Source: Cystobacter fuscus
GTDB taxonomy: Bacteria > Myxococcota > Myxococcia > Myxococcales > Myxococcaceae
Direction of reading: 5' to 3'
Length of the DNA stretch: 64,000 nt
NCBI RefSeq assembly: GCF_002305875.1
Contig: NZ_CP022098.1
Span: 5,394,001-5,458,000 of the forward strand
Part shown: one piece after another, positions 1-64,000 of the stretch
How the letters are laid out: each line of letters begins with the position of its first letter
Position numbering within the stretch: the first letter of the stretch is position 1
The notes under the pieces: model-generated
Seen by the model: only the letters and a program-made list of their open reading frames with translations
Told to the model about the DNA's origin: nothing
The model's database searches: none
Program-made: the position numbers and the translations under genes

Positions 1-340
1 GGGGTTGGATGTGGAGAGTGACGCTCAGCATCGGGGGCAGCGGTGGGTAATGGAGCCTGAGCATCATGTCCAACGCGGGCCATTTCGTGCGATACAATCC
101 AAGTCTCGTACTGTTCTCGTCGCGCTCCTCCTCCAGGGCTTTCCAGACGGACGGGCGGGAGTATTTGCGTCGTCGCTTGCCTTCAACGATGTCTGGCAAC
201 CATCCATCCGCATACCCCTCGAGAGCTTGGAAGAAGGAGTCGAGTTCGCGCTCCAATTCAGCTTGGTGGTCAAACGCGCTGTCGAAGGTGAACCAGAGGT
301 GATCCTCCGGTTTCAAGTCGTGCAGGCTCAGCACTTTCAT
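1..340 (-). CDS. Imm52-like immunity protein, N-terminal part (runs off window)
   Basis: The ORF opens with ATG at 340-338 and stays open to the window edge (113 codons). It is a clear paralog of the two full-length proteins at 2511-3848 and 45891-47231: all start MKVL and share the blocks 'ALEGYADGWLPDIVEGKRRR' and 'LGLYRTKWPALD'. Its ATG overlaps the stop of the upstream lipoprotein toxin in an ATGA arrangement, so translational coupling is likely. By position it should be the cognate antidote of that toxin. The N-terminal part resembles the Imm52 immunity family, recalled from memory rather than searched. The C-terminal three quarters lie outside the window. Confidence 0.75.
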   Translation of the reverse strand, partial: MKVLSLHDLKPEDHLWFTFDSAFDHQAELERELDSFFQALEGYADGWLPDIVEGKRRRKYSRPSVWKALEEERDENSTRLGLYRTKWPALDMMLRLHYPPLPPMLSVTLHIQP

Positions 341-2385
341 TGAACCAGTACCTCCACTCCCTTGATCCTCAGTTCGATGTCATCTATGGCTCTCTTCAAT
401 GCGTTGACATTTCTTGGTTTGAGATCGCCGCCTTCGTAGATGAGGCGAACTCGTTGGATCGGAACTTCACTGCCTTCGTGTAGAAGAGAGCGGAGAGAGG
501 GCCGACGGATGTCCAGCGTCTCTCCGTAATACCTCAGTGCATCCCTCGCGTCCGTGCTCATCTGCGCGTCCAACGCTTTTTCATCCAACAAAGCAAGATT
601 ACGGCTCTTGAAGCTGATGGTCTCCACGCGAGGGGAACGTCCGGAGAGCGGACCCTCCTCGATGATGAGGACGTCCACGAAGCGCAGGCCGCTGGTGGGT
701 TTCCACACGCCCACGTACCACTCGACGCGGGGCTTGTCGAAGTCCCCGAGAAAACGGCGCTGGGCCCGAGGCAGGGCCGCGTCGGCTCGCAACACCTCCG
801 CCATGGCGCGCTCGAACTTCAGGCCTCGGGTCACCAGCCCCCGCATCCGCTGGTAGCCCTCCCACTGGAGGGGTGGCTCGACGGCTCTTCCCCGCTTCGC
901 CTTCGTGCCCTGCTCGAGTTCCACGAGGCGCTCCTGGCCGTAGCGCACGTACTCGTTCCAGAGCGGATGGCTCTGCGCACCGGCCGGTGGGGCGTCGCGC
1001 AGGGCTGCCAGTTGCCTTCTCAGCATCGCCACATCCCCGGACAGCCGGGGCCCCGTGGACTCCAGTTCCCCCTGGAGCAGCTTGGTGTCCAGCACCTCCC
1101 GAGGCAACTCCACTACTTCATCCGCCAGGGCGGCGGCCTTTCCGGGCGCGGAGCCCTTCGCGAGGCCGCCCTTGGGTGGGGAGGAGCCCGGAGGCGCGCC
1201 CTGGGCCTGGGACAGCCAGGCTCGCGCCCCGGGCACGTTCCCCCGAGACTCCGCGAGGGCCAGGGCACCGGCTTCTCCCCCCTCCGCCACGAGGAGGGCG
1301 GCCTCCGGGTCCGCCTGGAGGTAGCGAGCCACGGCCTCCAGGCCGTCTGCTCCGAGTTGCTCGCGCAGGTGCCTGGCTGTTTGCCTCAACTCCTCCAGGC
1401 GTGGCTTGAGCGCACGCGCGCCTTTGCCCCCGGCGTACAGGGCCACCATCAAGGCCGCGGGTGTCAGCTCGCGCGCGGCCTGCTCGTACTCGCCCCGAGC
1501 GAGGGAAGACACGCCTTCGCCCGTGCCCGCCGCCAGGTAGTAGAAGCCCAGGGGCACCCCGAAGGTCAGCTCATCCAGGGTGCCCATCGCCACGTGGCGC
1601 GGGGAGAAGGCCTGCTCCACCAGCGCGTTCTCCACTTGCGTGAGGGCCCGCTGGTAGGGCGGGGGCAACTGCCGCTTGCGGGCGTCATACCCGCTGGACG
1701 CTCCCCACTGAAGCAGGGGAGTGGCGGACACGGCCTCCGTGAGGGCCTCGCGAGCACCTCGGGTCATGTCCTCGCGGGGGCGCGCGGGCCGGTCCGGAAA
1801 GTCCGACAGGGGCAGCCCTCGCCGCCGCAATTGCTCGCGCACGACGGCCATGTCCCCCAGCGTCGAGCCCAAGCGCTTGTCCAGCGCCAGCGTGTGCAAC
1901 ACCTGCTTCAAGTCCTGGTCGGAGGAGGAATGAAGAACGAAGAGGGCGAACACCTCGGCCAGTACGGAGCCGTCCTCTCGGACGCAGGTGGCGAGGAAGG
2001 AGGCGCGCTTGCGGTTGAGGAGCGCCGCCACGGGAGCGGACACGGGGCCCAAGGCACCGAGCCGGACGGCACTCCAGTCATCCAGCCCCTCCACCAGCCG
2101 GACCATGTCCACCCCGCGCTGCAATCGGACGAAGTCGGAGGGCGAGGTGCTCGCGAGCAGGGAGGCGAGGAGCGCTTCGGCCTCTCGGGACGTGCCGCCG
2201 CAACCGCCCTGGACGGCGAAGGGTTGGGCGTACGCGTCCAGGCCGCTCGTGGGACGTTCCTGGGGGCGGCCCGTGGCGCACCCCGCGAGAAGCATGAGCG
2301 TCGTCAGGGCCAGCAGTTCCAGGCCGAGGCCGGACGTCGTGACAAGCCTCGTTCCGGGAGCGCGCGATGGGGTTTTCGTCCGCAT
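337..2385 (-). CDS. SitA-like polymorphic lipoprotein toxin
   Basis: A 682-residue protein. The ATG at 2385 is preferred to an upstream in-frame start at 2421 because AAGAAGG lies 8 nt before it. The signal peptide ends in a lipobox (LLAGC, Cys36), so an outer-membrane or periplasmic lipoprotein is expected. The middle is helical with an Ala/Gly/Pro-rich linker. The last ~130 residues form a separate domain that begins 'DFDKPRVEWYVGVW', continues with the strands 'RFVDVLII' and 'ETISFKSR', and ends 'GVEVLVQ'. An Asp strand followed by an SxK strand recalls restriction-endonuclease-like toxins, but this is inference. Lipoprotein signal, C-terminal domain and an overlapping downstream immunity-like gene match the SitA toxins that Myxococcus passes to kin by outer-membrane exchange. 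Confidence 0.65.
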   Translation of the reverse strand: MRTKTPSRAPGTRLVTTSGLGLELLALTTLMLLAGCATGRPQERPTSGLDAYAQPFAVQGGCGGTSREAEALLASLLASTSPSDFVRLQRGVDMVRLVEGLDDWSAVRLGALGPVSAPVAALLNRKRASFLATCVREDGSVLAEVFALFVLHSSSDQDLKQVLHTLALDKRLGSTLGDMAVVREQLRRRGLPLSDFPDRPARPREDMTRGAREALTEAVSATPLLQWGASSGYDARKRQLPPPYQRALTQVENALVEQAFSPRHVAMGTLDELTFGVPLGFYYLAAGTGEGVSSLARGEYEQAARELTPAALMVALYAGGKGARALKPRLEELRQTARHLREQLGADGLEAVARYLQADPEAALLVAEGGEAGALALAESRGNVPGARAWLSQAQGAPPGSSPPKGGLAKGSAPGKAAALADEVVELPREVLDTKLLQGELESTGPRLSGDVAMLRRQLAALRDAPPAGAQSHPLWNEYVRYGQERLVELEQGTKAKRGRAVEPPLQWEGYQRMRGLVTRGLKFERAMAEVLRADAALPRAQRRFLGDFDKPRVEWYVGVWKPTSGLRFVDVLIIEEGPLSGRSPRVETISFKSRNLALLDEKALDAQMSTDARDALRYYGETLDIRRPSLRSLLHEGSEVPIQRVRLIYEGGDLKPRNVNALKRAIDDIELRIKGVEVLVQ

Positions 2386-2510
2386 GAGGGTTACCTTCTT
2401 GGCAAGCACAACCGCTCTCAATCAGTCAATAGCAGGGTTTTGCCGTTTGAAGCCATCCTTGCTGGGTTTGGGTGATTGGATACCTGTGCGCGCAGGAAGC
2501 CTGTGCAATC

Positions 2511-3848
2511 TCAAGAGCGGTGCCGCTCCGCGGAGCAGAAGAGGTGAGAGAGGGAGAAGTCGAGGAGGGACTGACGCGAGCGGAGATAGCGACGGGCGCG
2601 GATCATGGGCCACCAGACGCGCTGGCCCACACGAACCTGGGCCTCGCCGAGCTTCTGGCGAGGCAGCCATTGGCCGCCCAGGTGTTCGACGAGGACCTGG
2701 CCCAGGTAGGCGCCCACGGCTGGCACGACGTGCTCATCGAGGACATGACGCAGGCGTGTGTTGGGGAAGTCCTCGCGCCAGAAGTAGAAGTCGAGGTCGG
2801 TGAGAGACTCTGGAGTTTGTTTGAAGAGGGAGGGCACGTCGGAGTGCACCATGGCCACGAGGTGCTCGGCGAGGAGGCGGTAGGAGGAGAGGACGCGCTC
2901 GGGGTCGTCCACGTCCGGGGGAAGGGCGTCGGAGAGGGGGAGCCACTCATCGGGCTCGGGGGGCTGCCAGGCGTTGAACTCGGCGATTTTCCGTGGGCGC
3001 TCGTGGAAGGGGAAGCGGTCCACCACGCGGGAGAGGAGGGGGGCGAGGTCCGGGGGGAAGCGGGGCTGGACGGGGGCGAGCGTGGCGCTGCGCTCTTGCA
3101 GGGTGCGCAGCACGGTGGAGAAGTCCAGGTCCGGGCGGAGGTGGGCATGGGCACGGGCCTGGGCCTGGCGAGCCTCCTGACTGGTGAAGTCCGCGGCGGT
3201 GGGCCAGGTGACCAGGAGCACGGAGCCGTTGGGGAGTTCTTCCACCCGCCAGGCGGGGGTGGACAGCATGCGCTCGCGGCCGACGGCCTCCACCAGCTTT
3301 GGACCGAAGACGTTGAGCCAGCTCACCTCGTAGATTTTGTCGAAACCGTCTCGAATCGCCGTCTGCATATCGCGGCCGAAATTGGGCGCATCCGCGAGTC
3401 TCCTATCCGCAACGCTATGGGCTGAAGCATGGGAAACCGGGTAGCGCGAAGCCCATGCGCGCACCATCTCCACGAATTTCCGGCAGCGCTCCGTCTCCGT
3501 GAAGAAGGAAAGTGGTTCTACCTTGATCGCGACGTCCAGTTCTGGGGTCCTTGGTGGAAGCCAGAGCCAGAGGGACATGTCCAATGCGGGCCATTGCGTG
3601 CGGTAGAGTCCGATGGACGTGCTGTTTCCGTCGCGTTGCTCCTCCAGGGTCTTCCAGAAGGAGCGTCGGGAGTATTTGCGTTGCCGCTTGCCGCCGACGA
3701 CGTCAGGCATCCACCCATCGGCGTACTCCTCGAGCGCCTGAACGAAGGGCTCGAGTTCGCTCTCCAGTGCCCGCGAGTCGAAAGCACCTTTGAAATCCAG
3801 CCGGAGACTGTCCTCTTCTTTCAAGTCGCGAGGTTCCAGTACCTTCAT
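2511..3848 (-). CDS. Imm52-like immunity protein (orphan copy)
   Basis: A 445-residue soluble protein starting MKVLEPRDLK. The start at 3848 is set by alignment with the paralogs at 340 and 47231. The N-terminal half carries 'DGWMPDVVGGKRQRKYSRR' and 'IGLYRTQWPALD'. The C-terminal part carries 'LVEHLGGQWLPRQKLGEAQV' and a basic tail (RARRYLRSRQ). No signal peptide or membrane segment is seen, so cytoplasmic action is expected. Its ATG overlaps the stop of a toxin relic reduced to 69 codons (3845-4054), so it has lost its partner and may serve as a free-standing antidote. The next gene downstream is another toxin. Confidence 0.7.
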   Translation of the reverse strand: MKVLEPRDLKEEDSLRLDFKGAFDSRALESELEPFVQALEEYADGWMPDVVGGKRQRKYSRRSFWKTLEEQRDGNSTSIGLYRTQWPALDMSLWLWLPPRTPELDVAIKVEPLSFFTETERCRKFVEMVRAWASRYPVSHASAHSVADRRLADAPNFGRDMQTAIRDGFDKIYEVSWLNVFGPKLVEAVGRERMLSTPAWRVEELPNGSVLLVTWPTAADFTSQEARQAQARAHAHLRPDLDFSTVLRTLQERSATLAPVQPRFPPDLAPLLSRVVDRFPFHERPRKIAEFNAWQPPEPDEWLPLSDALPPDVDDPERVLSSYRLLAEHLVAMVHSDVPSLFKQTPESLTDLDFYFWREDFPNTRLRHVLDEHVVPAVGAYLGQVLVEHLGGQWLPRQKLGEAQVRVGQRVWWPMIRARRYLRSRQSLLDFSLSHLFCSAERHRS

Positions 3849-4054
3849 TGGAAGAACACCTCGCGAGGGGGGCGTCCGGAGAACGGCCCCTCCTCGAGGA
3901 TGAGGACGTCCACGAAGCGCAGGCTGCTGGTGGGTTCCCACACGCCCACGTACCACTCGACGCGCGGCTTGTCGAAGTCCCCCTCCCACTGGAGGGGCGG
4001 CTTGTCCGTTCTCTCCGCGATGGCGGCCTGATGGCTCGTGTCTGCTGAACCCAA
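3845..4054 (-). pseudogene. Toxin relic with two in-frame internal deletions
   Basis: A 69-codon open frame that can begin only at a weak TTG (4054). It retains 'PPLQWEG', jumps directly to 'DFDKPRVEWYVGVWEPTS' and 'RFVDVLILEEGPFSGRPPR', then jumps to 'EVFFQ' and the stop. Compared with the intact toxin at 337-2385, about 30 residues are missing before DFDKP and about 80 after GRPPR. The extreme C-terminus and the ATGA overlap with the immunity gene survive. This is what remains of a toxin gene after deletion; the SxK-containing strand is gone, so no toxic activity is expected. Confidence 0.7.
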
Positions 4055-4136
4055 CAGGGCTTGTTACATCTATTGACTCCGGAGGTCAAATGGACTTGCC
4101 TGGGAGCCGGAGTCCGGACTCCAGGAGGGCGAATAC

Positions 4137-4664
4137 ATGGTGGCCGAAGAAAACAAGAGGGGGACGCGAAGGGGGGAGTTCCAACTCGGGCGTCACTGGG
4201 ATCAAGTGGGGCCCGAGTTCGGCCGCCTACAGGAGGCCCGTCATGTGCGTGGGGCGCGGAGTGGACTGTCACAGGGGATGGGACGAGCGGGGACGTCGAT
4301 CACGGGACGGGGACTGACCATCGCGACCCTGATTCTGCTCTCGCTGGGCGTGGGTTTCTGGCTACGGGGGGTCGGCGAGGTGACGCGCCAGGATGTCCAT
4401 ATGCCCATAGAGGGATGGAGCAATAGAGAGGGGCAGGGGACGGCGCCCATTGCGTATCCCCTGCCCAAGAAGCCCTTGCCGAACCAATCAACGGTGCCCT
4501 GCAATTCCAAACTGGCCGAGTTGGAGATCAATGGCGGGTGTTGGATGGAACTGGCTCGGCGGCCGCCCTGCATCGAGGAGAATCAGGCCGAGTACCAGGG
4601 CAAGTGTTACTACCCGGTCGCAAAGAAGGAGGAAGCGCGACCGCCGCAATCCGTCAATCCATGA
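4137..4664 (+). CDS. Single-span membrane protein with kinase-tail Cys domain
   Basis: A 175-residue protein with a strong ribosome site (AGGAGGG, 7 nt before the ATG at 4137). A basic N-terminal region of about 58 residues is followed by one membrane helix ('LTIATLILLSLGVGFWLRG', ~59-77), a Pro-rich stretch (PLPKKPLPNQ) and a C-terminal domain with four cysteines (PC..., GGCW, PPC, GKCYYPV). This tail is familiar as the extracytoplasmic C-terminus of many myxobacterial Ser/Thr protein kinases (recalled knowledge). No kinase domain is present, so the gene is either a free-standing version of the tail or a truncated kinase. The good ribosome site favours a real gene. Confidence 0.6.
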   Translation: MVAEENKRGTRRGEFQLGRHWDQVGPEFGRLQEARHVRGARSGLSQGMGRAGTSITGRGLTIATLILLSLGVGFWLRGVGEVTRQDVHMPIEGWSNREGQGTAPIAYPLPKKPLPNQSTVPCNSKLAELEINGGCWMELARRPPCIEENQAEYQGKCYYPVAKKEEARPPQSVNP

Positions 4665-4825
4665 TCGTCTGGCGTTCGAACGGATGCTCGATTGAGCGGG
4701 TAATCCAGCGCTCACCGTCCCGCTCCTGGGCGTCCTGGTAGGGAAGCGCTTTTCGCGCTCCACGCCTCACGCCAAGGGCCTGGCGCCCACTTTGATGAAG
4801 GCTGCACGGACAGGAGGGTCGCCCC

Positions 4826-6727
4826 ATGCGGCAGCGCATCGCTGATTACGCCTTGCTGGGCGACTGCCACTCGGCGGCGCTCGTGGGCCGGGATGGCTCC
4901 ATCGACTGGGCTTGCTTTCCCCGGTTCGACTCGGCCTCGGTGTTCTGCCGCGTCCTGGACGTACGCCGGGGCGGCTCCTTCCGGGTAGGCCCCGAGGGCG
5001 ACTTCCCCTCGAGCCGCCGCTACCTCGACGACACCAACGTGCTCGTCACCACCTTCACCACTCCCACCGGGGTGTTGGAGGTGACGGACTGCATGCCCGT
5101 GCGCACCCGGGGTCCCCAGGGCGCCCGCATGGGCTCCAGGCACTCGCTGCTCCGGCGGCTGCGCTGCACCGCGGGCGAGGTGGAGTCACGGGTCGTGGTC
5201 GCCCCCCGCTTCGAATACGGGGCCTTCGTGCCCCGCATCCGCCTCACCTCGCCCCGGACGGCCGAGCTGGTGGGCGGCGCGGACGCGCTGTGGGTGACGG
5301 CCACCCGGCCGCTCATCGCGCACGAGGATTCCCTGCGTGCGCGTTGGCACCTGCGCGCCGGGGACGAGGCCTGGGTGGAAGTGGCCTGGACGCCCTCGCT
5401 CATCGAGCGCACGCCCGATGAGATGCCGGACCTCGCGGCACTGCGCGGACGGTTGGAGGACACGGTGGCCTTCTGGCGCGAGTGGATCTCCCACTGCGCC
5501 TACGAGGGCGACTACGCGCGCGCGGTGCGCCGCTCGGCCCTGGTGCTCAAGGCGCTCTCGTATGCGCCCTCGGGCGCCATCGTGGCCGCCCCCACCACGT
5601 CCCTGCCCGAGGAGCCGGGCGGTGTGCGCAACTGGGACTACCGCTACACCTGGCTGCGGGACACGACGCTCACGCTCATCTCCCTGATGCTGCTGGGCTA
5701 CCAGGCGGAGACGCTCGCCTTCCAGCGCTGGTTGGCGCGCACCAGCGCGGGCCGGCCCGAGGACGTTCAAATCATGTACAGCATCCGTGGCCACCGGTTG
5801 CTGCCCGAGGTGGAGCTGCCCCATCTGGATGGGCACCAGGGCTCGCGGCCGGTGCGCATCGGCAACGGAGCGGTGAAGCAGCTCCAGCTCGACGTCTTCG
5901 GGGAGTTGCTGGAGGGCTCGTGGCTCTTCTCGAAGATGGGCGGGAGCCTGACCCCGGGGCACTGGGACTTCCTGCGCGGGCTGGTGGAGGAGGTGTGCGG
6001 GCGTTGGCGTCAGCCGGACCAGGGACTCTGGGAGGTTCGCGACGAGCCCCGGCACTTCCTCCACTCGAAGCTGCTGTGCTGGGTGGCGCTGGACCGGGCC
6101 CTGCGCATCGCGCGGGCGCGGCGGTTTCCCGCTCCGGTGGGGCGATGGTCGCGCGAGCGCGCGCTGCTTCGCGAGTACCTGCTGCGTGAGGGCTCGTGCC
6201 TCGGGTGGTTCTCCCAGGCGGTGGGCTCTCAGCGGGCGGATGCCTCGGTGTTGCAGCTTCCCGCGCTGGGCTTCCTGCCTTCGGGCCACCCCCTGGTGAT
6301 GCGCACGGTGGCGGTGGTGCGCGAGCAGTTGGAGAAGGGCCGGCTCCTCTTCCGCTACCACGTGCCGGATGGCCTGAGCGGAGGGGAGGGCACCTTCCTG
6401 CTGTGCTCCTTCTGGATGCACGACGTGCTGGTGCACTCGGGGAGGGCGGAGGAGGCGGAGGAGCTGCTGCGCTACCTGCTGAGCCTGGCCAACGACGTGG
6501 GCCTCTACGCGGAGGAGTCCGTTCCGGACACGGGAGAGGCGAGGGGCAACTTCCCCCAGGCCTTCACGCACATGGCGCTGGTGGCCTCGTGCGCGCAGCT
6601 CTCCGCGGGGAGGCGCTTCCATCTCCCCAGGCCTGGCGCGTATGACTACGCGGACTTCGCGCTCACCTACCACCTCGGCCGCCGCTCCATGTTCATGTCC
6701 CACTTCGCGTGGGAGGCGGCGCACTGA
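4826..6727 (+). CDS. Glycoside hydrolase family 15 protein
   Basis: A 633-residue protein of about the usual length for bacterial GH15 glucoamylase/trehalase-type enzymes. The N-terminal domain opens 'IADYALLGDCHSAALVGRDG', then 'IDWACFPRFDSASVF', the standard GH15 N-terminal signature. The catalytic (alpha/alpha)6 domain has 'VRNWDYRYTWLRDTTLTL' (~270-287) and 'GLWEVRDEPRHFLHSK' (~400-415), the regions that hold the catalytic acids in this family. There is no signal peptide, so it should be cytoplasmic and act on alpha-glucosidic storage sugars such as trehalose or maltodextrins; the substrate cannot be told from sequence. AGGAGG precedes the ATG. Confidence 0.9.
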   Translation: MRQRIADYALLGDCHSAALVGRDGSIDWACFPRFDSASVFCRVLDVRRGGSFRVGPEGDFPSSRRYLDDTNVLVTTFTTPTGVLEVTDCMPVRTRGPQGARMGSRHSLLRRLRCTAGEVESRVVVAPRFEYGAFVPRIRLTSPRTAELVGGADALWVTATRPLIAHEDSLRARWHLRAGDEAWVEVAWTPSLIERTPDEMPDLAALRGRLEDTVAFWREWISHCAYEGDYARAVRRSALVLKALSYAPSGAIVAAPTTSLPEEPGGVRNWDYRYTWLRDTTLTLISLMLLGYQAETLAFQRWLARTSAGRPEDVQIMYSIRGHRLLPEVELPHLDGHQGSRPVRIGNGAVKQLQLDVFGELLEGSWLFSKMGGSLTPGHWDFLRGLVEEVCGRWRQPDQGLWEVRDEPRHFLHSKLLCWVALDRALRIARARRFPAPVGRWSRERALLREYLLREGSCLGWFSQAVGSQRADASVLQLPALGFLPSGHPLVMRTVAVVREQLEKGRLLFRYHVPDGLSGGEGTFLLCSFWMHDVLVHSGRAEEAEELLRYLLSLANDVGLYAEESVPDTGEARGNFPQAFTHMALVASCAQLSAGRRFHLPRPGAYDYADFALTYHLGRRSMFMSHFAWEAAH

Positions 6728-6837
6728 GGGGAGGGGTCCCTCGAGGGTCATCCGGACGGGGGCACGGCTTCCCGTCCGTCCACTTCTTTCCGGGTGCTCG
6801 CCTTGCAACGTCCGCGCCCGCCAGGCATCCAATCCCC

Positions 6838-8406
6838 ATGCTTCAGTTCACCTCTCGTTTCATCGACTCGACTCCTGGAGATCCGCAAACCGATCGGCGG
6901 CCGCGTCAGGTGCACGGCGCCCTGTGGTCGAAGGTGCAGCCCACGCCGGTATCGGCCCCGCGGCTCGTGGCCTGGTCCCCCGAGGTGGCGGCCCTGCTGG
7001 GACTGGACGAGGCGACGCTGCGCTCCGAGGAGGCCGTGCGCGTGCTCTCGGGCAATGGGTTGTGGCCGGGCATGGTGCCTTACGCGGCCAACTACGGCGG
7101 GCATCAGTTCGGTCAATGGGCGGGGCAGTTGGGTGACGGACGCGCCATTGGCCTGGGCGAGCTGCAAGGCCCCGAGGGCACGCGCTACGAGTTGCAGCTC
7201 AAGGGCGCGGGGCCCACGCCGTACTCCCGCCGGGGAGACGGGCGGGCGGTGCTGCGCTCCTCCATCCGGGAATTCCTGTGCAGCGAGGCCATGCACCACC
7301 TGGGGGTGCCCACCACGCGAGCCCTGTCGCTGGTGGCCACGGGGGACGCGGTCATCCGGGACATGTTCTACGACGGCAATCCCGAGGCCGAGCCCGGGGC
7401 CATCGTCTGCCGGGTGGCGCCCACCTTCCTGCGCTTCGGCAACTTCGAGCTGTGCGCGAGCCGGGGGGACGTGGGGCTGCTGAAGGCCCTGGCGGACTAC
7501 ACGCTGAAGAACTTCTATCCGGAGCTCGGCGCGCCGTCGAAGGACACGTATGCCGCCTTCTTCCTGGAGGTGGCGCGCCGCACCGCGCGGCTCATCGCGC
7601 ATTGGCAGGCGGTGGGGTTCGTCCACGGCGTGATGAACACCGACAACATGTCCATCCTCGGGCTCACCATCGACTACGGCCCCTATGGCTGGGTCGACGA
7701 CTTCAATCCCGGGTGGACGCCCAACACCACCGACGCCCAGCAGCGTCGCTACCGCTTCGGCAACCAGCCGGGCATCGGCCTGTGGAATGTCGAGCGGCTG
7801 GGGATCGCGCTGCTGCCGATCCTCGACGAGGAGGAGGCGCTGGTGGAGGCGGGGATGCTCGAGTACGAGCGCGTCTTCCAGGCCGAGCTGGAGCGGCGCT
7901 TCGCGATGAAGCTCGGGCTGCCCTCGCTCGCCCAGGAGGGAGACCTCGAGCTGGTGCAGGGCTGCTTCTCGTGGCTCGCCGCGCAGGAGACGGACATGAC
8001 GATCTTCTTCCGGGGGCTGTCGCGGGTGGTGATGGCACCGGAGGCTCCGAGCGAGTGGCCCGCGGTGCTGCGCGAGGCCTTCTACGGGAAGGTGCCCGAC
8101 GAGCATGTGGCCCGGGGCCTGGAGTGGCTGACGGCCTGGTGGCGGCGCACCCGGCGCGAGGACGTGGCGCCCTCCGAGCTGGCGCGGCGCATGGACGCGG
8201 TGAATCCGAAGTACGTGTTGCGCAACTGGCTGGCCCAGGAGGCCATCGACGCGGCGCACGCGGGCGATGACTCGAAGGTGCACACGCTGCTGGAGGTGAT
8301 GCGGCGGCCCTTCGAGGAGCAGCCGGGCCGCGAGGCGTACGCGGGCCGGCGGCCGGAGTGGGCACGTTCGAAGCCCGGGTGCTCGGCGCTCTCGTGCAGC
8401 TCTTGA
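6838..8406 (+). CDS. selO: Protein adenylyltransferase SelO (Cys form)
   Basis: A 522-residue pseudokinase-fold enzyme that transfers AMP from ATP to Ser/Thr/Tyr of redox proteins. Family hallmarks are 'YAANYGGHQFGQWAGQLGDG', 'LQLKGAGPTPYSRRGDGRAV', the metal-binding 'GVMNTDNMS' and 'DYGPYGWVDDF'. The C-terminus ends GCSALSCSS. Human SelO has selenocysteine three residues from the end; here that codon is TGC, so the protein is not a selenoprotein even though a tRNA-Sec gene lies in this window. The ATG at 6838 is chosen because the family starts just before the conserved N-terminal region. Confidence 0.93.
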   Translation: MLQFTSRFIDSTPGDPQTDRRPRQVHGALWSKVQPTPVSAPRLVAWSPEVAALLGLDEATLRSEEAVRVLSGNGLWPGMVPYAANYGGHQFGQWAGQLGDGRAIGLGELQGPEGTRYELQLKGAGPTPYSRRGDGRAVLRSSIREFLCSEAMHHLGVPTTRALSLVATGDAVIRDMFYDGNPEAEPGAIVCRVAPTFLRFGNFELCASRGDVGLLKALADYTLKNFYPELGAPSKDTYAAFFLEVARRTARLIAHWQAVGFVHGVMNTDNMSILGLTIDYGPYGWVDDFNPGWTPNTTDAQQRRYRFGNQPGIGLWNVERLGIALLPILDEEEALVEAGMLEYERVFQAELERRFAMKLGLPSLAQEGDLELVQGCFSWLAAQETDMTIFFRGLSRVVMAPEAPSEWPAVLREAFYGKVPDEHVARGLEWLTAWWRRTRREDVAPSELARRMDAVNPKYVLRNWLAQEAIDAAHAGDDSKVHTLLEVMRRPFEEQPGREAYAGRRPEWARSKPGCSALSCSS

Positions 8407-8414
8407 GGGCGCGT

Positions 8415-8440
8415 CCCGGGGCGGGCTACTTCGCCCCGGG
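8415..8440. terminator. Hairpin between convergent genes
   Basis: A 9-bp perfect stem (CCCGGGGCG paired with CGCCCCGGG) with an 8-nt loop lies between the end of selO and the convergent SnoaL-like gene, overlapping that gene's last codons. There is no T-run, so intrinsic termination would be weak. Confidence 0.35.
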
Positions 8441-9094
8441 GGCGTGCACCGGGCAGCCGGTGGCGATCTGCCGGAGGAACTGGCTGTTGTCGTAGTAGTG
8501 CTCGACCTCGAGCATCCGGAGATCCTCGGATACGCGCGCCACGCTCATGCCGAAGATCTCCACGCGCTGCCCGGTGGGCGCCTGTCCCTTGTAGGGGCCC
8601 GTGAAGTTGCCCCAGTGGCGCCACTTGAAGCTCACCGCCGGCGGCGGCGAGTACACCTCGAGCACCTCCCAGAAGAAGCCCTCGGGGAAGGCGGTGTGGA
8701 AGACGTCGTGCGACGAGTCGAACGTCTCCGCGCTGGCCTTGTAGTACTGCGTGTCACCGAGGAAGACGTTGTAGCTGCCGCGCGCGGCGATGTCGTCGGC
8801 GCTGGCCCACGAGCCTCCGTTGACGTTGGTGCGGAACCGGTCGCGCACGACCGACACCCACTGCGCGGGATCGGCCTTGTGCGAGACCTCCATCTCGAAC
8901 ACGCGCACGAGGTTCTCCACCACCATCTCCAGGGAGCCCGTGGGGAACTGGCGCGTGCGCTCCTTGTGCACGGTGATGTTCGTCAGGTGGTAGTCCGGGC
9001 GCCCGTGGCGCCACTTCACGCCTTCATCGTTCTCGACGACAGCGTCTCGTCCCTGCAACCAGAGCGGTTCCGTGGCCGGCTTGGCGATGCTCAT
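8426..9094 (-). CDS. SnoaL-like (NTF2-fold) / pathogen-related protein
   Basis: A 222-residue soluble protein without signal peptide; AGGAG lies 5 nt before the ATG. The sequence 'WRHGRPDYHLTNITVHKERT' followed by 'GSLEMVVENLVRVFEMEV', and later 'PPAVSFKWRHWGNFTGPYKG', matches bacterial and plant 'pathogen-related' proteins of the NTF2/SnoaL cone fold. The biochemical function of this group is not established. The gene converges on selO and diverges from the halogenase-like gene at 9293; the 198-bp divergent spacer should contain both promoters, but I see no clear boxes. Confidence 0.6.
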   Translation of the reverse strand: MSIAKPATEPLWLQGRDAVVENDEGVKWRHGRPDYHLTNITVHKERTRQFPTGSLEMVVENLVRVFEMEVSHKADPAQWVSVVRDRFRTNVNGGSWASADDIAARGSYNVFLGDTQYYKASAETFDSSHDVFHTAFPEGFFWEVLEVYSPPPAVSFKWRHWGNFTGPYKGQAPTGQRVEIFGMSVARVSEDLRMLEVEHYYDNSQFLRQIATGCPVHAPGAK

Positions 9095-9292
9095 GACGTC
9101 TCCTGGGGGATGGGGGGCTCTTCGAGCCGGCTTTCACTGTAACAGCGACCCGCACGTGCCGTGTCCTCCACCCGCTGGAACTTCTGAAGGGGCTGATGCG
9201 CGTCACCGGTGCTTGTGACTGCACGGCGCCCGGGGGCTTCCGGTAAGGTCGTGCCCCCATCGGACGAACCGCCACGGGCGGGGGGACACGCA

Positions 9293-11170
9293 ATGGATCA
9301 GGCCACTGGGGAGCAGGCTCGGGCGGTCGACGCGGACGTGGCCATCATGGGCGCGGGCATCGTCGGCCTCTTCAACGCTCTGCAATACGCGAAGCGGGGC
9401 TTCCAGGTCCTCCTGCTCGACAACGCGCGGGGACAGAAACGCAGCTTCAAGGTGGGCGAGTCGTTCCTCATCTTCACCAACCCCTTCCTGCGCACGGTGG
9501 GGGGGTTGGATGCCTTCGCCGGAGAGTGCTTTCCCAAGCACGGCGTGTGGTTCACCTACGGGCTGGAGCACTCCGAGCGCTTCGAGGCGACGTCCGAGTG
9601 GGGTGTCCACGCGGATCCTCCGCACTACTTGTACGAGCAGGCCGCGGACAAACGCTACTTCCGGGCCTCGCTCATGGACGTGCAGATCGTCCGGCCGGAA
9701 GCGGAGGACGTGATGCGCGAGTCTCTCGCGTCCTTTCCCAACGTGCGCTTCCTGGACACCGTGAAGGTGCGCGACGTGGTCATCCAGGAGGAGGAGGGCC
9801 GGCCCCATGAGCTGCACTGGGAGTGTCAGGCCACGCGCGAACAGGGCACGGTGCGCGCCCGGTGGGTGTTGGACTGCTCGGGGCGCAATCGCCTGCTGGC
9901 CAGGAAGCAGAAGCACTCCGTCGAGCTGAAGGATGGCTTCCAGACGACGGCCGTGTGGGGCCAGTTCGAGGGCATCACCGATGAGCTCTTCGGCGAGCCG
10001 TGGGTGCACACGTACGCTGATGGCGACCAGACCTCGAGGGATCTGCACACCCTGCATCTGTGGGGCGAGGGTTATTGGATCTGGGTCATCCGTCTGTCCA
10101 AGCAGCGCATCAGTGTCGGGGCGACGTTCGACCAGCGCAAGCCGCCGCCGGGGGCGACGCCCGAGGCCCAGCTCTGGGAACTCATCGGCCGCCATCCTCC
10201 GTTGCGCAAGGCCCTCGCCAAGGAGCGGATGCTCGAGTTCCGCATGTACCGCGACGTGCAGTACATGACCGACACCTTCGTGAGCGCCAGGCGCTACGGG
10301 ATGATGGGAGACGCGGCCTCCATCGTGGATGCCTATTACAGCCAGGGCATCTCGCTGGCGCTGGTGAGCTCCTGGCACATCGCCAACCTCGTCGAGCAGG
10401 ATCTGCGGGGTGGGGGGATGGACCCGGAGTACCTCGAACGGGTGAACCGGGCGACCCGGCAGGACTGGCACATCATGCGCAACATGATCCGCGAGAAGTA
10501 CACGCCGGCCATCGCGGACAGCCGCTTCTTCGTGCTCTCGCACATGCTCGACCTGAGCATCTTCTGGTCCGCGGGGGCCTCCCGCTCGCGCATCTCGCGC
10601 TGGCTGGTGGAGACGGGGGGAGACACGCGCCGCGAAACGCCCGAGCTTCGCGAGCTGCGCGAGTACCTCTCGCGGCACATGTTCTACTCCCAGACGAAGC
10701 CCTGGCATGGGCTGTCACCGGAGCGCGTCCGGGAGCTCCAGGGTCGCCTGCAGGCGGGGATCGGGGAGCGCGCGCGCTGGCGCCTCGAGCACGGCATCCG
10801 CGTGCCGACGCTCAAGGCGATCGTCCGGCTCGCGGCCCCGGTGCCCCAGTTGTGGAAGCTGCCGTTCCTGCGTGGCCAGGAGCGCGCGGACCTCTCGGCG
10901 GAGGATTTCATCCATCCGGAGAAGTTCCTGAAGCGCGTCCCCGCGTGGCTGCGCCGCTGGTTGCCCGAGTCCCCATCGGAGCGGCTCTCCCGGGCCATCG
11001 CCGTGCGCGGCCAGACCCTGCTGGTGCTCTTCCTGCTGGGCTATGCCTATGACTGGGCCGACACCGAGGTCCAGAAGCTCCTGCTCCAACTCGGGCTCCT
11101 CGAGCCCATCGCCAGGGCGGAGCCCCAGGAGACCGAGGCCCCGATCCCCGCCCGGAAGGTCGCCTCCTAG
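9293..11170 (+). CDS. FAD-dependent halogenase-like flavoprotein
   Basis: A 625-residue protein. The Rossmann motif GAGIVG (~20-25) binds FAD, and a second FAD motif is 'YGMMGDAASIVDAYYSQG'. 'FKVGES' (Lys53) sits where flavin-dependent halogenases carry their catalytic lysine. 'GYWIWVIRL' (~258-266) corresponds to the halogenase WxWxIP motif with Arg replacing Pro. The C-terminal ~230 residues are an extension ending in a hydrophobic stretch (TLLVLFLLGYAYDW), perhaps a membrane tether. It is either a halogenase or a related monooxygenase. It is the first of five genes running in one direction; the permease gene begins 5 bp after its stop, so co-transcription with the ABC importer is likely. 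Confidence 0.65.
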   Translation: MDQATGEQARAVDADVAIMGAGIVGLFNALQYAKRGFQVLLLDNARGQKRSFKVGESFLIFTNPFLRTVGGLDAFAGECFPKHGVWFTYGLEHSERFEATSEWGVHADPPHYLYEQAADKRYFRASLMDVQIVRPEAEDVMRESLASFPNVRFLDTVKVRDVVIQEEEGRPHELHWECQATREQGTVRARWVLDCSGRNRLLARKQKHSVELKDGFQTTAVWGQFEGITDELFGEPWVHTYADGDQTSRDLHTLHLWGEGYWIWVIRLSKQRISVGATFDQRKPPPGATPEAQLWELIGRHPPLRKALAKERMLEFRMYRDVQYMTDTFVSARRYGMMGDAASIVDAYYSQGISLALVSSWHIANLVEQDLRGGGMDPEYLERVNRATRQDWHIMRNMIREKYTPAIADSRFFVLSHMLDLSIFWSAGASRSRISRWLVETGGDTRRETPELRELREYLSRHMFYSQTKPWHGLSPERVRELQGRLQAGIGERARWRLEHGIRVPTLKAIVRLAAPVPQLWKLPFLRGQERADLSAEDFIHPEKFLKRVPAWLRRWLPESPSERLSRAIAVRGQTLLVLFLLGYAYDWADTEVQKLLLQLGLLEPIARAEPQETEAPIPARKVAS

Positions 11171-11175
11171 CCCGG

Positions 11176-11952
11176 ATGCCAAGCCAACTCCGATGGCGCG
11201 TGGGCGCCTCCTGGATGGGACTGATCCTGTTCGTCCTGCTCTGGGATCTCGCGCTGTATGTCTCGGGTGCGCCGTTGCTGCCCCGGCCCTGGCAGGTGGG
11301 GCTCGGGCTGCTGGAGCTGCTGCGTCGGGGCGTGCTGTTCAAGCACCTCATCGCCTCCTTGTTCCGGGTGACGTGGGGCTTCCTGCTGGCGGTGGCCGTG
11401 GCATTGCCCCTGGGGTTCGTCCTGGGCTGGAGCCTTCGCGCGGGCCGAGCCCTGGGCCCCTTCGTCCAGCTCGTGCGTCCCATCAGCCCGCTGGCGTGGA
11501 TTCCCCTGGCCATCCTCTGGTTCGGGCTGGGTGACGTCTCGGCCATCTTCATCATCTTCATCGCCTCGGCACCGCCGCTGACGCTGGCCGCGATGAACGC
11601 GGTGCGCAACGTGCCCGAGGTCTACGTGCGGGCCGGCCAGAACTTCGGGTTGGACACCCGGCGGCTCTTCCTGCGCGTGCTCCTGCCCGCGGCCCTGCCC
11701 GAGCTGCTCTCCGGCATGCGCCTGACGCTGGGCATCTCGTGGCTCGTCGTCGTGGCGGCGGAGATGATCGCCGTGAACTCCGGGCTGGGCTACCTGATCA
11801 TCGACTCACGCAACGCCGGCAACCGGTATGATCTGGTGGTCGCGGGCATGGTGTTGATCGGCCTCACCGGACTGGTGCTCGACCGGGTGATGGCGCGGGT
11901 GGCCCGCTCGCTCATGCATCACCAGGACGTGGTCGGCGAGGAGCCAGGATGA
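11176..11952 (+). CDS. ABC transporter permease (SsuC/TauC/NrtB type)
   Basis: A 258-residue inner-membrane protein with about six hydrophobic segments. The cytoplasmic EAA loop, which contacts the ATPase, is seen as 'VPEVYVRAGQNFGLDTRR' followed by 'LPELLSGMRLTLGISW', the BPD_transp_1 signature for nitrate, sulfonate, taurine and thiamine-precursor importers. The gene overlaps the ATPase gene by 4 bp (ATGA at 11949) and has a paralog at 12744, so the channel is probably a heterodimer. The substrate is unknown. Confidence 0.88.
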   Translation: MPSQLRWRVGASWMGLILFVLLWDLALYVSGAPLLPRPWQVGLGLLELLRRGVLFKHLIASLFRVTWGFLLAVAVALPLGFVLGWSLRAGRALGPFVQLVRPISPLAWIPLAILWFGLGDVSAIFIIFIASAPPLTLAAMNAVRNVPEVYVRAGQNFGLDTRRLFLRVLLPAALPELLSGMRLTLGISWLVVVAAEMIAVNSGLGYLIIDSRNAGNRYDLVVAGMVLIGLTGLVLDRVMARVARSLMHHQDVVGEEPG

Positions 11953-12728
11953 GTGTCGAGAACCCCCTGAAGTCTGGCTCCATCAAGCTGCGGGCCCGTG
12001 GCGTCTCGGTGCACTTCCCGGGGGAGGAGCAGCCGCTCCAGGCGCTCGCTCCGGTGGACTTCGACTGCCACGAGGGCGAGTTCCTCTGCCTGCTCGGACC
12101 GTCCGGGTGTGGCAAGACCACGCTGCTCAACGTCATCGGCGGCTTCCTGAAGCCCTCCACGGGGCAGGTGCTCATCGATGGAGAGCCCGTCACCCGGCCC
12201 GATCCGCGACGCATCTTCGTCTTCCAGGAGCGCGGCGTCTTCCCCTGGCTCACGGTGGAGGAGAACATCGGCTTTGGCTTGACGGACCTGCCCGTGCCCG
12301 AGCGGCGGCGACGGATCTCCCACTACCTGGAGCTGGTGGGGCTCTCGGGCTTCGCGCGGGCCTGGCCCTCGGAGCTGTCCGGAGGGATGAAGCAGCGGCT
12401 CGAGGTCGCGCGGGCCCTCGCCGTCAAACCCGACATGCTCTTCCTGGACGAGCCCTTCAGCGCGCTCGATGCCATCACCCGTCACACCCTGCGCCAGGAG
12501 CTGCTGCGCATCCAGGCCGCCGAGCGGCAGACCATCCTCTTCGTCACCCATGACATCGACGAGTCCGTCCAGCTCGCGGACCGCGTGCTCGTCATGTCGT
12601 CCCGGCCGGGCCGCATCCAGCGGGTGGTGGACATCGAGCTGCCACACCCGCGTGATCTCAGCTCCCCGCGCTATCTCCAGTATCGCGACGAGCTGTTGGA
12701 TGAACTGGGTCTGGCCCATCAGGTGTGA
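11949..12728 (+). CDS. ABC transporter ATP-binding protein (SsuB/TauB type)
   Basis: A 259-residue nucleotide-binding subunit. Walker A is 'GPSGCGKTT', the Q-loop lies in 'VFQERGVFPWLTVEENIGFG', the signature is 'LSGGMKQRLEVARAL', Walker B is 'MLFLDEPFSALDA' and the switch His is in 'FVTHDIDESVQLADR'. All catalytic motifs are intact. It is encoded between two permeases, overlapping the first by 4 bp. It would drive import by the complex with the TGA-containing binding protein at 13544. Confidence 0.92.
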   Translation: MSVENPLKSGSIKLRARGVSVHFPGEEQPLQALAPVDFDCHEGEFLCLLGPSGCGKTTLLNVIGGFLKPSTGQVLIDGEPVTRPDPRRIFVFQERGVFPWLTVEENIGFGLTDLPVPERRRRISHYLELVGLSGFARAWPSELSGGMKQRLEVARALAVKPDMLFLDEPFSALDAITRHTLRQELLRIQAAERQTILFVTHDIDESVQLADRVLVMSSRPGRIQRVVDIELPHPRDLSSPRYLQYRDELLDELGLAHQV

Positions 12729-12743
12729 GACGGTGACGCGGCC

Positions 12744-13517
12744 ATGAACAGCTCGCGCAAGCGTCCGGGCCTCCCGTGGCCCTGTGCCGTGGGGGTGGTG
12801 GTGCTGCTGCTCTGGCACGCCTCCGTGAAGCTCACGGGGACGAAGGTGCTGCCCACTCCGCTCGAGGTGCTCCTGGGCGTGCGGGAGCTCGCCCTTCGCG
12901 GCCACCTGGTGCCCTACGTCCGGGACTCGCTCGTGCGCGTGCTGTCGGGCTATGCGCTCGCGGTGTTCCTGGGCCTGCCGACGGGGTTGGTGATGGGCCT
13001 GTACCCGCTCACCGCCCGCGTGGCCGGGCCGGTCCTCCAGGTGCTGCGCCCCATCAGTCCGCTGGCCTGGAGTCCCGTGGCCATCCTGCTCTTCGGCGTG
13101 GCGAACACCGCGACGGTCTTCCTCATCTTCCTGTCATCCCTGTTCCCCATCGTGACGTACACGATGGAGGCCGTGCAGCGCGTTCCCGGCATCTACCTCC
13201 GGGTGGGGAACAACTTCGGCCTGGGCCGCTGGGCCCTGCTCCGCCGCGTCATCCTCCCCGCGTGCCTTCCCTACGCGCTCACCGGGCTGCGCCTCGCGCT
13301 GGGCGTGGCCTGGCTGGTGGTCGTCGCCGCCGAGATGATGGGGACGGACTCGGGCCTGGGCTACCTCATCATCGATGCGCGCAACGCCGGCAAGCGCTAC
13401 GATCTCGTCGTCGCCGGAATGCTGCTCATCGGCGTCATCGGTCTCGGCCTCGATGGGCTCATGCGCCGCATCGAACGGGCCCGCTCCGTCCGTTGGGCCT
13501 TCCACCGGGAGAGCTGA
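12744..13517 (+). CDS. ABC transporter permease, second subunit
   Basis: A 257-residue membrane protein, paralog of the permease at 11176 (shared 'PISPLAW', 'NNFGLGRWALLRRVILPACL' and a 'SGLGYLIIDARNAGKRYDLV' segment near the C-terminus). The EAA loop is 'VPGIYLRVGNNFGLGR'. It begins 15 bp after the ATPase gene and ends 26 bp before the binding-protein gene. Two different permeases with one ATPase suggests a heterodimeric channel. Confidence 0.87.
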   Translation: MNSSRKRPGLPWPCAVGVVVLLLWHASVKLTGTKVLPTPLEVLLGVRELALRGHLVPYVRDSLVRVLSGYALAVFLGLPTGLVMGLYPLTARVAGPVLQVLRPISPLAWSPVAILLFGVANTATVFLIFLSSLFPIVTYTMEAVQRVPGIYLRVGNNFGLGRWALLRRVILPACLPYALTGLRLALGVAWLVVVAAEMMGTDSGLGYLIIDARNAGKRYDLVVAGMLLIGVIGLGLDGLMRRIERARSVRWAFHRES

Positions 13518-13543
13518 GGCACTCCCTCCACCTGAAGAGAACC

Positions 13544-14617
13544 ATGACCCCTCGCAAACTCGCCGCGGCGCTCTCGCTCTGGGTTCTCACCCTCACCGTG
13601 CTCCACGTCTGGCTCAACGTGCGCTGGGACGGCGTCGTCAACGACTGGCGCCCCGAGAGCGAGCGCAAGCTCGACGTCGCCTACATTCCAGTCACCTGAC
13701 ACCTCGCGTGCCCGGTGACCGACTACATCGCCCGCCGCTCACTCGATCAGTACCTGTTCATCCCCCGGCTGTTCCAGGGGTTCCCGGAGATCAAGGAGGC
13801 ATTGATCTCCAATCGAGTGCAGGCGGGCTTCCTGGTCGCTCCCCTGGCCGTGGCCCTGCGGTCGCAGGGCGTTCCCATCAAGATCGTCTTCCTGGGTCAC
13901 CGCTATGGCAGTGCGGCGGTGGTCAAGCAGGGAGGCCCCGTGAAGACGGTGGCCGACCTGAAGGGGAAGACCATGGCCGTTCCCAGCCGCTTCTCGGACG
14001 AGCGGCTGCTCTTGCTGCGCGCCCTCGAGCAGCACGGGGTGCGCGCGGCGGACGTGCGCATCGTGGAGATGCCGCCCGCCGACGTGGCGGCGGCCCTGGC
14101 GTCCAACGCCATCGACGGGTTCGTCATGGGCGAGCCCTTTCCCTCGCAGGCGGAGATGGGGGGCTACGGCCGTGTGCTCTTCCACGCGCGCGAGTACTGG
14201 CCGGACTACCTGTCCTGTGTGCTGGTCGTGCGCGAGGACGTCATCCAGCGGCGCCCCGAGGCGGTCCAGGTGCTGGTGGATGGCATCGCCCGCTCGGGGC
14301 TGTGGTTGGACTCGGGCCAGAGCGAGCGCGAGTACGCCGCAGAGTTCGTCGGGCGCTACTATTACAACCAGCCGCCCTCGCTCCTGAAGTGGGCGCTGAC
14401 GAGGCCGCTGGACCGTGTGCGCTTCAATCCGCTGCTGCCTCGCAGGGACGACTTCGAGCTCGTCACCCGGCTGATGCTCGAGAACAAGTTGATCGACGAG
14501 CCCATCGCCTTCGAGGAGTACGTGGACCCGCGCTTCGCGGAAGGCGCCGCCTACGAGACGGCGTGGGACTACCCCGTGGGGGCCGGACGCTTGGATCCGG
14601 AGAAGGCGGACGACTGA
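13544..14617 (+). CDS. ABC substrate-binding protein, probable selenoprotein (in-frame TGA = Sec52)
   Basis: The frame from ATG 13544 to the stop at 14615-14617 encodes 357 residues with a single interruption, TGA at 13697-13699 (codon 52). Before it lies a signal or anchor helix ('LAAALSLWVLTLTVLHVW') and the first strand of the mature domain ('LDVAYIPVT'). After it the same frame continues 'HLACPVTDYIARRSLDQYLF' and a complete periplasmic-binding domain ('GFLVAPLAVALRSQGVPIKI', 'DLKGKTMAVPSRFSDERLLL', 'IDGFVMGEPF', 'WPDYLSCVLVVREDV'). In NMT1/NrtA-type relatives I expect Cys in this PVT-C-HL-x-CPVTD segment, so TGA replaces Cys. A downstream GTG (13715) has no ribosome site and would delete the signal sequence. 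tRNA-Sec is encoded at 50059-50154. The alternative is a point-mutated pseudogene. Confidence 0.75.
13706..13731 (+). promoter_or_regulatory. Candidate bacterial SECIS hairpin after the Sec TGA
   Basis: Seven nt after the TGA, GCGTG (13706-13710) can pair with C-A-[T]-CGC (13726-13731) with one bulged U. An inner stem CGG/CCG (13713-13715 with 13719-13721) closes a UGA loop with G in its second position. The loop lies 17-19 nt after the TGA, within the distance known for bacterial SECIS. The stem is short and was found by eye only. Confidence 0.3.
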
Positions 14618-14696
14618 GAGACCGCGCTGCTCGCTGTCGTGGCCAATACGTTCAGGGGCGAGCCGACGCGCACCGTGAAGAAGATTCGCGAGCAGC

Positions 14697-15686
14697 TTAC
14701 TTGTTCGACCGCACCGTAGGCGCGGGCTGGAGCGGCGTCTCGGTGGTGCCGAGCGGCTGGGCGTGCAACGGCGTCAGGGACATCAGCCCTCCGATGAGGA
14801 GGGCGTACGCTCCGAGGCCGATCAGCGCCTTGCGGTAGTTGCGCGTCTCCTCGAAGAGGAAGAGCAGCGGAACCACCGCGGAGAGCTGGTAGAAGAAGAT
14901 GTTCATGGTCAGCAGGATTCCAAAATGGAATCCAATCACGCTGACGGCGAAGACCCACCGGAGCCGCTTCCAGAGGATCAGGAAGAAGCCCATCTCGAAG
15001 GCCCCGGTGAACAGGGTGATGCCCTTGAACACCCAGGGGAATCGAGCCAGCTCCAGGCCCGGCGTCGTCCCCGAGACGATCGCCCCGTAGTAGGGAGTCC
15101 ATCCGGTGAGGAACCAGTCCACGCCGCTGATGCGGAGCTTGTTCACACCGGCCTGCACGTAGAACGCGATCAGGTAGAGCTGCATGAAGGCCAGCGCGAA
15201 GGATGCGAACTCGCGGTGGGCCTGGGAGTACGGCTGCTCCCGTCGTGAGGGATTGAATACCCAGTCGAGCGACCAGAACCGCGCCGAATCCGTGAAGCAG
15301 AGGATGAGCGCGAAGAAGTTCAGATGGGTGATGTAGCTGAACAGCTGGGTGCTGAAGTGCCCCACGTAGTACGCGAAGACGAAGTAGCTGAGGGCGAAGA
15401 CGGCATTGGAGAGCCGACTCTTGAAGCCCAGGGCGAACGTGATGCCGCTGACGACCACCGTGTACTTCAACAGGTAGTAGCCCCAGTACCCGAGCTCCGG
15501 AATGAAGCTGAACGTTCCCACCGGACGGTAGAGCAGGCTGGCCGCATCGACGTGGAAGCGATCGAACGGGCCGACGAGCACATAGCTCACCGTGACGAGG
15601 CTCACCGCCAGCCGGACCACGAAGAGGCGGAAGTCGACGTTGGGTTGAGCGAAGAGGAAGCTTTCAATCTTCTTGCGCAGCATCAC
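14697..15686 (-). CDS. HTTM-domain membrane protein (VKGC-like)
   Basis: A 329-residue polytopic membrane protein with about eight hydrophobic helices. The layout (paired helices, 'YYLLKYTVVVSGITFALGF', 'LAFMQLYLIAFYVQAGVNKL', then 'WTPYYGAIV') is that of the HTTM domain shared with vitamin K-dependent gamma-carboxylase. Bacterial HTTM proteins are common in natural-product clusters but their reaction is mostly unknown. Its ATG overlaps the stop of the upstream small membrane protein by 4 bp, so they form a translationally coupled pair. A second HTTM-like protein is encoded at 23676-25115. Confidence 0.7.
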   Translation of the reverse strand: MMLRKKIESFLFAQPNVDFRLFVVRLAVSLVTVSYVLVGPFDRFHVDAASLLYRPVGTFSFIPELGYWGYYLLKYTVVVSGITFALGFKSRLSNAVFALSYFVFAYYVGHFSTQLFSYITHLNFFALILCFTDSARFWSLDWVFNPSRREQPYSQAHREFASFALAFMQLYLIAFYVQAGVNKLRISGVDWFLTGWTPYYGAIVSGTTPGLELARFPWVFKGITLFTGAFEMGFFLILWKRLRWVFAVSVIGFHFGILLTMNIFFYQLSAVVPLLFLFEETRNYRKALIGLGAYALLIGGLMSLTPLHAQPLGTTETPLQPAPTVRSNK

Positions 15687-16210
15687 GGAGTCCCCGGCAG
15701 CCGGTAGCTGAAGACGCGCTCCTCCTGGAGCGGACTCGGCTGCTGGCCATTGCGGTACTGAGCCAGATCAAAATGGAGATAGACGAGGTCGAGGCCGATG
15801 AACCTGCCGCCCGGCGGCGGGCGGATCGATGAGTACGTCTCGTCAAAGGCGTGCCACGGCTCGCTATTGAGTCGCTCCAGCAGCAGCCGGGCGAACTGCT
15901 CCTTCCTCTGCTGATCCTCCTCCAGGATCAGCAGGTTCTCGGCCAGCCCCACGGCGCGGTACCACTCGATCGGAATCACCCGTCCGCTATCCACGGTCAC
16001 GCTGCCGCCCTGATCGTCGTGCACGACGAAGCGCAACAGATTGGTCCGCGCGGTGAACAGCGCGTTGAACAGGCCATGACTGGTAAAGGGAAAGTTGTCC
16101 CGCTCTACCCACATGTAGTAGTCGTCAACCGCGAAAAAAATGACCAGGCAGACAACCAGCAAGGCCTTGGTGCGGGAACTCAGGCCCCGGTTCTCTTGGG
16201 AAATATCCAT
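15683..16210 (-). CDS. Small membrane-anchored partner of HTTM protein
   Basis: A 175-residue protein with one N-terminal membrane helix ('TKALLVVCLVIFFAVDDYYM', ~14-33) and a soluble domain rich in Arg, Glu and Gln that ends 'ERVFSYRLPGTP'. Single-helix partners of this kind often precede HTTM genes; the ATGA overlap at 15683-15686 supports a two-protein membrane complex. I do not recognise a catalytic motif. It diverges from the lipoprotein gene at 16237 with a very short spacer. Confidence 0.55.
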   Translation of the reverse strand: MDISQENRGLSSRTKALLVVCLVIFFAVDDYYMWVERDNFPFTSHGLFNALFTARTNLLRFVVHDDQGGSVTVDSGRVIPIEWYRAVGLAENLLILEEDQQRKEQFARLLLERLNSEPWHAFDETYSSIRPPPGGRFIGLDLVYLHFDLAQYRNGQQPSPLQEERVFSYRLPGTP

Positions 16211-16236
16211 GTTTTTCAGTTAGGGTGCTGTTGCCG

Positions 16237-16965
16237 ATGCTTTCCAACATATCAAGAGTCTCAGCGTTGACCATCGCTCTTTGGGTGAGTGCGTGTGCAC
16301 ACCTCGAGAGTGCCCCCGAGGGTACCCCGGATGGACCCCTGGGGACGCCGGGCCTGGGCGAAGGGCGTGTCGGGAAGCTGTTCGAGTGCTTCGCCCTCCT
16401 GCAGCGCAAGAGTCCCGAGTCGCTCTACTGGGTCTCGCCGCTCGAGGAAGCCGAGGGCTACTACGTCACGACCCAGTTCCAGCACCTGCCCATCCGGATG
16501 TACAGCGGCCACGAGATCGTGATCTTCGGCAAGGAGTCCGCGACGTACTATTGGATGCCCGGGGCCGAGCACGATGCGACGGGCTCCGTGCCCCTGGGGC
16601 TCTACCGCGTGGCGGCTGAGCTGCCGGAGCCTGGCAGGACGGTGCATCTGCGGCTGGACAAGCGTTACCCGACCGCGTTCGTCCTGGTGGGCCAGGGCGC
16701 CGAGCCGGAGGGCTCGGTCCAGCGCGTCCTTCCGCGCAAGCTCCTGGAGTGGATCATCAACGAGGAACTGCATGAGTTGGCGCACTACAGCCTGAACTTC
16801 CAGCTCCAGGCGCTTCGCTCCGGCCTCCCGCGTGAGCAGGTGGCGGCCGTGATGGCCGATGGCTCCGTGGCATCCTCGTGCCGGAACATCTCGCCGCGGC
16901 TGGACACGGCGCTGGGGCTCCTCGAGGGCGCGCTGACCGCATCCGGGACTCCAGGGACACGATGA
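16237..16965 (+). CDS. Unknown lipoprotein, paralog of 27507-28163
   Basis: A 242-residue protein. The start at 16237 is chosen because the paralog at 28163 also begins MLSNIS; an in-frame GTG at 16225 is possible. A short hydrophobic leader ends 'LWVSACAH', a plausible lipobox Cys. The conserved core contains 'LQRKSPESLYWVSPLEEAEG', 'YYVTTQFQHLPIRMYSGHE' and 'RLDKRYPTAFVLVGQGAEPEG'. I do not recognise the family. Its stop overlaps the ATG of the M28 peptidase gene (ATGA at 16962), and the run continues through MFS and FAAL genes with the same overlaps, so it belongs to the biosynthetic operon. Confidence 0.6.
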   Translation: MLSNISRVSALTIALWVSACAHLESAPEGTPDGPLGTPGLGEGRVGKLFECFALLQRKSPESLYWVSPLEEAEGYYVTTQFQHLPIRMYSGHEIVIFGKESATYYWMPGAEHDATGSVPLGLYRVAAELPEPGRTVHLRLDKRYPTAFVLVGQGAEPEGSVQRVLPRKLLEWIINEELHELAHYSLNFQLQALRSGLPREQVAAVMADGSVASSCRNISPRLDTALGLLEGALTASGTPGTR

Positions 16966-19274
16966 TTCGTCGGAGTTTGTTCGCCGGCTTCGCGGTTGCC
17001 GTGCTGCTGGGAGGAGTGCTGCTGGCGTACCAGCCCGTGACGGGGTCGCTCCCGGAGGGCGCCAGCGGCGAGGCGTCGGGTTTCCACTGGCGGCACGTCG
17101 CCGAGCGGCTGCGCATCATCTCCGCCGAGAGCCACTTCATTGGCACCCGGGCGCATCGCGAGGTGTACCGGTACATCCTCGAGGAGGCCGCGAAGAACCC
17201 GGGGGTCCAGGTCGAGCTGCAGTCGGTCGAGGCGAGCTACCGCGCGTGGGAGCCGTTCGCGATCGCCACCGTGAACAACGTCGTGGCGCGGCTGCCCGGC
17301 ACCCAGGGAGGGCGGAGCGTGCTGGTGGTGGCGCATTACGACTCGGCCCCCACCAGTCCGGGCGCGGCCGACGACGGGACCGCGGTGGCCGCCATGTTGG
17401 AGGTGTTGCGCCTGATGGCGAGTGGAACGCGCCCGCGCAACGACCTCGTCTTCCTGTTCGCCGACGCGGAAGAGGTGGGCTCCATGGGCGCCAGCGCCTT
17501 CCTGGAGGCGCTGACCCCCGCCGAGCGCGAGCGGATCGCCACGGTGCTGAACTTCGATGCACGCGGCAACCGGGGACCCGTGGTCATGTTCGAGACCAGC
17601 CAGGACAACGGCTGGCTCATCGAGCAGTTCGCCACCGCGAGCCCGTCTCCGGTGGGCCACTCCCTGGCGAGCGCGATCTACGGCCTGCTGAAGAACGGCA
17701 CCGACTTCTCGGTCTTCCGTGACGCCGGGATGAGCGGGCTGAACTTCGCGTACTTCGACGGGTTGGAGGTGTACCACACGCGCGGAGAGTCGGCCGCCAG
17801 CGTCGACCCGCGCAGCATCCAGCACCAGGGCGAGCAGATGCTGGCCCTGGTGCGGCAACTGGCGAACGAGGACCTGAGCCACGTCGTCAGCCCACCCGTC
17901 ATCTACTTCGATGTGCTCGGCCTGTTCGTGGTCCGGTACGGACTCTGGTTGGGCCAGGTACTCGCGCTGGGGTGCGCACTGGGGCTGGGGCTGCTGCTCT
18001 TCCGGGGCGTGCGCTCGGGACAGCTGCGGCTGGGGCGCTGTGGTGTGGCGCTGGCCGTCGCGCTGGGGGGGGTGGTGCTCCCCGCGCTGCTGGCCTGGCT
18101 GCTGTGGGGCGCGGTGCGGTGGTTGGAGCCCCGGTACATGCTGTTGCCCGGGGAGACCTCCGTCTCCACGGAGCGCTACTTCATCGGGCTGCTGGTGCTG
18201 GCGGCGGCGGTGATCGCGTGGGGGGCGCATGCCGTGAGGCGCCTCCTGACACCGGCGGAGCTGGCGGTTGGCGCGCTGGTGCCGTGGACGATGCTGGCCG
18301 TGCTCAGTGTGTTCCTGTTGCCGGGCACCAGCTACTTCTTCCAGTGGCCGCAGCTCTGCGGGCTGGGGTTGCTCTCCCTCTTGCTGCGCGAGGAACGACA
18401 GCCGTCCGCGCCGTCCTCCCTGGCCCTGGGGCTCGCTCCGCTGCTGTTCGTTCCCTCCATCCTGCTGGTCGTCCCGCTCACCCGGCTGCTCTACGCCGCG
18501 TTTGGCATGACGGGCATCGCCCTGGTCATCGCCCTGTGGTCGCTGGGGTGGACCCTTTTCGTGCCGTTCCTTCGCTTCATCCTGGGCGGGCCACTGGTCT
18601 GGTGTGCCCGCCTGGGGGTCGTCGCGGGGGGCGCTCTCTTCGTGGCCGCGTTCGTCATGCGGGTATTCGATTCGTCCCAGCCGAGCATGAACTCCCTGGT
18701 GTACCTGCTGGACATCGACCAGAAGAAGGCGTTCTGGGTCTCGGGAGATCCCTTCCTCGACGAGTGGACCGGGCCGAGCCTCGGGGCCGGTGCGCGGCAG
18801 GAGCAACTGGAGCACTACTTCCCGTACGTGGACTGGAAGGTGTTCGTGGCGGAGACCTCCGTACGTGAATACCCCGCTCCGGGCCTCGAGGTGCTGGCCG
18901 ATACCCGGCAAGGTGCGCGGCGGCAGGTGGCGATCCGCCTGCTGCCACGGCTCGACGCCTCGATGCTCGAGCTGCGGGTCTCCCCCGCGAAGCTCCTGGG
19001 GGTCGAGGTCGCCGGCAAGCACTATGGGCCAGCCGAGCTGCGCAGCGACTGGGGACGGTTGATCTTCCAGTTCTGGACGCCGGCCACGACCGGTGTCGAC
19101 ATGAAGTTGCTCCTGGAAGAGGACCTCCAGGTGGAGCTGCGCCTGAGCGAGGTGCGGTACGGCAGCGAGTCCACGGAGCCGCTGTTCCCCCAGCGGAGAC
19201 CCGCGGACAAGAGCCCCTATCCCTTCGGCTGGTTCTCGGATTCGGTGCGTGTCACCCAGGCGGTGCGGCTATGA
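16962..19274 (+). CDS. M28-family membrane metallopeptidase
   Basis: A 770-residue protein with an N-terminal signal/anchor helix, a periplasmic M28 aminopeptidase domain (~40-310), about eight membrane helices (~320-590) and a C-terminal soluble domain of ~170 residues. The dizinc motif is visible as 'VVAHYDSAPTSPGAADDGTA' (His125, Asp137), 'LFADAEEVGSMGASAF', 'NFDARG' and a late His in 'DGLEVYHTRGE'. This layout matches the ERMP1/Fxna type of membrane M28 peptidase. In this cluster it may trim a peptide precursor or hydrolyse the product; that is inference. It overlaps the genes on both sides by 4 bp. Confidence 0.8.
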   Translation: MIRRSLFAGFAVAVLLGGVLLAYQPVTGSLPEGASGEASGFHWRHVAERLRIISAESHFIGTRAHREVYRYILEEAAKNPGVQVELQSVEASYRAWEPFAIATVNNVVARLPGTQGGRSVLVVAHYDSAPTSPGAADDGTAVAAMLEVLRLMASGTRPRNDLVFLFADAEEVGSMGASAFLEALTPAERERIATVLNFDARGNRGPVVMFETSQDNGWLIEQFATASPSPVGHSLASAIYGLLKNGTDFSVFRDAGMSGLNFAYFDGLEVYHTRGESAASVDPRSIQHQGEQMLALVRQLANEDLSHVVSPPVIYFDVLGLFVVRYGLWLGQVLALGCALGLGLLLFRGVRSGQLRLGRCGVALAVALGGVVLPALLAWLLWGAVRWLEPRYMLLPGETSVSTERYFIGLLVLAAAVIAWGAHAVRRLLTPAELAVGALVPWTMLAVLSVFLLPGTSYFFQWPQLCGLGLLSLLLREERQPSAPSSLALGLAPLLFVPSILLVVPLTRLLYAAFGMTGIALVIALWSLGWTLFVPFLRFILGGPLVWCARLGVVAGGALFVAAFVMRVFDSSQPSMNSLVYLLDIDQKKAFWVSGDPFLDEWTGPSLGAGARQEQLEHYFPYVDWKVFVAETSVREYPAPGLEVLADTRQGARRQVAIRLLPRLDASMLELRVSPAKLLGVEVAGKHYGPAELRSDWGRLIFQFWTPATTGVDMKLLLEEDLQVELRLSEVRYGSESTEPLFPQRRPADKSPYPFGWFSDSVRVTQAVRL

Positions 19275-20497
19275 GCCAGTCAGCTGAGGGGAGGGTGGTC
19301 GAGTCCGAGCGGCTCTTCAACAGGAGGATCACCGCCTATTACGTCTATTTCGTCGCCAGCCAGACCGCGTTCGATCGTGGCATCTTCGTGCTCTTCCTGC
19401 TGTCGAAGCAGTTCTCGGGCGAGCAGATCGGGCTGTTGCAGGCCTCCCTGTTCTGGGCCACCGTCGCCTCCGAAGTGCCCACGGGAATCATCGGGGACAA
19501 GTACGGCAAGAAGCTGAGCGTGGGCATCGGCCTGGGCCTGTTCATCTCCTACTGCGCCAGCGTCATCCTCTTCTCCGGGTTCGCGCCGTTCCTGCTCCTG
19601 TATTGCGTCTACGGCGTCGCCAAGAGCTTCATCTCGGGCTCGGATCGCGCGCTCCTCTTCGATTACCTGAAGGCCCATGGCCGCGAGGAGGACTTCCTGC
19701 GCATCGACTCGCGCGCCAGGGCGCTGGGGGCCTTCGCCATGGCGATCGCCATCGTGGCAGGAGGGTACCTGCAGCGCGTGTCCTGGTCGCTGGTCTACAT
19801 CGCCTACGGCCTGGCGTTCGTGGTCAGCCTCGTGGCCTGGTCGCGGATGCGCGACGTGGAGTCCGAGGTGGGGTCCGACACGTCGCAGGGGGCCAGGACG
19901 GGAATCCTCCAGCAGATCGGCCAGTTCTTCTTCCAGCAGCCAGGCAAGGGCCTGACGATGCTCATCGTCGCGTCCGCGCTCCTGGTGGGGGCGCTCACCC
20001 CGTACTACATCTTCTCCCAGGCCATCTTCAAAGCCTACGGGCTGGAGCCCTACCAGATTGGTACGGTCATCGCCGTGGCGGAGGTGCTGGCCGCTGGCTC
20101 CTACCTGCTGGCCGAGCGCGTCTCGCGCCTGTTGTCGCTCGAGCATGCGCTCTACCTCGCCGCGGCGCTGGCGGCGGGTCTGCTGGTGCTCAATGGCGTG
20201 CATGAGTTGCGGCTGATGGTGGTCGCCTTCCTGAGCGTGACCGCGCTGGGTCCGCTGTGCGAGGTGCTCGTTGGCAACTACCTCATCGGCAAGGTGCCGG
20301 GCCCCATCCGCGCCTCGGCCATGTCCATTGTCTCCTTCGTGGAGTCCATGGTCATCAGCGTGGGATACCTTGGCTACGGCTATGCCCTCGAGCTGATCGA
20401 CATCCGCCAGTTCGTCGTGGCGAGCGCGCTCCTGCCCTGTATGGCGGCCGGGTGCGCGTTCGTCTACTTCAGGAGAGCGAGGAGCGCACTCGCATGA
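19271..20497 (+). CDS. MFS transporter, copy 1
   Basis: A 408-residue protein with about 12 membrane helices. The helix 2-3 loop carries the MFS signature region ('EVPTGIIGDKYGKKLSVGIG'). It is a close paralog of the protein at 30069-31322 ('KQFSGEQIGLLQA', 'GSDRALLFDYLKAHGRE' and 'GYLQRVSWSLVYIAYGLAF' in both). Encoded between the M28 peptidase and the acyl-AMP ligase with ATGA overlaps at both ends, it is most likely the exporter or self-resistance pump for the cluster product. Confidence 0.85.
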   Translation: MSQSAEGRVVESERLFNRRITAYYVYFVASQTAFDRGIFVLFLLSKQFSGEQIGLLQASLFWATVASEVPTGIIGDKYGKKLSVGIGLGLFISYCASVILFSGFAPFLLLYCVYGVAKSFISGSDRALLFDYLKAHGREEDFLRIDSRARALGAFAMAIAIVAGGYLQRVSWSLVYIAYGLAFVVSLVAWSRMRDVESEVGSDTSQGARTGILQQIGQFFFQQPGKGLTMLIVASALLVGALTPYYIFSQAIFKAYGLEPYQIGTVIAVAEVLAAGSYLLAERVSRLLSLEHALYLAAALAAGLLVLNGVHELRLMVVAFLSVTALGPLCEVLVGNYLIGKVPGPIRASAMSIVSFVESMVISVGYLGYGYALELIDIRQFVVASALLPCMAAGCAFVYFRRARSALA

Positions 20498-22557
20498 GCA
20501 CGAAAATGAATCCCGAGACCCTGGTCGATCTGATGCGCCAGCGGGCGGAGACCTTCGGTGAGCGCCCGGTGTACAGCTTGTTGTCGGATGGGAAGCTCGT
20601 GGAGCAACTCGGCTTCACGGCGCTCCAGGCGCATGCCACGGGGGTCGCGGCACGGCTCTCCGAGCACACCGCCGTGGGCGATCGGGTCCTTCTGCTGTGC
20701 CCGCCGGGGCTCGACTACATCCGGGCGTTCTTCGGCTGTCTGCTCGCCAGCCGGATCGCGGTCCCCGCGTACCCGCCGCGCAACAACCGGCACATGTTGC
20801 GCCTGCTGGCGATCATCCAGGACAGCCAGGCCACCTGTGTCCTGACCACCCGCGCGCTTCGCGACAAGCTCCACTCCAGCCTCCAGGCCACCGGCGGTCA
20901 GGTGCGCGCGGAGATCGTGGCGGTGGACGAGGTGGATGTGTCGTCCGGGCGGACCTGGGACGGGCCCGTGCCGCGGGCCTCCGAGGTGGCCTTCCTGCAG
21001 TACACCTCGGGTTCCACGGGCTCGCCCAAGGGCGTCATGGTGACGCATCGCAACCTGATGATGAACAGCGCCATGAGCGCGGACGCCTTCGAGCTGACGA
21101 CCGACTCCGTCTACGTCTCGTGGCTGCCGCTGTTCCATGACATGGGCCTCATGGGGATGCTGCAGGGCGTCTACTCGGGCATGCACACGTTCCTGATGTC
21201 GCCTCTCGACTTCGTGACCCGGCCTTCGCGCTGGCTGGAGGCGATCTCCAAGCACCGGGCCACGATCAGCGGCGGACCCAACTTCGCCTACGAGCTGTGC
21301 ACCACCAAGATCACCGATGAGGAGCTCCGGGGTCTGGACCTGTCGTGCTGGCGCATCGCGTTCAATGGTTCGGAGCCCGTACAGGCCGAGGTGCTGCATC
21401 GATTCAGCCAACGCTTCCAGGCGTGCGGCTTCCGGCGCCAGGCGCACTACCCCTGCTACGGGCTGGCCGAGGCGACCTTGTTCGTCTCGGGCTCCGCCGG
21501 TCCGCGCGAGCCGGTGATCAAGGCCCTGTCGAGAGCCCGGCTGGTGGAGCACGAGGTGCGCGAGGTGATGGGCCCCCAGGACGAGGTGAAGCACCTCGTG
21601 AGCTGTGGGCGGGCGTTTCACGACGAGTCCATCAAGATCGTGGATGCCGAGACGCGGACCGAGCTGCCCGAAGGCCGGCTGGGGGAGGTCTGGATCTCCG
21701 GCTCGCATGTGGCCAGGGGTTATTGGCGCAACGAGTCAGCCACCGAGGAGACCTTCCACGCCGTCCTCCCGGGCGATTCCCGCCACTTCCTGCGCACCGG
21801 GGACCTGGGCTTCCTGGACAAGGGGGAGCTGTACATCACCGGGCGGCTCAAGGATCTGATCATCGTCCGCGGGCAGAACCACTACCCCCAGGACATCGAG
21901 GTGACCGCCCAGCAGAGCCACCCCGCGCTGGTGGCGGGTGGTGGCGCGGCCTTCGCGCTCTCGCCGTCGGAGGGGGAGCCCGAGGGCACCGAGCGTGTCG
22001 TGCTGGTGCAGGAGGTGCGCCGCACCGCCCGGAATCAACCGCTCGAGGGGGTGATCGCCGCCATCAAGGAGGCGGTGACGGAGGCCCTGGGGGTGGAGCT
22101 GCATCAAGTCGTGCTGGTGCAGGAGCAGAGCATTCCCAAGACGTCCAGCGGGAAGATCCAGCGCCGCCAGACCCGGCAGCTCTTCCTGGAGAGCGGGCTG
22201 AAGCGGATCGCGGTGGACGGTGGCGCCTCGGAGTCTGAGACCGCGGCGGGTGGCGCGGGCCCCCTCCCGGCCGCCACGCGGGCCTTGCTGCAGGCCCCGC
22301 CGGCGCAAGCTCGGGCCCTGCTGGAGAACACCGTCAAGAGCCTGGCGTCCCAGGTCCTCAAGCGCCCCTTCATCCTGCTCGACGCGCGCCAGCCCCTGAG
22401 GAACTACGGCCTGAACGAGGCAACCACCCAGGTTCTGCGCACCCGGCTGCGTGAGGAGCTTGGCGTCGAGCTCGCGGCGGCCATCCCGGAGTCAGCCTCG
22501 ATTGGTACCCTGGCCGAGCTGCTCCTCTCCCAACTCGTCGGGTTGCACGCGGAGTGA
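20494..22557 (+). CDS. Fatty acyl-AMP ligase with C-terminal carrier-like domain
   Basis: A 687-residue protein. The adenylating domain has 'LQYTSGSTGSPKGVMVTHRN', 'SWLPLFHDMGLMGMLQGV', 'YPCYGLAEATLFVSG' and 'RTGDLGFLDKGELYITGRLK', which is diagnostic for FAALs that pass acyl-AMP to a carrier protein rather than to CoA. The start at 20494 overlaps the MFS stop (ATGA). The last ~75 residues have the length and helices of a carrier protein, but the attachment site reads GLNEA where GxDSL is required, so no Ser is available for phosphopantetheine. The acyl acceptor is therefore expected to be the N-terminal ACP of the NRPS at 31838, which has an intact GLDSL. Confidence 0.88.
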   Translation: MSTKMNPETLVDLMRQRAETFGERPVYSLLSDGKLVEQLGFTALQAHATGVAARLSEHTAVGDRVLLLCPPGLDYIRAFFGCLLASRIAVPAYPPRNNRHMLRLLAIIQDSQATCVLTTRALRDKLHSSLQATGGQVRAEIVAVDEVDVSSGRTWDGPVPRASEVAFLQYTSGSTGSPKGVMVTHRNLMMNSAMSADAFELTTDSVYVSWLPLFHDMGLMGMLQGVYSGMHTFLMSPLDFVTRPSRWLEAISKHRATISGGPNFAYELCTTKITDEELRGLDLSCWRIAFNGSEPVQAEVLHRFSQRFQACGFRRQAHYPCYGLAEATLFVSGSAGPREPVIKALSRARLVEHEVREVMGPQDEVKHLVSCGRAFHDESIKIVDAETRTELPEGRLGEVWISGSHVARGYWRNESATEETFHAVLPGDSRHFLRTGDLGFLDKGELYITGRLKDLIIVRGQNHYPQDIEVTAQQSHPALVAGGGAAFALSPSEGEPEGTERVVLVQEVRRTARNQPLEGVIAAIKEAVTEALGVELHQVVLVQEQSIPKTSSGKIQRRQTRQLFLESGLKRIAVDGGASESETAAGGAGPLPAATRALLQAPPAQARALLENTVKSLASQVLKRPFILLDARQPLRNYGLNEATTQVLRTRLREELGVELAAAIPESASIGTLAELLLSQLVGLHAE

Positions 22558-22646
22558 ACGGGTGGGCGGAGGGGGCTGTAATTCCTGACATAACAGGGCT
22601 TCAAGGATTTACTTCAATGCCTACTAAATGTTAAGAGTGGGGGGGC

Positions 22647-23639
22647 ATGGAATCCTTGAAACGACGTTCTCTCGTCGTGGTCGGGACCGGACCAGCGCAA
22701 TTGGAAGAACCCGCGGTTCCGGTGGGAAAGACATCCTGGACGGGCCACGCCATGGGTCATCATGGCGAGGTGTTCCAGGGCGTCGTGCGGGATCAGCAGG
22801 GGCGTCTGCACCGAGCCCTGTGTTCGCTGCCCTGTGGAGGCTTGAGCTCGGAGGCCGTGTTTCATGTGGGCACCGGCAAGGGCATCGTCGTCTACCCCGC
22901 GTGGAAGACGAAGGCGCGCCGCGCCGCGCAACTGGCGCTGGAATGGGCCGGCCGGAGCGAGACGGGTGGCTATCTGGAGGTGAGCAGCGACATCCCGCCT
23001 GGCTGGGGGCTCGGCTCCTCGACCAGTGATGTCACCGCGGCGCTGCGAGCGGTCTTCGCCGCACTGCAGATGGACGTGGGCAATGAGGTCGTGGCCAGAC
23101 TGGCGGTGAAGGCCGAGACGGCTTGTGACTCGACCATCTTCAACCAGTCCGCGGTGCTGTTCGCGCATCGTGAGGGCGAGGTGCTGGAGGACCTGGGCGG
23201 GCCGATCCCCGAGTGTGAGGTGCTCGGCTTCAACTCGGATGACAGCGGGAACGGAGTCGACACGCTCGAGTTCAGCCCGGCGCGCTACGGTCCCAAGGAG
23301 ATCGAGACCTTCGCCGAGCTGCTCGGGGTGCTGCGGCGGGCGATCCGGGCCCAGGATGTGCGGCTGTTGGGGCAGGTGGCGACCGCGTGCGCGCGCATCA
23401 ACCAGGCCTATCTGCCCACGCCGCGGTTCGAGCAGCTCGAGGAGGTGGTGAGCCGCGTGGGGGCCGTCGGCATCCAGGTGGCCCACAGCGGCACCGTCGT
23501 CGGCCTGCTGTTCGATCCACGCGGCCCCGAGAAGGACACCCGGATCCAGACGGCTCGGGAGGAACTCGTACGCCTGGGGTTCTCGAGGCAGTGGAGCTTC
23601 TCCACCACGAAGGTGGAGCCGTTGCACTTCGAGGATTAG
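22647..23639 (+). CDS. GHMP-family kinase, PduX (L-threonine kinase)-like
   Basis: A 330-residue protein. 'GHAMGHHGEVFQGVVRD' replaces the usual PGSCGEL(V/I)QG of PduX-like kinases, and 'SSDIPPGWGLGSSTSDVTAA' is the GHMP ATP-binding loop. A Gly/Ala-rich late motif ('VGAVGIQVAHSGTVVGLLFD') matches GHMP motif 3. PduX phosphorylates L-Thr for cobalamin synthesis. Next to an NRPS a Thr, Ser or hydroxy-acid kinase that prepares or tailors a building block is more likely; this is inference. An 89-bp relatively AT-rich spacer before it could contain a separate promoter. Confidence 0.7.
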   Translation: MESLKRRSLVVVGTGPAQLEEPAVPVGKTSWTGHAMGHHGEVFQGVVRDQQGRLHRALCSLPCGGLSSEAVFHVGTGKGIVVYPAWKTKARRAAQLALEWAGRSETGGYLEVSSDIPPGWGLGSSTSDVTAALRAVFAALQMDVGNEVVARLAVKAETACDSTIFNQSAVLFAHREGEVLEDLGGPIPECEVLGFNSDDSGNGVDTLEFSPARYGPKEIETFAELLGVLRRAIRAQDVRLLGQVATACARINQAYLPTPRFEQLEEVVSRVGAVGIQVAHSGTVVGLLFDPRGPEKDTRIQTAREELVRLGFSRQWSFSTTKVEPLHFED

Positions 23640-23645
23640 TCGAGG

Positions 23646-23675
23646 CGAGGGGGCCGCTCACCGTGGCTCCCCTCG
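23646..23675. terminator. Hairpin between convergent genes
   Basis: CGAGGGGGCC pairs with GGCTCCCCTCG (one bulged T, 9-nt loop) in the 36-bp gap between the convergent kinase and HTTM-like genes. It can fold on either strand. There is no clear T-run. Confidence 0.45.
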
Positions 23676-25115
23676 TTACTCCCAATGTTCCGCGCGCATC
23701 TCGGGATTCATGGGGACCGGGCGGAAGTGCAGCAACTTGCGAGCGAGCCAGGCTGGAGGCGTGAAGGCCTCGTCCGAGGCGTTTTCGGGAAGCCGGAGCG
23801 TTCGCTCCTCGCCGTGGCGCCGGTAGCGGACGAAGAACGTGCCGCCCTCCTCCTTCTTCTGCGCCAGGAGCCGGCGGAACTCGAACCAGGTCAACATCCA
23901 CCCGCGCTCCTTCACGTGGTTCAGCTCCTCACTGGAGGACTCGAGAATCTCCACGAGGTCTTCCTGGAAGTGCGCGACGCGCAGGCCCTTGCAGGGCATG
24001 AGCAGGTGATTGCACCGCCCCCCCTCCGTGTAGAGGTTGGAGTACATCGCGAAGGCCGAGCCCGTCTTCAGCCCGAGGTAGGGGCACAAGCCGTTGAACA
24101 CCAGGAGCACGATCAGGACCTGGGCACCCCGGGGCGCCTGGCGCAAGGCCGACCAGGAGAGGGCCTGGACTCGCGCGCGAGATACCTCCAGGGACAGCCA
24201 GCTGGCCATGCAGCAGAAGGTGAGGCCCAGGAACGCCAGGCGTCCCACGAAACGGATGTACGCCGCGGGATCTGCTCCCGGCTCGGGGAAGGGCGTCACG
24301 AGGGCCAGCCCGAGCAGCACGAGTGCCACCCCCCCGAGTACCCCCCGCCGCACGGGACTCCACGTGACGGTGGGTTCCGCCTCCTGGGGCGAGGGGTCCA
24401 GACGGCGACGGAGCGGCTCGAGCAGTCCCGGCAACGACAACGAGTACAGCCCGAAGAGCATGATCGAGAAGCTGAGGATGTAGGGGTTGGGATGGAGCCC
24501 CAGCAGCAGATGGAAGACGAGCCCGAACCCCACCGCGTAGGGCACGGTGCGGCGGAAACACAGACCCACGGCCAGCCAGGCCTCGGACGCCAGGGTCCCC
24601 CAGACGGGAATCCACGCGGGCAGGGACGCGGGCAGGACGGGGTACGAGTCCACCGTCTCCAGGTAGAGATCATGGGCCGCGCTGTGCTCGGGCGACAGGA
24701 ACCCCGTGTTGAGCTTGTGGAAGGTGACGAATGCGTAGACGAGCACGAGCTGCAGTCTGAGCAGCGGGGCGAACCGTTCGAAGCCACGTTCCAGGCGGCC
24801 TTCCGGTGAGCGTCCCCGCTCGTCCGAGAAGAGGCACACCAGGATCGTGAGGTTCATGAAGAGCGTGAGGAGCGAGTGGTTGGGAACCACCGGGAGCTTC
24901 ACCAGGGTGAGCAGGCTCCACACGGCCGCCAGCGTGGCCAGCCGCTTCGCCGAATCCGGACGCAGCAGGAGCCAGAGCGCGGGAACCGCGGGGATGAGCT
25001 CGGCCAGCACCCACGCTCCCCACTTCCAATCCGGGGCCGTCGCGACCGTGTGGGCCAGCGCGTAGATGGCCCAGGCAATGTTGAACAGGACCGGGTGGGT
25101 TTTGAGCTGGCGCAT
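23676..25115 (-). CDS. Polytopic membrane protein, HTTM/VKGC-like
   Basis: A 479-residue protein with about ten hydrophobic segments in the first ~380 residues and a soluble C-terminal domain of ~100 residues ('GWMLTWFEFRRLLAQKKEEG', 'GEERTLRLPENASDEAFTPP'). The pattern of helices, with 'YAFVTFHKLNTGFLSPEHSA' and 'YILSFSIMLFGLYSLSLPGL', resembles HTTM proteins. The start at 25115 is chosen over in-frame codons up to 25223 because homology-like sequence starts at MRQLKTHPVLFNIAW. The function is unknown. It is the last gene of a four-gene minus-strand run (28163 to 23676). Confidence 0.6.
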   Translation of the reverse strand: MRQLKTHPVLFNIAWAIYALAHTVATAPDWKWGAWVLAELIPAVPALWLLLRPDSAKRLATLAAVWSLLTLVKLPVVPNHSLLTLFMNLTILVCLFSDERGRSPEGRLERGFERFAPLLRLQLVLVYAFVTFHKLNTGFLSPEHSAAHDLYLETVDSYPVLPASLPAWIPVWGTLASEAWLAVGLCFRRTVPYAVGFGLVFHLLLGLHPNPYILSFSIMLFGLYSLSLPGLLEPLRRRLDPSPQEAEPTVTWSPVRRGVLGGVALVLLGLALVTPFPEPGADPAAYIRFVGRLAFLGLTFCCMASWLSLEVSRARVQALSWSALRQAPRGAQVLIVLLVFNGLCPYLGLKTGSAFAMYSNLYTEGGRCNHLLMPCKGLRVAHFQEDLVEILESSSEELNHVKERGWMLTWFEFRRLLAQKKEEGGTFFVRYRRHGEERTLRLPENASDEAFTPPAWLARKLLHFRPVPMNPEMRAEHWE

Positions 25116-25203
25116 CGGCCCCCCATTCCATAGCAGGCTCGGAACGAGATGCGCAGCAGCTCCCCACGGGGAGCGCGGACCTTCTCGCTCCGTTCGCGGA
25201 AAC

Positions 25204-26643
25204 TCAGCCCTTGGACACGGCACACTGCCGCCTGGTGTCGAAGCGCAGGACGTCCCCCGGCAACCAGCGTATCACCCGTGTTTCTCCACCCTGCTCGGCG
25301 ATGCGGCTTTCGATCTGCCCGAGCACCTGGGCTTCGGGCGGCTCTCCGTCCCCCCAGCCGATGTCTTCGATCTCGAGCCCGATACCCCTGAAGCCATTGG
25401 CATACGGTGCGAAGGCCTTCGCCTTGGACGAGACGCAGACGTTGCCAATTCCCTGGGGCCCCAGCGTCACGGAGGGGCCGTGCTTGCCCGCGCGAGAGCG
25501 GACCAGCTTCTGCAGCTCCGAGACGGGAAGCACCATCCAGAAGGTGAACAAGCCCTGCCAGAACGGAGCCCCGGTCATTTCCCGGCAGCAGCTCAGGATC
25601 AAATCGGGCTCACCCCTCCGGGCCACGGACTGCTTCAGCACCTCCTCGACGGAACCCAGGGAGTCGGTGCCACTGTCCACCAGCACGATCACCGAGAACC
25701 CTGGCGTGTGGATGCGGTAGCAGTTCCCCCAGTTGCGAACATTCTCGGGCGGCAGAGGCCCATCGAGAGTCGGCTGCTCGCCGAAGAAGGGAAGGATATC
25801 GATTTCGATGTCCTTGATGCGCACGGTCTCCCCCCAGGCGGGAGCCAGGGCGTTCTGTCCGACATCCTTCAAGGATTGGAGCATGTCGTCCTGGGCCAGG
25901 AGCGAGGGGAAGGGAATCCTGGGAACGATGACCGGAACATGGCCATCACCGCCGTAGCGCATGATGGAAGGGATGTGCCAGTGATCCAGGTGGCTGTGGG
26001 TGATCAGCATGGCATCGATCGCCACATCCATATTGGAGGGAGATTGATCCAGATTCGACAGGCCGAGCGGTCCACAAGCCGCCAGACCCACCGGATCGAT
26101 CAGGATCTTCGCCTGCTCTGAAGCGATGAGGAGCGATGCGTGTTCCAGACGCTGGATGCCCGTCCCTTCGAACCTGGGCCACTTCAGCCCTTCGGCTCCG
26201 CCAGACGCAGTCACCTCGATGATGCGCGGCTCGGACAGGGCCTCGGAGAGGGCGGACCAGGGCTTGCCCTGCAGAGACTCGCGCAGCAGTCGCGCCACCT
26301 CGGGGAGCTGCTCCCGGCTGGCACCCGTCATGATGGGGTCGGCCTCCGGGTGGAAGAACGCCAGCGCCCACTGGCTGCGATCCTGGTGCATGTCGTACAG
26401 CAAGGACTTGCTGGCGATGCAGCCCCCGTTCTTCACCGACTCGAGATCGAACAGCTCTCCGAGAGAGGGTTCCCTCTCCAACATCTGCTTCAAGAGGTCC
26501 GCGCAGCGGTGGGGCTCGAACCCGGCCTCCAGAAACGAATTCAAGAGCTCTTCTTGATAGCTGAGCAGCAGACTGAAGTCTTGAAGCCGGGTCGCCAGCA
26601 CACCCGTGGTGAAGAAGATGCCCAGCTGATCAGGTACTGACAC
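25204..26643 (-). CDS. Metallo-beta-lactamase-fold hydrolase with N-terminal extension
   Basis: A 479-residue protein. The GTG at 26643 follows GGAGG; longer in-frame extension upstream overlaps the ASCH gene and is rejected. Residues ~1-180 are a helical region without recognised motifs. The MBL domain follows with the zinc motif 'ITHSHLDHWHI', then 'NWGNCYRIHTPGFSVIVLVD' with the usual Asp. It is close to the lipid/N-acyl hydrolase side of the superfamily rather than to beta-lactamases, but the substrate is unknown. A second MBL protein is encoded at 29213. With no NRPS thioesterase present, either could take part in release. Confidence 0.65.
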   Translation of the reverse strand: MSVPDQLGIFFTTGVLATRLQDFSLLLSYQEELLNSFLEAGFEPHRCADLLKQMLEREPSLGELFDLESVKNGGCIASKSLLYDMHQDRSQWALAFFHPEADPIMTGASREQLPEVARLLRESLQGKPWSALSEALSEPRIIEVTASGGAEGLKWPRFEGTGIQRLEHASLLIASEQAKILIDPVGLAACGPLGLSNLDQSPSNMDVAIDAMLITHSHLDHWHIPSIMRYGGDGHVPVIVPRIPFPSLLAQDDMLQSLKDVGQNALAPAWGETVRIKDIEIDILPFFGEQPTLDGPLPPENVRNWGNCYRIHTPGFSVIVLVDSGTDSLGSVEEVLKQSVARRGEPDLILSCCREMTGAPFWQGLFTFWMVLPVSELQKLVRSRAGKHGPSVTLGPQGIGNVCVSSKAKAFAPYANGFRGIGLEIEDIGWGDGEPPEAQVLGQIESRIAEQGGETRVIRWLPGDVLRFDTRRQCAVSKG

Positions 26644-26696
26644 ACTGCCTCCGTCGGGGATTGTTCCTGCCCCCGAGTATAGGCGGAAAGGGAGGC

Positions 26697-27494
26697 TCAG
26701 GCGTCGTCGGCGCGGCCCAGGACGCGCAGCACCCGGAAGTGCTCCATGAGGATCTCTTCGTTCTCGTCGAACGTGAGACCCAGGCTCTCGGCCTCGCGCC
26801 GGAAGTAGGCCAGGTGCCCGTCGTACCAGCCCTCGAGGGTGAGGTCCCCCTCTGCTTCGAGCGTGGCGAAGGACTGGTCCACGTCCGCGAAACGCAGCGT
26901 GCGGACCTCCACGGTTTCGATCACGCAGCACGGGTGGCCGAAGCCATCGGTCACGAGGGACACGAGCCCGGGCCAGGGCGCCGTGATGCCCTTGAGCTTC
27001 ATGGCACGCAGCCACCCCGCGGTGCCGCGCTTGCGGCCACAGGTGACCAGGTGCGCCAACCGGGAGGCCACCTCCGGCGTGTTGCCGAAAGAGAAGACGT
27101 CGAGCTCGCGCGAGGGGGGCTCCCAGCCTCCGAGCATGCACTCGACGTACGTCGTCCAGAGCCACCGGTCGAGTCCCGTTGGGGCCGTGAGCGAGAGCGC
27201 CCGCGAGAGGGGTTCCCAGGTGAAGTGCGGGCTGGCGGGCACGGACGCCGCGTCCACGACGAACACGAAATCGCGAGGCGCGCGCCCATCCCCTGGCACG
27301 AGCGAGCCCACGGGCAGCGGCAGCGTCAGCCCGGTGAGCCCGTGCACGTGTTGGTGGATGGCGACTCGCGGCCGCATGGGCCAGGGACCCACGGCCTCGG
27401 GGACACTCCAGCCCTCGGGGGTCCGCACGAGCAGGCATTGGTGGGTGCGGCTCAGGATGAGCGCACGGGTTCGGGCGGACGGGGCGTTGTTCAT
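26697..27494 (-). CDS. ASCH-domain protein with Nudix-like N-terminus
   Basis: A 265-residue soluble protein. The C-terminal ~110 residues form an ASCH-type domain ('LKGITAPWPGLVSLVTDGFG', 'CCVIETVEVRTLRFADVD', then 'GWYDGHLAYFRREAESLG'), a PUA-related fold usually linked to RNA or nucleotide binding. The N-terminal part ('RALILSRTHQCLLVRTPEGW') looks like the first strands of a Nudix fold, but no Nudix box is present. It lies 12 bp from the next gene in a minus-strand run and 53 bp from the MBL gene. Its role in the cluster is unclear. Confidence 0.6.
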   Translation of the reverse strand: MNNAPSARTRALILSRTHQCLLVRTPEGWSVPEAVGPWPMRPRVAIHQHVHGLTGLTLPLPVGSLVPGDGRAPRDFVFVVDAASVPASPHFTWEPLSRALSLTAPTGLDRWLWTTYVECMLGGWEPPSRELDVFSFGNTPEVASRLAHLVTCGRKRGTAGWLRAMKLKGITAPWPGLVSLVTDGFGHPCCVIETVEVRTLRFADVDQSFATLEAEGDLTLEGWYDGHLAYFRREAESLGLTFDENEEILMEHFRVLRVLGRADDA

Positions 27495-27506
27495 ACGGAC
27501 GTCCTC

Positions 27507-28163
27507 TCACTCCTCCCGGGGGGAGGCCAGCTCGTCTTCGAGCAGCCCCAACACCGTGTCCAGCCGCGGTGAGAGATTGCGGCAGGCCGCGGCGACGGTG
27601 CCATCCGCCATCACCGAGGCCACCCGGTCGCGCAGGACGCCCGCCCGCAGCGCCTGGACCTGGAAGTTCAGGCTGACATGCACGAGCTCCCGCAGCTCTT
27701 CGTTGATGACCGAGGCGGCCAACGGTCGGGGGAAGACAGGCTGGACGGGCCCTTCCGGCTCGGCGCCCTGGTGTGTCAGGGCGAAGGCGGTCGGGTGACG
27801 TTTGTCGAAACGCAGGCGTACCGTCTTGTCGGATTCAGGCAGTCGCAGCTCCACCCGGTGGACACCCGGGGGGACGAAGCCGGTGGCATCGGGCCGCGCA
27901 CCGGGCATCCAGTAGTACGCGCTGTGCTCCCTGCTGAAGACCACCACCTCGTGACCGCTGTAGTGGCGGATTGCCGCGTGATGGAACTGGGTCGTGACGT
28001 AATGGCCCTCGGCTTCCCGGAGGGGCGAGACCCAGTAGAGAGACTCGGGGCTCTTGCGCTGCAAGGTGACGAAGCAGTCGAACAGCGCTCCGAGCCGCTG
28101 ACCGCCGCCCCCCTTCCCAAACAGCCGGGGGAGCACGGAAAGAAGTGATATGTTCGAAAGCAT
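27507..28163 (-). CDS. Unknown protein, paralog of 16237-16965
   Basis: A 218-residue protein beginning MLSNISLLSVLPRLFGKGG. It matches the protein at 16237 through most of its length ('LQRKSPESLYWVSPLREAEG', 'HYVTTQFHHAAIRHYSGHE', 'NLSPRLDTVLGLLEDEL'). Unlike that copy it lacks a convincing lipobox, so one paralog may be exported and the other cytoplasmic. The family is not recognised. The copies lie on opposite strands at the two ends of the ~12 kb central part of the cluster. Confidence 0.6.
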   Translation of the reverse strand: MLSNISLLSVLPRLFGKGGGGQRLGALFDCFVTLQRKSPESLYWVSPLREAEGHYVTTQFHHAAIRHYSGHEVVVFSREHSAYYWMPGARPDATGFVPPGVHRVELRLPESDKTVRLRFDKRHPTAFALTHQGAEPEGPVQPVFPRPLAASVINEELRELVHVSLNFQVQALRAGVLRDRVASVMADGTVAAACRNLSPRLDTVLGLLEDELASPREE

Positions 28164-28249
28164 GAGTGGGGGGACACTCTAGCCGATCCTCCGCGACTCA
28201 ACCCTGGTTTCAACAGCAAGCATTCGCCGCGAGCGAAGGGAGCAAGCTC

Positions 28250-29194
28250 ATGCAGCAGCCGGTTCATCGGGTCCTGCAGTACTTCGGCGGACTCCGCAGC
28301 CTGGCCGAGTCTCTCAAGGGTGACGAGGTGATCTACTCGGGCATCCGTCCCTACGACTACCACGCGGGCAACCGGATCGTGCTCGCGGTGTATCCCCACC
28401 TGCTGGCGAGGAGTCTGGCCCAGCGAGGCCTCGAGCCGCGGTTCCGGTATGTCATCACGCTCAATGATCTCGAGCCTTCGGTCTATGACGACACCGTCTT
28501 CCGCGCCACCGGTGCCTCCTACCAGCTGGCGACCCAGGTGGATGCGATCATCGGCAAGGTGGAGGGCGACCTGGTCCACCTGCGCAAGGAGTTCCCCCGG
28601 ATCGAGATCCAGTACTACAAGACCTCGGACATGGTGGGCACACCGCACTTCCAGCGCGCGGTGAGCCTCATGATGCAGGAGCCGGTGGCGTTCCTCCGGC
28701 ACTTCCTGCGAGAGGAGATCCTGGAGCAGCTGCCGCCCGAGCTGTTGTCGATGAGCGAGTTCTTCGGGCTCGTCTGTCCCTCCTGCAAGGTCCCCGTCCA
28801 CGCGCGCCAGGCCCCGAAGCTCGAGGCGGCGACGTGCGAGGGGTGCAACACCCCGCTGAGCACGCACGGAGCGCTGCGTTATTGGATGTACTTCGTCCCA
28901 CTCCTGGCCCTCAAGCTGCGCGTGGTGCAGCCGGACGTGGTCCTGCTGGGGGGTGACTACCTCGAGGCCGATGAGGGGGCGCTCGTGCTGAAGCAGTCCT
29001 GCAAGCTCGAGGAGATCCTCGAGTTCTACGGGATGCTGGAGGGAGGGCGGCCGTTGACCTTCCTCATTCCCCCGCTGCTCATGGGCAAGGACGGCCAGAA
29101 GATGAGCAAGTCCTTGGGGAACGTCGTCCCCTACCGCTATGAAGAGGTCCTCGCCGCGTGTGGTTCCAGCGATGGCTCACGGCTGACCCTCTAA
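28250..29194 (+). CDS. Stand-alone class I aminoacyl-tRNA synthetase-like protein
   Basis: A 314-residue protein; AGGGAG lies 8 nt before the ATG at 28250. The N-terminal Rossmann part has 'SGIRPYDYHAGNRIVLAVYP', with HAGN in the place of the class I HIGH motif. A zinc knuckle follows (CPSC...CEGC, ~178-202). Near the end is an intact 'GKDGQKMSKSLGN' (KMSKS loop). It has only the catalytic core and lacks an anticodon-binding domain; the size and knuckle recall class I LysRS-type cores, but the amino acid cannot be assigned. Such fragments can adenylate amino acids for non-ribosomal chemistry or load tRNA for a tRNA-dependent ligase. It lies 18 bp before the MBL gene. Confidence 0.7.
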   Translation: MQQPVHRVLQYFGGLRSLAESLKGDEVIYSGIRPYDYHAGNRIVLAVYPHLLARSLAQRGLEPRFRYVITLNDLEPSVYDDTVFRATGASYQLATQVDAIIGKVEGDLVHLRKEFPRIEIQYYKTSDMVGTPHFQRAVSLMMQEPVAFLRHFLREEILEQLPPELLSMSEFFGLVCPSCKVPVHARQAPKLEAATCEGCNTPLSTHGALRYWMYFVPLLALKLRVVQPDVVLLGGDYLEADEGALVLKQSCKLEEILEFYGMLEGGRPLTFLIPPLLMGKDGQKMSKSLGNVVPYRYEEVLAACGSSDGSRLTL

Positions 29195-29212
29195 CATCCA
29201 GGTGACCGGAGA

Positions 29213-30103
29213 ATGTCCCAGGAATTGGAAGTGAATCAGTTGGTCGATGGGGTCTGGTGGTCGATGCCGGACCTGACCACGGATCGCCCGGTGATTGGCG
29301 CCATCGCGGGAGCGGACGCCACGCTCATGGTCGACGCGGGCGCCTCGCCAGCACATGTGGGCCCTTTTCTCGATGAGCTGCGCAAGCAGGGGGCTCCGCC
29401 GGTCCGCTACGTCATCTACACGCATTCTCACTGGGACCATGTCTGGGGCGGCTCGGAGATCAAGGCCCGCCATCAGCCGGTGTTCATCGCCCACGAGCTG
29501 ACCCGCGACAAGGTGCTCGCCCAGTCTCGGTTGTCCTGGGATGACGCCAGTCTGGCCGAGCGCGTCCGCCTCGGGGATGTGGAGTCCTTCAGCCTCGAGC
29601 ACATCAAGGCGGAGCACCCGTCCCGCGGCCAGATGGTCATCGTTCCCCCGTCGGTGGGCTTCCAGAAGCAACTGGAGATCGATCTGGGCGGAGTGCGCTG
29701 CCTGGTGGAACACGTGGGGGGCGATCACTCACCCGACTCGACGCTCGTCTACGCCCGGGAGCGCAAGGTCGTCTTCGCGGGCGACGCGGCCTATACCGCG
29801 GTCTCCGGGCTGCGCCACTACACACGGCAGGTCATCTTCCAGCTCCTGGATCATGTCCTGGCGTTCGATGCCGAGATGTTCGTCCTCTCGCATACGCCCG
29901 CCCCACTGCCGCGCGAGCAGATGAACGCGCTGCGGGAGATCCTGTGGCGCGTCGCCACCCTCACCCTCGATGAGCGCCGGCCCGAGCAGGAGGTCGTCGA
30001 TCAGCTGACCCAGGCCGATATTCCCTTCCCGCTCTCACCGGAGTTCGTGAGCGAGCTGGTGGATGCCTTCAAATCGGGTGCTGCGTCGCACCCGAAGCCT
30101 TGA
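29213..30103 (+). CDS. Metallo-beta-lactamase-fold hydrolase
   Basis: A 296-residue soluble protein. The zinc motif is 'YVIYTHSHWDHVWGG' (HxHxDH, ~78-92), followed by 'HVGGDHSPDSTLVYARERKV' (third His), 'VFAGDAAYT' (bridging Asp) and 'MFVLSHTPAP' (last His). All ligands of a dizinc MBL hydrolase are present. The closest look is to cyclase/lactonase/alkylsulfatase-like MBLs. It follows the aaRS-like gene by 18 bp and its 3' end overlaps the convergent MFS gene. It could hydrolyse a thioester or lactone of the lipopeptide; that is inference. Confidence 0.8.
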   Translation: MSQELEVNQLVDGVWWSMPDLTTDRPVIGAIAGADATLMVDAGASPAHVGPFLDELRKQGAPPVRYVIYTHSHWDHVWGGSEIKARHQPVFIAHELTRDKVLAQSRLSWDDASLAERVRLGDVESFSLEHIKAEHPSRGQMVIVPPSVGFQKQLEIDLGGVRCLVEHVGGDHSPDSTLVYARERKVVFAGDAAYTAVSGLRHYTRQVIFQLLDHVLAFDAEMFVLSHTPAPLPREQMNALREILWRVATLTLDERRPEQEVVDQLTQADIPFPLSPEFVSELVDAFKSGAASHPKP

Positions 30104-31322
30104 CCCTCTTGAAGTAGACGAAGGTACACCCGGCCGCCGCACAGGGCAGGAGCGCGCTGAGGGCGATGAGCCGGGGGAGCTGCTCCGCCTCGAGCGCATA
30201 GCCATAGCAGACATATCCCAGGCTGATGACCGCGGACTGCACGAACGAGACGAATGACAGGGCCGAGGCCCGGATGGGGCCCGGCACCTTGCCGATGAAG
30301 TAGTTGCCGAGCAGCACTTCCATGAGCGGGCCAATGGAGACCACGAGCAGGAAGACGAACATCATCAGCCACAGGTTGCTCAAGCGGTTGAGCAGCAGCA
30401 GGCCCGCGGTCAGTGCCGCCGCGAGGTAGAACGCACGATCGACCGAGAGCCAGCGGGAGACGTACTCGGCCAGTAGATAGGCCCCGCAGGCCAGCACCTC
30501 CGCCAGCGAGATGATGGAACCAATCTGATAGGGCTCCAGCCCGTAGCCCTGGAAGAGCGCCTGGGCGAAGATGTAGTACGGGGTGATGGCCCCCGCGAGG
30601 AAGGCGGTCCCGACGACGATCCACATCAGGCGGCGTCCGGGCTGACGCAGGAAGAACCGGCCGAGCTGCTGGACGATGCCGATCCCGTGCTCGTGAGCCT
30701 CCCCGCCGTCCGCCACCGGCCGGAGGTCCTGAAGCCGCGACCAGGCCGCGAGGCTGATGACGAACGCCAGGCCATACGCGATGTAGACGAGCGACCAGGA
30801 CACGCGCTGGAGGTACCCGCCCACGACGATGGCCACGGCGAGCGAGAGCGCCCCCAGCGCCTTGGAGCGTGCATCGATGCGCAGGAAGTCGCCCTCGCGG
30901 CCATGCGCCTTCAGGTAGTCGAAGAGCAGGGCGCGGTCCGAGCCCGAGATGAAGCTCTTGGCGACGCCGAAGGTGCAATACAGCAGCAGGAAGGGCACGA
31001 AGCCCGAGGCCAGGATGACGCCCGCGCAGTAGAGGATGAACAGCCCCAGCCCCAGGGAGACGCTCTGCTTCCTGCCAAACCTGTCCCCCATCATCCCGGT
31101 GGGCACCTCGGAGGCGACAGTCGCCCAGAACAGGACGGCTTGCAGCAGGCCGATCTGCTCGCCCGAGAACTGCCTCGACATCAGGAACAGCACGAAGATG
31201 CCGCGAGGGAACGCGGCCTGACTGGCGAGGTAATAAATGTAATAAGCGAGGATCTTCCCCTGGACGCCACGCCCCGGAGCGCTCGCCCCCATGGAGGGCT
31301 CACTCCCCAGGGAAGCGCTCAC
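30069..31322 (-). CDS. MFS transporter, copy 2
   Basis: A 417-residue, ~12-helix protein, close paralog of copy 1 at 19271-20497 through the whole length, including 'EVPTGMMGDRFGRKQSVSLG'. The N-terminus begins at GTG 31322 with a short Gly/Ser-rich leader. It reads away from the NRPS promoter region and converges on the MBL gene (35-bp overlap). Two near-duplicate exporters in one cluster suggests an internal duplication or two different substrates. Confidence 0.85.
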   Translation of the reverse strand: MSASLGSEPSMGASAPGRGVQGKILAYYIYYLASQAAFPRGIFVLFLMSRQFSGEQIGLLQAVLFWATVASEVPTGMMGDRFGRKQSVSLGLGLFILYCAGVILASGFVPFLLLYCTFGVAKSFISGSDRALLFDYLKAHGREGDFLRIDARSKALGALSLAVAIVVGGYLQRVSWSLVYIAYGLAFVISLAAWSRLQDLRPVADGGEAHEHGIGIVQQLGRFFLRQPGRRLMWIVVGTAFLAGAITPYYIFAQALFQGYGLEPYQIGSIISLAEVLACGAYLLAEYVSRWLSVDRAFYLAAALTAGLLLLNRLSNLWLMMFVFLLVVSIGPLMEVLLGNYFIGKVPGPIRASALSFVSFVQSAVISLGYVCYGYALEAEQLPRLIALSALLPCAAAGCTFVYFKRVKASGATQHPI

Positions 31323-31837
31323 GGCTTCACCATGGAGCTGCTGGCAGGAGGGTGTTGAGAGGCTTCCCCGGAGTCACTCATGGACTTCCTGCTTATCAAA
31401 AATTTCCTGAGTGGAAGCAAGCGTCTATCCAGGCGGCTCTTCTCCCCTCCGACTCTTGCCCGAACGGGGAGTGCATTGTAAAAACGCGAACTCCCATGAA
31501 TTCCCATTGTGACGACTGCCGCTGGTGGCTTGAAGTTGAAGGTGCGTCCTGATCGACTTGCTGAGCGATACGGTAACGCCGCCGACCCCCGCCATGGTGG
31601 CCATCGCGGGCGCGTCGTTGGGTGCGGCCGTGTTGCGCACCGGCCCCTGAGTGAACTTCGCGGTCACACCCTCGTACGCCGCGGCTCGCCCCTCACGATG
31701 ACCTACTCCTCGGGCACTCATGCGCCTGGGCGACGAGGCATCGCAGGGAGTGCCTGGAAGTACATCAATAATTGAAGTCTGGACGGACCTGAGACCTCTC
31801 AGCCTACGCGCCAAGCTTGGATGGAGCGCCCCACGCC
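31323..31837. other. Divergent intergenic region before the NRPS gene
   Basis: This 515-bp region separates the MFS gene (minus strand) and the NRPS gene (plus strand) and should hold the promoter of both. It contains AT-richer patches (31395-31415, 31480-31510, 31760-31780) and a threonine-aldolase-like fragment (31549-31650). I see no convincing -35/-10 pair or operator. Confidence 0.5.
31549..31650 (+). pseudogene. N-terminal fragment of a threonine aldolase gene
   Basis: 34 codons ending in TGA read 'LIDLLSDTVTPPTPAMVAIA' and then GASLGAAVL. Threonine aldolases begin with an (I)DLRSDTVT-x-PTPAM segment followed by Ala-rich sequence and G-(D/x)-DV, so this looks like the very start of such a gene. 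There is no start codon or ribosome site and no continuation in any frame. It is probably debris of a deleted gene. Confidence 0.45.
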
Positions 31838-34800
31838 ATGAACCTCGACTCCCCCTCCCTGATCAGCGTCCTGCGCGAGAAGCCGCAACCGGAAACCCTG
31901 GAGCTGGTGGACAGCGCTCTCAAGAGCCTGGTCGCCAGCCTGTTCCGGGTGAGCTTCCTTCAGGTCACCAGTGACACCTCGCTGTCGTCCTACGGGTTGG
32001 ACTCGCTGCGGGCCATGGAGCTGAAGAACCTGATCCAATCGGAGATCGGGGTCGATCTCCCCGCCACCGTGCTGTTGTCGGGGGCGACCCTCCGGGCAGT
32101 GGCGGAGGAGATTACCCATCAGGTGTATGTGGGCGAGGATGTGCCGGCCCTGACTCCGTCGGCCGGCGAGCAGGGAAGCCAGGGCCTCGCGCTGTCGCTC
32201 GCGCAGGAGCGTTTGTGGTTCCTGCACCAGTTGGATCCGGACAGCACGGCCTACAACCTGGCCGGCGCCGCCCGTGTGACAGGCCCGCTCACCGCCGAGG
32301 CGGTGGAGCGCGCGGTGAATGAGATCGTCCGGCGGCACGAGTCGCTGCGCACCGTGTTCGGCGTGGAGGGAGGCGTGCCTTTCCGGCGCGTCCTGCCGGA
32401 GTTGCACCTGAGCGTGCCGGTGGTCGACCTGAGCGCCGTACCGGCCGCGGAGCAGGAGCAGCGGCTGCGCGAGCTGGTCGCCGCCGAGGAGCAGCGACCC
32501 TTCGACTTGAAGCGCGCGCCGTTGTTGCGGCTCTCGCTGATCGAGCTGGGGCAGGAGCAGCGGGCGCTCGTCCTCGGCATCCACCACATCATCGCCGACG
32601 GCGGCTCCATCTCCGTCTTCATGCGTGAGTTGTCCCTGCTGGTCTCGGGCCGGGTGGGGGAGTTGCCGGCACTGCCCGTGCAGTACTCGGACTACGTGGG
32701 CTGGCAGCGACGACTCTTGCAGGGGCACCAGCAGGAGCGCTCGCTGCGCTACTGGCTCGACAAGCTGTCCGGTGAGCTGCCCATCCTGGAGCTGCCCACG
32801 GATCGCTCCCGGCCGTCCATCGAGGGAAGCGCGGGAGTGACGAAGTCGCTGCGCCTCCCGGACGCGCTCGCCCAGAAGCTCCGGGCGTTGGCTACGCAGC
32901 AGGAGACGACCCTCTTCGTCCTCCTCCTGTCCGCCTTCGAGGTCCTGCTCCACCGCTACTCCGGGCAGACGGATCTGCTCATTGGTACGCCCGTCGCCGG
33001 ACGGCCTCGCCGCGAGCTGGAGCCGCTCATCGGCTTCTTCGCCGATACGCTGATCCTCCGGGCGGACACCTCCGGACGCCCTGGTTTCCGCACCCTGCTG
33101 GAGCGGACCCGGCGCTCGGTCCTGGAGGCCCTGGATCATCAGAACGTGCCGCTCGGGCGGCTCGTCGCGGCCCTGCGCTCGGACCAGAAGTCTGGTCGGG
33201 CGCCGCTGTTCTCGGTGATGTTCACCGTCAACCGGCTGCTCGAGAGCGAGGAGGAGGCCGTGCCGGGCGGGCTCCACCTGCGCCAGTGCCTCACCGAGAG
33301 CCGCACCGCGAAGTTCGACCTGGATCTCGCCGTCACCGAGCAGCAGCAGGGTCTGATCGCCACCCTGGAGTGCCGCGCCGACCTGTTCACCGAGAGCACG
33401 GTGAGCAGGATGCTGGAGCATTACCGGCTGCTGCTCGAGTCCATCGTGCGGACGCCGGACCTGGAGATCTCTCGGCTGGAGCTGCTGCCGGAAGGGGAGG
33501 AGCGGCTCGTGCGAGCCGCCTGGAACCCGCCCGCGGCGCAGCCGGTGCCGGATGTCATCAGCGCCTTCGAAGCGCAGGTGGAGCGCACCCCCTCGGCGCT
33601 GGCGGTGAGCTGTGGCGAGGAGTCGCTCACGTACCGGCAGTTGAACGAGCGCGCCAATCAGGTGGCCCATACCCTGTTGGCCTCGGGACTGTCGGCGGAT
33701 CGCGTGGTCGCCATCCTGGCCCCGCGCGAGGTCTCCTTCCTGGCGACCCTGCTGGGTGTCCTCAAGGCGGGAGGCGCCTACCTCGTCCTCGATCCGCGGC
33801 AGCCCGCCAGCCGGCTGGCTCGGGTGCTGGAGGAGAGCGCCCCCTGGGCCGTGCTGTGCACGCAGCCGCTCGCCGAGCACGCGCGGGGCGCCCTGGCCGC
33901 GGCGGGCTCCCAGGTGCCGCTGCACCTCATCGAGTCCCTGTCCCGCGAGCAGACGCGGGCCCACAACCCGGGCGTGAGCGTCCCTCCCTCCAGCCTGGCC
34001 TACGTCGTCTTCACCTCCGGCACGACGGGCGTTCCCAAGGGCACGCTGGTGGAGCGCCGGAGCCTCAGCCATCACTGCCAGGCCTTCGTGGGGCAGATCG
34101 GCCTGGGCGCCGGGGATCGCGTCGCCCAGCACGCTCCTCACATCTTCGATGCCACGACCTGGCAGTTCCTGGCCCCCCTGCTGGTGGGCGGACAGGTGCA
34201 CATCCTCTCCGACGACGAGGCGGGTGAGCCCGAGCGCCTGTACGGCGCCCTGGTCGAGCGGCGAATCACGCTGATCGACGTGGTGCCGGCGCTGCTCGAC
34301 GCGCTGCTGAACACGGCCCAGGCGGCGCCGCTCGCCTTGAGGCGCGTGGTGGTGGGCGGCGATACGTTGCCCGTCGAGGTCTGTCGGCGGTGGCTGGCGC
34401 GCTTCCCCGGCATCCCGCTGCAGAACGCCTATGGGCCTTCCGAGTGCACCGACGTCGCGACGATCCACGACGTGATGACCCCGCCCCCAGCGGAGCAGTC
34501 CCGCGTTCCCATCGGCCAGCCGCGCACGGGCAGCACCGTGTACATCCTGGACGGCGAGCTGCGGCTGGCGCCGATTGGCGTTGCCGGTGAGCTGTACATC
34601 GGTGGCATCGGGGTGGGGCGCGGCTACATCAACCGGCCGGAGTGGACGGCGGAGCGCTTCATTCCGGATCCCTTCGGCACCGAGCCCGGAGCGCGTCTCT
34701 ACCGCACCGGGGACATCGCCCGGTGGAACGTGGACGGTCAACTCGAGTTCCTCGGGCGCCGCGACCAGCAGGTCAAGGTGCGCGGGGCGCGCATCGAGCT

Positions 34801-37800
34801 GGGTGACATCGAGATGCACCTGCGTGCCCACCCGGCGATCCGCCAGGCCGTGGTGCTGGCGCCCGACGACGGAATGGGCGGCCGGCGCCTGGTGGCCTAC
34901 GTCGTTCCGGCCCAGGCAGGCTCACCGGAGTCCTCTCCCGAGGCCCTGCGCCACCATCTCGGTGAGGTGCTTCCGGCGTACATGGTGCCTCACCTGTACG
35001 TCCAGCTCGACGCACTGCCGCTCACCGCGGTGGGCAAGCTGGATGTGAAGGCCCTCGTGGCGCGCTCCGCCACGGCTCAGGTGGCGGAGCTGGACTTCGT
35101 CGCGCCGCGTGACGAGGCCGAGCGCGCGGTGGCCGCCATCTGGCAGTCCGTGCTCGGGGTGGAGCGGGTGGGGGCGCGCGCGGACTTCTTCGCGCTCGGT
35201 GGTCACTCCCTGTTGGCTGCCCAGGTCATCTCGCGGGTGCGCGAGCACTTCGGTTGCGAGGTGCCGCTGCGCCACCTGTTCCAGTACCCCACGCTGGAGG
35301 AGTTCGCCCGCAGCCTCGCGTCGCTCGAGCGCCGCACGTCCTCCACCGCCATCCCGCGTGCGTCCCGCGAGGGCCAGCTCGCGCTGTCCTACGCGCAGAA
35401 GCGGCTGTGGTTCGTCCAGCAGCTCGATCCCTCGGATACCTCCTACCACGTCGCTGGCGCGCTCCTGCTGGAGGGTGCGCTCGACATCGCGCTCTTGGAG
35501 CGGAGCCTTCAGGCCGTCTTCGAGCGCCACGAGGGCCTGCGGACCACGTTCGGTGACATCCGCGGCGTTCCGTACCAGGTGATCCACGAGCGCGTCGATG
35601 TCCAGCTCGGCCGCCTGGACGTGAGCGCGGCCGGGTCGCCGCTCGATGAGGCGCGCCGGCTGCTGGAGCTCGAGGCGGCGAAGCCGTTCGACTTCTCGCG
35701 CCCACTGGTGCGGATCAACCTGGTGCGCATCGCGAGCGATCGCTACGTGCTCGGCGTCTGCCTGCACCACATCCTCGTGGATGGTTGGTCCATCGCGCTG
35801 TTCGTCGAGGAGCTGGGCCAGCTCTACTCCGCGCAGGTCCGTGGCGCCCAGGCCGAGCTGCGCCCGCTGCGCATCCACTACCATGACTACGCGGCGTGGC
35901 AGACGCAGCGCCTGGAGTCCGGTGAGCTGGCGGGGGACATCGCCTACTGGCGCTCGGTCTTCGCCCAGCCGGTGCAGCTGCTCCAGCTCCCCACGGACAG
36001 GCCGGCGCCCGCGGTGCGGACCGCCAGCAGTGGGAGTGGCGCGCGGCTCGGCTTCACCATCAATCCCCAGACGGTGGCGGGCATCAAGGCCCTGTGCGAG
36101 CGCGAGGACACCTCGCTCTTCATGTTCCTGCTCGCGGCCTTCAACGTCCTGCTGCACCGCTATTCGGGCAGCGAGGACATCACCGTCGGCACGCCGGTGG
36201 CCGGCCGCGGCAGGTCCGAGCTGGAGGAGCTGATCGGCTGCTTCGTCAACACGCTGGTGCTGCGGACGGATCTCTCCCAGCGGCCCTCGTTCCGGGAGCT
36301 GCTGCGCCGGGTCCGCCAGCACACGCTGGAGGCCTTCGACCACCAGGAGCTGCCGTTCGAGAAGCTGGTGGAGGAGGTGCAGCCCGAGCGTGACATCAGC
36401 CAGAACCCGCTATTCCAGGTGATGTTCGCGTTCCAGAACACCCGCGCGTGGCGGCTGGCGCTGCCGGGCGTGAGGACGGCTCCGTTCGACACCCGCACCA
36501 CCACGGCCAAGTTCGACCTGCAGCTGGAGATGTGGGAGGAGGAGGGCCAGCTCCAGGCGGCCTTCGAGTACAGCACCCGCCTGTTCGATGCCGCGACGGT
36601 GGCGCGCTTCACCGGCCACTTCCAGACGCTGCTGGCCAGCATCGTCGAGACGCCCGAGTCCTCCCTGCTGCGGCTCCCCCTGTTGCCCGAGGCGGAGCGG
36701 AAGCTCATCCTGAAGGACTGGAACGAGAGCACCGTCGACTTCCGGATCCAGACGGCGTTCGCCGCCGTCTTCGAGAAGCAGGTCGCGGCGAACCCGCGGG
36801 CCACGGCGGTCGTGTGCGGCGACGAGCGGCTGACCTACGACGAGCTGAACCGCCGGAGCAACCGGCTGGCCCACTTCCTGATCTCCAAGGGCGTCGAGGC
36901 CGAGTCGCTGGTGTCCCTGTTGGACGAGCGCGGCATCGACTTCCTCACGCTGATGCTGGGCGTGTTCAAGGCGGGTGGGGCGTACCTGCCGTTGGATCCG
37001 CGCCACCCCACCGCGCGGCATGCGCAGTTGCTGGAGCAGAGCGGCAGCCGCATCCTGCTGTGTGGCCGTGCCCTCGAGAAGGAGGCTCGCGCGGCCGCCC
37101 AGGCCATGGGCGAGAAGTCGCCCGCGCTCTACTTCCTGGACGACATCCTCGCGGCGTCCCACGAGGAGCACGACCCGGCACCTCGGAGCCAGCCGGGGAA
37201 CCTCGCCTACGTCATCTTCACCTCGGGCACCACGGGCGTTCCCAAGGGGGCGATGATCGACCAGCGGGGGATGCTCAATCACCTGTACAGCAAGATCCTC
37301 GTCCTCGGGCTCGGCCCCGAGGACGTCATGCTGCAGGACGCCTCGCAGTGCTTCGACATCTCGGTGTGGCAGTTCCTGTCCGCCCTGCTCGTCGGCGGTA
37401 CGACCAACGTCTTCAAGGACGAGGTGGCGAAGGATCCGGCGCGCCTCTATGTGGAGTTGGAGCGGCATGGCCTCACGGTCATCGAGGTGGTGCCGTCGCT
37501 GCTGCGCGCCCTCATGCAGGTCATCCACGGGGATGCCGGGTGGCAGGGCAAGCTGTCTCGCCTGCGCGCCGTGGTGTCCAACGCGGAGACGCTGCCTCCG
37601 GAGATGCTCCGGGATTGGGTCTCGCTGTATCCGCGCATCCCGCTCTACAACACCTATGGTGCCACCGAGTGCTCGGACGACGTCTCCGCGGTGACGCTGG
37701 ATGGATACGCGTCGCGTGAGCTGGATCGCCTGCCAGTTGGCCGGCCCGTGGGCAACATGCAGGTCTACGCGCTCAACCGGGAGCTGCAGCTCGCGCCCGT

Positions 37801-40800
37801 CGGCGTCTCGGGCGAGCTGTACATCGGCGGCGTCGCCGTCGGACGCGGCTACTTCAACCGCCCCGAGCTGACCGCCTCGGTGTTCATCCCGGACCCCTTC
37901 GGCGCGGTGCGCGGCGCCCGCTTCTACAAGACGGGCGACATCGGCAAGTACACCCTCGAGGGGCAGCTCGACTTCCTGGGCCGCCTGGATGATCAGGTCA
38001 AGGTTCGTGGCTACCGCGTCGAGCTGTCCGAGATCGAGTCGCGCATCGCCGAGCACGAGAAGGTCCAGCAGACGGTGGTGCTGGCGCGCGGCAAGGAGGG
38101 CGCGGACAAGCAGCTCGTGGCCTACGTGGTGTCCACCGCGCCCGCCGCCGAGCTGATCGAGGAGCTGAAGACGAAGCTGCGGGGCCAGCTCCCCAGCTAC
38201 ATGGTGCCTGGCATCTTCATGGTGATGGAGAGCTTCCCGCTCAACCGGAACGGAAAGATCGACCGCAAGGCGCTGCCCGTGCCCACCCGCGAGCAGATGC
38301 GGGGCGGGGAGTCCTTCGTGGCTCCGCGCAACGAGCTGGAGACGTACCTGTCCGAGGTGTGGGCCGAGGTGCTGAAGGTCGAGCGCGTGGGCATCCACGA
38401 CAACTTCTTCGACCTGGGCGGCCACTCGCTCATGGCCACGCAGGTGATCGCCCGCGTGCGCGATCGCTTCCAGCGTGAGCTGCCGCTGCGCAGCCTGTTC
38501 CAGTACCCCACCATCGCGGACTTCACGGTGCAGGCGCTGGGCGCGCAGGCCCTCGGGGCGGAGTCGGCCCGGGAGCTGCTGGTGCCGGTGCCTCGCGGGG
38601 AGAAGCTGGAGCTGTCCTTCGGCCAGCAGCGCTTCTGGTTCCTCAACGAGCTGAACCCCGAGGACTCCAGCTACAATGTCCACTACGCCCTGCGGCTCCA
38701 GGGACACGTGGACGTGGCCCGGCTCGAGAAGAGCCTGCGGGCGGTGATGCGGCGGCACGAGTCGCTGCGCACCTCCTTCTTCACGGTGGACGGCGTGCCT
38801 TACCAGCGCATCCACGAGCAGGTGGACTTCGTCGTCGACCTCGTGGACCTGCAAGCCGTGGCGGAGCCGGAGCAGGAGGCGCGTCACCGCATCGAGCACG
38901 AGGCCGAGCGCACCTTCGATCTGAGCAAGCTGCCGCTCTTCCGGATCACCCTGTTCCGGCTCGCCCCCGACAGCCACGTCCTCTTCCTGAACATGCACCA
39001 CATCATCTGCGATGGGTGGTCCATGGGCATCTTCATCCAGGAAGTGGGGGAGTGCTACGCGGCCTTCCTCGAGGGGCGTGCGCCCCAGCTGCCCCCGCTG
39101 CCCATCCAGAGCTACGACCACGCGGCCTGGCAGCGCCGGCAGGTGGATGGAGCGCTGTTCGACCGCCAGCTCCAGTACTGGCGCGAGGTGCTCGGCAAGG
39201 AAGTGCCCTACCTGGAGCTGCCGCTCGATTTCCCGCGCCCGCGGATGCAGAGCCACCATGGCGCCAAGCTGCCGTTCTCTCTGGGTCGGGAGCTGTCCAC
39301 GGCCATCCAGGCGCTCTGCCAGCGGGAGGGCGTCACCCTCTACATGGTCCTCCAGGCCGCGCTGGCCACGCTGCTCCACCGCGTCGCGCGCAGCCGGGAC
39401 ATCACCATCGGCTCGCCCATCGCGGGCCGCAGCCGTCCGGAGCTCGAGGGGTTGATCGGCTGCTTCATCAACACCTTCGTCCTTCGCGTGGACCTCTCCG
39501 AGCGGCAGACCTTCCGGCAGCTGCTGGCACAGGTCCGCAAGCGGACGCTGGAGGCCTACGACAACCAGGACGTCTCCTTCGAGCGCATCGTCGAGGAGGT
39601 GCTGCCTCACCGCGATGCCGGGACCAACCCGTTGTTCCAGGTGATGTTCGTCCTGCACAACCTCTTCGGCGCCAAGGTGTCCATGCCGGGCGTCGAGTCC
39701 CAGCACTTCGATTACGAGTCGCGCACGGCCAAGTTCGACCTGCTGCTCGCGCTGTGGGAGACCGAGGGGCTCGTCGAGGGCGAGTGGGAGTACAACACCG
39801 ACCTGTTCAAGCGCTCCACCGTCGAGCGGCTGCACGAGGGCTGGGTCCACGTGCTGCGCGGCGTGACGGAAGACATGGGACGGCAGCTCGAGGACTACCC
39901 CCTCATGAGCGAGGCCGCCATGCGCGCGGAGGTGGTCGAGCGCAACCAGACCGACAAGCCCCTGCCGGAGCTGGCGTGCTTCCACGAGCTGTTCGCCCAG
40001 CGTGCTCGGAAGTATGCCGATCGTGTCGCCGTCGTCTGCAATGGGCGGAGCCTCACGTATGCGGAGCTGGATGCTCGGGCCAATCAGATCGCCCATACGC
40101 TGCTCCAGCGGGGCCTGAAGCCGGAGTCGGTGGTCTCGTTGATGCTGGATCGCGGGCTGGACTACATGGCCTCTATCCTCGGCGTGTGGAAGGCCGGCGG
40201 CGCGTACATGCCGGTGGACCTCGCTCATCCCGAGCGTCGCACCGCCAGCATGCTCGAGCTGGGAGCAGCGCGGTTCACCATCGCCTCCCAGGCCCACGCC
40301 GAGAAGGCCTCCAGCTTCTTCCCCGAGTCGCAGGTGCTGGTTCTCGAGCAGCTCCCCGAGACGGCGCCGCGCACCGCGCCCGAAGTGCGGACCGACCTGG
40401 CGCAGCTCGCCTACGTCATCTTCACGTCGGGTTCGACGGGCGTGCCCAAGGGCGCGATGCTGCACCACCACGGCATGATCAACCACCTGTTCGCCAAGGC
40501 GCTCGACCTGGGCATCGGCGAGCAGGACGTGGTGGCGCAGATCGCCGTCCAGACGTTCGATGTCTCCATCTGGCAGATGTTCTCCTCGCTCCTCATGGGC
40601 GGCAGGACGGCCGTCCTGACGGGCGATGACGCGTGGGATCCGAAGAGCCTGTTCGGGAAGATCCAGCGCGAGCGCATCACCGTCATCCAGTCGGTGCCGG
40701 CGCACATGAAGGCGATGCTGGCGGAGCTGGAGTCGGCGCCGGGCGTGTACGACCTGTCGTCGCTGCGCTGGCTCATCATGAACGGCGAGGGGCTGCCGCC

Positions 40801-43800
40801 GGATCTGTGCCACCGCTGGTTCGCGCTGTGGCCGCGCATCCCGATGATGAACATGTACGGGCTCACCGAGTGCTCGGATGACTCGTGCCATCACCGCATC
40901 CCGTCCGCGCCCACTCACAACCTGACGTACATGCCGATCAACGGCACGCTGCAGAACCACAAGATCTACGTCCTCGATGACTCGCTGCGTCCGGTGCCCG
41001 TGGGCGTGGCGGGCGAGCTGTGCATCGGCGGACTGGGTGTGGGTCGCGGCTACAGCAGCGATCCGGAGCGGACGGCCAGGGTCTTCGTGCCGGATCCGTT
41101 CTCCACCGTCCCGGGTGCGCGCATGTACCGGACGGGCGACCGGGTGCGCTACCTCGACGATGGCTCCCTGGTGTTCCTGGAGCGGTTGGATCATCAGATC
41201 AAGCTGCGCGGCCGGCGCATCGACATCGGAGAGATCGAGACGGCGCTGCGCGAGCACCCGCAGATCAAGGATGCCGTGGTGAAGGCGTTCTCCGAGGGGG
41301 CTGCCTACACCCGCCTGGTGGCGTACATGGTCTCCCGGGTGAAGCCCGCGCCGCTGCTCTCCAACGTCCTCCTGCACCTGCAGGAGCGGGTGCCCGAGTA
41401 CATGGTGCCCACGGACTTCGTCTTCCTCGACGAGTTCCCGCTCACCGACAACGGGAAGCTGGATCGCAAGGCGCTGCCGCCTCCGACGGGCAACGCCCAG
41501 AGCGAGGCGCACCAGCACCGTCCTCCGGTCACCGACACCCAGCGGCGCCTGGCGGAGATCTGGTCGCAGCTGCTCGGCGTGGCCTCCGTGGGTCTGGACG
41601 ACAACTACTTCTCCCTCGGTGGCCACTCGCTGGCCGCCGCGGAGATGACGACCAAGGCGAAGAAGGCCTTCCAGCTCGACATCCCGCTGCGCGTGATCTT
41701 CGAGTCGCCCATCCTGGGCGAGTACGCCGAGCAGATCGATCGGCTGCGTGGGGCCTCGAAGGGCTCGGGACAGCTGGCCCAGGTCGAGCTGGACTTCGGC
41801 ACGCTCACGCAGGTGGCGCCTCGCGACGTCTACGACCTGGCGCCGCAGCAGATTCCGGAGTGGTACGCGTACGCGCTCGATCCGGAGTCGCCGGTCTACA
41901 ACATCACCTTGACGCTGTTCCTGGACGGGGAGCTCAACCGCGAGGCGTACCTGGAGGCCTGGAACCAGTTCATCGACAGGCACCAGGTGTTCCGCGCCTG
42001 CTTCGACTACCAGGATGGCAAGCCGGTGCAGAAGCTGGGCGCTCCGATCCAGCTCGATGCCGCGGACGTCTTCGTCGACCGTCGCCACATCCCGGCCGCC
42101 GAGGTCCCGGATGACGCCGAGCACGTGGCGGACGGGCTGGGCAACCAGCTCTTCGACCTGCGCACCGGTCCGATCTTCCGCACCCGGTTGGTCACGTATC
42201 CGAACCAGCGCCACATGCTGGTCTTCGTCATCCACCACATCGTCTGGGACGAGACCTCCACGATCAACATGATCAAGGAGTTCGGCCAGCTCTATAACCA
42301 GCTGGCCACCGGACAGCGGCCCGCCCTGCCGGGGCCTCGGGTGGGCTACCTCGACTACGCCCAGCGGATGCACGAGGCGGTGCGCGACGGGGCGTTCGAG
42401 CAGGCCAAGGCCTACTGGCTGCGGCAGTTCGAGACCGTTCCCCCGGCGCTATCCCTGCCCACGGACTACCCGCGGCCCGCCGTCCTCACGTACGAGGGCA
42501 GCACCGTGGACGCGTGGTTCGAGCGCGAGACGGCGGCGAAGATCCAGAGCTACCTGCGCGAGCACAACGTGACGCTGTTCATGTTCCTGCTCGCGGTGCT
42601 GGATACCTACCTGTACCGGATCACCGGCGACGACGACATCGTGATTGGCGCGCCGATCGCCAACCGCGATGACGAGGCACTCCGGGAGACGCTGGGGCTG
42701 TTCGCCACGCCGCTGCCGCTGCGCGCGCGCATGAACGAGCAGATGAAGTTCAGCGAGCTGCTCCGCCAGATGTCCTCGGTGTCCATCGAGGGCTACGAGC
42801 ACCACCGCTACCCGAGCAACCTGCTCATCGAGCAGCTCCCGCTCCCCAAGGATCTGTCGCGGCCCCGGCTGTTCTCGGTCATGTACGGGGTGCAGAACAA
42901 CAAGACCTCCATCCTCGACAACTTCCATCTGGAGGGGATGAAGATCTCGCTCGACGAGCGGATGCATGGCGCGGAGTGGACCACGGCGAGGTTCGACCTC
43001 ACCTTCGTGGTGGACCAGTTCGGCGACGACATCTCGCTGGCGCTCAACTACAACTCGGGGCTGTTCAAGCGGCCGACCGCCCAGCGCATGCTGCGCGAGT
43101 TCATCTCCCTGGTGAACGAGGTCCTGACCGCTCCGGACCAGTCGCTGTGGGACTACGCGCTGATGCCTCGGGCCGAGGTGCAACGGCTCCTCACCGGGTT
43201 CAACCCGGCGCAGGTGCCGTTCCAGCAGGACATGACGGTCGCGCACCTGTTCGCCCAGCGCGCCGCGGCCGTCCCCGAGGACATCGCCGTGGTCGAGGGT
43301 GAGCGCCGCTACACCTACGCGCAGCTCCAGCGCCGGGCGGACCAGATTGGCGGCGAGCTCGTCGCGCGAGGCGTGAGCCAGGGCGAGCGTGTCGGCGTCC
43401 TGCTCGAGCCCTCGTTCGAGCTGCTCGCGAGCCTGTTGGGCGTCCTTCGGAGTGGGGCGGCCTACGTCCCGCTGCTTCCCAACTACCCCGAGGCGCGCAT
43501 CCGGGCCATCCTGGCCGATGCGGGCATCCGCCAGGTGGTCACGGTCTCTTCCCACCGCGGCCGGCTGGCTGGGAGCGGTGTGGACCTCCTGTGCCTGGAC
43601 AGCGCGGACACCTGGAGCCTCGCCTCCGAGCAGCAGCCGCTGGTCCAGGTGCGGGCCACCCCCGGGGACGTGGCCTACGTCATCTACACCTCGGGCACCA
43701 CCGGTCTGCCCAAGGGCATCGAGATCGAGCATCGCGGCCTGGTGAACTACCTGGAGTTCCTGCAGCGGCAGTATGGGCTGGAGCGGACGGACTGCGTCCT

Positions 43801-45784
43801 GATGACGAGCTCGTACGTGTTCGATGCCTCCATCGTGGAGATCTTCTGGCCGCTGGTGTCCGGCGCCCGCATCGCCGTCGCGTCCAGCGAGCAGCGCAAT
43901 GATCCCACCCAGGTGGGACAGCTCCTGGTGGAGCAGGGCGTGTCCGTGCTCCAGGGCGTGCCGCTCTTCCTGGCCGCCGTGGCGGACGCTCGCGCCGCCG
44001 GGCTGTTCGCCGAACCGGAGCGGCTGCGGCTGACCATCGTCGGTGGCGCCGCGCTCCACCGCGAGGTGCGCGACAAGCTGCTGCGCACCTTCCGTGGGCG
44101 GCTGATGAACCACTACGGCCCGACCGAGGTGACGGTCGATGCCTCGACGTTCGATTGCAGCCGCGACTTCGAGGGCTCCATCGTTCCCATCGGGCGGCCC
44201 ATCGGCAACGCGCGCATGTTCATCCTGGACCGGCGCCTGCGTCCGGTTCCGGTTGGGGTGACGGGCGACATCTACGTGGCGTCGCCCGGTCTGGCGCGCG
44301 GCTACCTGGGTGACCCGCGGCGCACCGCCGAGGTGTTCCTCCAGCACTCGCTGGACGGGACGGGGTCGCTGCGGCTCTACCGCACGGGTGACCTCGGCAA
44401 GTACGACGCCGAGGGCACGGTCTACTACCAGGGTCGGAGCGACAAGCAGGTCAAGGTTCGCGGCAACCGCGTCGAGCTGGAGGAGATCAACGCACGGCTG
44501 GGGGCCCATCCCTCCATCTCGAGCTGCGTGGTCAGGGCGGTGGACCTCGACAGCGGCAGCGAGCGGCTCGTGGCCCACATCGAGCTGAGCGCGGCGTGCA
44601 ACGGCTTCGTCGCCATGGGAGAGACCTATCGGCTCTTCACGCTGGCGCAGCGTCCGGAGCTGTTGCGCCAGATGGAGGCGGCGCACCTCGAGTCCTGGCC
44701 TGAGTTCTTCGCCGGAGACACGTCGGTCAAGCAGCTCTGGCCGCGCATCTGGACCGAGTTCCCGGAGTACCAGTTCGCGCTGGTCAACGAGGCGGACCAG
44801 GTCGTCGCCGCGGGCAATGCCGTGCCCTTGCGCTGGTCCGGAGAGGTGTCCAGTCTGCCGCCGGGCTGGAGTGCCGCGCTGGGCGAGGCTTTGTCGGCGG
44901 ACAAGGCGGTGGCACCCGATACCCTGCTCATCCTGACGGGCGTGGTCATCCCCGCGTACCAGAGCCGCGGCCTGGCGAGCAGCGTGCTGGAAGCCTTCAA
45001 GGCGTTGGCGCGCGGGCTGGGGCTGGCGCGTGCCATCGTGCCGGTGCGGCCCACGGGCAAGAGCAGCCGTCCCGACCTGAGCTTCGCGGCCTGGTGCGAG
45101 GCGCGTCGTCCCGATGGTCTGCCGGAGGATGCCTGGCTGCGCATTCACGAGCGCGTGGGCGGACGGCCGCTGCGTATCGAGAACCGGTCGCAGCGCGTGG
45201 TCGGCTCGGTGAGCCAGTGGGAGGGCTGGACGGGGATGAAGTTCCCGACTTCTGGCGACTACCACGTCCCCGGCGGGATGCACCCCGTGCACATGGACCT
45301 GGAGAAGGGGGTCGGCGAGTACGACGAGCCGAGCATCTGGTACCAGCACTTCGCCGAGTCCTACCAGGGACCGGCGTGGGCTCCGCTGGGGACGCGGGAG
45401 ATTCGTAAGTTCCTGGCGGACTCCCTGCCCGAGTACATGGTGCCGGAGCAACTCTGCTTCATCGCGACGATGCCGCGGACTCCTGGCGGCAAGATCGACG
45501 AGCGGAAGCTCCCCGAGGTTTCGTGGCAGGGCGGCCAGACCCTGCCGCCCCAGAACCCGCTGCAGCACACGCTCGCGGAGATCTTCCGTGAGGTGCTGCA
45601 CGTCGAGAACGTCGGTATTGGCGACGACTTCTTCATCCTGGGGGGTCAGTCACTCAAGGCGATCCAACTCTTGACGTTGATCGCTCAGCGGATTGGCGCC
45701 CGGGTGGTGCTGAAGGACTTCTACCGCGAGCCGACCATCCTGGGGCTGGAGCGACTGGTGGGCGGCGCGGGAAAAGCCGCTTGA
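31838..45784 (+). CDS. Four-module lipopeptide NRPS with GNAT-interrupted last A domain, no TE
   Basis: 4648 residues from ATG 31838 (a TTG at 31817 is possible). Domain order: ACP (GLDSL, Ser56); C1 (HHIIADG, His249); A1 (SGTTGVPKG ~727, YGPSE); PCP1 (Ser1124); C2 (HHILVDG, His1310); A2 (~1794); PCP2 (Ser2197); C3 (HHIICDG, His2387); A3 (~2865); PCP3 (Ser3264); C4 (HHIVWDE, His3466, with Glu for Gly); A4 (SGTTGLPKG ~3952) interrupted after its A8/A9 region by a ~250-residue GNAT-like domain (~4255-4507, 'YQSRGLASSVLEAFKALARG'); A10 (GGKIDERKLPE ~4550); PCP4 (GGQSL, Ser4605). No epimerase, thioesterase or reductase is present. By-eye specificity residues: A1 DAWDVGADV, A2 DIWEVNTDD, A3 DVWQINMDD, A4 DAVQIGHVD. 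An N-terminal ACP with a FAAL in the cluster implies a fatty-acyl start. The chain should be a lipotetrapeptide. Confidence 0.92.
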   Translation: MNLDSPSLISVLREKPQPETLELVDSALKSLVASLFRVSFLQVTSDTSLSSYGLDSLRAMELKNLIQSEIGVDLPATVLLSGATLRAVAEEITHQVYVGEDVPALTPSAGEQGSQGLALSLAQERLWFLHQLDPDSTAYNLAGAARVTGPLTAEAVERAVNEIVRRHESLRTVFGVEGGVPFRRVLPELHLSVPVVDLSAVPAAEQEQRLRELVAAEEQRPFDLKRAPLLRLSLIELGQEQRALVLGIHHIIADGGSISVFMRELSLLVSGRVGELPALPVQYSDYVGWQRRLLQGHQQERSLRYWLDKLSGELPILELPTDRSRPSIEGSAGVTKSLRLPDALAQKLRALATQQETTLFVLLLSAFEVLLHRYSGQTDLLIGTPVAGRPRRELEPLIGFFADTLILRADTSGRPGFRTLLERTRRSVLEALDHQNVPLGRLVAALRSDQKSGRAPLFSVMFTVNRLLESEEEAVPGGLHLRQCLTESRTAKFDLDLAVTEQQQGLIATLECRADLFTESTVSRMLEHYRLLLESIVRTPDLEISRLELLPEGEERLVRAAWNPPAAQPVPDVISAFEAQVERTPSALAVSCGEESLTYRQLNERANQVAHTLLASGLSADRVVAILAPREVSFLATLLGVLKAGGAYLVLDPRQPASRLARVLEESAPWAVLCTQPLAEHARGALAAAGSQVPLHLIESLSREQTRAHNPGVSVPPSSLAYVVFTSGTTGVPKGTLVERRSLSHHCQAFVGQIGLGAGDRVAQHAPHIFDATTWQFLAPLLVGGQVHILSDDEAGEPERLYGALVERRITLIDVVPALLDALLNTAQAAPLALRRVVVGGDTLPVEVCRRWLARFPGIPLQNAYGPSECTDVATIHDVMTPPPAEQSRVPIGQPRTGSTVYILDGELRLAPIGVAGELYIGGIGVGRGYINRPEWTAERFIPDPFGTEPGARLYRTGDIARWNVDGQLEFLGRRDQQVKVRGARIELGDIEMHLRAHPAIRQAVVLAPDDGMGGRRLVAYVVPAQAGSPESSPEALRHHLGEVLPAYMVPHLYVQLDALPLTAVGKLDVKALVARSATAQVAELDFVAPRDEAERAVAAIWQSVLGVERVGARADFFALGGHSLLAAQVISRVREHFGCEVPLRHLFQYPTLEEFARSLASLERRTSSTAIPRASREGQLALSYAQKRLWFVQQLDPSDTSYHVAGALLLEGALDIALLERSLQAVFERHEGLRTTFGDIRGVPYQVIHERVDVQLGRLDVSAAGSPLDEARRLLELEAAKPFDFSRPLVRINLVRIASDRYVLGVCLHHILVDGWSIALFVEELGQLYSAQVRGAQAELRPLRIHYHDYAAWQTQRLESGELAGDIAYWRSVFAQPVQLLQLPTDRPAPAVRTASSGSGARLGFTINPQTVAGIKALCEREDTSLFMFLLAAFNVLLHRYSGSEDITVGTPVAGRGRSELEELIGCFVNTLVLRTDLSQRPSFRELLRRVRQHTLEAFDHQELPFEKLVEEVQPERDISQNPLFQVMFAFQNTRAWRLALPGVRTAPFDTRTTTAKFDLQLEMWEEEGQLQAAFEYSTRLFDAATVARFTGHFQTLLASIVETPESSLLRLPLLPEAERKLILKDWNESTVDFRIQTAFAAVFEKQVAANPRATAVVCGDERLTYDELNRRSNRLAHFLISKGVEAESLVSLLDERGIDFLTLMLGVFKAGGAYLPLDPRHPTARHAQLLEQSGSRILLCGRALEKEARAAAQAMGEKSPALYFLDDILAASHEEHDPAPRSQPGNLAYVIFTSGTTGVPKGAMIDQRGMLNHLYSKILVLGLGPEDVMLQDASQCFDISVWQFLSALLVGGTTNVFKDEVAKDPARLYVELERHGLTVIEVVPSLLRALMQVIHGDAGWQGKLSRLRAVVSNAETLPPEMLRDWVSLYPRIPLYNTYGATECSDDVSAVTLDGYASRELDRLPVGRPVGNMQVYALNRELQLAPVGVSGELYIGGVAVGRGYFNRPELTASVFIPDPFGAVRGARFYKTGDIGKYTLEGQLDFLGRLDDQVKVRGYRVELSEIESRIAEHEKVQQTVVLARGKEGADKQLVAYVVSTAPAAELIEELKTKLRGQLPSYMVPGIFMVMESFPLNRNGKIDRKALPVPTREQMRGGESFVAPRNELETYLSEVWAEVLKVERVGIHDNFFDLGGHSLMATQVIARVRDRFQRELPLRSLFQYPTIADFTVQALGAQALGAESARELLVPVPRGEKLELSFGQQRFWFLNELNPEDSSYNVHYALRLQGHVDVARLEKSLRAVMRRHESLRTSFFTVDGVPYQRIHEQVDFVVDLVDLQAVAEPEQEARHRIEHEAERTFDLSKLPLFRITLFRLAPDSHVLFLNMHHIICDGWSMGIFIQEVGECYAAFLEGRAPQLPPLPIQSYDHAAWQRRQVDGALFDRQLQYWREVLGKEVPYLELPLDFPRPRMQSHHGAKLPFSLGRELSTAIQALCQREGVTLYMVLQAALATLLHRVARSRDITIGSPIAGRSRPELEGLIGCFINTFVLRVDLSERQTFRQLLAQVRKRTLEAYDNQDVSFERIVEEVLPHRDAGTNPLFQVMFVLHNLFGAKVSMPGVESQHFDYESRTAKFDLLLALWETEGLVEGEWEYNTDLFKRSTVERLHEGWVHVLRGVTEDMGRQLEDYPLMSEAAMRAEVVERNQTDKPLPELACFHELFAQRARKYADRVAVVCNGRSLTYAELDARANQIAHTLLQRGLKPESVVSLMLDRGLDYMASILGVWKAGGAYMPVDLAHPERRTASMLELGAARFTIASQAHAEKASSFFPESQVLVLEQLPETAPRTAPEVRTDLAQLAYVIFTSGSTGVPKGAMLHHHGMINHLFAKALDLGIGEQDVVAQIAVQTFDVSIWQMFSSLLMGGRTAVLTGDDAWDPKSLFGKIQRERITVIQSVPAHMKAMLAELESAPGVYDLSSLRWLIMNGEGLPPDLCHRWFALWPRIPMMNMYGLTECSDDSCHHRIPSAPTHNLTYMPINGTLQNHKIYVLDDSLRPVPVGVAGELCIGGLGVGRGYSSDPERTARVFVPDPFSTVPGARMYRTGDRVRYLDDGSLVFLERLDHQIKLRGRRIDIGEIETALREHPQIKDAVVKAFSEGAAYTRLVAYMVSRVKPAPLLSNVLLHLQERVPEYMVPTDFVFLDEFPLTDNGKLDRKALPPPTGNAQSEAHQHRPPVTDTQRRLAEIWSQLLGVASVGLDDNYFSLGGHSLAAAEMTTKAKKAFQLDIPLRVIFESPILGEYAEQIDRLRGASKGSGQLAQVELDFGTLTQVAPRDVYDLAPQQIPEWYAYALDPESPVYNITLTLFLDGELNREAYLEAWNQFIDRHQVFRACFDYQDGKPVQKLGAPIQLDAADVFVDRRHIPAAEVPDDAEHVADGLGNQLFDLRTGPIFRTRLVTYPNQRHMLVFVIHHIVWDETSTINMIKEFGQLYNQLATGQRPALPGPRVGYLDYAQRMHEAVRDGAFEQAKAYWLRQFETVPPALSLPTDYPRPAVLTYEGSTVDAWFERETAAKIQSYLREHNVTLFMFLLAVLDTYLYRITGDDDIVIGAPIANRDDEALRETLGLFATPLPLRARMNEQMKFSELLRQMSSVSIEGYEHHRYPSNLLIEQLPLPKDLSRPRLFSVMYGVQNNKTSILDNFHLEGMKISLDERMHGAEWTTARFDLTFVVDQFGDDISLALNYNSGLFKRPTAQRMLREFISLVNEVLTAPDQSLWDYALMPRAEVQRLLTGFNPAQVPFQQDMTVAHLFAQRAAAVPEDIAVVEGERRYTYAQLQRRADQIGGELVARGVSQGERVGVLLEPSFELLASLLGVLRSGAAYVPLLPNYPEARIRAILADAGIRQVVTVSSHRGRLAGSGVDLLCLDSADTWSLASEQQPLVQVRATPGDVAYVIYTSGTTGLPKGIEIEHRGLVNYLEFLQRQYGLERTDCVLMTSSYVFDASIVEIFWPLVSGARIAVASSEQRNDPTQVGQLLVEQGVSVLQGVPLFLAAVADARAAGLFAEPERLRLTIVGGAALHREVRDKLLRTFRGRLMNHYGPTEVTVDASTFDCSRDFEGSIVPIGRPIGNARMFILDRRLRPVPVGVTGDIYVASPGLARGYLGDPRRTAEVFLQHSLDGTGSLRLYRTGDLGKYDAEGTVYYQGRSDKQVKVRGNRVELEEINARLGAHPSISSCVVRAVDLDSGSERLVAHIELSAACNGFVAMGETYRLFTLAQRPELLRQMEAAHLESWPEFFAGDTSVKQLWPRIWTEFPEYQFALVNEADQVVAAGNAVPLRWSGEVSSLPPGWSAALGEALSADKAVAPDTLLILTGVVIPAYQSRGLASSVLEAFKALARGLGLARAIVPVRPTGKSSRPDLSFAAWCEARRPDGLPEDAWLRIHERVGGRPLRIENRSQRVVGSVSQWEGWTGMKFPTSGDYHVPGGMHPVHMDLEKGVGEYDEPSIWYQHFAESYQGPAWAPLGTREIRKFLADSLPEYMVPEQLCFIATMPRTPGGKIDERKLPEVSWQGGQTLPPQNPLQHTLAEIFREVLHVENVGIGDDFFILGGQSLKAIQLLTLIAQRIGARVVLKDFYREPTILGLERLVGGAGKAA

Positions 45785-45793
45785 TGCAGGGCA

Positions 45794-45830
45794 GGGTGCC
45801 GATCGGGAGACGACGACCTGATCGGCACCC
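45794..45830 (+). terminator. Strong hairpin after the NRPS gene
   Basis: A perfect 11-bp stem (GGGTGCCGATC with GATCGGCACCC) and a 15-nt loop begin 10 bp after the NRPS stop. No T-run follows, so it may protect the 3' end or assist termination. It also ends the convergent immunity gene's region. Confidence 0.5.
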
Positions 45831-45890
45831 ATGCCAGACATGCCACAGCTCCACCGCGCGCCCCGAACCTCCGTCCTCCGAACGGAATTG

Positions 45891-47231
45891 TCAGCCGCGG
45901 TGCCGCTCGGCTGCGCGGTAGAGCTGAGTAAGGGAGTAGTCCAGGAGCGCCTGTCGCGAGGTCATGTAGCGGCGAGCCCGAAGGAAGGGCAACCAGACGC
46001 GGTTGCCCACGAGCACCTGAGCCTCTTCGAGCTTCTGGCGCGGTATCCACCGGCCACCGAGGTGGCGCACCAGTACCTCACCCAGGTATGCGCCAATAGC
46101 GGGCACCGCGTGCTCGTCGATGGCTTCCCGCAGGCGGCTCTTCGGGAATTCCTCGCGCCAGAAGTAGAAGTCGGCGTCCGTGAGCGACTCTGGCGTTGCA
46201 TCGAAAACGGAGGCTACCTCCGAGTGCAGCAGCGCCACGAGGTGCTCCGCGAGGGTGCTGTAATGCTCGCGAGCGCGCTCTGGGCTCTCCATGTCTGGGG
46301 GGAGGGCGCAGTCGGCGGGGCGCCACTCCTCGGGCTCGGGCGGCTGCCACGCATTGAGTTCGGCAATCCTGCGTTGGCGCTCGTGACTGGCGGCGCGGTT
46401 CACTACACGCGACAGGAGCGGGGCCAGGTCCGGGTGGAAGCGGGGCTCCACAGGAGCGAGGCTCGCACTACGCTCGCCCAGGGTGCGCAGTATGGTGTCG
46501 AAGTCCAGGTCCGGCCGAAGGTGGGCGTGGGCGCGGGCCTGTGCGCGCCGTGCCTCCTTGCTGGCGAAATCCGCCACGGTGGGCCATGTCACCAGGAGGA
46601 CGGAACCATTGGGCAATTCATCTACCCGGTGGGCCGGTGTGGACAGCATGCGCTCGCGGCCCACGGTTTCCACCAGCTTGGGGCCGAAGACGTTGAGCCA
46701 GCACACCTCGTAGATTCTGTCGAAACCGTCTCTGAACAATGTCTCGTCATCGCGGCCGAAATTGGGAGAGCCCGCCAACACCGCGTCATCACTGCTGTGT
46801 GCCCAAGCATGAGTGACGGGGTAGCGGGAGGCCCAGGCGTGCACCATCTCCACGAAATGGCGGCAGCGATCCGCTTCCGCGAAGAAGGAGAGCGGCTTCA
46901 CGTTGATGGTGAGGTCCAGTTCAGGCGACTGTGGTGGGAGCCACAGCGAAAGCCGACCGTCCAGCGCGGGCCACTTCGTCCGATAGAGACCAAGGGCCGT
47001 GCTATCCCCATCGCGCCGCTCTTCCAGCGCCTTCCAAGTGGCGGCGCGAGCGTATTTGCGTTGCCGCTTGCCGTTGACAACGTCCGGCATCCACCCGTCG
47101 GCGTGCTTCTCAAGCGCGTTGAGGAAAGGCTCCAGCTCGCTTTCGAGTGCCGCTTGTGGATTGAATGCACCGTTGAAGATTAGCAGGAGGCTGTCCTCCG
47201 GCTTCACGCTGTGAAACTCTAGCACCTTCAT
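45891..47231 (-). CDS. Imm52-like immunity protein
   Basis: A 446-residue protein, full-length paralog of 2511-3848 and of the fragment at the left edge: starts MKVLEFHSVK, has 'ADGWMPDVVNGKRQRKY', 'LGLYRTKWPALDGRL', 'LNVFGPKLVETVGRERML' and a basic C-terminal segment ('LRARRYMTSRQALLDYSL'). No export signal. Its ATG overlaps the toxin stop (47228-47231), which supports co-expression as the antidote of that toxin. Confidence 0.72.
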   Translation of the reverse strand: MKVLEFHSVKPEDSLLLIFNGAFNPQAALESELEPFLNALEKHADGWMPDVVNGKRQRKYARAATWKALEERRDGDSTALGLYRTKWPALDGRLSLWLPPQSPELDLTINVKPLSFFAEADRCRHFVEMVHAWASRYPVTHAWAHSSDDAVLAGSPNFGRDDETLFRDGFDRIYEVCWLNVFGPKLVETVGRERMLSTPAHRVDELPNGSVLLVTWPTVADFASKEARRAQARAHAHLRPDLDFDTILRTLGERSASLAPVEPRFHPDLAPLLSRVVNRAASHERQRRIAELNAWQPPEPEEWRPADCALPPDMESPERAREHYSTLAEHLVALLHSEVASVFDATPESLTDADFYFWREEFPKSRLREAIDEHAVPAIGAYLGEVLVRHLGGRWIPRQKLEEAQVLVGNRVWLPFLRARRYMTSRQALLDYSLTQLYRAAERHRG

Positions 47232-49552
47232 TGGAACATTACCTCCACTCCTAGAACCTTTCTCTTGGTTTCGATCACGGCTGCTTTCAAGTAGTTTGGA
47301 TTCGTGGGCTTGAGCGCGCCCCCTTCATAGATAAGGCGAACCCGGTGGACGGGCACCTCGCTGCCCTCTGGGAGAAGGCGCTGGAGGGAGTCCCGGCGGA
47401 TGTCCAGCCTCTCGCCGTACTTGGACAGAGCTTCCCTCGCGTCCTCAACCATCTGCGCCGTCAAAGCGTCTCTCCCCAGCCCCGAGAGGTCGCGGCTCTT
47501 GAAGCTGAACGTCTCCACGCGCCGTGGCCGCCCGCCGAGCTCGCCCTCTTCGATGACGAGCACATCCGCGTAGCGCAGGCCGGGGCCCGGCTTCCTCACG
47601 CCCACCTGCACTTCAACGCGGGGTTTGTCGAAGTCCCGGAGGAAGCTGCGCTGGGCCCGAGGCTTCTCCGCGTCAGCCTTCAGCAGCTTCACCATGTCGG
47701 CCTCGAAGGCCATCCCCCGGGCAAACCACGCGCGCATCCGCTCGTAGGGCTCCCACTTGAGGGGGCCCTCGGCGGCCGTGCCCTTCTCCACCTCCCGCTG
47801 GCGCTTCTCGTAGTAGTCGACGTACTCGCGCCAGCGCGGGTTGCCCCGGGCCTCGGGCGGCGGGGCGTCGAGGGAGGGGCGGTGCTTCTCCAGCACGCCC
47901 ACGTCCTTGGGGAGACGCGGGCCCGTGGCCTCGAGCTCCGCGGCCGCGAGCTTCGCCTCCACCACTGCCGGCGTGTGGCCGACTCCCTCGTCTACGAGCG
48001 AGGCCAGTGTGCCCAGGTGCCCTGCGGCACCGGCCTTCGTAGCGGAGGGGCGTGCGGCCTCCCCGGCACCGGTCTCCGCGCCAGCCTTCAGGGGCTGGGA
48101 GCCCGTAGCCCCGGGCTTCGCCCTGGACATGAGCGGCCGAGCCCTGGCCACATCTCCCCCGGCCTCATGTAGCGCCAACGCGGCGTCGGCCCCGCCCACG
48201 GCGACGAAGCGGCCTGCCTCTCGGCTCGCTCGAACCTCCCGCACCAACTCCCGCAGGCCCTCCAGTCTCATCGCCCCTTTGAACTGCTGCGCCGTCTCCA
48301 TCACGGCCCGCAGGCGCGCTTCCGCGACCTCAACCCCGGAAGCGATGCGCAAGCGCACACCCGCGGCGCCTTCTGCCTTGGAGAGGTTGCGCAGACCTTT
48401 GCCACCCGCGATGAGGCCCAGCACCAGTGCTGGAGCCACCTCGCGCGCGCCCTCCTCCAGCTCTCCCCGCCAAAGCAACTTCCCGCCATGGAGGGTGGTG
48501 GCGACAGAGTGGTAGGCGCCCAGCGGCACACCAAAGGTGAGGTCATCAAAAGCACTCACCGCCATGCTGTCCGCCGCGGCTTTGCGCACCAACTCCTGCT
48601 CGGCCGTGGCGAGGGCCTCCTGGTACTCCGGCGGCAGTTGGAGTCGGATGGGGAGGAATGCGAAGTCCCGTCCGCCCCCGGTCATGAGTGAGCTGGAGAG
48701 CACGTCCTTCCCAGCTCGCACCAGGCCCCGGCCCAGGTCTCCGAGCTCGGAGTCCCGATCCACGCGGGCCGTGGGTTTCAGACCCCGCTTCTCCAATGCC
48801 ACCTGAAACGCGGGCAGCAGCGCGAGGGTTTCTGCCAGCCGCTTGTCCTGGGCCAGCAGGAACAGAATCTCTCTCAAGTCATCGTCATAGGCGGAGTCGA
48901 CGCTGTAGACGGCGAGCACCTGCGCGTTGAGGCGCCCATAGGCCTCAGGGGCCTTCACGAGGAGGGACTTGCGCTTCGCGTTGAGCTGGTGGGCAATGTC
49001 CTCGCGCGGTGGGCCCAGGGCGCCGAGTCGCACGGCGCGCCAGTCGTCCAGGGCCTCCAGAATGCGGGGCATGTCCACCCGCTCCTGGAGGGCGAGGACT
49101 TCCCCGGGCGAGGTGCACGAGAGGAAGGGGGCCAGCAGCTCCTCTCGGCTGGAGGACAAGTCGGGCCAGTCTGGGGGCACGGCCTGCCCTCCGCACGAGG
49201 GCGGCTCCTGCGGGGCGGCCCCCGTGCTGGCCACCTGAAACGCGGGCGCTTCGCCCGAGTTCGCCAGGGCTGCGTCCGAGCCCAGCCCGCGGGCGCTGCG
49301 GCGGCGGTGCAGCCGCTCCTGCTCGCCCGGCTTGGCGGAGAAGAGGGCCTCCTGCTCGCTCGCCTCCGTGGAAGCAAAGGGGGAGGGCGCCCCAAGCACG
49401 GGTGTACTGCCCCCCGCCTCTCTTAACGTAGACAGAGCGCGGAGGCCGGCGGTGCTGCCGCCTGGTCGCGGCGCCAGCGCGACGCAGCCGGTGGAGAGCA
49501 GCACCGCCCCCAGCAGCGCCGCCCACCCGTGCGCCCAGGCCTCAGCGCGCAC
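47228..49552 (-). CDS. SitA-like polymorphic lipoprotein toxin, second copy
   Basis: 774 residues from GTG 49552; earlier in-frame codons lie inside the upstream small gene and would spoil the signal peptide. The signal peptide ends in a lipobox (LLSTGC, Cys23). It aligns with the toxin at 337-2385 over the body ('FDDLTFGVPLGAYHSV', 'RILEALDDWRAVRLGALGP') and over the ~130-residue C-terminal domain ('DFDKPRVEVQVGVRKPG', 'RYADVLVIEE', 'ETFSFKSRDL', end 'GVEVMFQ'). The start overlaps the upstream small gene by 11 bp and the end overlaps the immunity gene by 4 bp, giving a three-gene unit like sitB-sitA-sitI. Confidence 0.65.
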   Translation of the reverse strand: MRAEAWAHGWAALLGAVLLSTGCVALAPRPGGSTAGLRALSTLREAGGSTPVLGAPSPFASTEASEQEALFSAKPGEQERLHRRRSARGLGSDAALANSGEAPAFQVASTGAAPQEPPSCGGQAVPPDWPDLSSSREELLAPFLSCTSPGEVLALQERVDMPRILEALDDWRAVRLGALGPPREDIAHQLNAKRKSLLVKAPEAYGRLNAQVLAVYSVDSAYDDDLREILFLLAQDKRLAETLALLPAFQVALEKRGLKPTARVDRDSELGDLGRGLVRAGKDVLSSSLMTGGGRDFAFLPIRLQLPPEYQEALATAEQELVRKAAADSMAVSAFDDLTFGVPLGAYHSVATTLHGGKLLWRGELEEGAREVAPALVLGLIAGGKGLRNLSKAEGAAGVRLRIASGVEVAEARLRAVMETAQQFKGAMRLEGLRELVREVRASREAGRFVAVGGADAALALHEAGGDVARARPLMSRAKPGATGSQPLKAGAETGAGEAARPSATKAGAAGHLGTLASLVDEGVGHTPAVVEAKLAAAELEATGPRLPKDVGVLEKHRPSLDAPPPEARGNPRWREYVDYYEKRQREVEKGTAAEGPLKWEPYERMRAWFARGMAFEADMVKLLKADAEKPRAQRSFLRDFDKPRVEVQVGVRKPGPGLRYADVLVIEEGELGGRPRRVETFSFKSRDLSGLGRDALTAQMVEDAREALSKYGERLDIRRDSLQRLLPEGSEVPVHRVRLIYEGGALKPTNPNYLKAAVIETKRKVLGVEVMFQ

Positions 49553-49955
49553 GGTCCACCCCCAGCCCCAAGAGGGCGTGGGCGGCTGGGCGCAGCGCCC
49601 CGTCCGCCTGCGGGCACAGCAGGGGGCCGCCCTCAGCCAGCGCATACAGCGTGCGGCTGAAGCGCCAGCGCACCTGGCCCGAGTACAGGTGGCGTGCCTC
49701 TGGTTGGCCCAGCCCCAACGCCGGCCCATTCAGGGCCACCTCCATGGTGCGGTGGGCCAGTTGCGCGGCGAGGCGCCCGTCCACGTTCACCCGGCCCTTG
49801 CCAAACACCCTCGCGCCCAAGGAGAGGTGCAGTTGGCGTTGCATCAGGTTGCGCCACCCACCCACCGTTGAAGCCGCGAGTGAAGGCACGGCCCCAGCGC
49901 TGAAGAGCGCAGGCTGTTGTGGCTGGGACAGCAGCACCAGCAGAGTGGACGTCAT
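49542..49955 (-). CDS. Small SitB-like accessory protein
   Basis: 137 residues from the ATG at 49955. The first ~18 residues are mildly hydrophobic (MTSTLLVLLSQ) but not a clear signal peptide. The rest has alternating polar/nonpolar strands ('RQLHLSLGARVFGKGRVNVD', 'HLYSGQVRWRFSRTLYALAE'). It overlaps the toxin start by 11 bp. By position it corresponds to SitB, the accessory gene often found before sitA in Myxococcus; the family match was not tested. No such gene precedes the left-hand modules. Confidence 0.5.
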   Translation of the reverse strand: MTSTLLVLLSQPQQPALFSAGAVPSLAASTVGGWRNLMQRQLHLSLGARVFGKGRVNVDGRLAAQLAHRTMEVALNGPALGLGQPEARHLYSGQVRWRFSRTLYALAEGGPLLCPQADGALRPAAHALLGLGVDRAR

Positions 49956-50033
49956 GAAACCATCGTAGCGGGGGTGCAAGGGCGCCTCACTCTGCGGTGA
50001 ACACCTGGGTCCGATGGTCACCCGCCGCAAACG

Positions 50034-50057
50034 CCCGTTTTCAGAGGAGAAAACGGG
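50034..50057 (-). terminator. Terminator of tRNA-Sec
   Basis: A perfect 9-bp stem (CCCGTTTTC with GAAAACGGG, 6-nt loop) begins 2 nt after the tRNA-Sec 3' end in the minus-strand direction. The stem ends in GGGCGTTTG, giving a short T-run. Confidence 0.6.
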
Positions 50058-50058
50058 A

Positions 50059-50154
50059 CGGTAGGACAGAGGAATCGAACCTCCCGGGGACATGTCTCCA
50101 TGCCCCCCACCGGTTTTGAAGACCGGGCCAGCCACCAGGTCCAGACGTCCTACC
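50059..50154 (-). tRNA. selC: tRNA-Sec (anticodon TCA)
   Basis: 96 nt on the minus strand. The 8-bp acceptor stem typical of bacterial tRNA-Sec is GGTAGGAC with GTCCTACC plus discriminator G. The anticodon stem is CCGGT/ACCGG around loop CTTCAAA (anticodon TCA). The long variable arm is GGGGGCATG-GAGA-CATGTCCCC and the T-arm is GAGG-TTCGATT-CCTC. CCA is not encoded. This decodes UGA as selenocysteine with SelB. Its 5' half is duplicated at 51892-51947. Confidence 0.95.
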
Positions 50155-50170
50155 GCGCGCGATTACCGCC
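50115..50170. repeat. attL-like direct repeat in tRNA-Sec
   Basis: 56 bp running from the anticodon loop of tRNA-Sec through its 5' end to 16 bp upstream. It is repeated in the same orientation at 51892-51947 with 54/56 identity; the two adjacent mismatches (AC versus TG) fall at tRNA positions 9-10, just after the 8-bp acceptor stem. This is the pattern left by site-specific integration into a tRNA gene. Confidence 0.85.
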
Positions 50171-50190
50171 GGAACTCCGGGCGGTTACAA
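50162..50190 (-). promoter_or_regulatory. Promoter of tRNA-Sec, element-derived -35
   Basis: Reading the minus strand: TTGTAA (50190-50185), 17 nt, GGTAAT (50167-50162), then 7 nt to the tRNA 5' end. The -10 box lies within the 56-bp repeat, while the -35 box lies beyond it, inside the insertion. At the right repeat the equivalent place has TTGACG 18 nt before GGTAAT, presumably the ancestral promoter. Confidence 0.5.
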
Positions 50191-50245
50191 GGGGATTGTC
50201 TCCTTGATCGCTCCCTGACGGTCTTCCGGTACCAGGAATGGTACC

Positions 50246-50398
50246 AAGGAGCCGCAGGATGCCGCGCTGGACGGGCACCTGGAGTGGAGGCCGCAAGTAC
50301 CAGAAGGCAATGGGCGGACGGTGTACGTGATCCGCAAGACGGTGGAGGGGGTCGCGTACCAGCACACGCCTGCCCGTCGCCGCTCCCGTCGCTCCTGA
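50246..50398 (+). pseudogene. Possible integrase N-terminal remnant
   Basis: A 50-codon open stretch ending in TGA contains 'NGRTVYVIRKTVEGVAYQ', which resembles the N-terminal arm-binding strands of phage tyrosine recombinases, then runs into a basic out-of-frame tail. No start codon or catalytic domain follows. A different frame at 50421-50600 ('SEQHVRQLVSYFECIVNDVV') could be other phage debris. The identification is tentative. Confidence 0.3.
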
Positions 50399-50586
50399 GC
50401 CCGCCCAGGCCCTGGAGCCGGTGCTCTCCGAGCAGCACGTCCGCCAGCTCGTCAGCTACTTCGAGTGCATCGTCAACGATGTGGTCAATCCCGAGCACAG
50501 CCAGCTCACCGATAGCTCCCTGGATGGCACCCGGCGCATGGTTCGCGAGGGCGTCACCGAGGATGATGTAAGGCAGGCGCTCGCTC

Positions 50587-50869
50587 AGAAGCCTGCTCGG
50601 ATCGTCGATGGGCTGCAACCAGGTGAAGGGCGATGGACCGCTGTTCAAGGGCAGGGGGATCATCCAGCTCACGGGCCGGTCGAATTACGCGCGGTTCTCC
50701 AGGTTCATGAAGTCCATCGACATCATGATGAATCCGAAGTGCGTTGCGGACCCGAAGCTGGCGTTCCGAGCTGCCGCGTGATTCTGGACCGAGAGGGGAC
50801 TCAATGAGCTGGCTGACCGACTCAGTGGCGACAACTTCGAGCCGACCTACAAGTCCATCACCCAGCAGG
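50587..50869 (+). pseudogene. GH19 chitinase/endolysin fragment with nonsense codon
   Basis: The frame encodes 'GDGPLFKGRGIIQLTGRSNY' and ARFSRFMKSIDIMMNPKCV, then 'DPKLAFRAAA', TGA (50779-50781), 'FWTERGLNELADRLSGDNF' and EPTYKSITQQV. This is the substrate-binding core of GH19 enzymes, common as phage endolysins. The TGA stands where family members have Trp (AAWFW), so it is a TGG-to-TGA nonsense mutation. The N-terminal catalytic part is missing and the homology ends where the convergent defensin gene's stop codon begins. Confidence 0.7.
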
Positions 50870-51202
50870 TCACTTCCTGTGGCAATGACATTCCTGCCAA
50901 AGGAAGCCGCCACACTCGCCGTGTTTATAACCGATGCTCCTGCAATGATCGTTGCATTGGTATTCATTGAATGGGCAGCCGAACTGTCCCCCAACAGTAG
51001 AGTTGGGCTTTTCGCTTTGATCCACGGACGATGAAGACTGTTGTCCCGTTCGTTCACCCGAGGAGCTCCACCACTCCACTTGGGTCGCCGAGGTCGTTGC
51101 TTTGTCATGCGCTTCTGGCGCTGCGATTCCGTCTGTGCTCCAAGCGCCCAGCACTACGGCCACCGCGATCAGCGCACCATTCATCCATTTTTGAGTCATC
51201 AT
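50870..51202 (-). CDS. Secreted CS-alpha-beta defensin (ancient invertebrate-type) precursor
   Basis: 110 residues; AGAAGG lies 8 nt before the first of two ATGs. Layout: signal peptide (~1-28, 'ALIAVAVVLGAWSTDGIAA'), Ser/Gln-rich propeptide (~29-73), and a ~37-residue C-terminal peptide starting FGCPFNEYQC. Its six Cys (76, 83, 87, 97, 105, 107) follow C-x6-C-x3-C-x9-C-x7-C-x-C with GEC as the gamma-core, the cysteine-stabilised alpha-beta signature. The pattern is nearly that of dragonfly and mollusc defensins (C-x6-C-x3-C-x10-C-x7-C-x-C). Myxobacterial defensin-like peptides such as AdDLP of Anaeromyxobacter are known. The codon use is AT-richer than the neighbours, and the gene lies inside the tRNA-Sec element. 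It likely targets bacterial cell-wall precursor or membranes; activity is inferred. Confidence 0.85.
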   Translation of the reverse strand: MMTQKWMNGALIAVAVVLGAWSTDGIAAPEAHDKATTSATQVEWWSSSGERTGQQSSSSVDQSEKPNSTVGGQFGCPFNEYQCNDHCRSIGYKHGECGGFLWQECHCHRK

Positions 51203-51523
51203 TACTTCACCCTTCTGTTTTCGTTGCGGCTTGGGGCATTTGCTTCTTTTTGAACTTGGTTGGCTCTGATGATTCTGTCACCTGCGGAAAGTCCTAGGAT
51301 ACAGAGGTCGGCATCTTAGAAGGCAAATCGCCGACCCCTTGCCTCTCTAGTCTCTCTCTGCGAACCGAAAATGGACGATGGGGCCCACTATTCTATTCTC
51401 TTTGCACTTTCAGGCTGATTGGCATGTGGCAACCCTAAACTCATTGGACGGCATGTGGAGGGTCTGTTTGGCGGTAGCCGTGGATTTCTGACTGGAGGCG
51501 AAAGACAAGCGTCCCATGGCTCA
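51203..51523. other. Low-GC spacer upstream of the defensin gene
   Basis: This 321-bp stretch holds the defensin ribosome site (51203-51218) and should hold its promoter. It is markedly AT-richer than the chromosome. No coding sequence, tRNA or clear promoter boxes are recognised. Confidence 0.4.
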
Positions 51524-51955
51524 TCAAGTGACCAGTGGCCCCTTTCCATCATCCGGGTCGGGTTCCTCTTCATCAGGGACCGGCATCCGAGCCTCCAAGA
51601 CGATCCCGCCCTCGGAGTCCGCCTCGGCATCAGCTTCGTTGTGGAGCGCGTGGAGAAGCTCCGGGTCCAACTCTTCCTCCACGGCCATCGCCACGAGCCT
51701 CAGTCGCTCGCCGCTCAGCGCCAGGAGCCCGGCGACGTAGGCGGGTGCGTGGGCGGCCTGCTCGTCCCGGGTGAAGGCACGGTCGCGCAGCGACTCGGCA
51801 CCAATATCTGTACCTTGAGCGGCGACAGTCAGGGCGGTGTCGCGAGGGGTTTCAGAGGGATACACACCTGGATGACGGTCGCTGGTCCGCGTTTGAAGAC
51901 CGGGCCAGCCACCAGGTCCAGTGGTCCTACCGCGCGCGATTACCGCCACGAGCAC
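51524..51955 (-). CDS. Uncharacterised small ORF, 5' end formed by the attR repeat
   Basis: 143 codons from GTG 51955, but the first ~25 codons are only the duplicated tRNA-Sec sequence read through, so the natural start is lost or further in. The part that looks coding (~45-143) reads 'DEQAAHAPAYVAGLLALSGE' and RLRLVAMAVEEELDPELLHAL, then an acidic tail (PVPDEEEPDPDDG). I do not recognise it. It may be the C-terminal part of an element gene fused to the chromosome on integration. Confidence 0.35.
   Translation of the reverse strand: MLVAVIARGRTTGPGGWPGLQTRTSDRHPGVYPSETPRDTALTVAAQGTDIGAESLRDRAFTRDEQAAHAPAYVAGLLALSGERLRLVAMAVEEELDPELLHALHNEADAEADSEGGIVLEARMPVPDEEEPDPDDGKGPLVT
51892..51947. 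repeat. attR-like direct repeat (partial tRNA-Sec copy)
   Basis: The second copy of the 56-bp repeat. It contains only the 5' half of tRNA-Sec, cut at the anticodon loop, and leads into a TTGACG box (51963-51968 on the minus strand) that could be the original promoter. Chromosomal genes resume 32 bp to the right. Confidence 0.85.
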
Positions 51956-51978
51956 GGCACCCCGTCAACGTCCGCGTC

Positions 51979-53064
51979 TCAGTCCAGCCCCCGCTGCCAG
52001 AGGTCCTCCTCGTCGAGCCCCATCAAGTGTCCGACCTCGTGCATCACCGTGATGCCGATCTGCTCGATGAGCTCCTCGCGCGTTCGCGCGAAGCGCTCCA
52101 GGTTCTTCTGGTACAGCACGATGGAGGCCGGATAGGGATCGAACGTGCCCAGGATGCTGTGCCGCTCGCCCACCGGCGAGCCCCGGAACACCCCCAGGAT
52201 GCATGGGGAGAGGGGAGGGGACTCGCCCATCAAGTCCTCGTCCTTGGGAATCTCCTCCACCGCGAGCGTCACGTTGTCCAGGTACTCCTTCACGTGCGTC
52301 GGCAGCGCCTTCACCGCGTCCTCGACGGCCTTGTCGAACGCCTCTTCCCCCAGCTCCACCGGGGGCGGGAACTCCTCGGGCGCCAGGGCGCGCGCCCTCG
52401 CGAAGTGCCCGAGCGCCGCCTTCCCATCCCCCCGCCGCTCCGCCAGCAGCCCCAGGTAGTGGTGCGCCCACGGCTCGTCCGCGGCGTCGCCCAGCAGATC
52501 CTCGAGCACCGCCTCCGCCTCGCCGAAACGGCACAGCTCGAACAGGGCGATCGCCCGCTCCAGCCTCGCCTCCACCGAGCGCGGCACGTGCCCGAGCGCC
52601 GCCTCCAGGCTCGTCAGGGCCCGCGCACATTCTCCTACCTGATTGAGCCCAATGCCCTCCCACAGGAGGAACTCGAAGAGCAGCTCGATGTCCCCGGCGC
52701 GCTGGGCGAGCTTGCGTCCGCGGGCGCACAGGGCGAGCCCGTCCTCCACCGCCTCGCGATCGTCTCCCACCCGACCCACCAGACATTCAGTGGCCGACAG
52801 CAGCAGCTCCAGGTCATCCGGGGCGACCTTCACGGCGCGTGAGTAGGTCTCCAGGGCCTCGTCGAGCCGTCCCAGCTCGGTGAGGGCCGCCGCGCGCCAG
52901 TGCAGGGCCTCGGCCAGGGAGTCGTCCTCGGCCAGCAGCGCGTCCGCTCCGGCCAGGGCCTCCTGGTGGGCACCCCGGTCGAAAGCCGCCGCCACCCCCT
53001 CGAGCCGGGCCTCCCAATCCGCCGGTGCCCGCTTCGACGTCCGCTTCCCCATGCTCGGCGACAT
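51979..53064 (-). CDS. TPR protein with C-terminal zincin metallopeptidase domain
   Basis: 361 residues (or from the in-frame ATG at 53052). The first ~240 residues are TPR-like helical repeats ('EALHWRAAALTELGRLDEAL', 'PWAHHYLGLLAERRGDGKAA'). The C-terminal ~110 residues match the small 'metallopeptidase family' zincins: 'VEEIP' early, then 'ITVMHEVGHLMGLDEEDL' with the HExxH zinc site. No signal peptide. It is the first undisturbed chromosomal gene right of the element and is divergent from the receiver gene at 53144. Confidence 0.8.
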   Translation of the reverse strand: MSPSMGKRTSKRAPADWEARLEGVAAAFDRGAHQEALAGADALLAEDDSLAEALHWRAAALTELGRLDEALETYSRAVKVAPDDLELLLSATECLVGRVGDDREAVEDGLALCARGRKLAQRAGDIELLFEFLLWEGIGLNQVGECARALTSLEAALGHVPRSVEARLERAIALFELCRFGEAEAVLEDLLGDAADEPWAHHYLGLLAERRGDGKAALGHFARARALAPEEFPPPVELGEEAFDKAVEDAVKALPTHVKEYLDNVTLAVEEIPKDEDLMGESPPLSPCILGVFRGSPVGERHSILGTFDPYPASIVLYQKNLERFARTREELIEQIGITVMHEVGHLMGLDEEDLWQRGLD

Positions 53065-53143
53065 ACGAATCCCTTCCGCGCGTTGTCAACGTAGCTCTCG
53101 GCTGTTACCTTCCGCCCCCTCCGCACACCGCTCATAAGGGTCC

Positions 53144-53500
53144 GTGAACATTCTGGTCGTGGATGATGATGTCGAGCTGTGCACCCTGCTCTCGCGCTTC
53201 CTGGAGAAGCACGGGTACACCGTCTATTCCGCGTCCGATGCCCTGCAGGCCCTGGACATCCTCGAGCGCCATGACGTGGGGCTCATCATCAGTGACTACC
53301 GGATGCCCCACATGGACGGCATCCAGTTCACGGGGATGCTCAAGGCGGATCCCCGGCACCAGGGTACCTCCGTCATCCTCATGACGGGCAACGCCGATGG
53401 CAACGTGCAGGACAAGGGCCTGCGCAAGGGCGTGGCGATGACCCTGGAGAAGCCCCTGGACTTCAACCAGCTGCTCAACCTGGTGCGCTTCGCCGAGTAG
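53144..53500 (+). CDS. Single-domain response regulator
   Basis: 118 residues, a receiver domain only. The acidic pocket is 'VVDDD' (Asp7-9), the phospho-acceptor is Asp51 in 'LIISDYRMPHMDG', the Thr/Ser switch is in 'VILMTGNAD' and the conserved Lys is in 'TLEKPLD'. GTG start after AAGGG. No output domain, so it must act through a partner. It lies before groEL and near a hybrid kinase that could phosphorylate it; pairing is not proven. Confidence 0.9.
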   Translation: MNILVVDDDVELCTLLSRFLEKHGYTVYSASDALQALDILERHDVGLIISDYRMPHMDGIQFTGMLKADPRHQGTSVILMTGNADGNVQDKGLRKGVAMTLEKPLDFNQLLNLVRFAE

Positions 53501-53560
53501 CGCCGGGGCGCCCGTGCGGCCCGCCAGCCGTCCGCTCCCCCACATGCCAACCGTTCCGTG

Positions 53561-53588
53561 TTGACAACCCGGGTCCGTCTCTTATTTT
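53561..53588 (+). promoter_or_regulatory. groEL sigma-70-type promoter
   Basis: TTGACA (53561-53566), 16-nt spacer, TATTTT (53583-53588). The -10 box runs into the CIRCE operator, so a bound repressor would block RNA polymerase. Confidence 0.7.
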
Positions 53589-53613
53589 GGCGCTCGCCTG
53601 GGCCGAGTGCTAA
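53587..53613 (+). promoter_or_regulatory. CIRCE operator (HrcA site)
   Basis: TTGGCGCTC-N9-GAGTGCTAA, against the consensus TTAGCACTC-N9-GAGTGCTAA: right arm perfect, left arm 7/9. Located at the expected start of transcription of groEL. HrcA repression relieved by heat is the established mode. Confidence 0.85.
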
Positions 53614-53667
53614 CTCAAGGGCTCCTGGCCCCGACGTACATTCTTCAATCTTTTCAGGAGGTTAGCG

Positions 53668-55308
<1,641 letters not shown>

Positions 55309-55339
55309 GCCGCTCGTCCCCACGGGCTCATGAGGTTCG

Positions 55340-55380
55340 CGGCCCCGGGTACCTCCCTCACGGGAAGGTGCTCGGGGCCG
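55340..55380 (+). terminator. Probable groEL terminator
   Basis: CGGCCCCG (55340-55347) pairs with CGGGGCCG (55373-55380), with a second short stem in the loop (ACCT/AGGT) and TGGTGTTTC after it. It lies 31 bp after the groEL stop and before the convergent kinase gene. Confidence 0.5.
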
Positions 55381-55409
55381 TGGTGTTTCAGGGTGCAAGC
55401 CGGGGGCGC

Positions 55410-56966
55410 TCAGGCGACGTGGAGCAGGCGTGACAGCTCGCGGCTGAGTTCCGGCGTCTCCAACTCCCGGGGCAGGCACCCGGAGGCACCGGCACGCAGC
55501 GACTCCAGCATCGTCTCCTGGGAGAGGTACTCGGCGAGCACGACGAAGGGCGCCCCCTGACCCAGCTGTCTCGCCAGGGCGAGGGCCTGTCGTCCATGGG
55601 CGGCGGCGAAGTCCCAGCTCACCACCACGGCGGCGGGAGGCTCGGCGGTGGGTTCGGCGGAGGCGGTGGTCAGTACCCGGGCCTCCAGCCCCAGCAGGGC
55701 GAGTGCCTCGGTGAGCCGTCGCGCGGAGGCGGGGCTGTCCTCGAGCACGTCCACGCGGCGGCTGCCGGGGCGCAGTCCCCGGGGGAGCGGGGTGGTGCCG
55801 GTGAGGGCCTCGCGCAGCCGGGCGCGCACCTCGCGGATGTCGTCGAAGGGCTTGAGCAGGTAGTCGAGCAGTCCGAGCTCGAGCGCCTCCTGGGCCGTCA
55901 CGAGCGAGGGGTAGCCCGTCATGAGGATGACGCGGGAGTGGGGATCGAGCTGGCGGGCGCGCCGCGCGAGCTCCAGGCCCGACAGGCCCGGCAGGTTCTT
56001 GTCGGTGAGGATGAGGTCCACGCGCCCGCGCTCCAGGAGCGCGAGGGCCTCCTCGGCGTGGGCCGCCTCGAGCACCTCGCACTCCCGGCCCATCAAGTCC
56101 TTGAAGACGCTGCGGATGATCTCCTCGTCGTCCACCACCAGCAGGCGGCGGCGGACCGTGGCCGGGGTGGGGGAGGGCGCGAGGGGCGCGGGTCCTGGGA
56201 GGGCGGCGGGTGTCGGCTCCGGGGGAGGGAAGCGGACACGGAAGACGGTGGTGGGGGCGGGCTGGAGCGACAGCACCGAGGGCGGGACGATCTCGAGCTG
56301 GGCGTGGTGCTCCTGCGCGATGCGGCGGCACACCGCGAGCCCGAGCCCCGTGCCGCGCTTGCTGCCCGTCACGTAGGGCTCGAAGAGGCGGGGGAGCACG
56401 GCGTCGGGAATGCCCCGGCCCCAGTCGGCCACGTACATCACCGGCGCGCGGTCCTCGAGCGTGAGCACCACCTTCACCAGCCCGCGCCCCGTCACCGCGT
56501 CGCGCGCGTTGTTGAGGAGGTTGAGGGCGAGCTGCTCCAACAGCCGGCCATTGCCGTTGACGGTGAGCTCCTCGCGGGCCTCCACCTCGAGGTGGATGCG
56601 CGCGGAATCGGGGTTGAGCGCGAAGGCGCGCGCGGCGGCCTGCACGTGCGTCACCAGCGACACGGCTTGTTGGGGCGCGGGGCGCTCGCTGGCCAGACGG
56701 GTGAAGTCGGAGATGATCTGCTCCATCCGCTCCACCTGGGCGAGCATCTGCCGCAGGGCGCCGCGCGGGCCGATCTCCTCGGTGAGCATCTGGGTATAGG
56801 CCTTCACGCCGAGCAACGGCTGACGCAGCTCGTGCAGCACCTCGGCGGCGAGCTGGGTGGAGCCCTGGCGGGTGCGTTGCAGCTCCGCGGCGGCGGCCCT
56901 GGCGGCCCGTAGATCACCGGCCTCCAGGGCCTGGAGCAGAAGCGCGAGCGGAGCCGGGGTGTCCAT
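55410..56966 (-). CDS. Hybrid histidine kinase with receiver domains
   Basis: 518 residues, cytoplasmic (no membrane segment). Phospho-acceptor helix 'EVLHELRQPLLGVKAY' (His ~45), N-box 'LLNNARDAV', G1 'DWGRGIP', G2 'GTGLGLAV'. A Pro-rich linker leads to a complete receiver ('LLVVDDEEII', phospho-Asp in 'LILTDKNLPGLSG', Lys in 'LLKPFDD'). The last ~120 residues look like a second receiver lacking the phospho-Asp ('AVVVSWDF'). The sensor input is absent, so it may take signals from partner proteins. It may act with the nearby receivers. Confidence 0.88.
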   Translation of the reverse strand: MDTPAPLALLLQALEAGDLRAARAAAAELQRTRQGSTQLAAEVLHELRQPLLGVKAYTQMLTEEIGPRGALRQMLAQVERMEQIISDFTRLASERPAPQQAVSLVTHVQAAARAFALNPDSARIHLEVEAREELTVNGNGRLLEQLALNLLNNARDAVTGRGLVKVVLTLEDRAPVMYVADWGRGIPDAVLPRLFEPYVTGSKRGTGLGLAVCRRIAQEHHAQLEIVPPSVLSLQPAPTTVFRVRFPPPEPTPAALPGPAPLAPSPTPATVRRRLLVVDDEEIIRSVFKDLMGRECEVLEAAHAEEALALLERGRVDLILTDKNLPGLSGLELARRARQLDPHSRVILMTGYPSLVTAQEALELGLLDYLLKPFDDIREVRARLREALTGTTPLPRGLRPGSRRVDVLEDSPASARRLTEALALLGLEARVLTTASAEPTAEPPAAVVVSWDFAAAHGRQALALARQLGQGAPFVVLAEYLSQETMLESLRAGASGCLPRELETPELSRELSRLLHVA

Positions 56967-57076
56967 GGCGTCTCAGCATGACCGAGCCGCTGGCCTGGCC
57001 GCAAACGCGGGGGGCCTGGATTCCGAGTCCCGGCGTTCCCTGGGGCGGGCCCCCTGGCTGGCCGCTCGTCCTGGGC

Positions 57077-58453
57077 TCAACCGCCGGTGGGCTGGCTGTG
57101 GCGTGCCGGAGGCGTGGCCTCGAGATTCTCGCCGGCCAGGTACACGACGTTCCGGCTGCCCTTCTTGCCCCGGTACATGGCCCGATCCGCCAGATCCAGC
57201 AGCGTGGCCTTGTCCTGGGTGTGCTCGGGGAAGCTGGCCACGCCGATGCAGGTGGACAGCGACAGCGCATGGCCCTCGGGGACGAGGAAGCGGTGCTTCT
57301 CCACGGCGCGGCGGATGCGCTCGGCCACCTTCAGGGCCGCGCTCGAGTCGGTGCCGCGCAGCAGCACCACGTACTCGTCCCCGCCGTAGCGCACCGCCAC
57401 GTCGCGATCCCGCACGCACCCCTTGAGCACGTGCGCCATCTCCACGAGCAGCTGCGAGCCCATGAGGTGCCCGTGGGTGTCGTTGACCGTCTTGAAGTAG
57501 TCCAGGTCCAGGAAGAGCAGGCTGAAGGCGCCGTGGGTCTGCTGGGCGCTCTTCACCTCGCGGTCCAGCACCAGGTGCAGGTAGCGGGTGTTGAAGAGGT
57601 GGGTGAGGTCGTCCAGGTAGGCCAGATCCTCCACCTGGGCGAGGCGGCCCTGGTTGCGCAGGGCGAGCGCGAGGCTGCGCGCCAGGAAGCTCGTGGCCTC
57701 GGCGATGTCCGCGGGAGGCCGGGAGGGGTAGAGCAGCAGGGCGCACCCGAGCAGATCCTCCCCATCCTGCGCGGGGACGGCCAGCCCGCAGGGCGAGGGG
57801 CCGGGCAGTCCCTCCAAGAGACGCGCCTCGCTCAACGTCGGCAGGTACGGGGCGAGCCGGGCCAGGAGCGCGTTCTCGTGGGCGGGGCCCGTCAGGTTCT
57901 GCGTGCCCAGCACCCGCGCCTTGCCCTGGGCATCGCGCTGCACGAGCATCACCGCGCTGGCCGCGGCCAGGCCGACGAAGGCCGCGCACGTGGTCGTCAC
58001 CAACCGGCCGCGATCGAGCGTGGTGGAGATGCGCTGTCCGGTTTCCAACAGCGAGACGTAGCGGCGCAGCGCGGCGTTCTCCTGCAGCAGCTCGCGCGTG
58101 GCGAGCGCCCGGTTCACCGCGTGCTGGAGGACCTCGGGGGCCACGGGCTTGACGAGGTACTCGGCGGCGCCGCTCTTGAGGGCGCGCACCGCGGGGTCCA
58201 CCTTGTCCAGGCCGGTGATGACCACCACCTCGATGCCCGGGTGGTGTTCCTTGGTGTAGCGCAGCACCTCCATGCCGTTGCCCTCGGGCAGCAGCAGGTC
58301 CGTCACCACCACGTCGTAGCGGCCGTGCTCCAGGGCCTCCTTGGCCTCGGCGATGGTGGCGACCGTGGAGACCTCATGGCCCACTGCCCGCAGGGAGTCC
58401 CCATAGAGCTCCCGAGCCATCTTGTCGTCATCGACGAGGAGGAGACGCGCCAT
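57077..58453 (-). CDS. Response regulator diguanylate cyclase (REC-GAF-like-GGDEF)
   Basis: 458 residues. Receiver at ~1-120 (Asp51 region 'VVVTDLLLPEGNGMEVL', Lys in 'YLVKPVAPE'); a GAF-like middle; GGDEF domain at ~290-445 with 'LDLDYFKTVNDTHGHLMGSQ' and the active site 'RYGGDEYVV'. The inhibitory site RDRD lies 5 residues before GGDEY, so c-di-GMP feedback is expected. All catalytic residues are intact. It makes c-di-GMP from two GTP, under control of phosphorylation. In Myxococcus the gene between romR and groEL2 includes a GGDEF protein, consistent with this order (recalled). Confidence 0.92.
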   Translation of the reverse strand: MARLLLVDDDKMARELYGDSLRAVGHEVSTVATIAEAKEALEHGRYDVVVTDLLLPEGNGMEVLRYTKEHHPGIEVVVITGLDKVDPAVRALKSGAAEYLVKPVAPEVLQHAVNRALATRELLQENAALRRYVSLLETGQRISTTLDRGRLVTTTCAAFVGLAAASAVMLVQRDAQGKARVLGTQNLTGPAHENALLARLAPYLPTLSEARLLEGLPGPSPCGLAVPAQDGEDLLGCALLLYPSRPPADIAEATSFLARSLALALRNQGRLAQVEDLAYLDDLTHLFNTRYLHLVLDREVKSAQQTHGAFSLLFLDLDYFKTVNDTHGHLMGSQLLVEMAHVLKGCVRDRDVAVRYGGDEYVVLLRGTDSSAALKVAERIRRAVEKHRFLVPEGHALSLSTCIGVASFPEHTQDKATLLDLADRAMYRGKKGSRNVVYLAGENLEATPPARHSQPTGG

Positions 58454-58501
58454 CGCACGCGGGGCTTAGCACCAAGGTCCCAACGCTGCTAGCCTGCCCG
58501 G

Positions 58502-59314
58502 GTGCCCCTCTTCGAAAGCGGACGCCGACTCTGTCTTCTGTTGGAAGCGGGTGGCACGCGCTTCAGCGTCGAGGCCACCTCCGTCACGGAAGTGGCCGCA
58601 CCGGACCCCGACCAGACGAACCTGCGCGGCGTGCTGGAGGTCCAGGATCTCTCGGTGCTGCTGGGCGGCGAGCCCGAGCCGACCCCCGGCATGGTCGTGG
58701 TGCTGGACGTGAGCCCCACGCTGGCGGTGCGCGTGAGCTCCGTCGTCGAGGTGGCCGACGTGACCCGGGCCATCCACTTCGTGCTGCCCTCGGGGTTGGG
58801 CGACTCGCTGGCCGCGCTCAGCCACAGCGCGGTCATGCACAAGGGGCGGCTCTACCTGGAGCTCGGCGCGGACGTGCTGCCCCACGAGCCCGGCGTCGTC
58901 ACGCCTCCCCCCCTGCCCACCCTCCACCTGTTCGGCTTTCCCCCCGAGCGCTCGCTCGTCTTCGAGTCCCAGGGGCGGCTGTTCGGTCTGCCGCTGCCCT
59001 TCATCTCCCAGGTGGTGATGCGCGGCGAGTCCTTCAGCGCGCTGCCCGGACGGGGAGGCGCCATCGCGGGACTCATGCCCCATGGGCAGGTGCTCTGGCC
59101 CCTCTACTCGGTGCCCGCGCTGCTGGGGGGCCGGGCCGCCGCGGAGGACTTCCTGGTGCTCGCCGAGGTGGAAGGACGTACCCTGGGCCTGTGCGCCTCG
59201 CGGGTGATTGGCGTCTACCCGCGCTTCGATCCCACCGGAAACCCCGGGGAGTTCACCGTCTCCGGCGTGCCGGACCCCATCCTCTTCGTGGACCTGTGGC
59301 GCATGTTTTCCTGA
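58502..59314 (+). CDS. Tandem CheW-like domain protein
   Basis: 270 residues from GTG 58502, two CheW-like halves. The first ('LCLLLEAGGTRFSVEATSVT' ... 'VVVLDVSPTLAVRVSSVVEV') and the second ('SLVFESQGRLFGLPLPFIS' ... 'FLVLAEVEGRTLGLCASRV') show the usual 'leF.l.g..yal...v.ev' strands. CheW domains couple chemoreceptors to CheA kinases. No receptor or CheA is in the window. It lies 121 bp before romR and is divergent from the GGDEF gene. Confidence 0.75.
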   Translation: MPLFESGRRLCLLLEAGGTRFSVEATSVTEVAAPDPDQTNLRGVLEVQDLSVLLGGEPEPTPGMVVVLDVSPTLAVRVSSVVEVADVTRAIHFVLPSGLGDSLAALSHSAVMHKGRLYLELGADVLPHEPGVVTPPPLPTLHLFGFPPERSLVFESQGRLFGLPLPFISQVVMRGESFSALPGRGGAIAGLMPHGQVLWPLYSVPALLGGRAAAEDFLVLAEVEGRTLGLCASRVIGVYPRFDPTGNPGEFTVSGVPDPILFVDLWRMFS

Positions 59315-59435
59315 ACCCCGCTTGTTTTCTTGAAGGCGTGGGTAGGCAACCGTAAGCTGCCCGGCCTGCCGGTGGGACGCGACGTCCCGCCGTTCACCGA
59401 TTCTGAGGGGGAGTCCTCCCCCGAGGCCCGAACCG

Positions 59436-60713
59436 ATGCCCAAGACTCTGCTGGTCGCCGATGATTCGCTCACCATCCGCAAGGTGATCGGGATGATCTT
59501 CGCGACCGAGGACTTCCAGGTCACCGCGGTCGACAACGGGCTGGACGCCATCAGCCGGTCGCGGGAGCTGCGCCCGGATGTGGTGCTCGCGGATGTGATG
59601 ATGCCGGGCAAGAACGGCTACGAGGTCTGCGAGGCGCTCAAGCATGATCCGGCCACGCAGCACATTCCCGTGATGTTGCTGGCGGGCACCTTCGAGGCCT
59701 TCGACGAGGCCCGCTCGCGCGTCGCCCGGGCGGACGATCACATCACCAAGCCCTTCGAGAGCCAGGTCCTGCTGGACAAGGTCAAGACGCTGGTGGGTCA
59801 GAAGTCCAACACCATGCCCGCGTCCGCCGCCACGCAGGTGACGGCTCCCGGTCCCGCCGCCGCTCAGCCCCGTGGGCCCGCGGCCCCTCCGGGTCCTGGT
59901 GCGCCGCGTCCGCCGGGACCGGGTGCGCCTCCTCCGGGCATGGCGCGTCCAGGTGGCCCTCCGGGACCGGGTGCGCCTCCTCCAGGCATGGGTCCGCGTC
60001 CGGGCATGCCGGGACCGGGTGCGCCGCCTCCGGGCATGGCGCGGCCGGGCGGTCCGCCGGGACCGGGCGCTCCGCCTCCGGGCATGGCGCGGCCGGGTGG
60101 TCCTCCGGGACCGGGCGCTCCGCCTCCGGGCATGGGTCCGCGTCCGGGCATGCCGCCCGCGCCTGGGGCGCCGCTTCCGGGCATGGCGCGGCCGGGTGGT
60201 CCTCCGGGACCGGGCGCTCCGCCTCCGGGCATGACGCGGCCGGGTATGCCGGGCCCTGGGGCGCCGCCTCCGGGCATGGCGCGGCCGGGCGGTCCTCCGG
60301 GACCGGGCGCTCCGCCTCCGGGCATGGCCGGCGGTCTGCCGCGTCCTCCCGGGGCCGGGCCGCTGCCGGGTGCGCCCGCGGGCCGGGGACGGGATCCCTT
60401 CGGTCTGGGAGGCGGCGCGCCGCAGCCCGCCCCCGTCGCGCCGCAGCCCGCCGAGGCCAATGGCCTGGAGGAGCTGTCGCTCGATGAGCCCATCGCTCCG
60501 GAGCCCGTCGCGGTCCCCGAGTCCAGGCCCGCCGCCGTGACCCACGCCGCGCCGTCCGCCGACGGTGGCGAGGCGCTGCTGCGCGAGGCCCTCTCGAGGG
60601 CCTCCCGCGAGGTCATCGAGAAGATCGCCTGGGAGGTCGTTCCCCAGCTCGCCGAGACGATCATCCGCGAGGAGCTGGAGCGGCTCATCAAGGATCGCGA
60701 GACGAAGCACTGA
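59436..60713 (+). CDS. romR: Polarity response regulator RomR
   Basis: 425 residues, against 420 for Myxococcus RomR. The N-terminal receiver has '[20 protein letters not shown]' and phospho-Asp in '[15 protein letters not shown]' (~Asp53). A long Pro/Gly/Met-rich linker (~140-305) is made of [14 protein letters not shown]-type repeats. The conserved C-terminal helix region is '[20 protein letters not shown]' followed by [19 protein letters not shown]. RomR marks the lagging pole and, with MglA/MglB, sets the direction of gliding motility. Gene order (CheW-like, GGDEF, groEL nearby) agrees with the Myxococcus romR locus as I recall it. Confidence 0.88.
59890..60336 (+). repeat. In-gene tandem repeats of RomR linker
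   Basis: About ten imperfect repeats of a 27-45-bp unit coding GPGAPPPGM(ARPGGPP). They occur in multiples of 3 bp so the frame is kept. High GC and near-identity make this a spot for slippage and length variation. Confidence 0.8.
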
Positions 60714-60748
60714 GTGCCTGGCCCGCTCCATCCGTGGTTTCTCACCCC

Positions 60749-60771
60749 GACCGGCCCTTGTCGGGCCGGTC
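60749..60771 (+). terminator. First hairpin after romR
   Basis: A perfect 9-bp stem (GACCGGCCC with GGGCCGGTC, loop TTGTC) followed by CTTTC. It lies 36 bp after the romR stop and immediately before a second terminator. Confidence 0.6.
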
Positions 60772-60776
60772 CTTTC

Positions 60777-60807
60777 ACCGGCCCACGGGGCCGGTTGTGT
60801 TTTTTCT
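60777..60807 (+). terminator. Intrinsic terminator between romR and valS
   Basis: A perfect 8-bp stem (ACCGGCCC with GGGCCGGT, loop ACG) with the T-rich tail TGTGTTTTTTCT, which ends exactly at the valS start codon. A transcript of valS that begins upstream would carry this hairpin as its leader, so valS must either start within it or be read through. Confidence 0.85.
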
Positions 60808-63800
60808 ATGAGCGACACGACCGAACTGCCGAAGTCCTATGACGCCAAGGAGGTCGAGGCCCGTTGGTACGCCTGCTGGCAGGAGCGCGGCTATTTCCGC
60901 GCCGACGCCGACGCCGACAAGCCCGCCTTCAGCATCGTGCTGCCTCCACCCAACGTGACGGGCAGCTTGCACCTGGGCCATGCACTCACCGCCACCATCC
61001 AGGACATCCTCGTCCGCTGGAAGCGCATGAGCGGCTTCAAGACGCTCTGGGTGCCGGGCACGGACCACGCCGGCATCGCCACGCAGATGGTGGTGGAGCG
61101 CGAGCTCAAGCAGACGGAGAAGAAGAGCCGCCATGATCTGGGCCGCGAGAAGTTCCTCGAGCGCGTCTGGGAGTGGAAGGACAAGTACGGCCAGCGCATC
61201 AACGAGCAGCAGAAGGTGCTCGGCGCGAGCCTGGACTGGAGCCGCGAGCGCTTCACCATGGATCCGGGCGTCTCGGCCGCCGTGCGCGAGGTCTTCGTGC
61301 GGCTGTACGAGGAGGGCCTCATCTACCGGGCCCAGAAGCTCATCAACTGGTGCCCCTCGTGCCTCACCGCGCTCAGCGACCTGGAGGTCGAGCACGAGGA
61401 GAAGCAGGGCTCGCTCTGGCACATCCACTACCCGGTGAAGGGCAGCGACCGGCGGCTCACCGTCGCCACCACCCGGCCGGAGACGATGCTCGGTGACACC
61501 GCCGTGGCCATCCACCCGGAGGATCCGCGCTACCACGGGCTCGCGGGCCAGACGGTGGTGCTGCCGCTCGTCGGCCGTGAAATCCCCATCATCGTCGATG
61601 CCGAGCTGGTGGACCCGGCCTTCGGCACCGGCGTGGTGAAGGTGACGCCCGCCCATGACTTCAACGACTACCAGACGGGCCTGCGCCACAAGCTGCCGCA
61701 GATCAACATCCTGGACGAGGCCGCGCGCATCACCAGCGAGGGCGGCCCCTACGCGGGCATGGACCGCTACGCCGCGCGCAAGAAGATCGCCGAGGATCTC
61801 GCCGCGCAGGGCCTGCTGGAGAAGGAGGAGCCGCACAAGCTGTCGGTGGGTGGCTGCCAGCGCTGCGGCACCGTGGTGGAGCCGCGCCTGTCTCCGCAGT
61901 GGTTCGTGAAGATCGAGCCCCTGGCCAAGCCCGCCATCGAGGCGGTGGAGCAGGGCCGCACGAAGATCATCCCGGAGTCGTGGACCAACACGTACTTCCA
62001 CTGGATGCGCAACATCCACGACTGGACCATCAGCCGCCAGTTGTGGTGGGGCCACCAGATTCCCGCCTGGTACTGCGAGGAGTGCAGCCCGCGCCTGGAG
62101 GCCACCGGCACCATCGACTACTCGCGCGCCGAGCCCATCGTGGCGCGCACCGCGCCGGACAAGTGCTCCAAGTGCTCGGGCTCGCGGCTCACGCAGGACC
62201 CCGACGTGCTCGACACGTGGTTCTCCTCCGGCCTGTGGCCCTTCAGCACCCTGGGCTGGCCCGAGCAGACCGCCGACCTGCGCGCCTTCTACCCGAACTC
62301 CGTCATGGAGACGGGCCACGACATCCTCTTCTTCTGGGTCGCCCGGATGATGATGTTCGGCCTGCACTTCATGAAGGACGTGCCCTTCCGCACCATCTAC
62401 CTGCACGCCATGGTGCGCGACGAGAAGGGCGAGAAGATGTCCAAGACGAAGGGGAACGTGATCGATCCCCTCGACATCGTGCTCGGCGCGCCCCCCGAGC
62501 AGCTCAACAAGAACCTGCGCAACAAGTACCCCCAGGGCATGCCCGCGCACGGCGCGGACGCGCTGCGCTTCACCCTGGCCTCGCTCACCCAGCAGGGCCG
62601 CGACATCAAGCTCTCGCTGGACCGCGTGGCCGGCTACAAGGCCTTCGGCAACAAGCTGTGGAACGCCAGCCGCTTCGCCCTCATGAACATGGGCGACTTC
62701 ACCCTGGACTCCCGGCCCCTCACCGAGCGCCCCCTCACGCTCGCCGATCGGTGGATCCTCTCGCGGCTGCAGCGCGCCATCGCCGTGACGCGCACCTCGC
62801 TGGAGGCCTACGCCTTCGCCGAGGCCGCCTCCACGCTCTACCAGTTCCTCTGGAGCGAGTTCTGTGACTGGTACATCGAGCTGGCCAAGGGCTCGCTCTA
62901 TGGCGAGGACGCCCAGGCCAAGGACACCACCCGCGCGGTGCTCGTGTTCTGCCTGGAGCGCATCCTGCGGCTGCTCCACCCGTTCATGCCCTTCATCACC
63001 GAGGAGATCTGGCAGAAGCTGCCCCTCACCCGGCAGACGGACTCCATCATGATCGCCCCGTTCCCCGAGCCGGACGTGTCGCTCGAGGACACCGCCGCCG
63101 AGGCGGAGATCGGCACCGTCATCACCGCCATCGAGGGGCTGCGCAACATCCGCGGCGAGAGCAACCTGGCGCCTTCGGCCCGCATCACCGCGCACGTGCA
63201 GAGCGCCGACGCGCGCACCCGCGAGCTGCTCGAGCGGTGGCGGGGGGATGTCACGCGTCTGGCCGGACTCGGTGAGCTGCACATCGCCGCGCCGGGCGCC
63301 AAGCCGCCCCTGTCCGCGGCCTTCGTCAGCGCGCAGCTGGAGATCTTCGTGCCGCTCGCGGGCCTCATCGACGTGGACGCCGAGCGCGAGCGCCTGGGCA
63401 AGGAGATCACCCGCTCCGAGCAGGAGCTCGGTGGCATCAAGCGCAAGCTGGACAACCCCAACTTCGTCGCCAAGGCGCCCCCGGACGTGGTGGAGAAGGA
63501 TCGCGCCCGCGTCGAGGAGCTCGAGGCCCGCGTGACCAAGCTCCGCGACAACCTGGAGCGGCTCTCGCCCCAGGCCGCGGAGCCCACCTCCGGACAGACG
63601 GTGGGGGACTTAGAGGGCCGGGACTCCGCGCCCGCTTCCACTCCCGCGTCCCAGCCCGTCACCGCCAAGAGCGTCGGCGATGACGACGTCGTCGAGGCCC
63701 AGCTCGTCCAGGCGGAGGTCATCTCCACCGAAGCGGTCGTCGAGGAGGACGACGAGGACGACGTCGTCGAAGCCGTCGTCGACACCGAGGAGGACGACGA

Positions 63801-64000
63801 GGACGACGTCGTCGAAGCCGTCGTCGACACCGAGGAGGAGGACGACGAGGACGACGTCGTCGAGGCCATTGCCGACGAGGACGAGGCGGAGCCGGAGCCC
63901 GCGGCACCTCCCGCTCGGAAGTCCGGGTCCTCCAGGTCGGTGAAGGCCCCGGCCAAGAAGGCGGCGTCGGCCAAGAAGGCACCCGCGAAGAAGGCCCCGG
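60808..64000 (+). CDS. valS: Valyl-tRNA synthetase with acidic C-terminal extension (3' end outside)
   Basis: 1064 codons are present and the frame is open at the window end. HIGH motif in '[15 protein letters not shown]' (~49-63), editing-domain start '[17 protein letters not shown]', '[20 protein letters not shown]' and KMSKS as 'EKMSKTKGN' (~543-551). The C-terminal tRNA-binding coiled-coil arm ends near residue 920 ('[19 protein letters not shown]'). Standard ValRS stops there; here at least 145 further residues follow: three acidic repeats (DDEDDVVEA) and a Lys/Ala-rich tail ([15 protein letters not shown]). The enzyme charges tRNA-Val. No ribosome site is obvious because the terminator abuts the ATG. 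Confidence 0.95.
63733..63870 (+). repeat. Acidic tandem repeats in valS
   Basis: Three copies of a ~48-bp unit encoding '[15 protein letters not shown]' with small changes, the third with an extra Glu and ending in DVVEAIADE. They keep frame and encode a very acidic spacer before the basic tail. Confidence 0.8.

What the first reader, a model, noticed from the sequence alone, without database searches (positions are those of the whole stretch)
50870..51202. A bacterial defensin of the ancient invertebrate type
The minus-strand gene encodes a signal peptide, a propeptide and a terminal peptide whose six cysteines follow C-x6-C-x3-C-x9-C-x7-C-x-C, nearly the spacing of dragonfly and mollusc defensins. 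It also has the CxxxC helix motif, GxC gamma-core and CxC end. Defensin-like peptides are rare in bacteria (AdDLP of Anaeromyxobacter is the known myxobacterial case, cited in favour of a myxobacterial origin of eukaryotic defensins). This copy is complete, has a propeptide and lies on a tRNA-integrated element, which offers a route for horizontal spread.
Basis: partly seen in the sequence, partly recalled or inferred. Interest (0 to 1): 0.95.

Follow-up and report, generated by a model that had tools for sequence, protein, structure and literature searches.

The report
Bacterial defensin on an integrated element
A predatory soil bacterium carries a complete gene for a secreted peptide of the same small disulphide-rich family that scorpions, molluscs and fungi use against bacteria; such bacterial defensins are already published, but here the gene sits in a piece of foreign-looking DNA that has inserted at a tRNA gene.

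Summary
Window 50870-51202 (-) encodes a 110-residue precursor: Sec-like signal, polar propeptide, and a 38-residue peptide with Cys spacing 6-3-9-7-1. It passes Pfam's Defensin_2 cut-off, is 54-59% identical to scorpion, fungal and actinomycete defensins of known structure, and is predicted to fold as helix plus two strands. Zhu et al. 2021 already report such defensins in Cystobacter and Melittangium, and Cardoso et al. 2024 a class IV "fuscusin-2", so the peptide is almost certainly in print (their tables could not be read). What I add is context: a 1.78-kb insert between repeats of the 5' half of tRNA-Sec, with relic integrase and relic endolysin, foreign composition (GC3 0.60 against 0.91-0.97), and an uninterrupted site in 7 of 8 other genomes examined. 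FGCP and His before Cys3 are kept, so plectasin/actifensin-like lipid II binding is the most likely action; this is untested, and charge is near zero. The patchy, mobile, foreign-looking gene points to horizontal gain and does not support an ancestral myxobacterial origin of defensins.

The parts
50870..51202 (-). defensin precursor gene, 110 aa, stop at 50870-50872
   Evidence: Pfam Defensin_2 28.8 bits over cut-off 20.4; NCBIfam actinodefensin 1.3e-11, 44.9 bits, below its cut-off of 65
51122..51202 (-). signal peptide, about residues 1-27 (basic n-region, hydrophobic core, G-I-A end)
   Evidence: read by eye from the translation; inference
50987..51121 (-). propeptide or N-terminal tail, about residues 28-72, 45 aa, Ser/Thr/Gln-rich, 6 acidic and 3 basic (K/R) residues
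   Evidence: limits by eye
50873..50986 (-). mature defensin QFGCPFNEYQCNDHCRSIGYKHGECGGFLWQECHCHRK, 38 aa, six Cys
   Evidence: homology; predicted helix plus two strands, (mean pLDDT 75.8 and 74.4); Foldseek; start inferred from eukaryotic mature peptides
51211..51215 (-). GAAGG, Shine-Dalgarno-like, 8 nt before the ATG
   Evidence: sequence, by eye
50059..50154 (-). complete tRNA-Sec (TCA anticodon)
   Evidence: ARAGORN
50110..50170 (.). direct repeat, left copy (5' half of tRNA-Sec plus 16 nt upstream): att-like
51887..51947 (.). direct repeat, right copy (93% identical), on the conserved TPR/zincin-groEL side
   Evidence: searches show this side continuous with tRNA-Sec in genomes without the insert
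50171..51886 (.). inserted element (GC 0.60 against 0.68 for the window), absent at this site from G001 and G003
50259..50390 (+). relic 5' end of a tyrosine-recombinase (integrase) gene, frameshifted and cut off; right limit approximate
   Evidence: 84% DNA match of window 50049-50364 to L073 6904-7220; the frame there (L073 7114-7857, no Pfam hit itself) is 43% identical over 180 aa to its neighbour L073 5369-6850, which scores 35.3 bits for Pfam Phage_integrase, cut-off 27.1
50608..50781 (+). relic of a GH19-type phage endolysin/chitinase
   Evidence: PHROG 181 endolysin 2.8e-16; Pfam Glyco_hydro_19 0.0024, 18.1 bits, below cut-off 25.5; what may be its continuation reads on in the same frame after a stop, no family match

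Best explanation
The gene makes a secreted bacterial defensin of the ancient-invertebrate (GXGCP) type. The precursor is exported through Sec, loses its signal peptide and then its N-terminal propeptide, and the 38-residue peptide folds, with three disulphides, into a helix packed on a two-stranded sheet. It most likely binds lipid II on competing or prey Gram-positive bacteria as plectasin and actifensin do (FGC on the pyrophosphate, His before Cys3 to the gamma-glutamate) and stops cell-wall synthesis. C. fuscus received it as cargo of an integrative element that entered the 5' half of the tRNA-Sec gene; the element has since decayed, its integrase and endolysin being relics, and the defensin is the one recognisable intact gene in the insert. 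Shown here: gene, homology, predicted fold, insertion, relic genes, foreign composition. Inferred: secretion, processing, disulphide pairing, lipid II binding, ecological role, and that the element brought the gene.
For: Pfam Defensin_2 over cut-off. PDB sequence matches to BmKDfsin3, 2ru0 (actinomycesin), micasin, oyster defensin, MGD-1. NCBIfam actinodefensin 1.3e-11. 56% and 52% identity to two peptides of Actinomyces denticolens. Helix-strand-strand in both models; solved CS-alpha-beta defensins as top Foldseek hits (5xa6: 59% identity, probability 1.00, E 0.0069). Lipid II features: Phe2, Gly3, Cys4, His18 and Cys37 of plectasin are named as key in a passage of PMC10771296; the window peptide has F74-G75-C76-P77, H86 just before the third Cys, and the fifth Cys. 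PMC12284004 section 8 defines the GXGCP group and its His before Cys3; actifensin of that group binds lipid II (Kd 30 +/- 20 nM, abstract). Mobility: repeats, uninterrupted sites, relic integrase, endolysin relic, GC3 0.595 against 0.965, 0.909 and 0.908 for three native neighbours.
Against: The mature peptide has 4 K/R and 4 D/E, so about neutral apart from four His; Zhu et al. report net positive charge for 80% of bacterial defensins. Of the further plectasin contacts listed, Tyr29 and Tyr40 appear as Glu96 and His108 here (mapping by Cys positions, from recall of plectasin). Xanthusin-1, a myxobacterial class II defensin, had no activity in Cardoso et al., though PMC12284004 says it had. 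Foldseek hits do not reach E 0.001 and VIA-align gives no Z of 5 or more in 147 chains. The setting between ABC transporter genes described for Actinomyces is lacking; no protease or immunity gene was recognised in the insert by the Pfam and PHROG scans of the frames that I submitted. No sigma-70-like promoter site in 50700-51600 (shuffles mean 0.4, so uninformative). No expression data.
Confidence: 0.6

Rival explanations
1. A true defensin fold with another job: activity on eukaryotic prey or channels, a signalling or developmental peptide, or enzyme inhibition, with no useful antibacterial effect.
For: Near-neutral charge. The best relative, BmKDfsin3, comes from an entry titled 'Ion channel modulation by scorpion haemolymph and its defensin ingredients'. 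Xanthusin-1 was inactive in Cardoso et al..
Against: FGCP plus His before Cys3 is kept, while the G002 peptide L017 has RGCP and Tyr before Cys3. The related actinomycesin and actifensin are antibacterial.
Confidence: 0.2
2. A passenger: the open frame survives by chance on a decaying insert and is not expressed or processed in this strain.
For: The recognisable neighbours in the insert are relics. Absent at this site from the three same-genus genomes held.
Against: The 110-codon frame is intact, with all six Cys and a Shine-Dalgarno-like site, while the neighbouring relics are broken. Recent insertion could explain this equally.
Confidence: 0.16
3. A vertically inherited ancient myxobacterial defensin, supporting a myxobacterial origin of eukaryotic defensins.
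For: G002 has a peptide of identical Cys spacing. Class I/II-like precursors occur in other genomes of the family.
Against: Clean absence at the locus in G001 and G003; foreign composition; 28% identity to the G002 peptide against 54-59% to scorpion, fungal and actinomycete peptides (the tree there has no supported branch). G002's copy lies elsewhere in its genome (C1:764943, tRNA-Sec at about C1:4722750).
Confidence: 0.05
4. A chance or convergent Cys-rich frame, not a defensin.
For: Short sequence; GC-rich frames give spurious PF01097 hits (the G003 hit L032 is one).
Against: 59% identity over 37 residues to 5xa6; E-values of 1e-9 to 1e-7 in PDB and 1e-6 in Pfam; complete precursor architecture.
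Confidence: 0.01

Closest known systems
Cystobacter and Melittangium AITD-like defensins of Zhu et al. 2021 (PMC8819291)
   Same: same genus, same signal-propeptide-mature precursor order, same short n-loop; probably the very gene
   Different: their Dataset EV2 could not be read, so identity of the sequence is not shown; the passages and section 9 that I read say nothing of a tRNA-Sec insert
fuscusin-2 and class IV bacterial defensins of Cardoso et al. 2024 (PMC11561630)
   Same: name built on a species epithet, here read as fuscus; N-terminal tail of 21-53 aa (here about 45), three disulphides
   Different: sequence tables are supplementary and were not read; the tail is there counted as part of the peptide
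actinodefensins: actinomycesin (2ru0), actifensin, NCBIfam NF038042
   Same: same Cys spacing, FGCP, His before Cys3; 54% identity to 2ru0, 56% and 52% to A. denticolens peptides
   Different: those are described as lacking a classical signal peptide and, in Actinomyces, clustered between ABC transporter genes; here a Sec-like signal by eye and a single gene; 44.9 bits is under the family cut-off of 65
eukaryotic ancient-invertebrate-type defensins (BmKDfsin3 5xa6, micasin 2lr5, MGD-1 1fjn, oyster defensin 2b68, plectasin 1zfu)
   Same: 59, 54, 53, 48 and 36% identity; same predicted fold; FGCP (FGC in plectasin, from recall)
   Different: bacterial gene; Gln in place of the first Gly; neutral charge

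Membership tests
CS-alpha-beta (cis-)defensin, Defensin_2 (PF01097) | profile score over the gathering cut-off | tested here: met
   28.8 bits against 20.4, residues 74-107 to profile 2-33 of 34
CS-alpha-beta (cis-)defensin, Defensin_2 (PF01097) | six Cys with CxxxC, GxC and CxC | tested here: met
   translation; pattern scan
CS-alpha-beta (cis-)defensin, Defensin_2 (PF01097) | helix plus antiparallel two-stranded sheet | tested here: met
   predicted only: H11-20, E25-29, E35-39 in both models, mean pLDDT 75.8 and 74.4, pTM 0.48 and 0.49; antiparallel order is inferred from the matched folds
CS-alpha-beta (cis-)defensin, Defensin_2 (PF01097) | disulphides 1-4, 2-5, 3-6 | not testable with these tools
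   no coordinates or chemistry available
Ancient invertebrate-type / GXGCP defensins | short n-loop, aromatic-G-C-P at the N-terminus, His before Cys3 | tested here: met
   QFGCP and H86-C87 against the definition in PMC12284004 section 8; the first Gly of GXG is Gln
Ancient invertebrate-type / GXGCP defensins | lipid II binding | not testable with these tools
   bench assay needed
Actinodefensin NF038042 | score over the curated cut-off | tested here: not met
   44.9 bits against 65; related (1.3e-11) but not filed as a member
Actinodefensin NF038042 | gene between ABC transporter genes (as described for Actinomyces) | tested here: not met
   flanking ORFs 47228-49729 (no Pfam family) and 51979-53064 (TPR, Zincin_1) and the relics between them show no ABC transporter domain
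Class IV bacterial defensin (Cardoso et al.) | secreted, N-terminal tail of 21-53 residues before the defensin core, three disulphides | tested here: inconclusive
   tail of about 45 residues fits the definition; secretion judged by eye, not by their Phobius step; whether the tail stays on is unknown
tRNA-integrated genetic element | direct repeat of part of a tRNA gene at both ends | tested here: met
tRNA-integrated genetic element | uninterrupted site in relatives | tested here: met
   of 8 other genomes whose flanks were fetched (chosen from 58 searched), 7 run through (G001, G003, G010, G030, G038, G051, G057) and G002 holds about 1 kb of other DNA there; base-level alignment for G003 only
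tRNA-integrated genetic element | functional integrase | tested here: not met
   only a frameshifted 5' remnant at 50259-~50390; a decayed element

The most novel reading that the evidence does not exclude
The tRNA-Sec gene of the Cystobacterineae is a hotspot for integrative elements that carry weapons (a SitA5-type toxin in genome G010, a defensin here). Through this route a defensin of the animal/fungal/actinomycete type moved recently and horizontally into a myxobacterium, so that the scattered bacterial defensins reflect transfer on mobile elements and not common descent from a myxobacterial ancestor.
Probability: 0.35. Interest if true: 0.6.

Novelty: already known. Interest (0 to 1): 0.42.

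Why it matters
Bacterial defensins are antibiotic leads and bear on whether eukaryotic defensins came from myxobacteria. If this copy arrived on an integrative element, the case cited for a myxobacterial origin has a concrete horizontal alternative, and the tRNA-Sec site becomes a place to look for more. The peptide keeps the lipid II features despite near-neutral charge, so it is also a cheap test of how much charge the mechanism needs.

Tried and rejected
Full-length protein search of 98 genomes (own included): 69 matched at E <= 1, but only the window's own copy was strong, the next best being E 0.009. Of the 30 loci fetched there, two besides the window's own had the loose Cys pattern: G002 (E 0.07, L017), a real precursor, and L008, an Arg/Ser-rich frame that I judge spurious. 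PF01097 in 195 Myxococcota genomes: 27 matched at E <= 0.1, 4 over cut-off (G000, G003, G130, G032); 4 of 14 control genomes rang, 0 over cut-off. G003 (L032) is a spurious frame; G032 (L036) shows a Cys/Arg-rich low-complexity frame that I judge spurious; G130 (L035) is a class I/II-like precursor. This search did not list G002, whose peptide scores only 13.8 bits for PF01097, so it misses real relatives and its counts are lower bounds. NF038042 in the same 195 genomes: 7 at E <= 0.01, none over cut-off, 0 of 14 controls; besides G000 and G002, two (L093, L095) are class I/II-like precursors and three (L096, L097, L098) showed no defensin Cys pattern. L054 is a further class I/II-like frame; L037 has lost Cys1; L059 passed the loose pattern as a short Cys/Arg/Trp frame judged spurious.

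No relative in plasmids or phages by tblastn at E <= 1; 0 of 9 pattern matches confirmed in viral contigs; genome contigs gave 0 of 13 with the full protein and 1 of 9 with the four-sequence alignment, Actinomyces denticolens. These scans need exact short peptide patterns, so absence is weak evidence. Alignment A6 of class I/II peptides found nothing in G000-G003, without a positive control, although Cardoso et al. list class II in Cystobacter and Melittangium. The eight-row tree has no supported branch, so the donor (animal, fungus, actinobacterium) is not decided. The window's left neighbour (47228-49729) and the frame at 49542-49958 resemble L073 genes that might be a SitBA-like pair, but no SitA model matched either. 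A tie between defensins and SitA genes was considered: near G002's defensin lies a TIGR02269-like frame (E 1.9e-4, 21.0 bits, cut-off 85.75), a hint only. No defensin pattern was sought in every other tRNA-Sec island.

Full report
What is there. The minus-strand ORF 50870-51202 is as described: 110 codons from an ATG preceded by GAAGG. By eye, residues 1-27 are a Sec-type signal, 28-72 a polar tail with 6 acidic and 3 basic (K/R) residues, and 73-110 a six-Cys peptide, QFGCPFNEYQCNDHCRSIGYKHGECGGFLWQECHCHRK. The Cys spacing 6-3-9-7-1 is exact. Pfam Defensin_2 scores 28.8 bits over a cut-off of 20.4. The best PDB sequences are BmKDfsin3 (7.6e-9), 2ru0 (9e-8), micasin (1.6e-7) and oyster defensin (1.6e-5). 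titles 2ru0 actinomycesin, a bacterial peptide, although labels it arthropod defensin.

Fold. AlphaFold2 on the 41-residue end gave helix 11-20 and strands 25-29 and 35-39 with 2 sequences (mean pLDDT 75.8, pTM 0.48) and again with 8 (74.4, 0.49). Foldseek's first hits are CS-alpha-beta defensins, 5xa6 first at 59% identity, probability 1.00, though none of 111 matches reaches E 0.001. VIA-align on the second model gives Z up to 4.9 (a scorpion toxin of this fold), none of 147 chains at 5 or more, a middling value. Disulphide pairing was not testable.

Whose genome. The window lies in a one-contig genome of 12,349,744 bp, the exact size given for Cystobacter fuscus DSM 52655 in the abstract of PMC5658505.

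What is in print. Zhu et al. 2021 (PMC8819291; passages and section 9) mined microbial genomes, found 48 defensin-like peptides only in actinobacteria and myxobacteria, named Melittangium and Cystobacter as the myxobacterial genera, and described for the myxobacterial precursors the organisation of fungal and tick ones. Cardoso et al. 2024 (PMC11561630; passages, outline, Results part 1 of 2, Discussion) list 74 bacterial defensins in five classes; class IV has a tail of 21-53 residues, three of its five members come from Archangiaceae, and its prototype is fuscusin-2. Among the loci fetched by searches of up to 195 Myxococcota genomes, the only peptides with this Cys spacing that I could confirm are the window's and one in G002; the PF01097 search alone missed the G002 one. 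So this gene is very probably the Cystobacter peptide of Zhu et al. and possibly fuscusin-2. The supplementary tables were not readable here, so letter-for-letter identity is not shown.

The element. tRNA-Sec (50059-50154, minus) has its 5' half and 16 nt of upstream DNA repeated at 51887-51947. In G003 and G001, 96% identical over the right flank, the left flank runs straight into the right flank with one copy of the repeat (blastn on fetched loci; base-level alignment for G003). Of 8 other genomes whose flanks I fetched, out of 58 searched, 7 are uninterrupted at this point; G002 has about 1 kb of other DNA and shares about 43 nt past the repeat with the window's insert. The insert begins with a match (84% over 321 columns, tRNA included) to a place in G010 where a second tRNA-Sec is followed by an integrase 5' end. 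That frame is 43% identical to its neighbour, which passes Pfam Phage_integrase. In the window the frame is broken and short. Next comes a relic of a GH19-type endolysin (PHROG 181, 2.8e-16). The insert has GC 0.60, the defensin ORF 0.547 with GC3 0.595; groEL, the TPR gene and the response regulator have GC3 0.965, 0.909 and 0.908; 1.1% of 333-nt steps in the window have GC as low.

Neighbourhood of the site in relatives. In G010 a SitA5-type toxin lipoprotein (375 bits, cut-off 160) lies beside the island integrase, and in several genomes partial tRNA-Sec copies lie up to some 54 kb away. SitA toxins and their link to mobile elements are described in PMC5562445 (passages). The site thus looks like a hotspot for weapon-bearing elements. 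The defensin itself was matched at no other tRNA-Sec site, which limits this to a suggestion.

Mechanism. Plectasin's action depends on Phe2, Gly3, Cys4, His18 and Cys37, which contact lipid II (PMC10771296, passage). PMC12284004 (passages and section 8) groups such peptides as GXGCP, notes the His before the third Cys, and shows that actifensin binds lipid II. The window peptide has FGCP, His before Cys3 and Cys5; the G002 peptide has neither the Phe nor the His. Against this stands the charge: 4 K/R, 4 D/E, 4 His. I put the lipid II mechanism, with horizontal arrival, at 0.6.

Origin. Pairwise identity is 59% to BmKDfsin3, 56% and 52% to two A. denticolens peptides, 55% to micasin, 54% to 2ru0, 50% to oyster defensin and 28% to G002; a tree of these eight has no supported branch. 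With the insert evidence this favours horizontal gain from a donor that cannot be named. It does not support an inherited myxobacterial defensin.

Verdict. The novelty claim does not, except for the mobile setting. No paper listed (25 of 29 shown), 11, 73 and 93 speaks of it in its title or in the start of the abstract shown, and the parts that I read do not mention it; that is a limited search of open papers, not proof that it is unreported.

Noticed in passing
50059-50154 and 51887-51947: After the insertion the complete tRNA-Sec keeps only 16 nt of the repeat upstream of it, so it may now be transcribed from the element; its 5' half differs from the right copy at a few bases.
   Followed up: partly
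47228-49729 and 49542-49958 (-): Lipoprotein-like 833-aa ORF beside tRNA-Sec with 40% identity over 133 columns near its start to a gene of G010 (L073 12799-14430), and a 138-aa frame matching the C-terminal part of L073 14357-15706 (58% over 118), which looks like an internally deleted partner gene: a possible SitBA-like toxin pair.
   Followed up: partly
L073 1-16001 (G010): Stretch beside tRNA-Sec copies with SitA5-type lipoprotein genes, an intact-looking integrase and a cut one on either side of a second tRNA-Sec, and genes that look like an insertion sequence (by eye).
   Followed up: partly
L017/L087 (G002, C1:764943): Second myxobacterial peptide of identical Cys spacing with a lipoprotein-like signal (LSAC); a convergent frame downstream resembles the end of SitA6-type toxins (TIGR02269, E 1.9e-4, below cut-off).
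   Followed up: partly
L037 (G136, C1:2632050): Class I/II-like defensin precursor in which the first Cys is Arg, leaving five Cys: possibly decaying.
   Followed up: no
PMC12284004 against PMC11561630: The two papers disagree: the 2025 paper says xanthusin-1 was antimicrobial, the 2024 source says it showed no activity.
   Followed up: no
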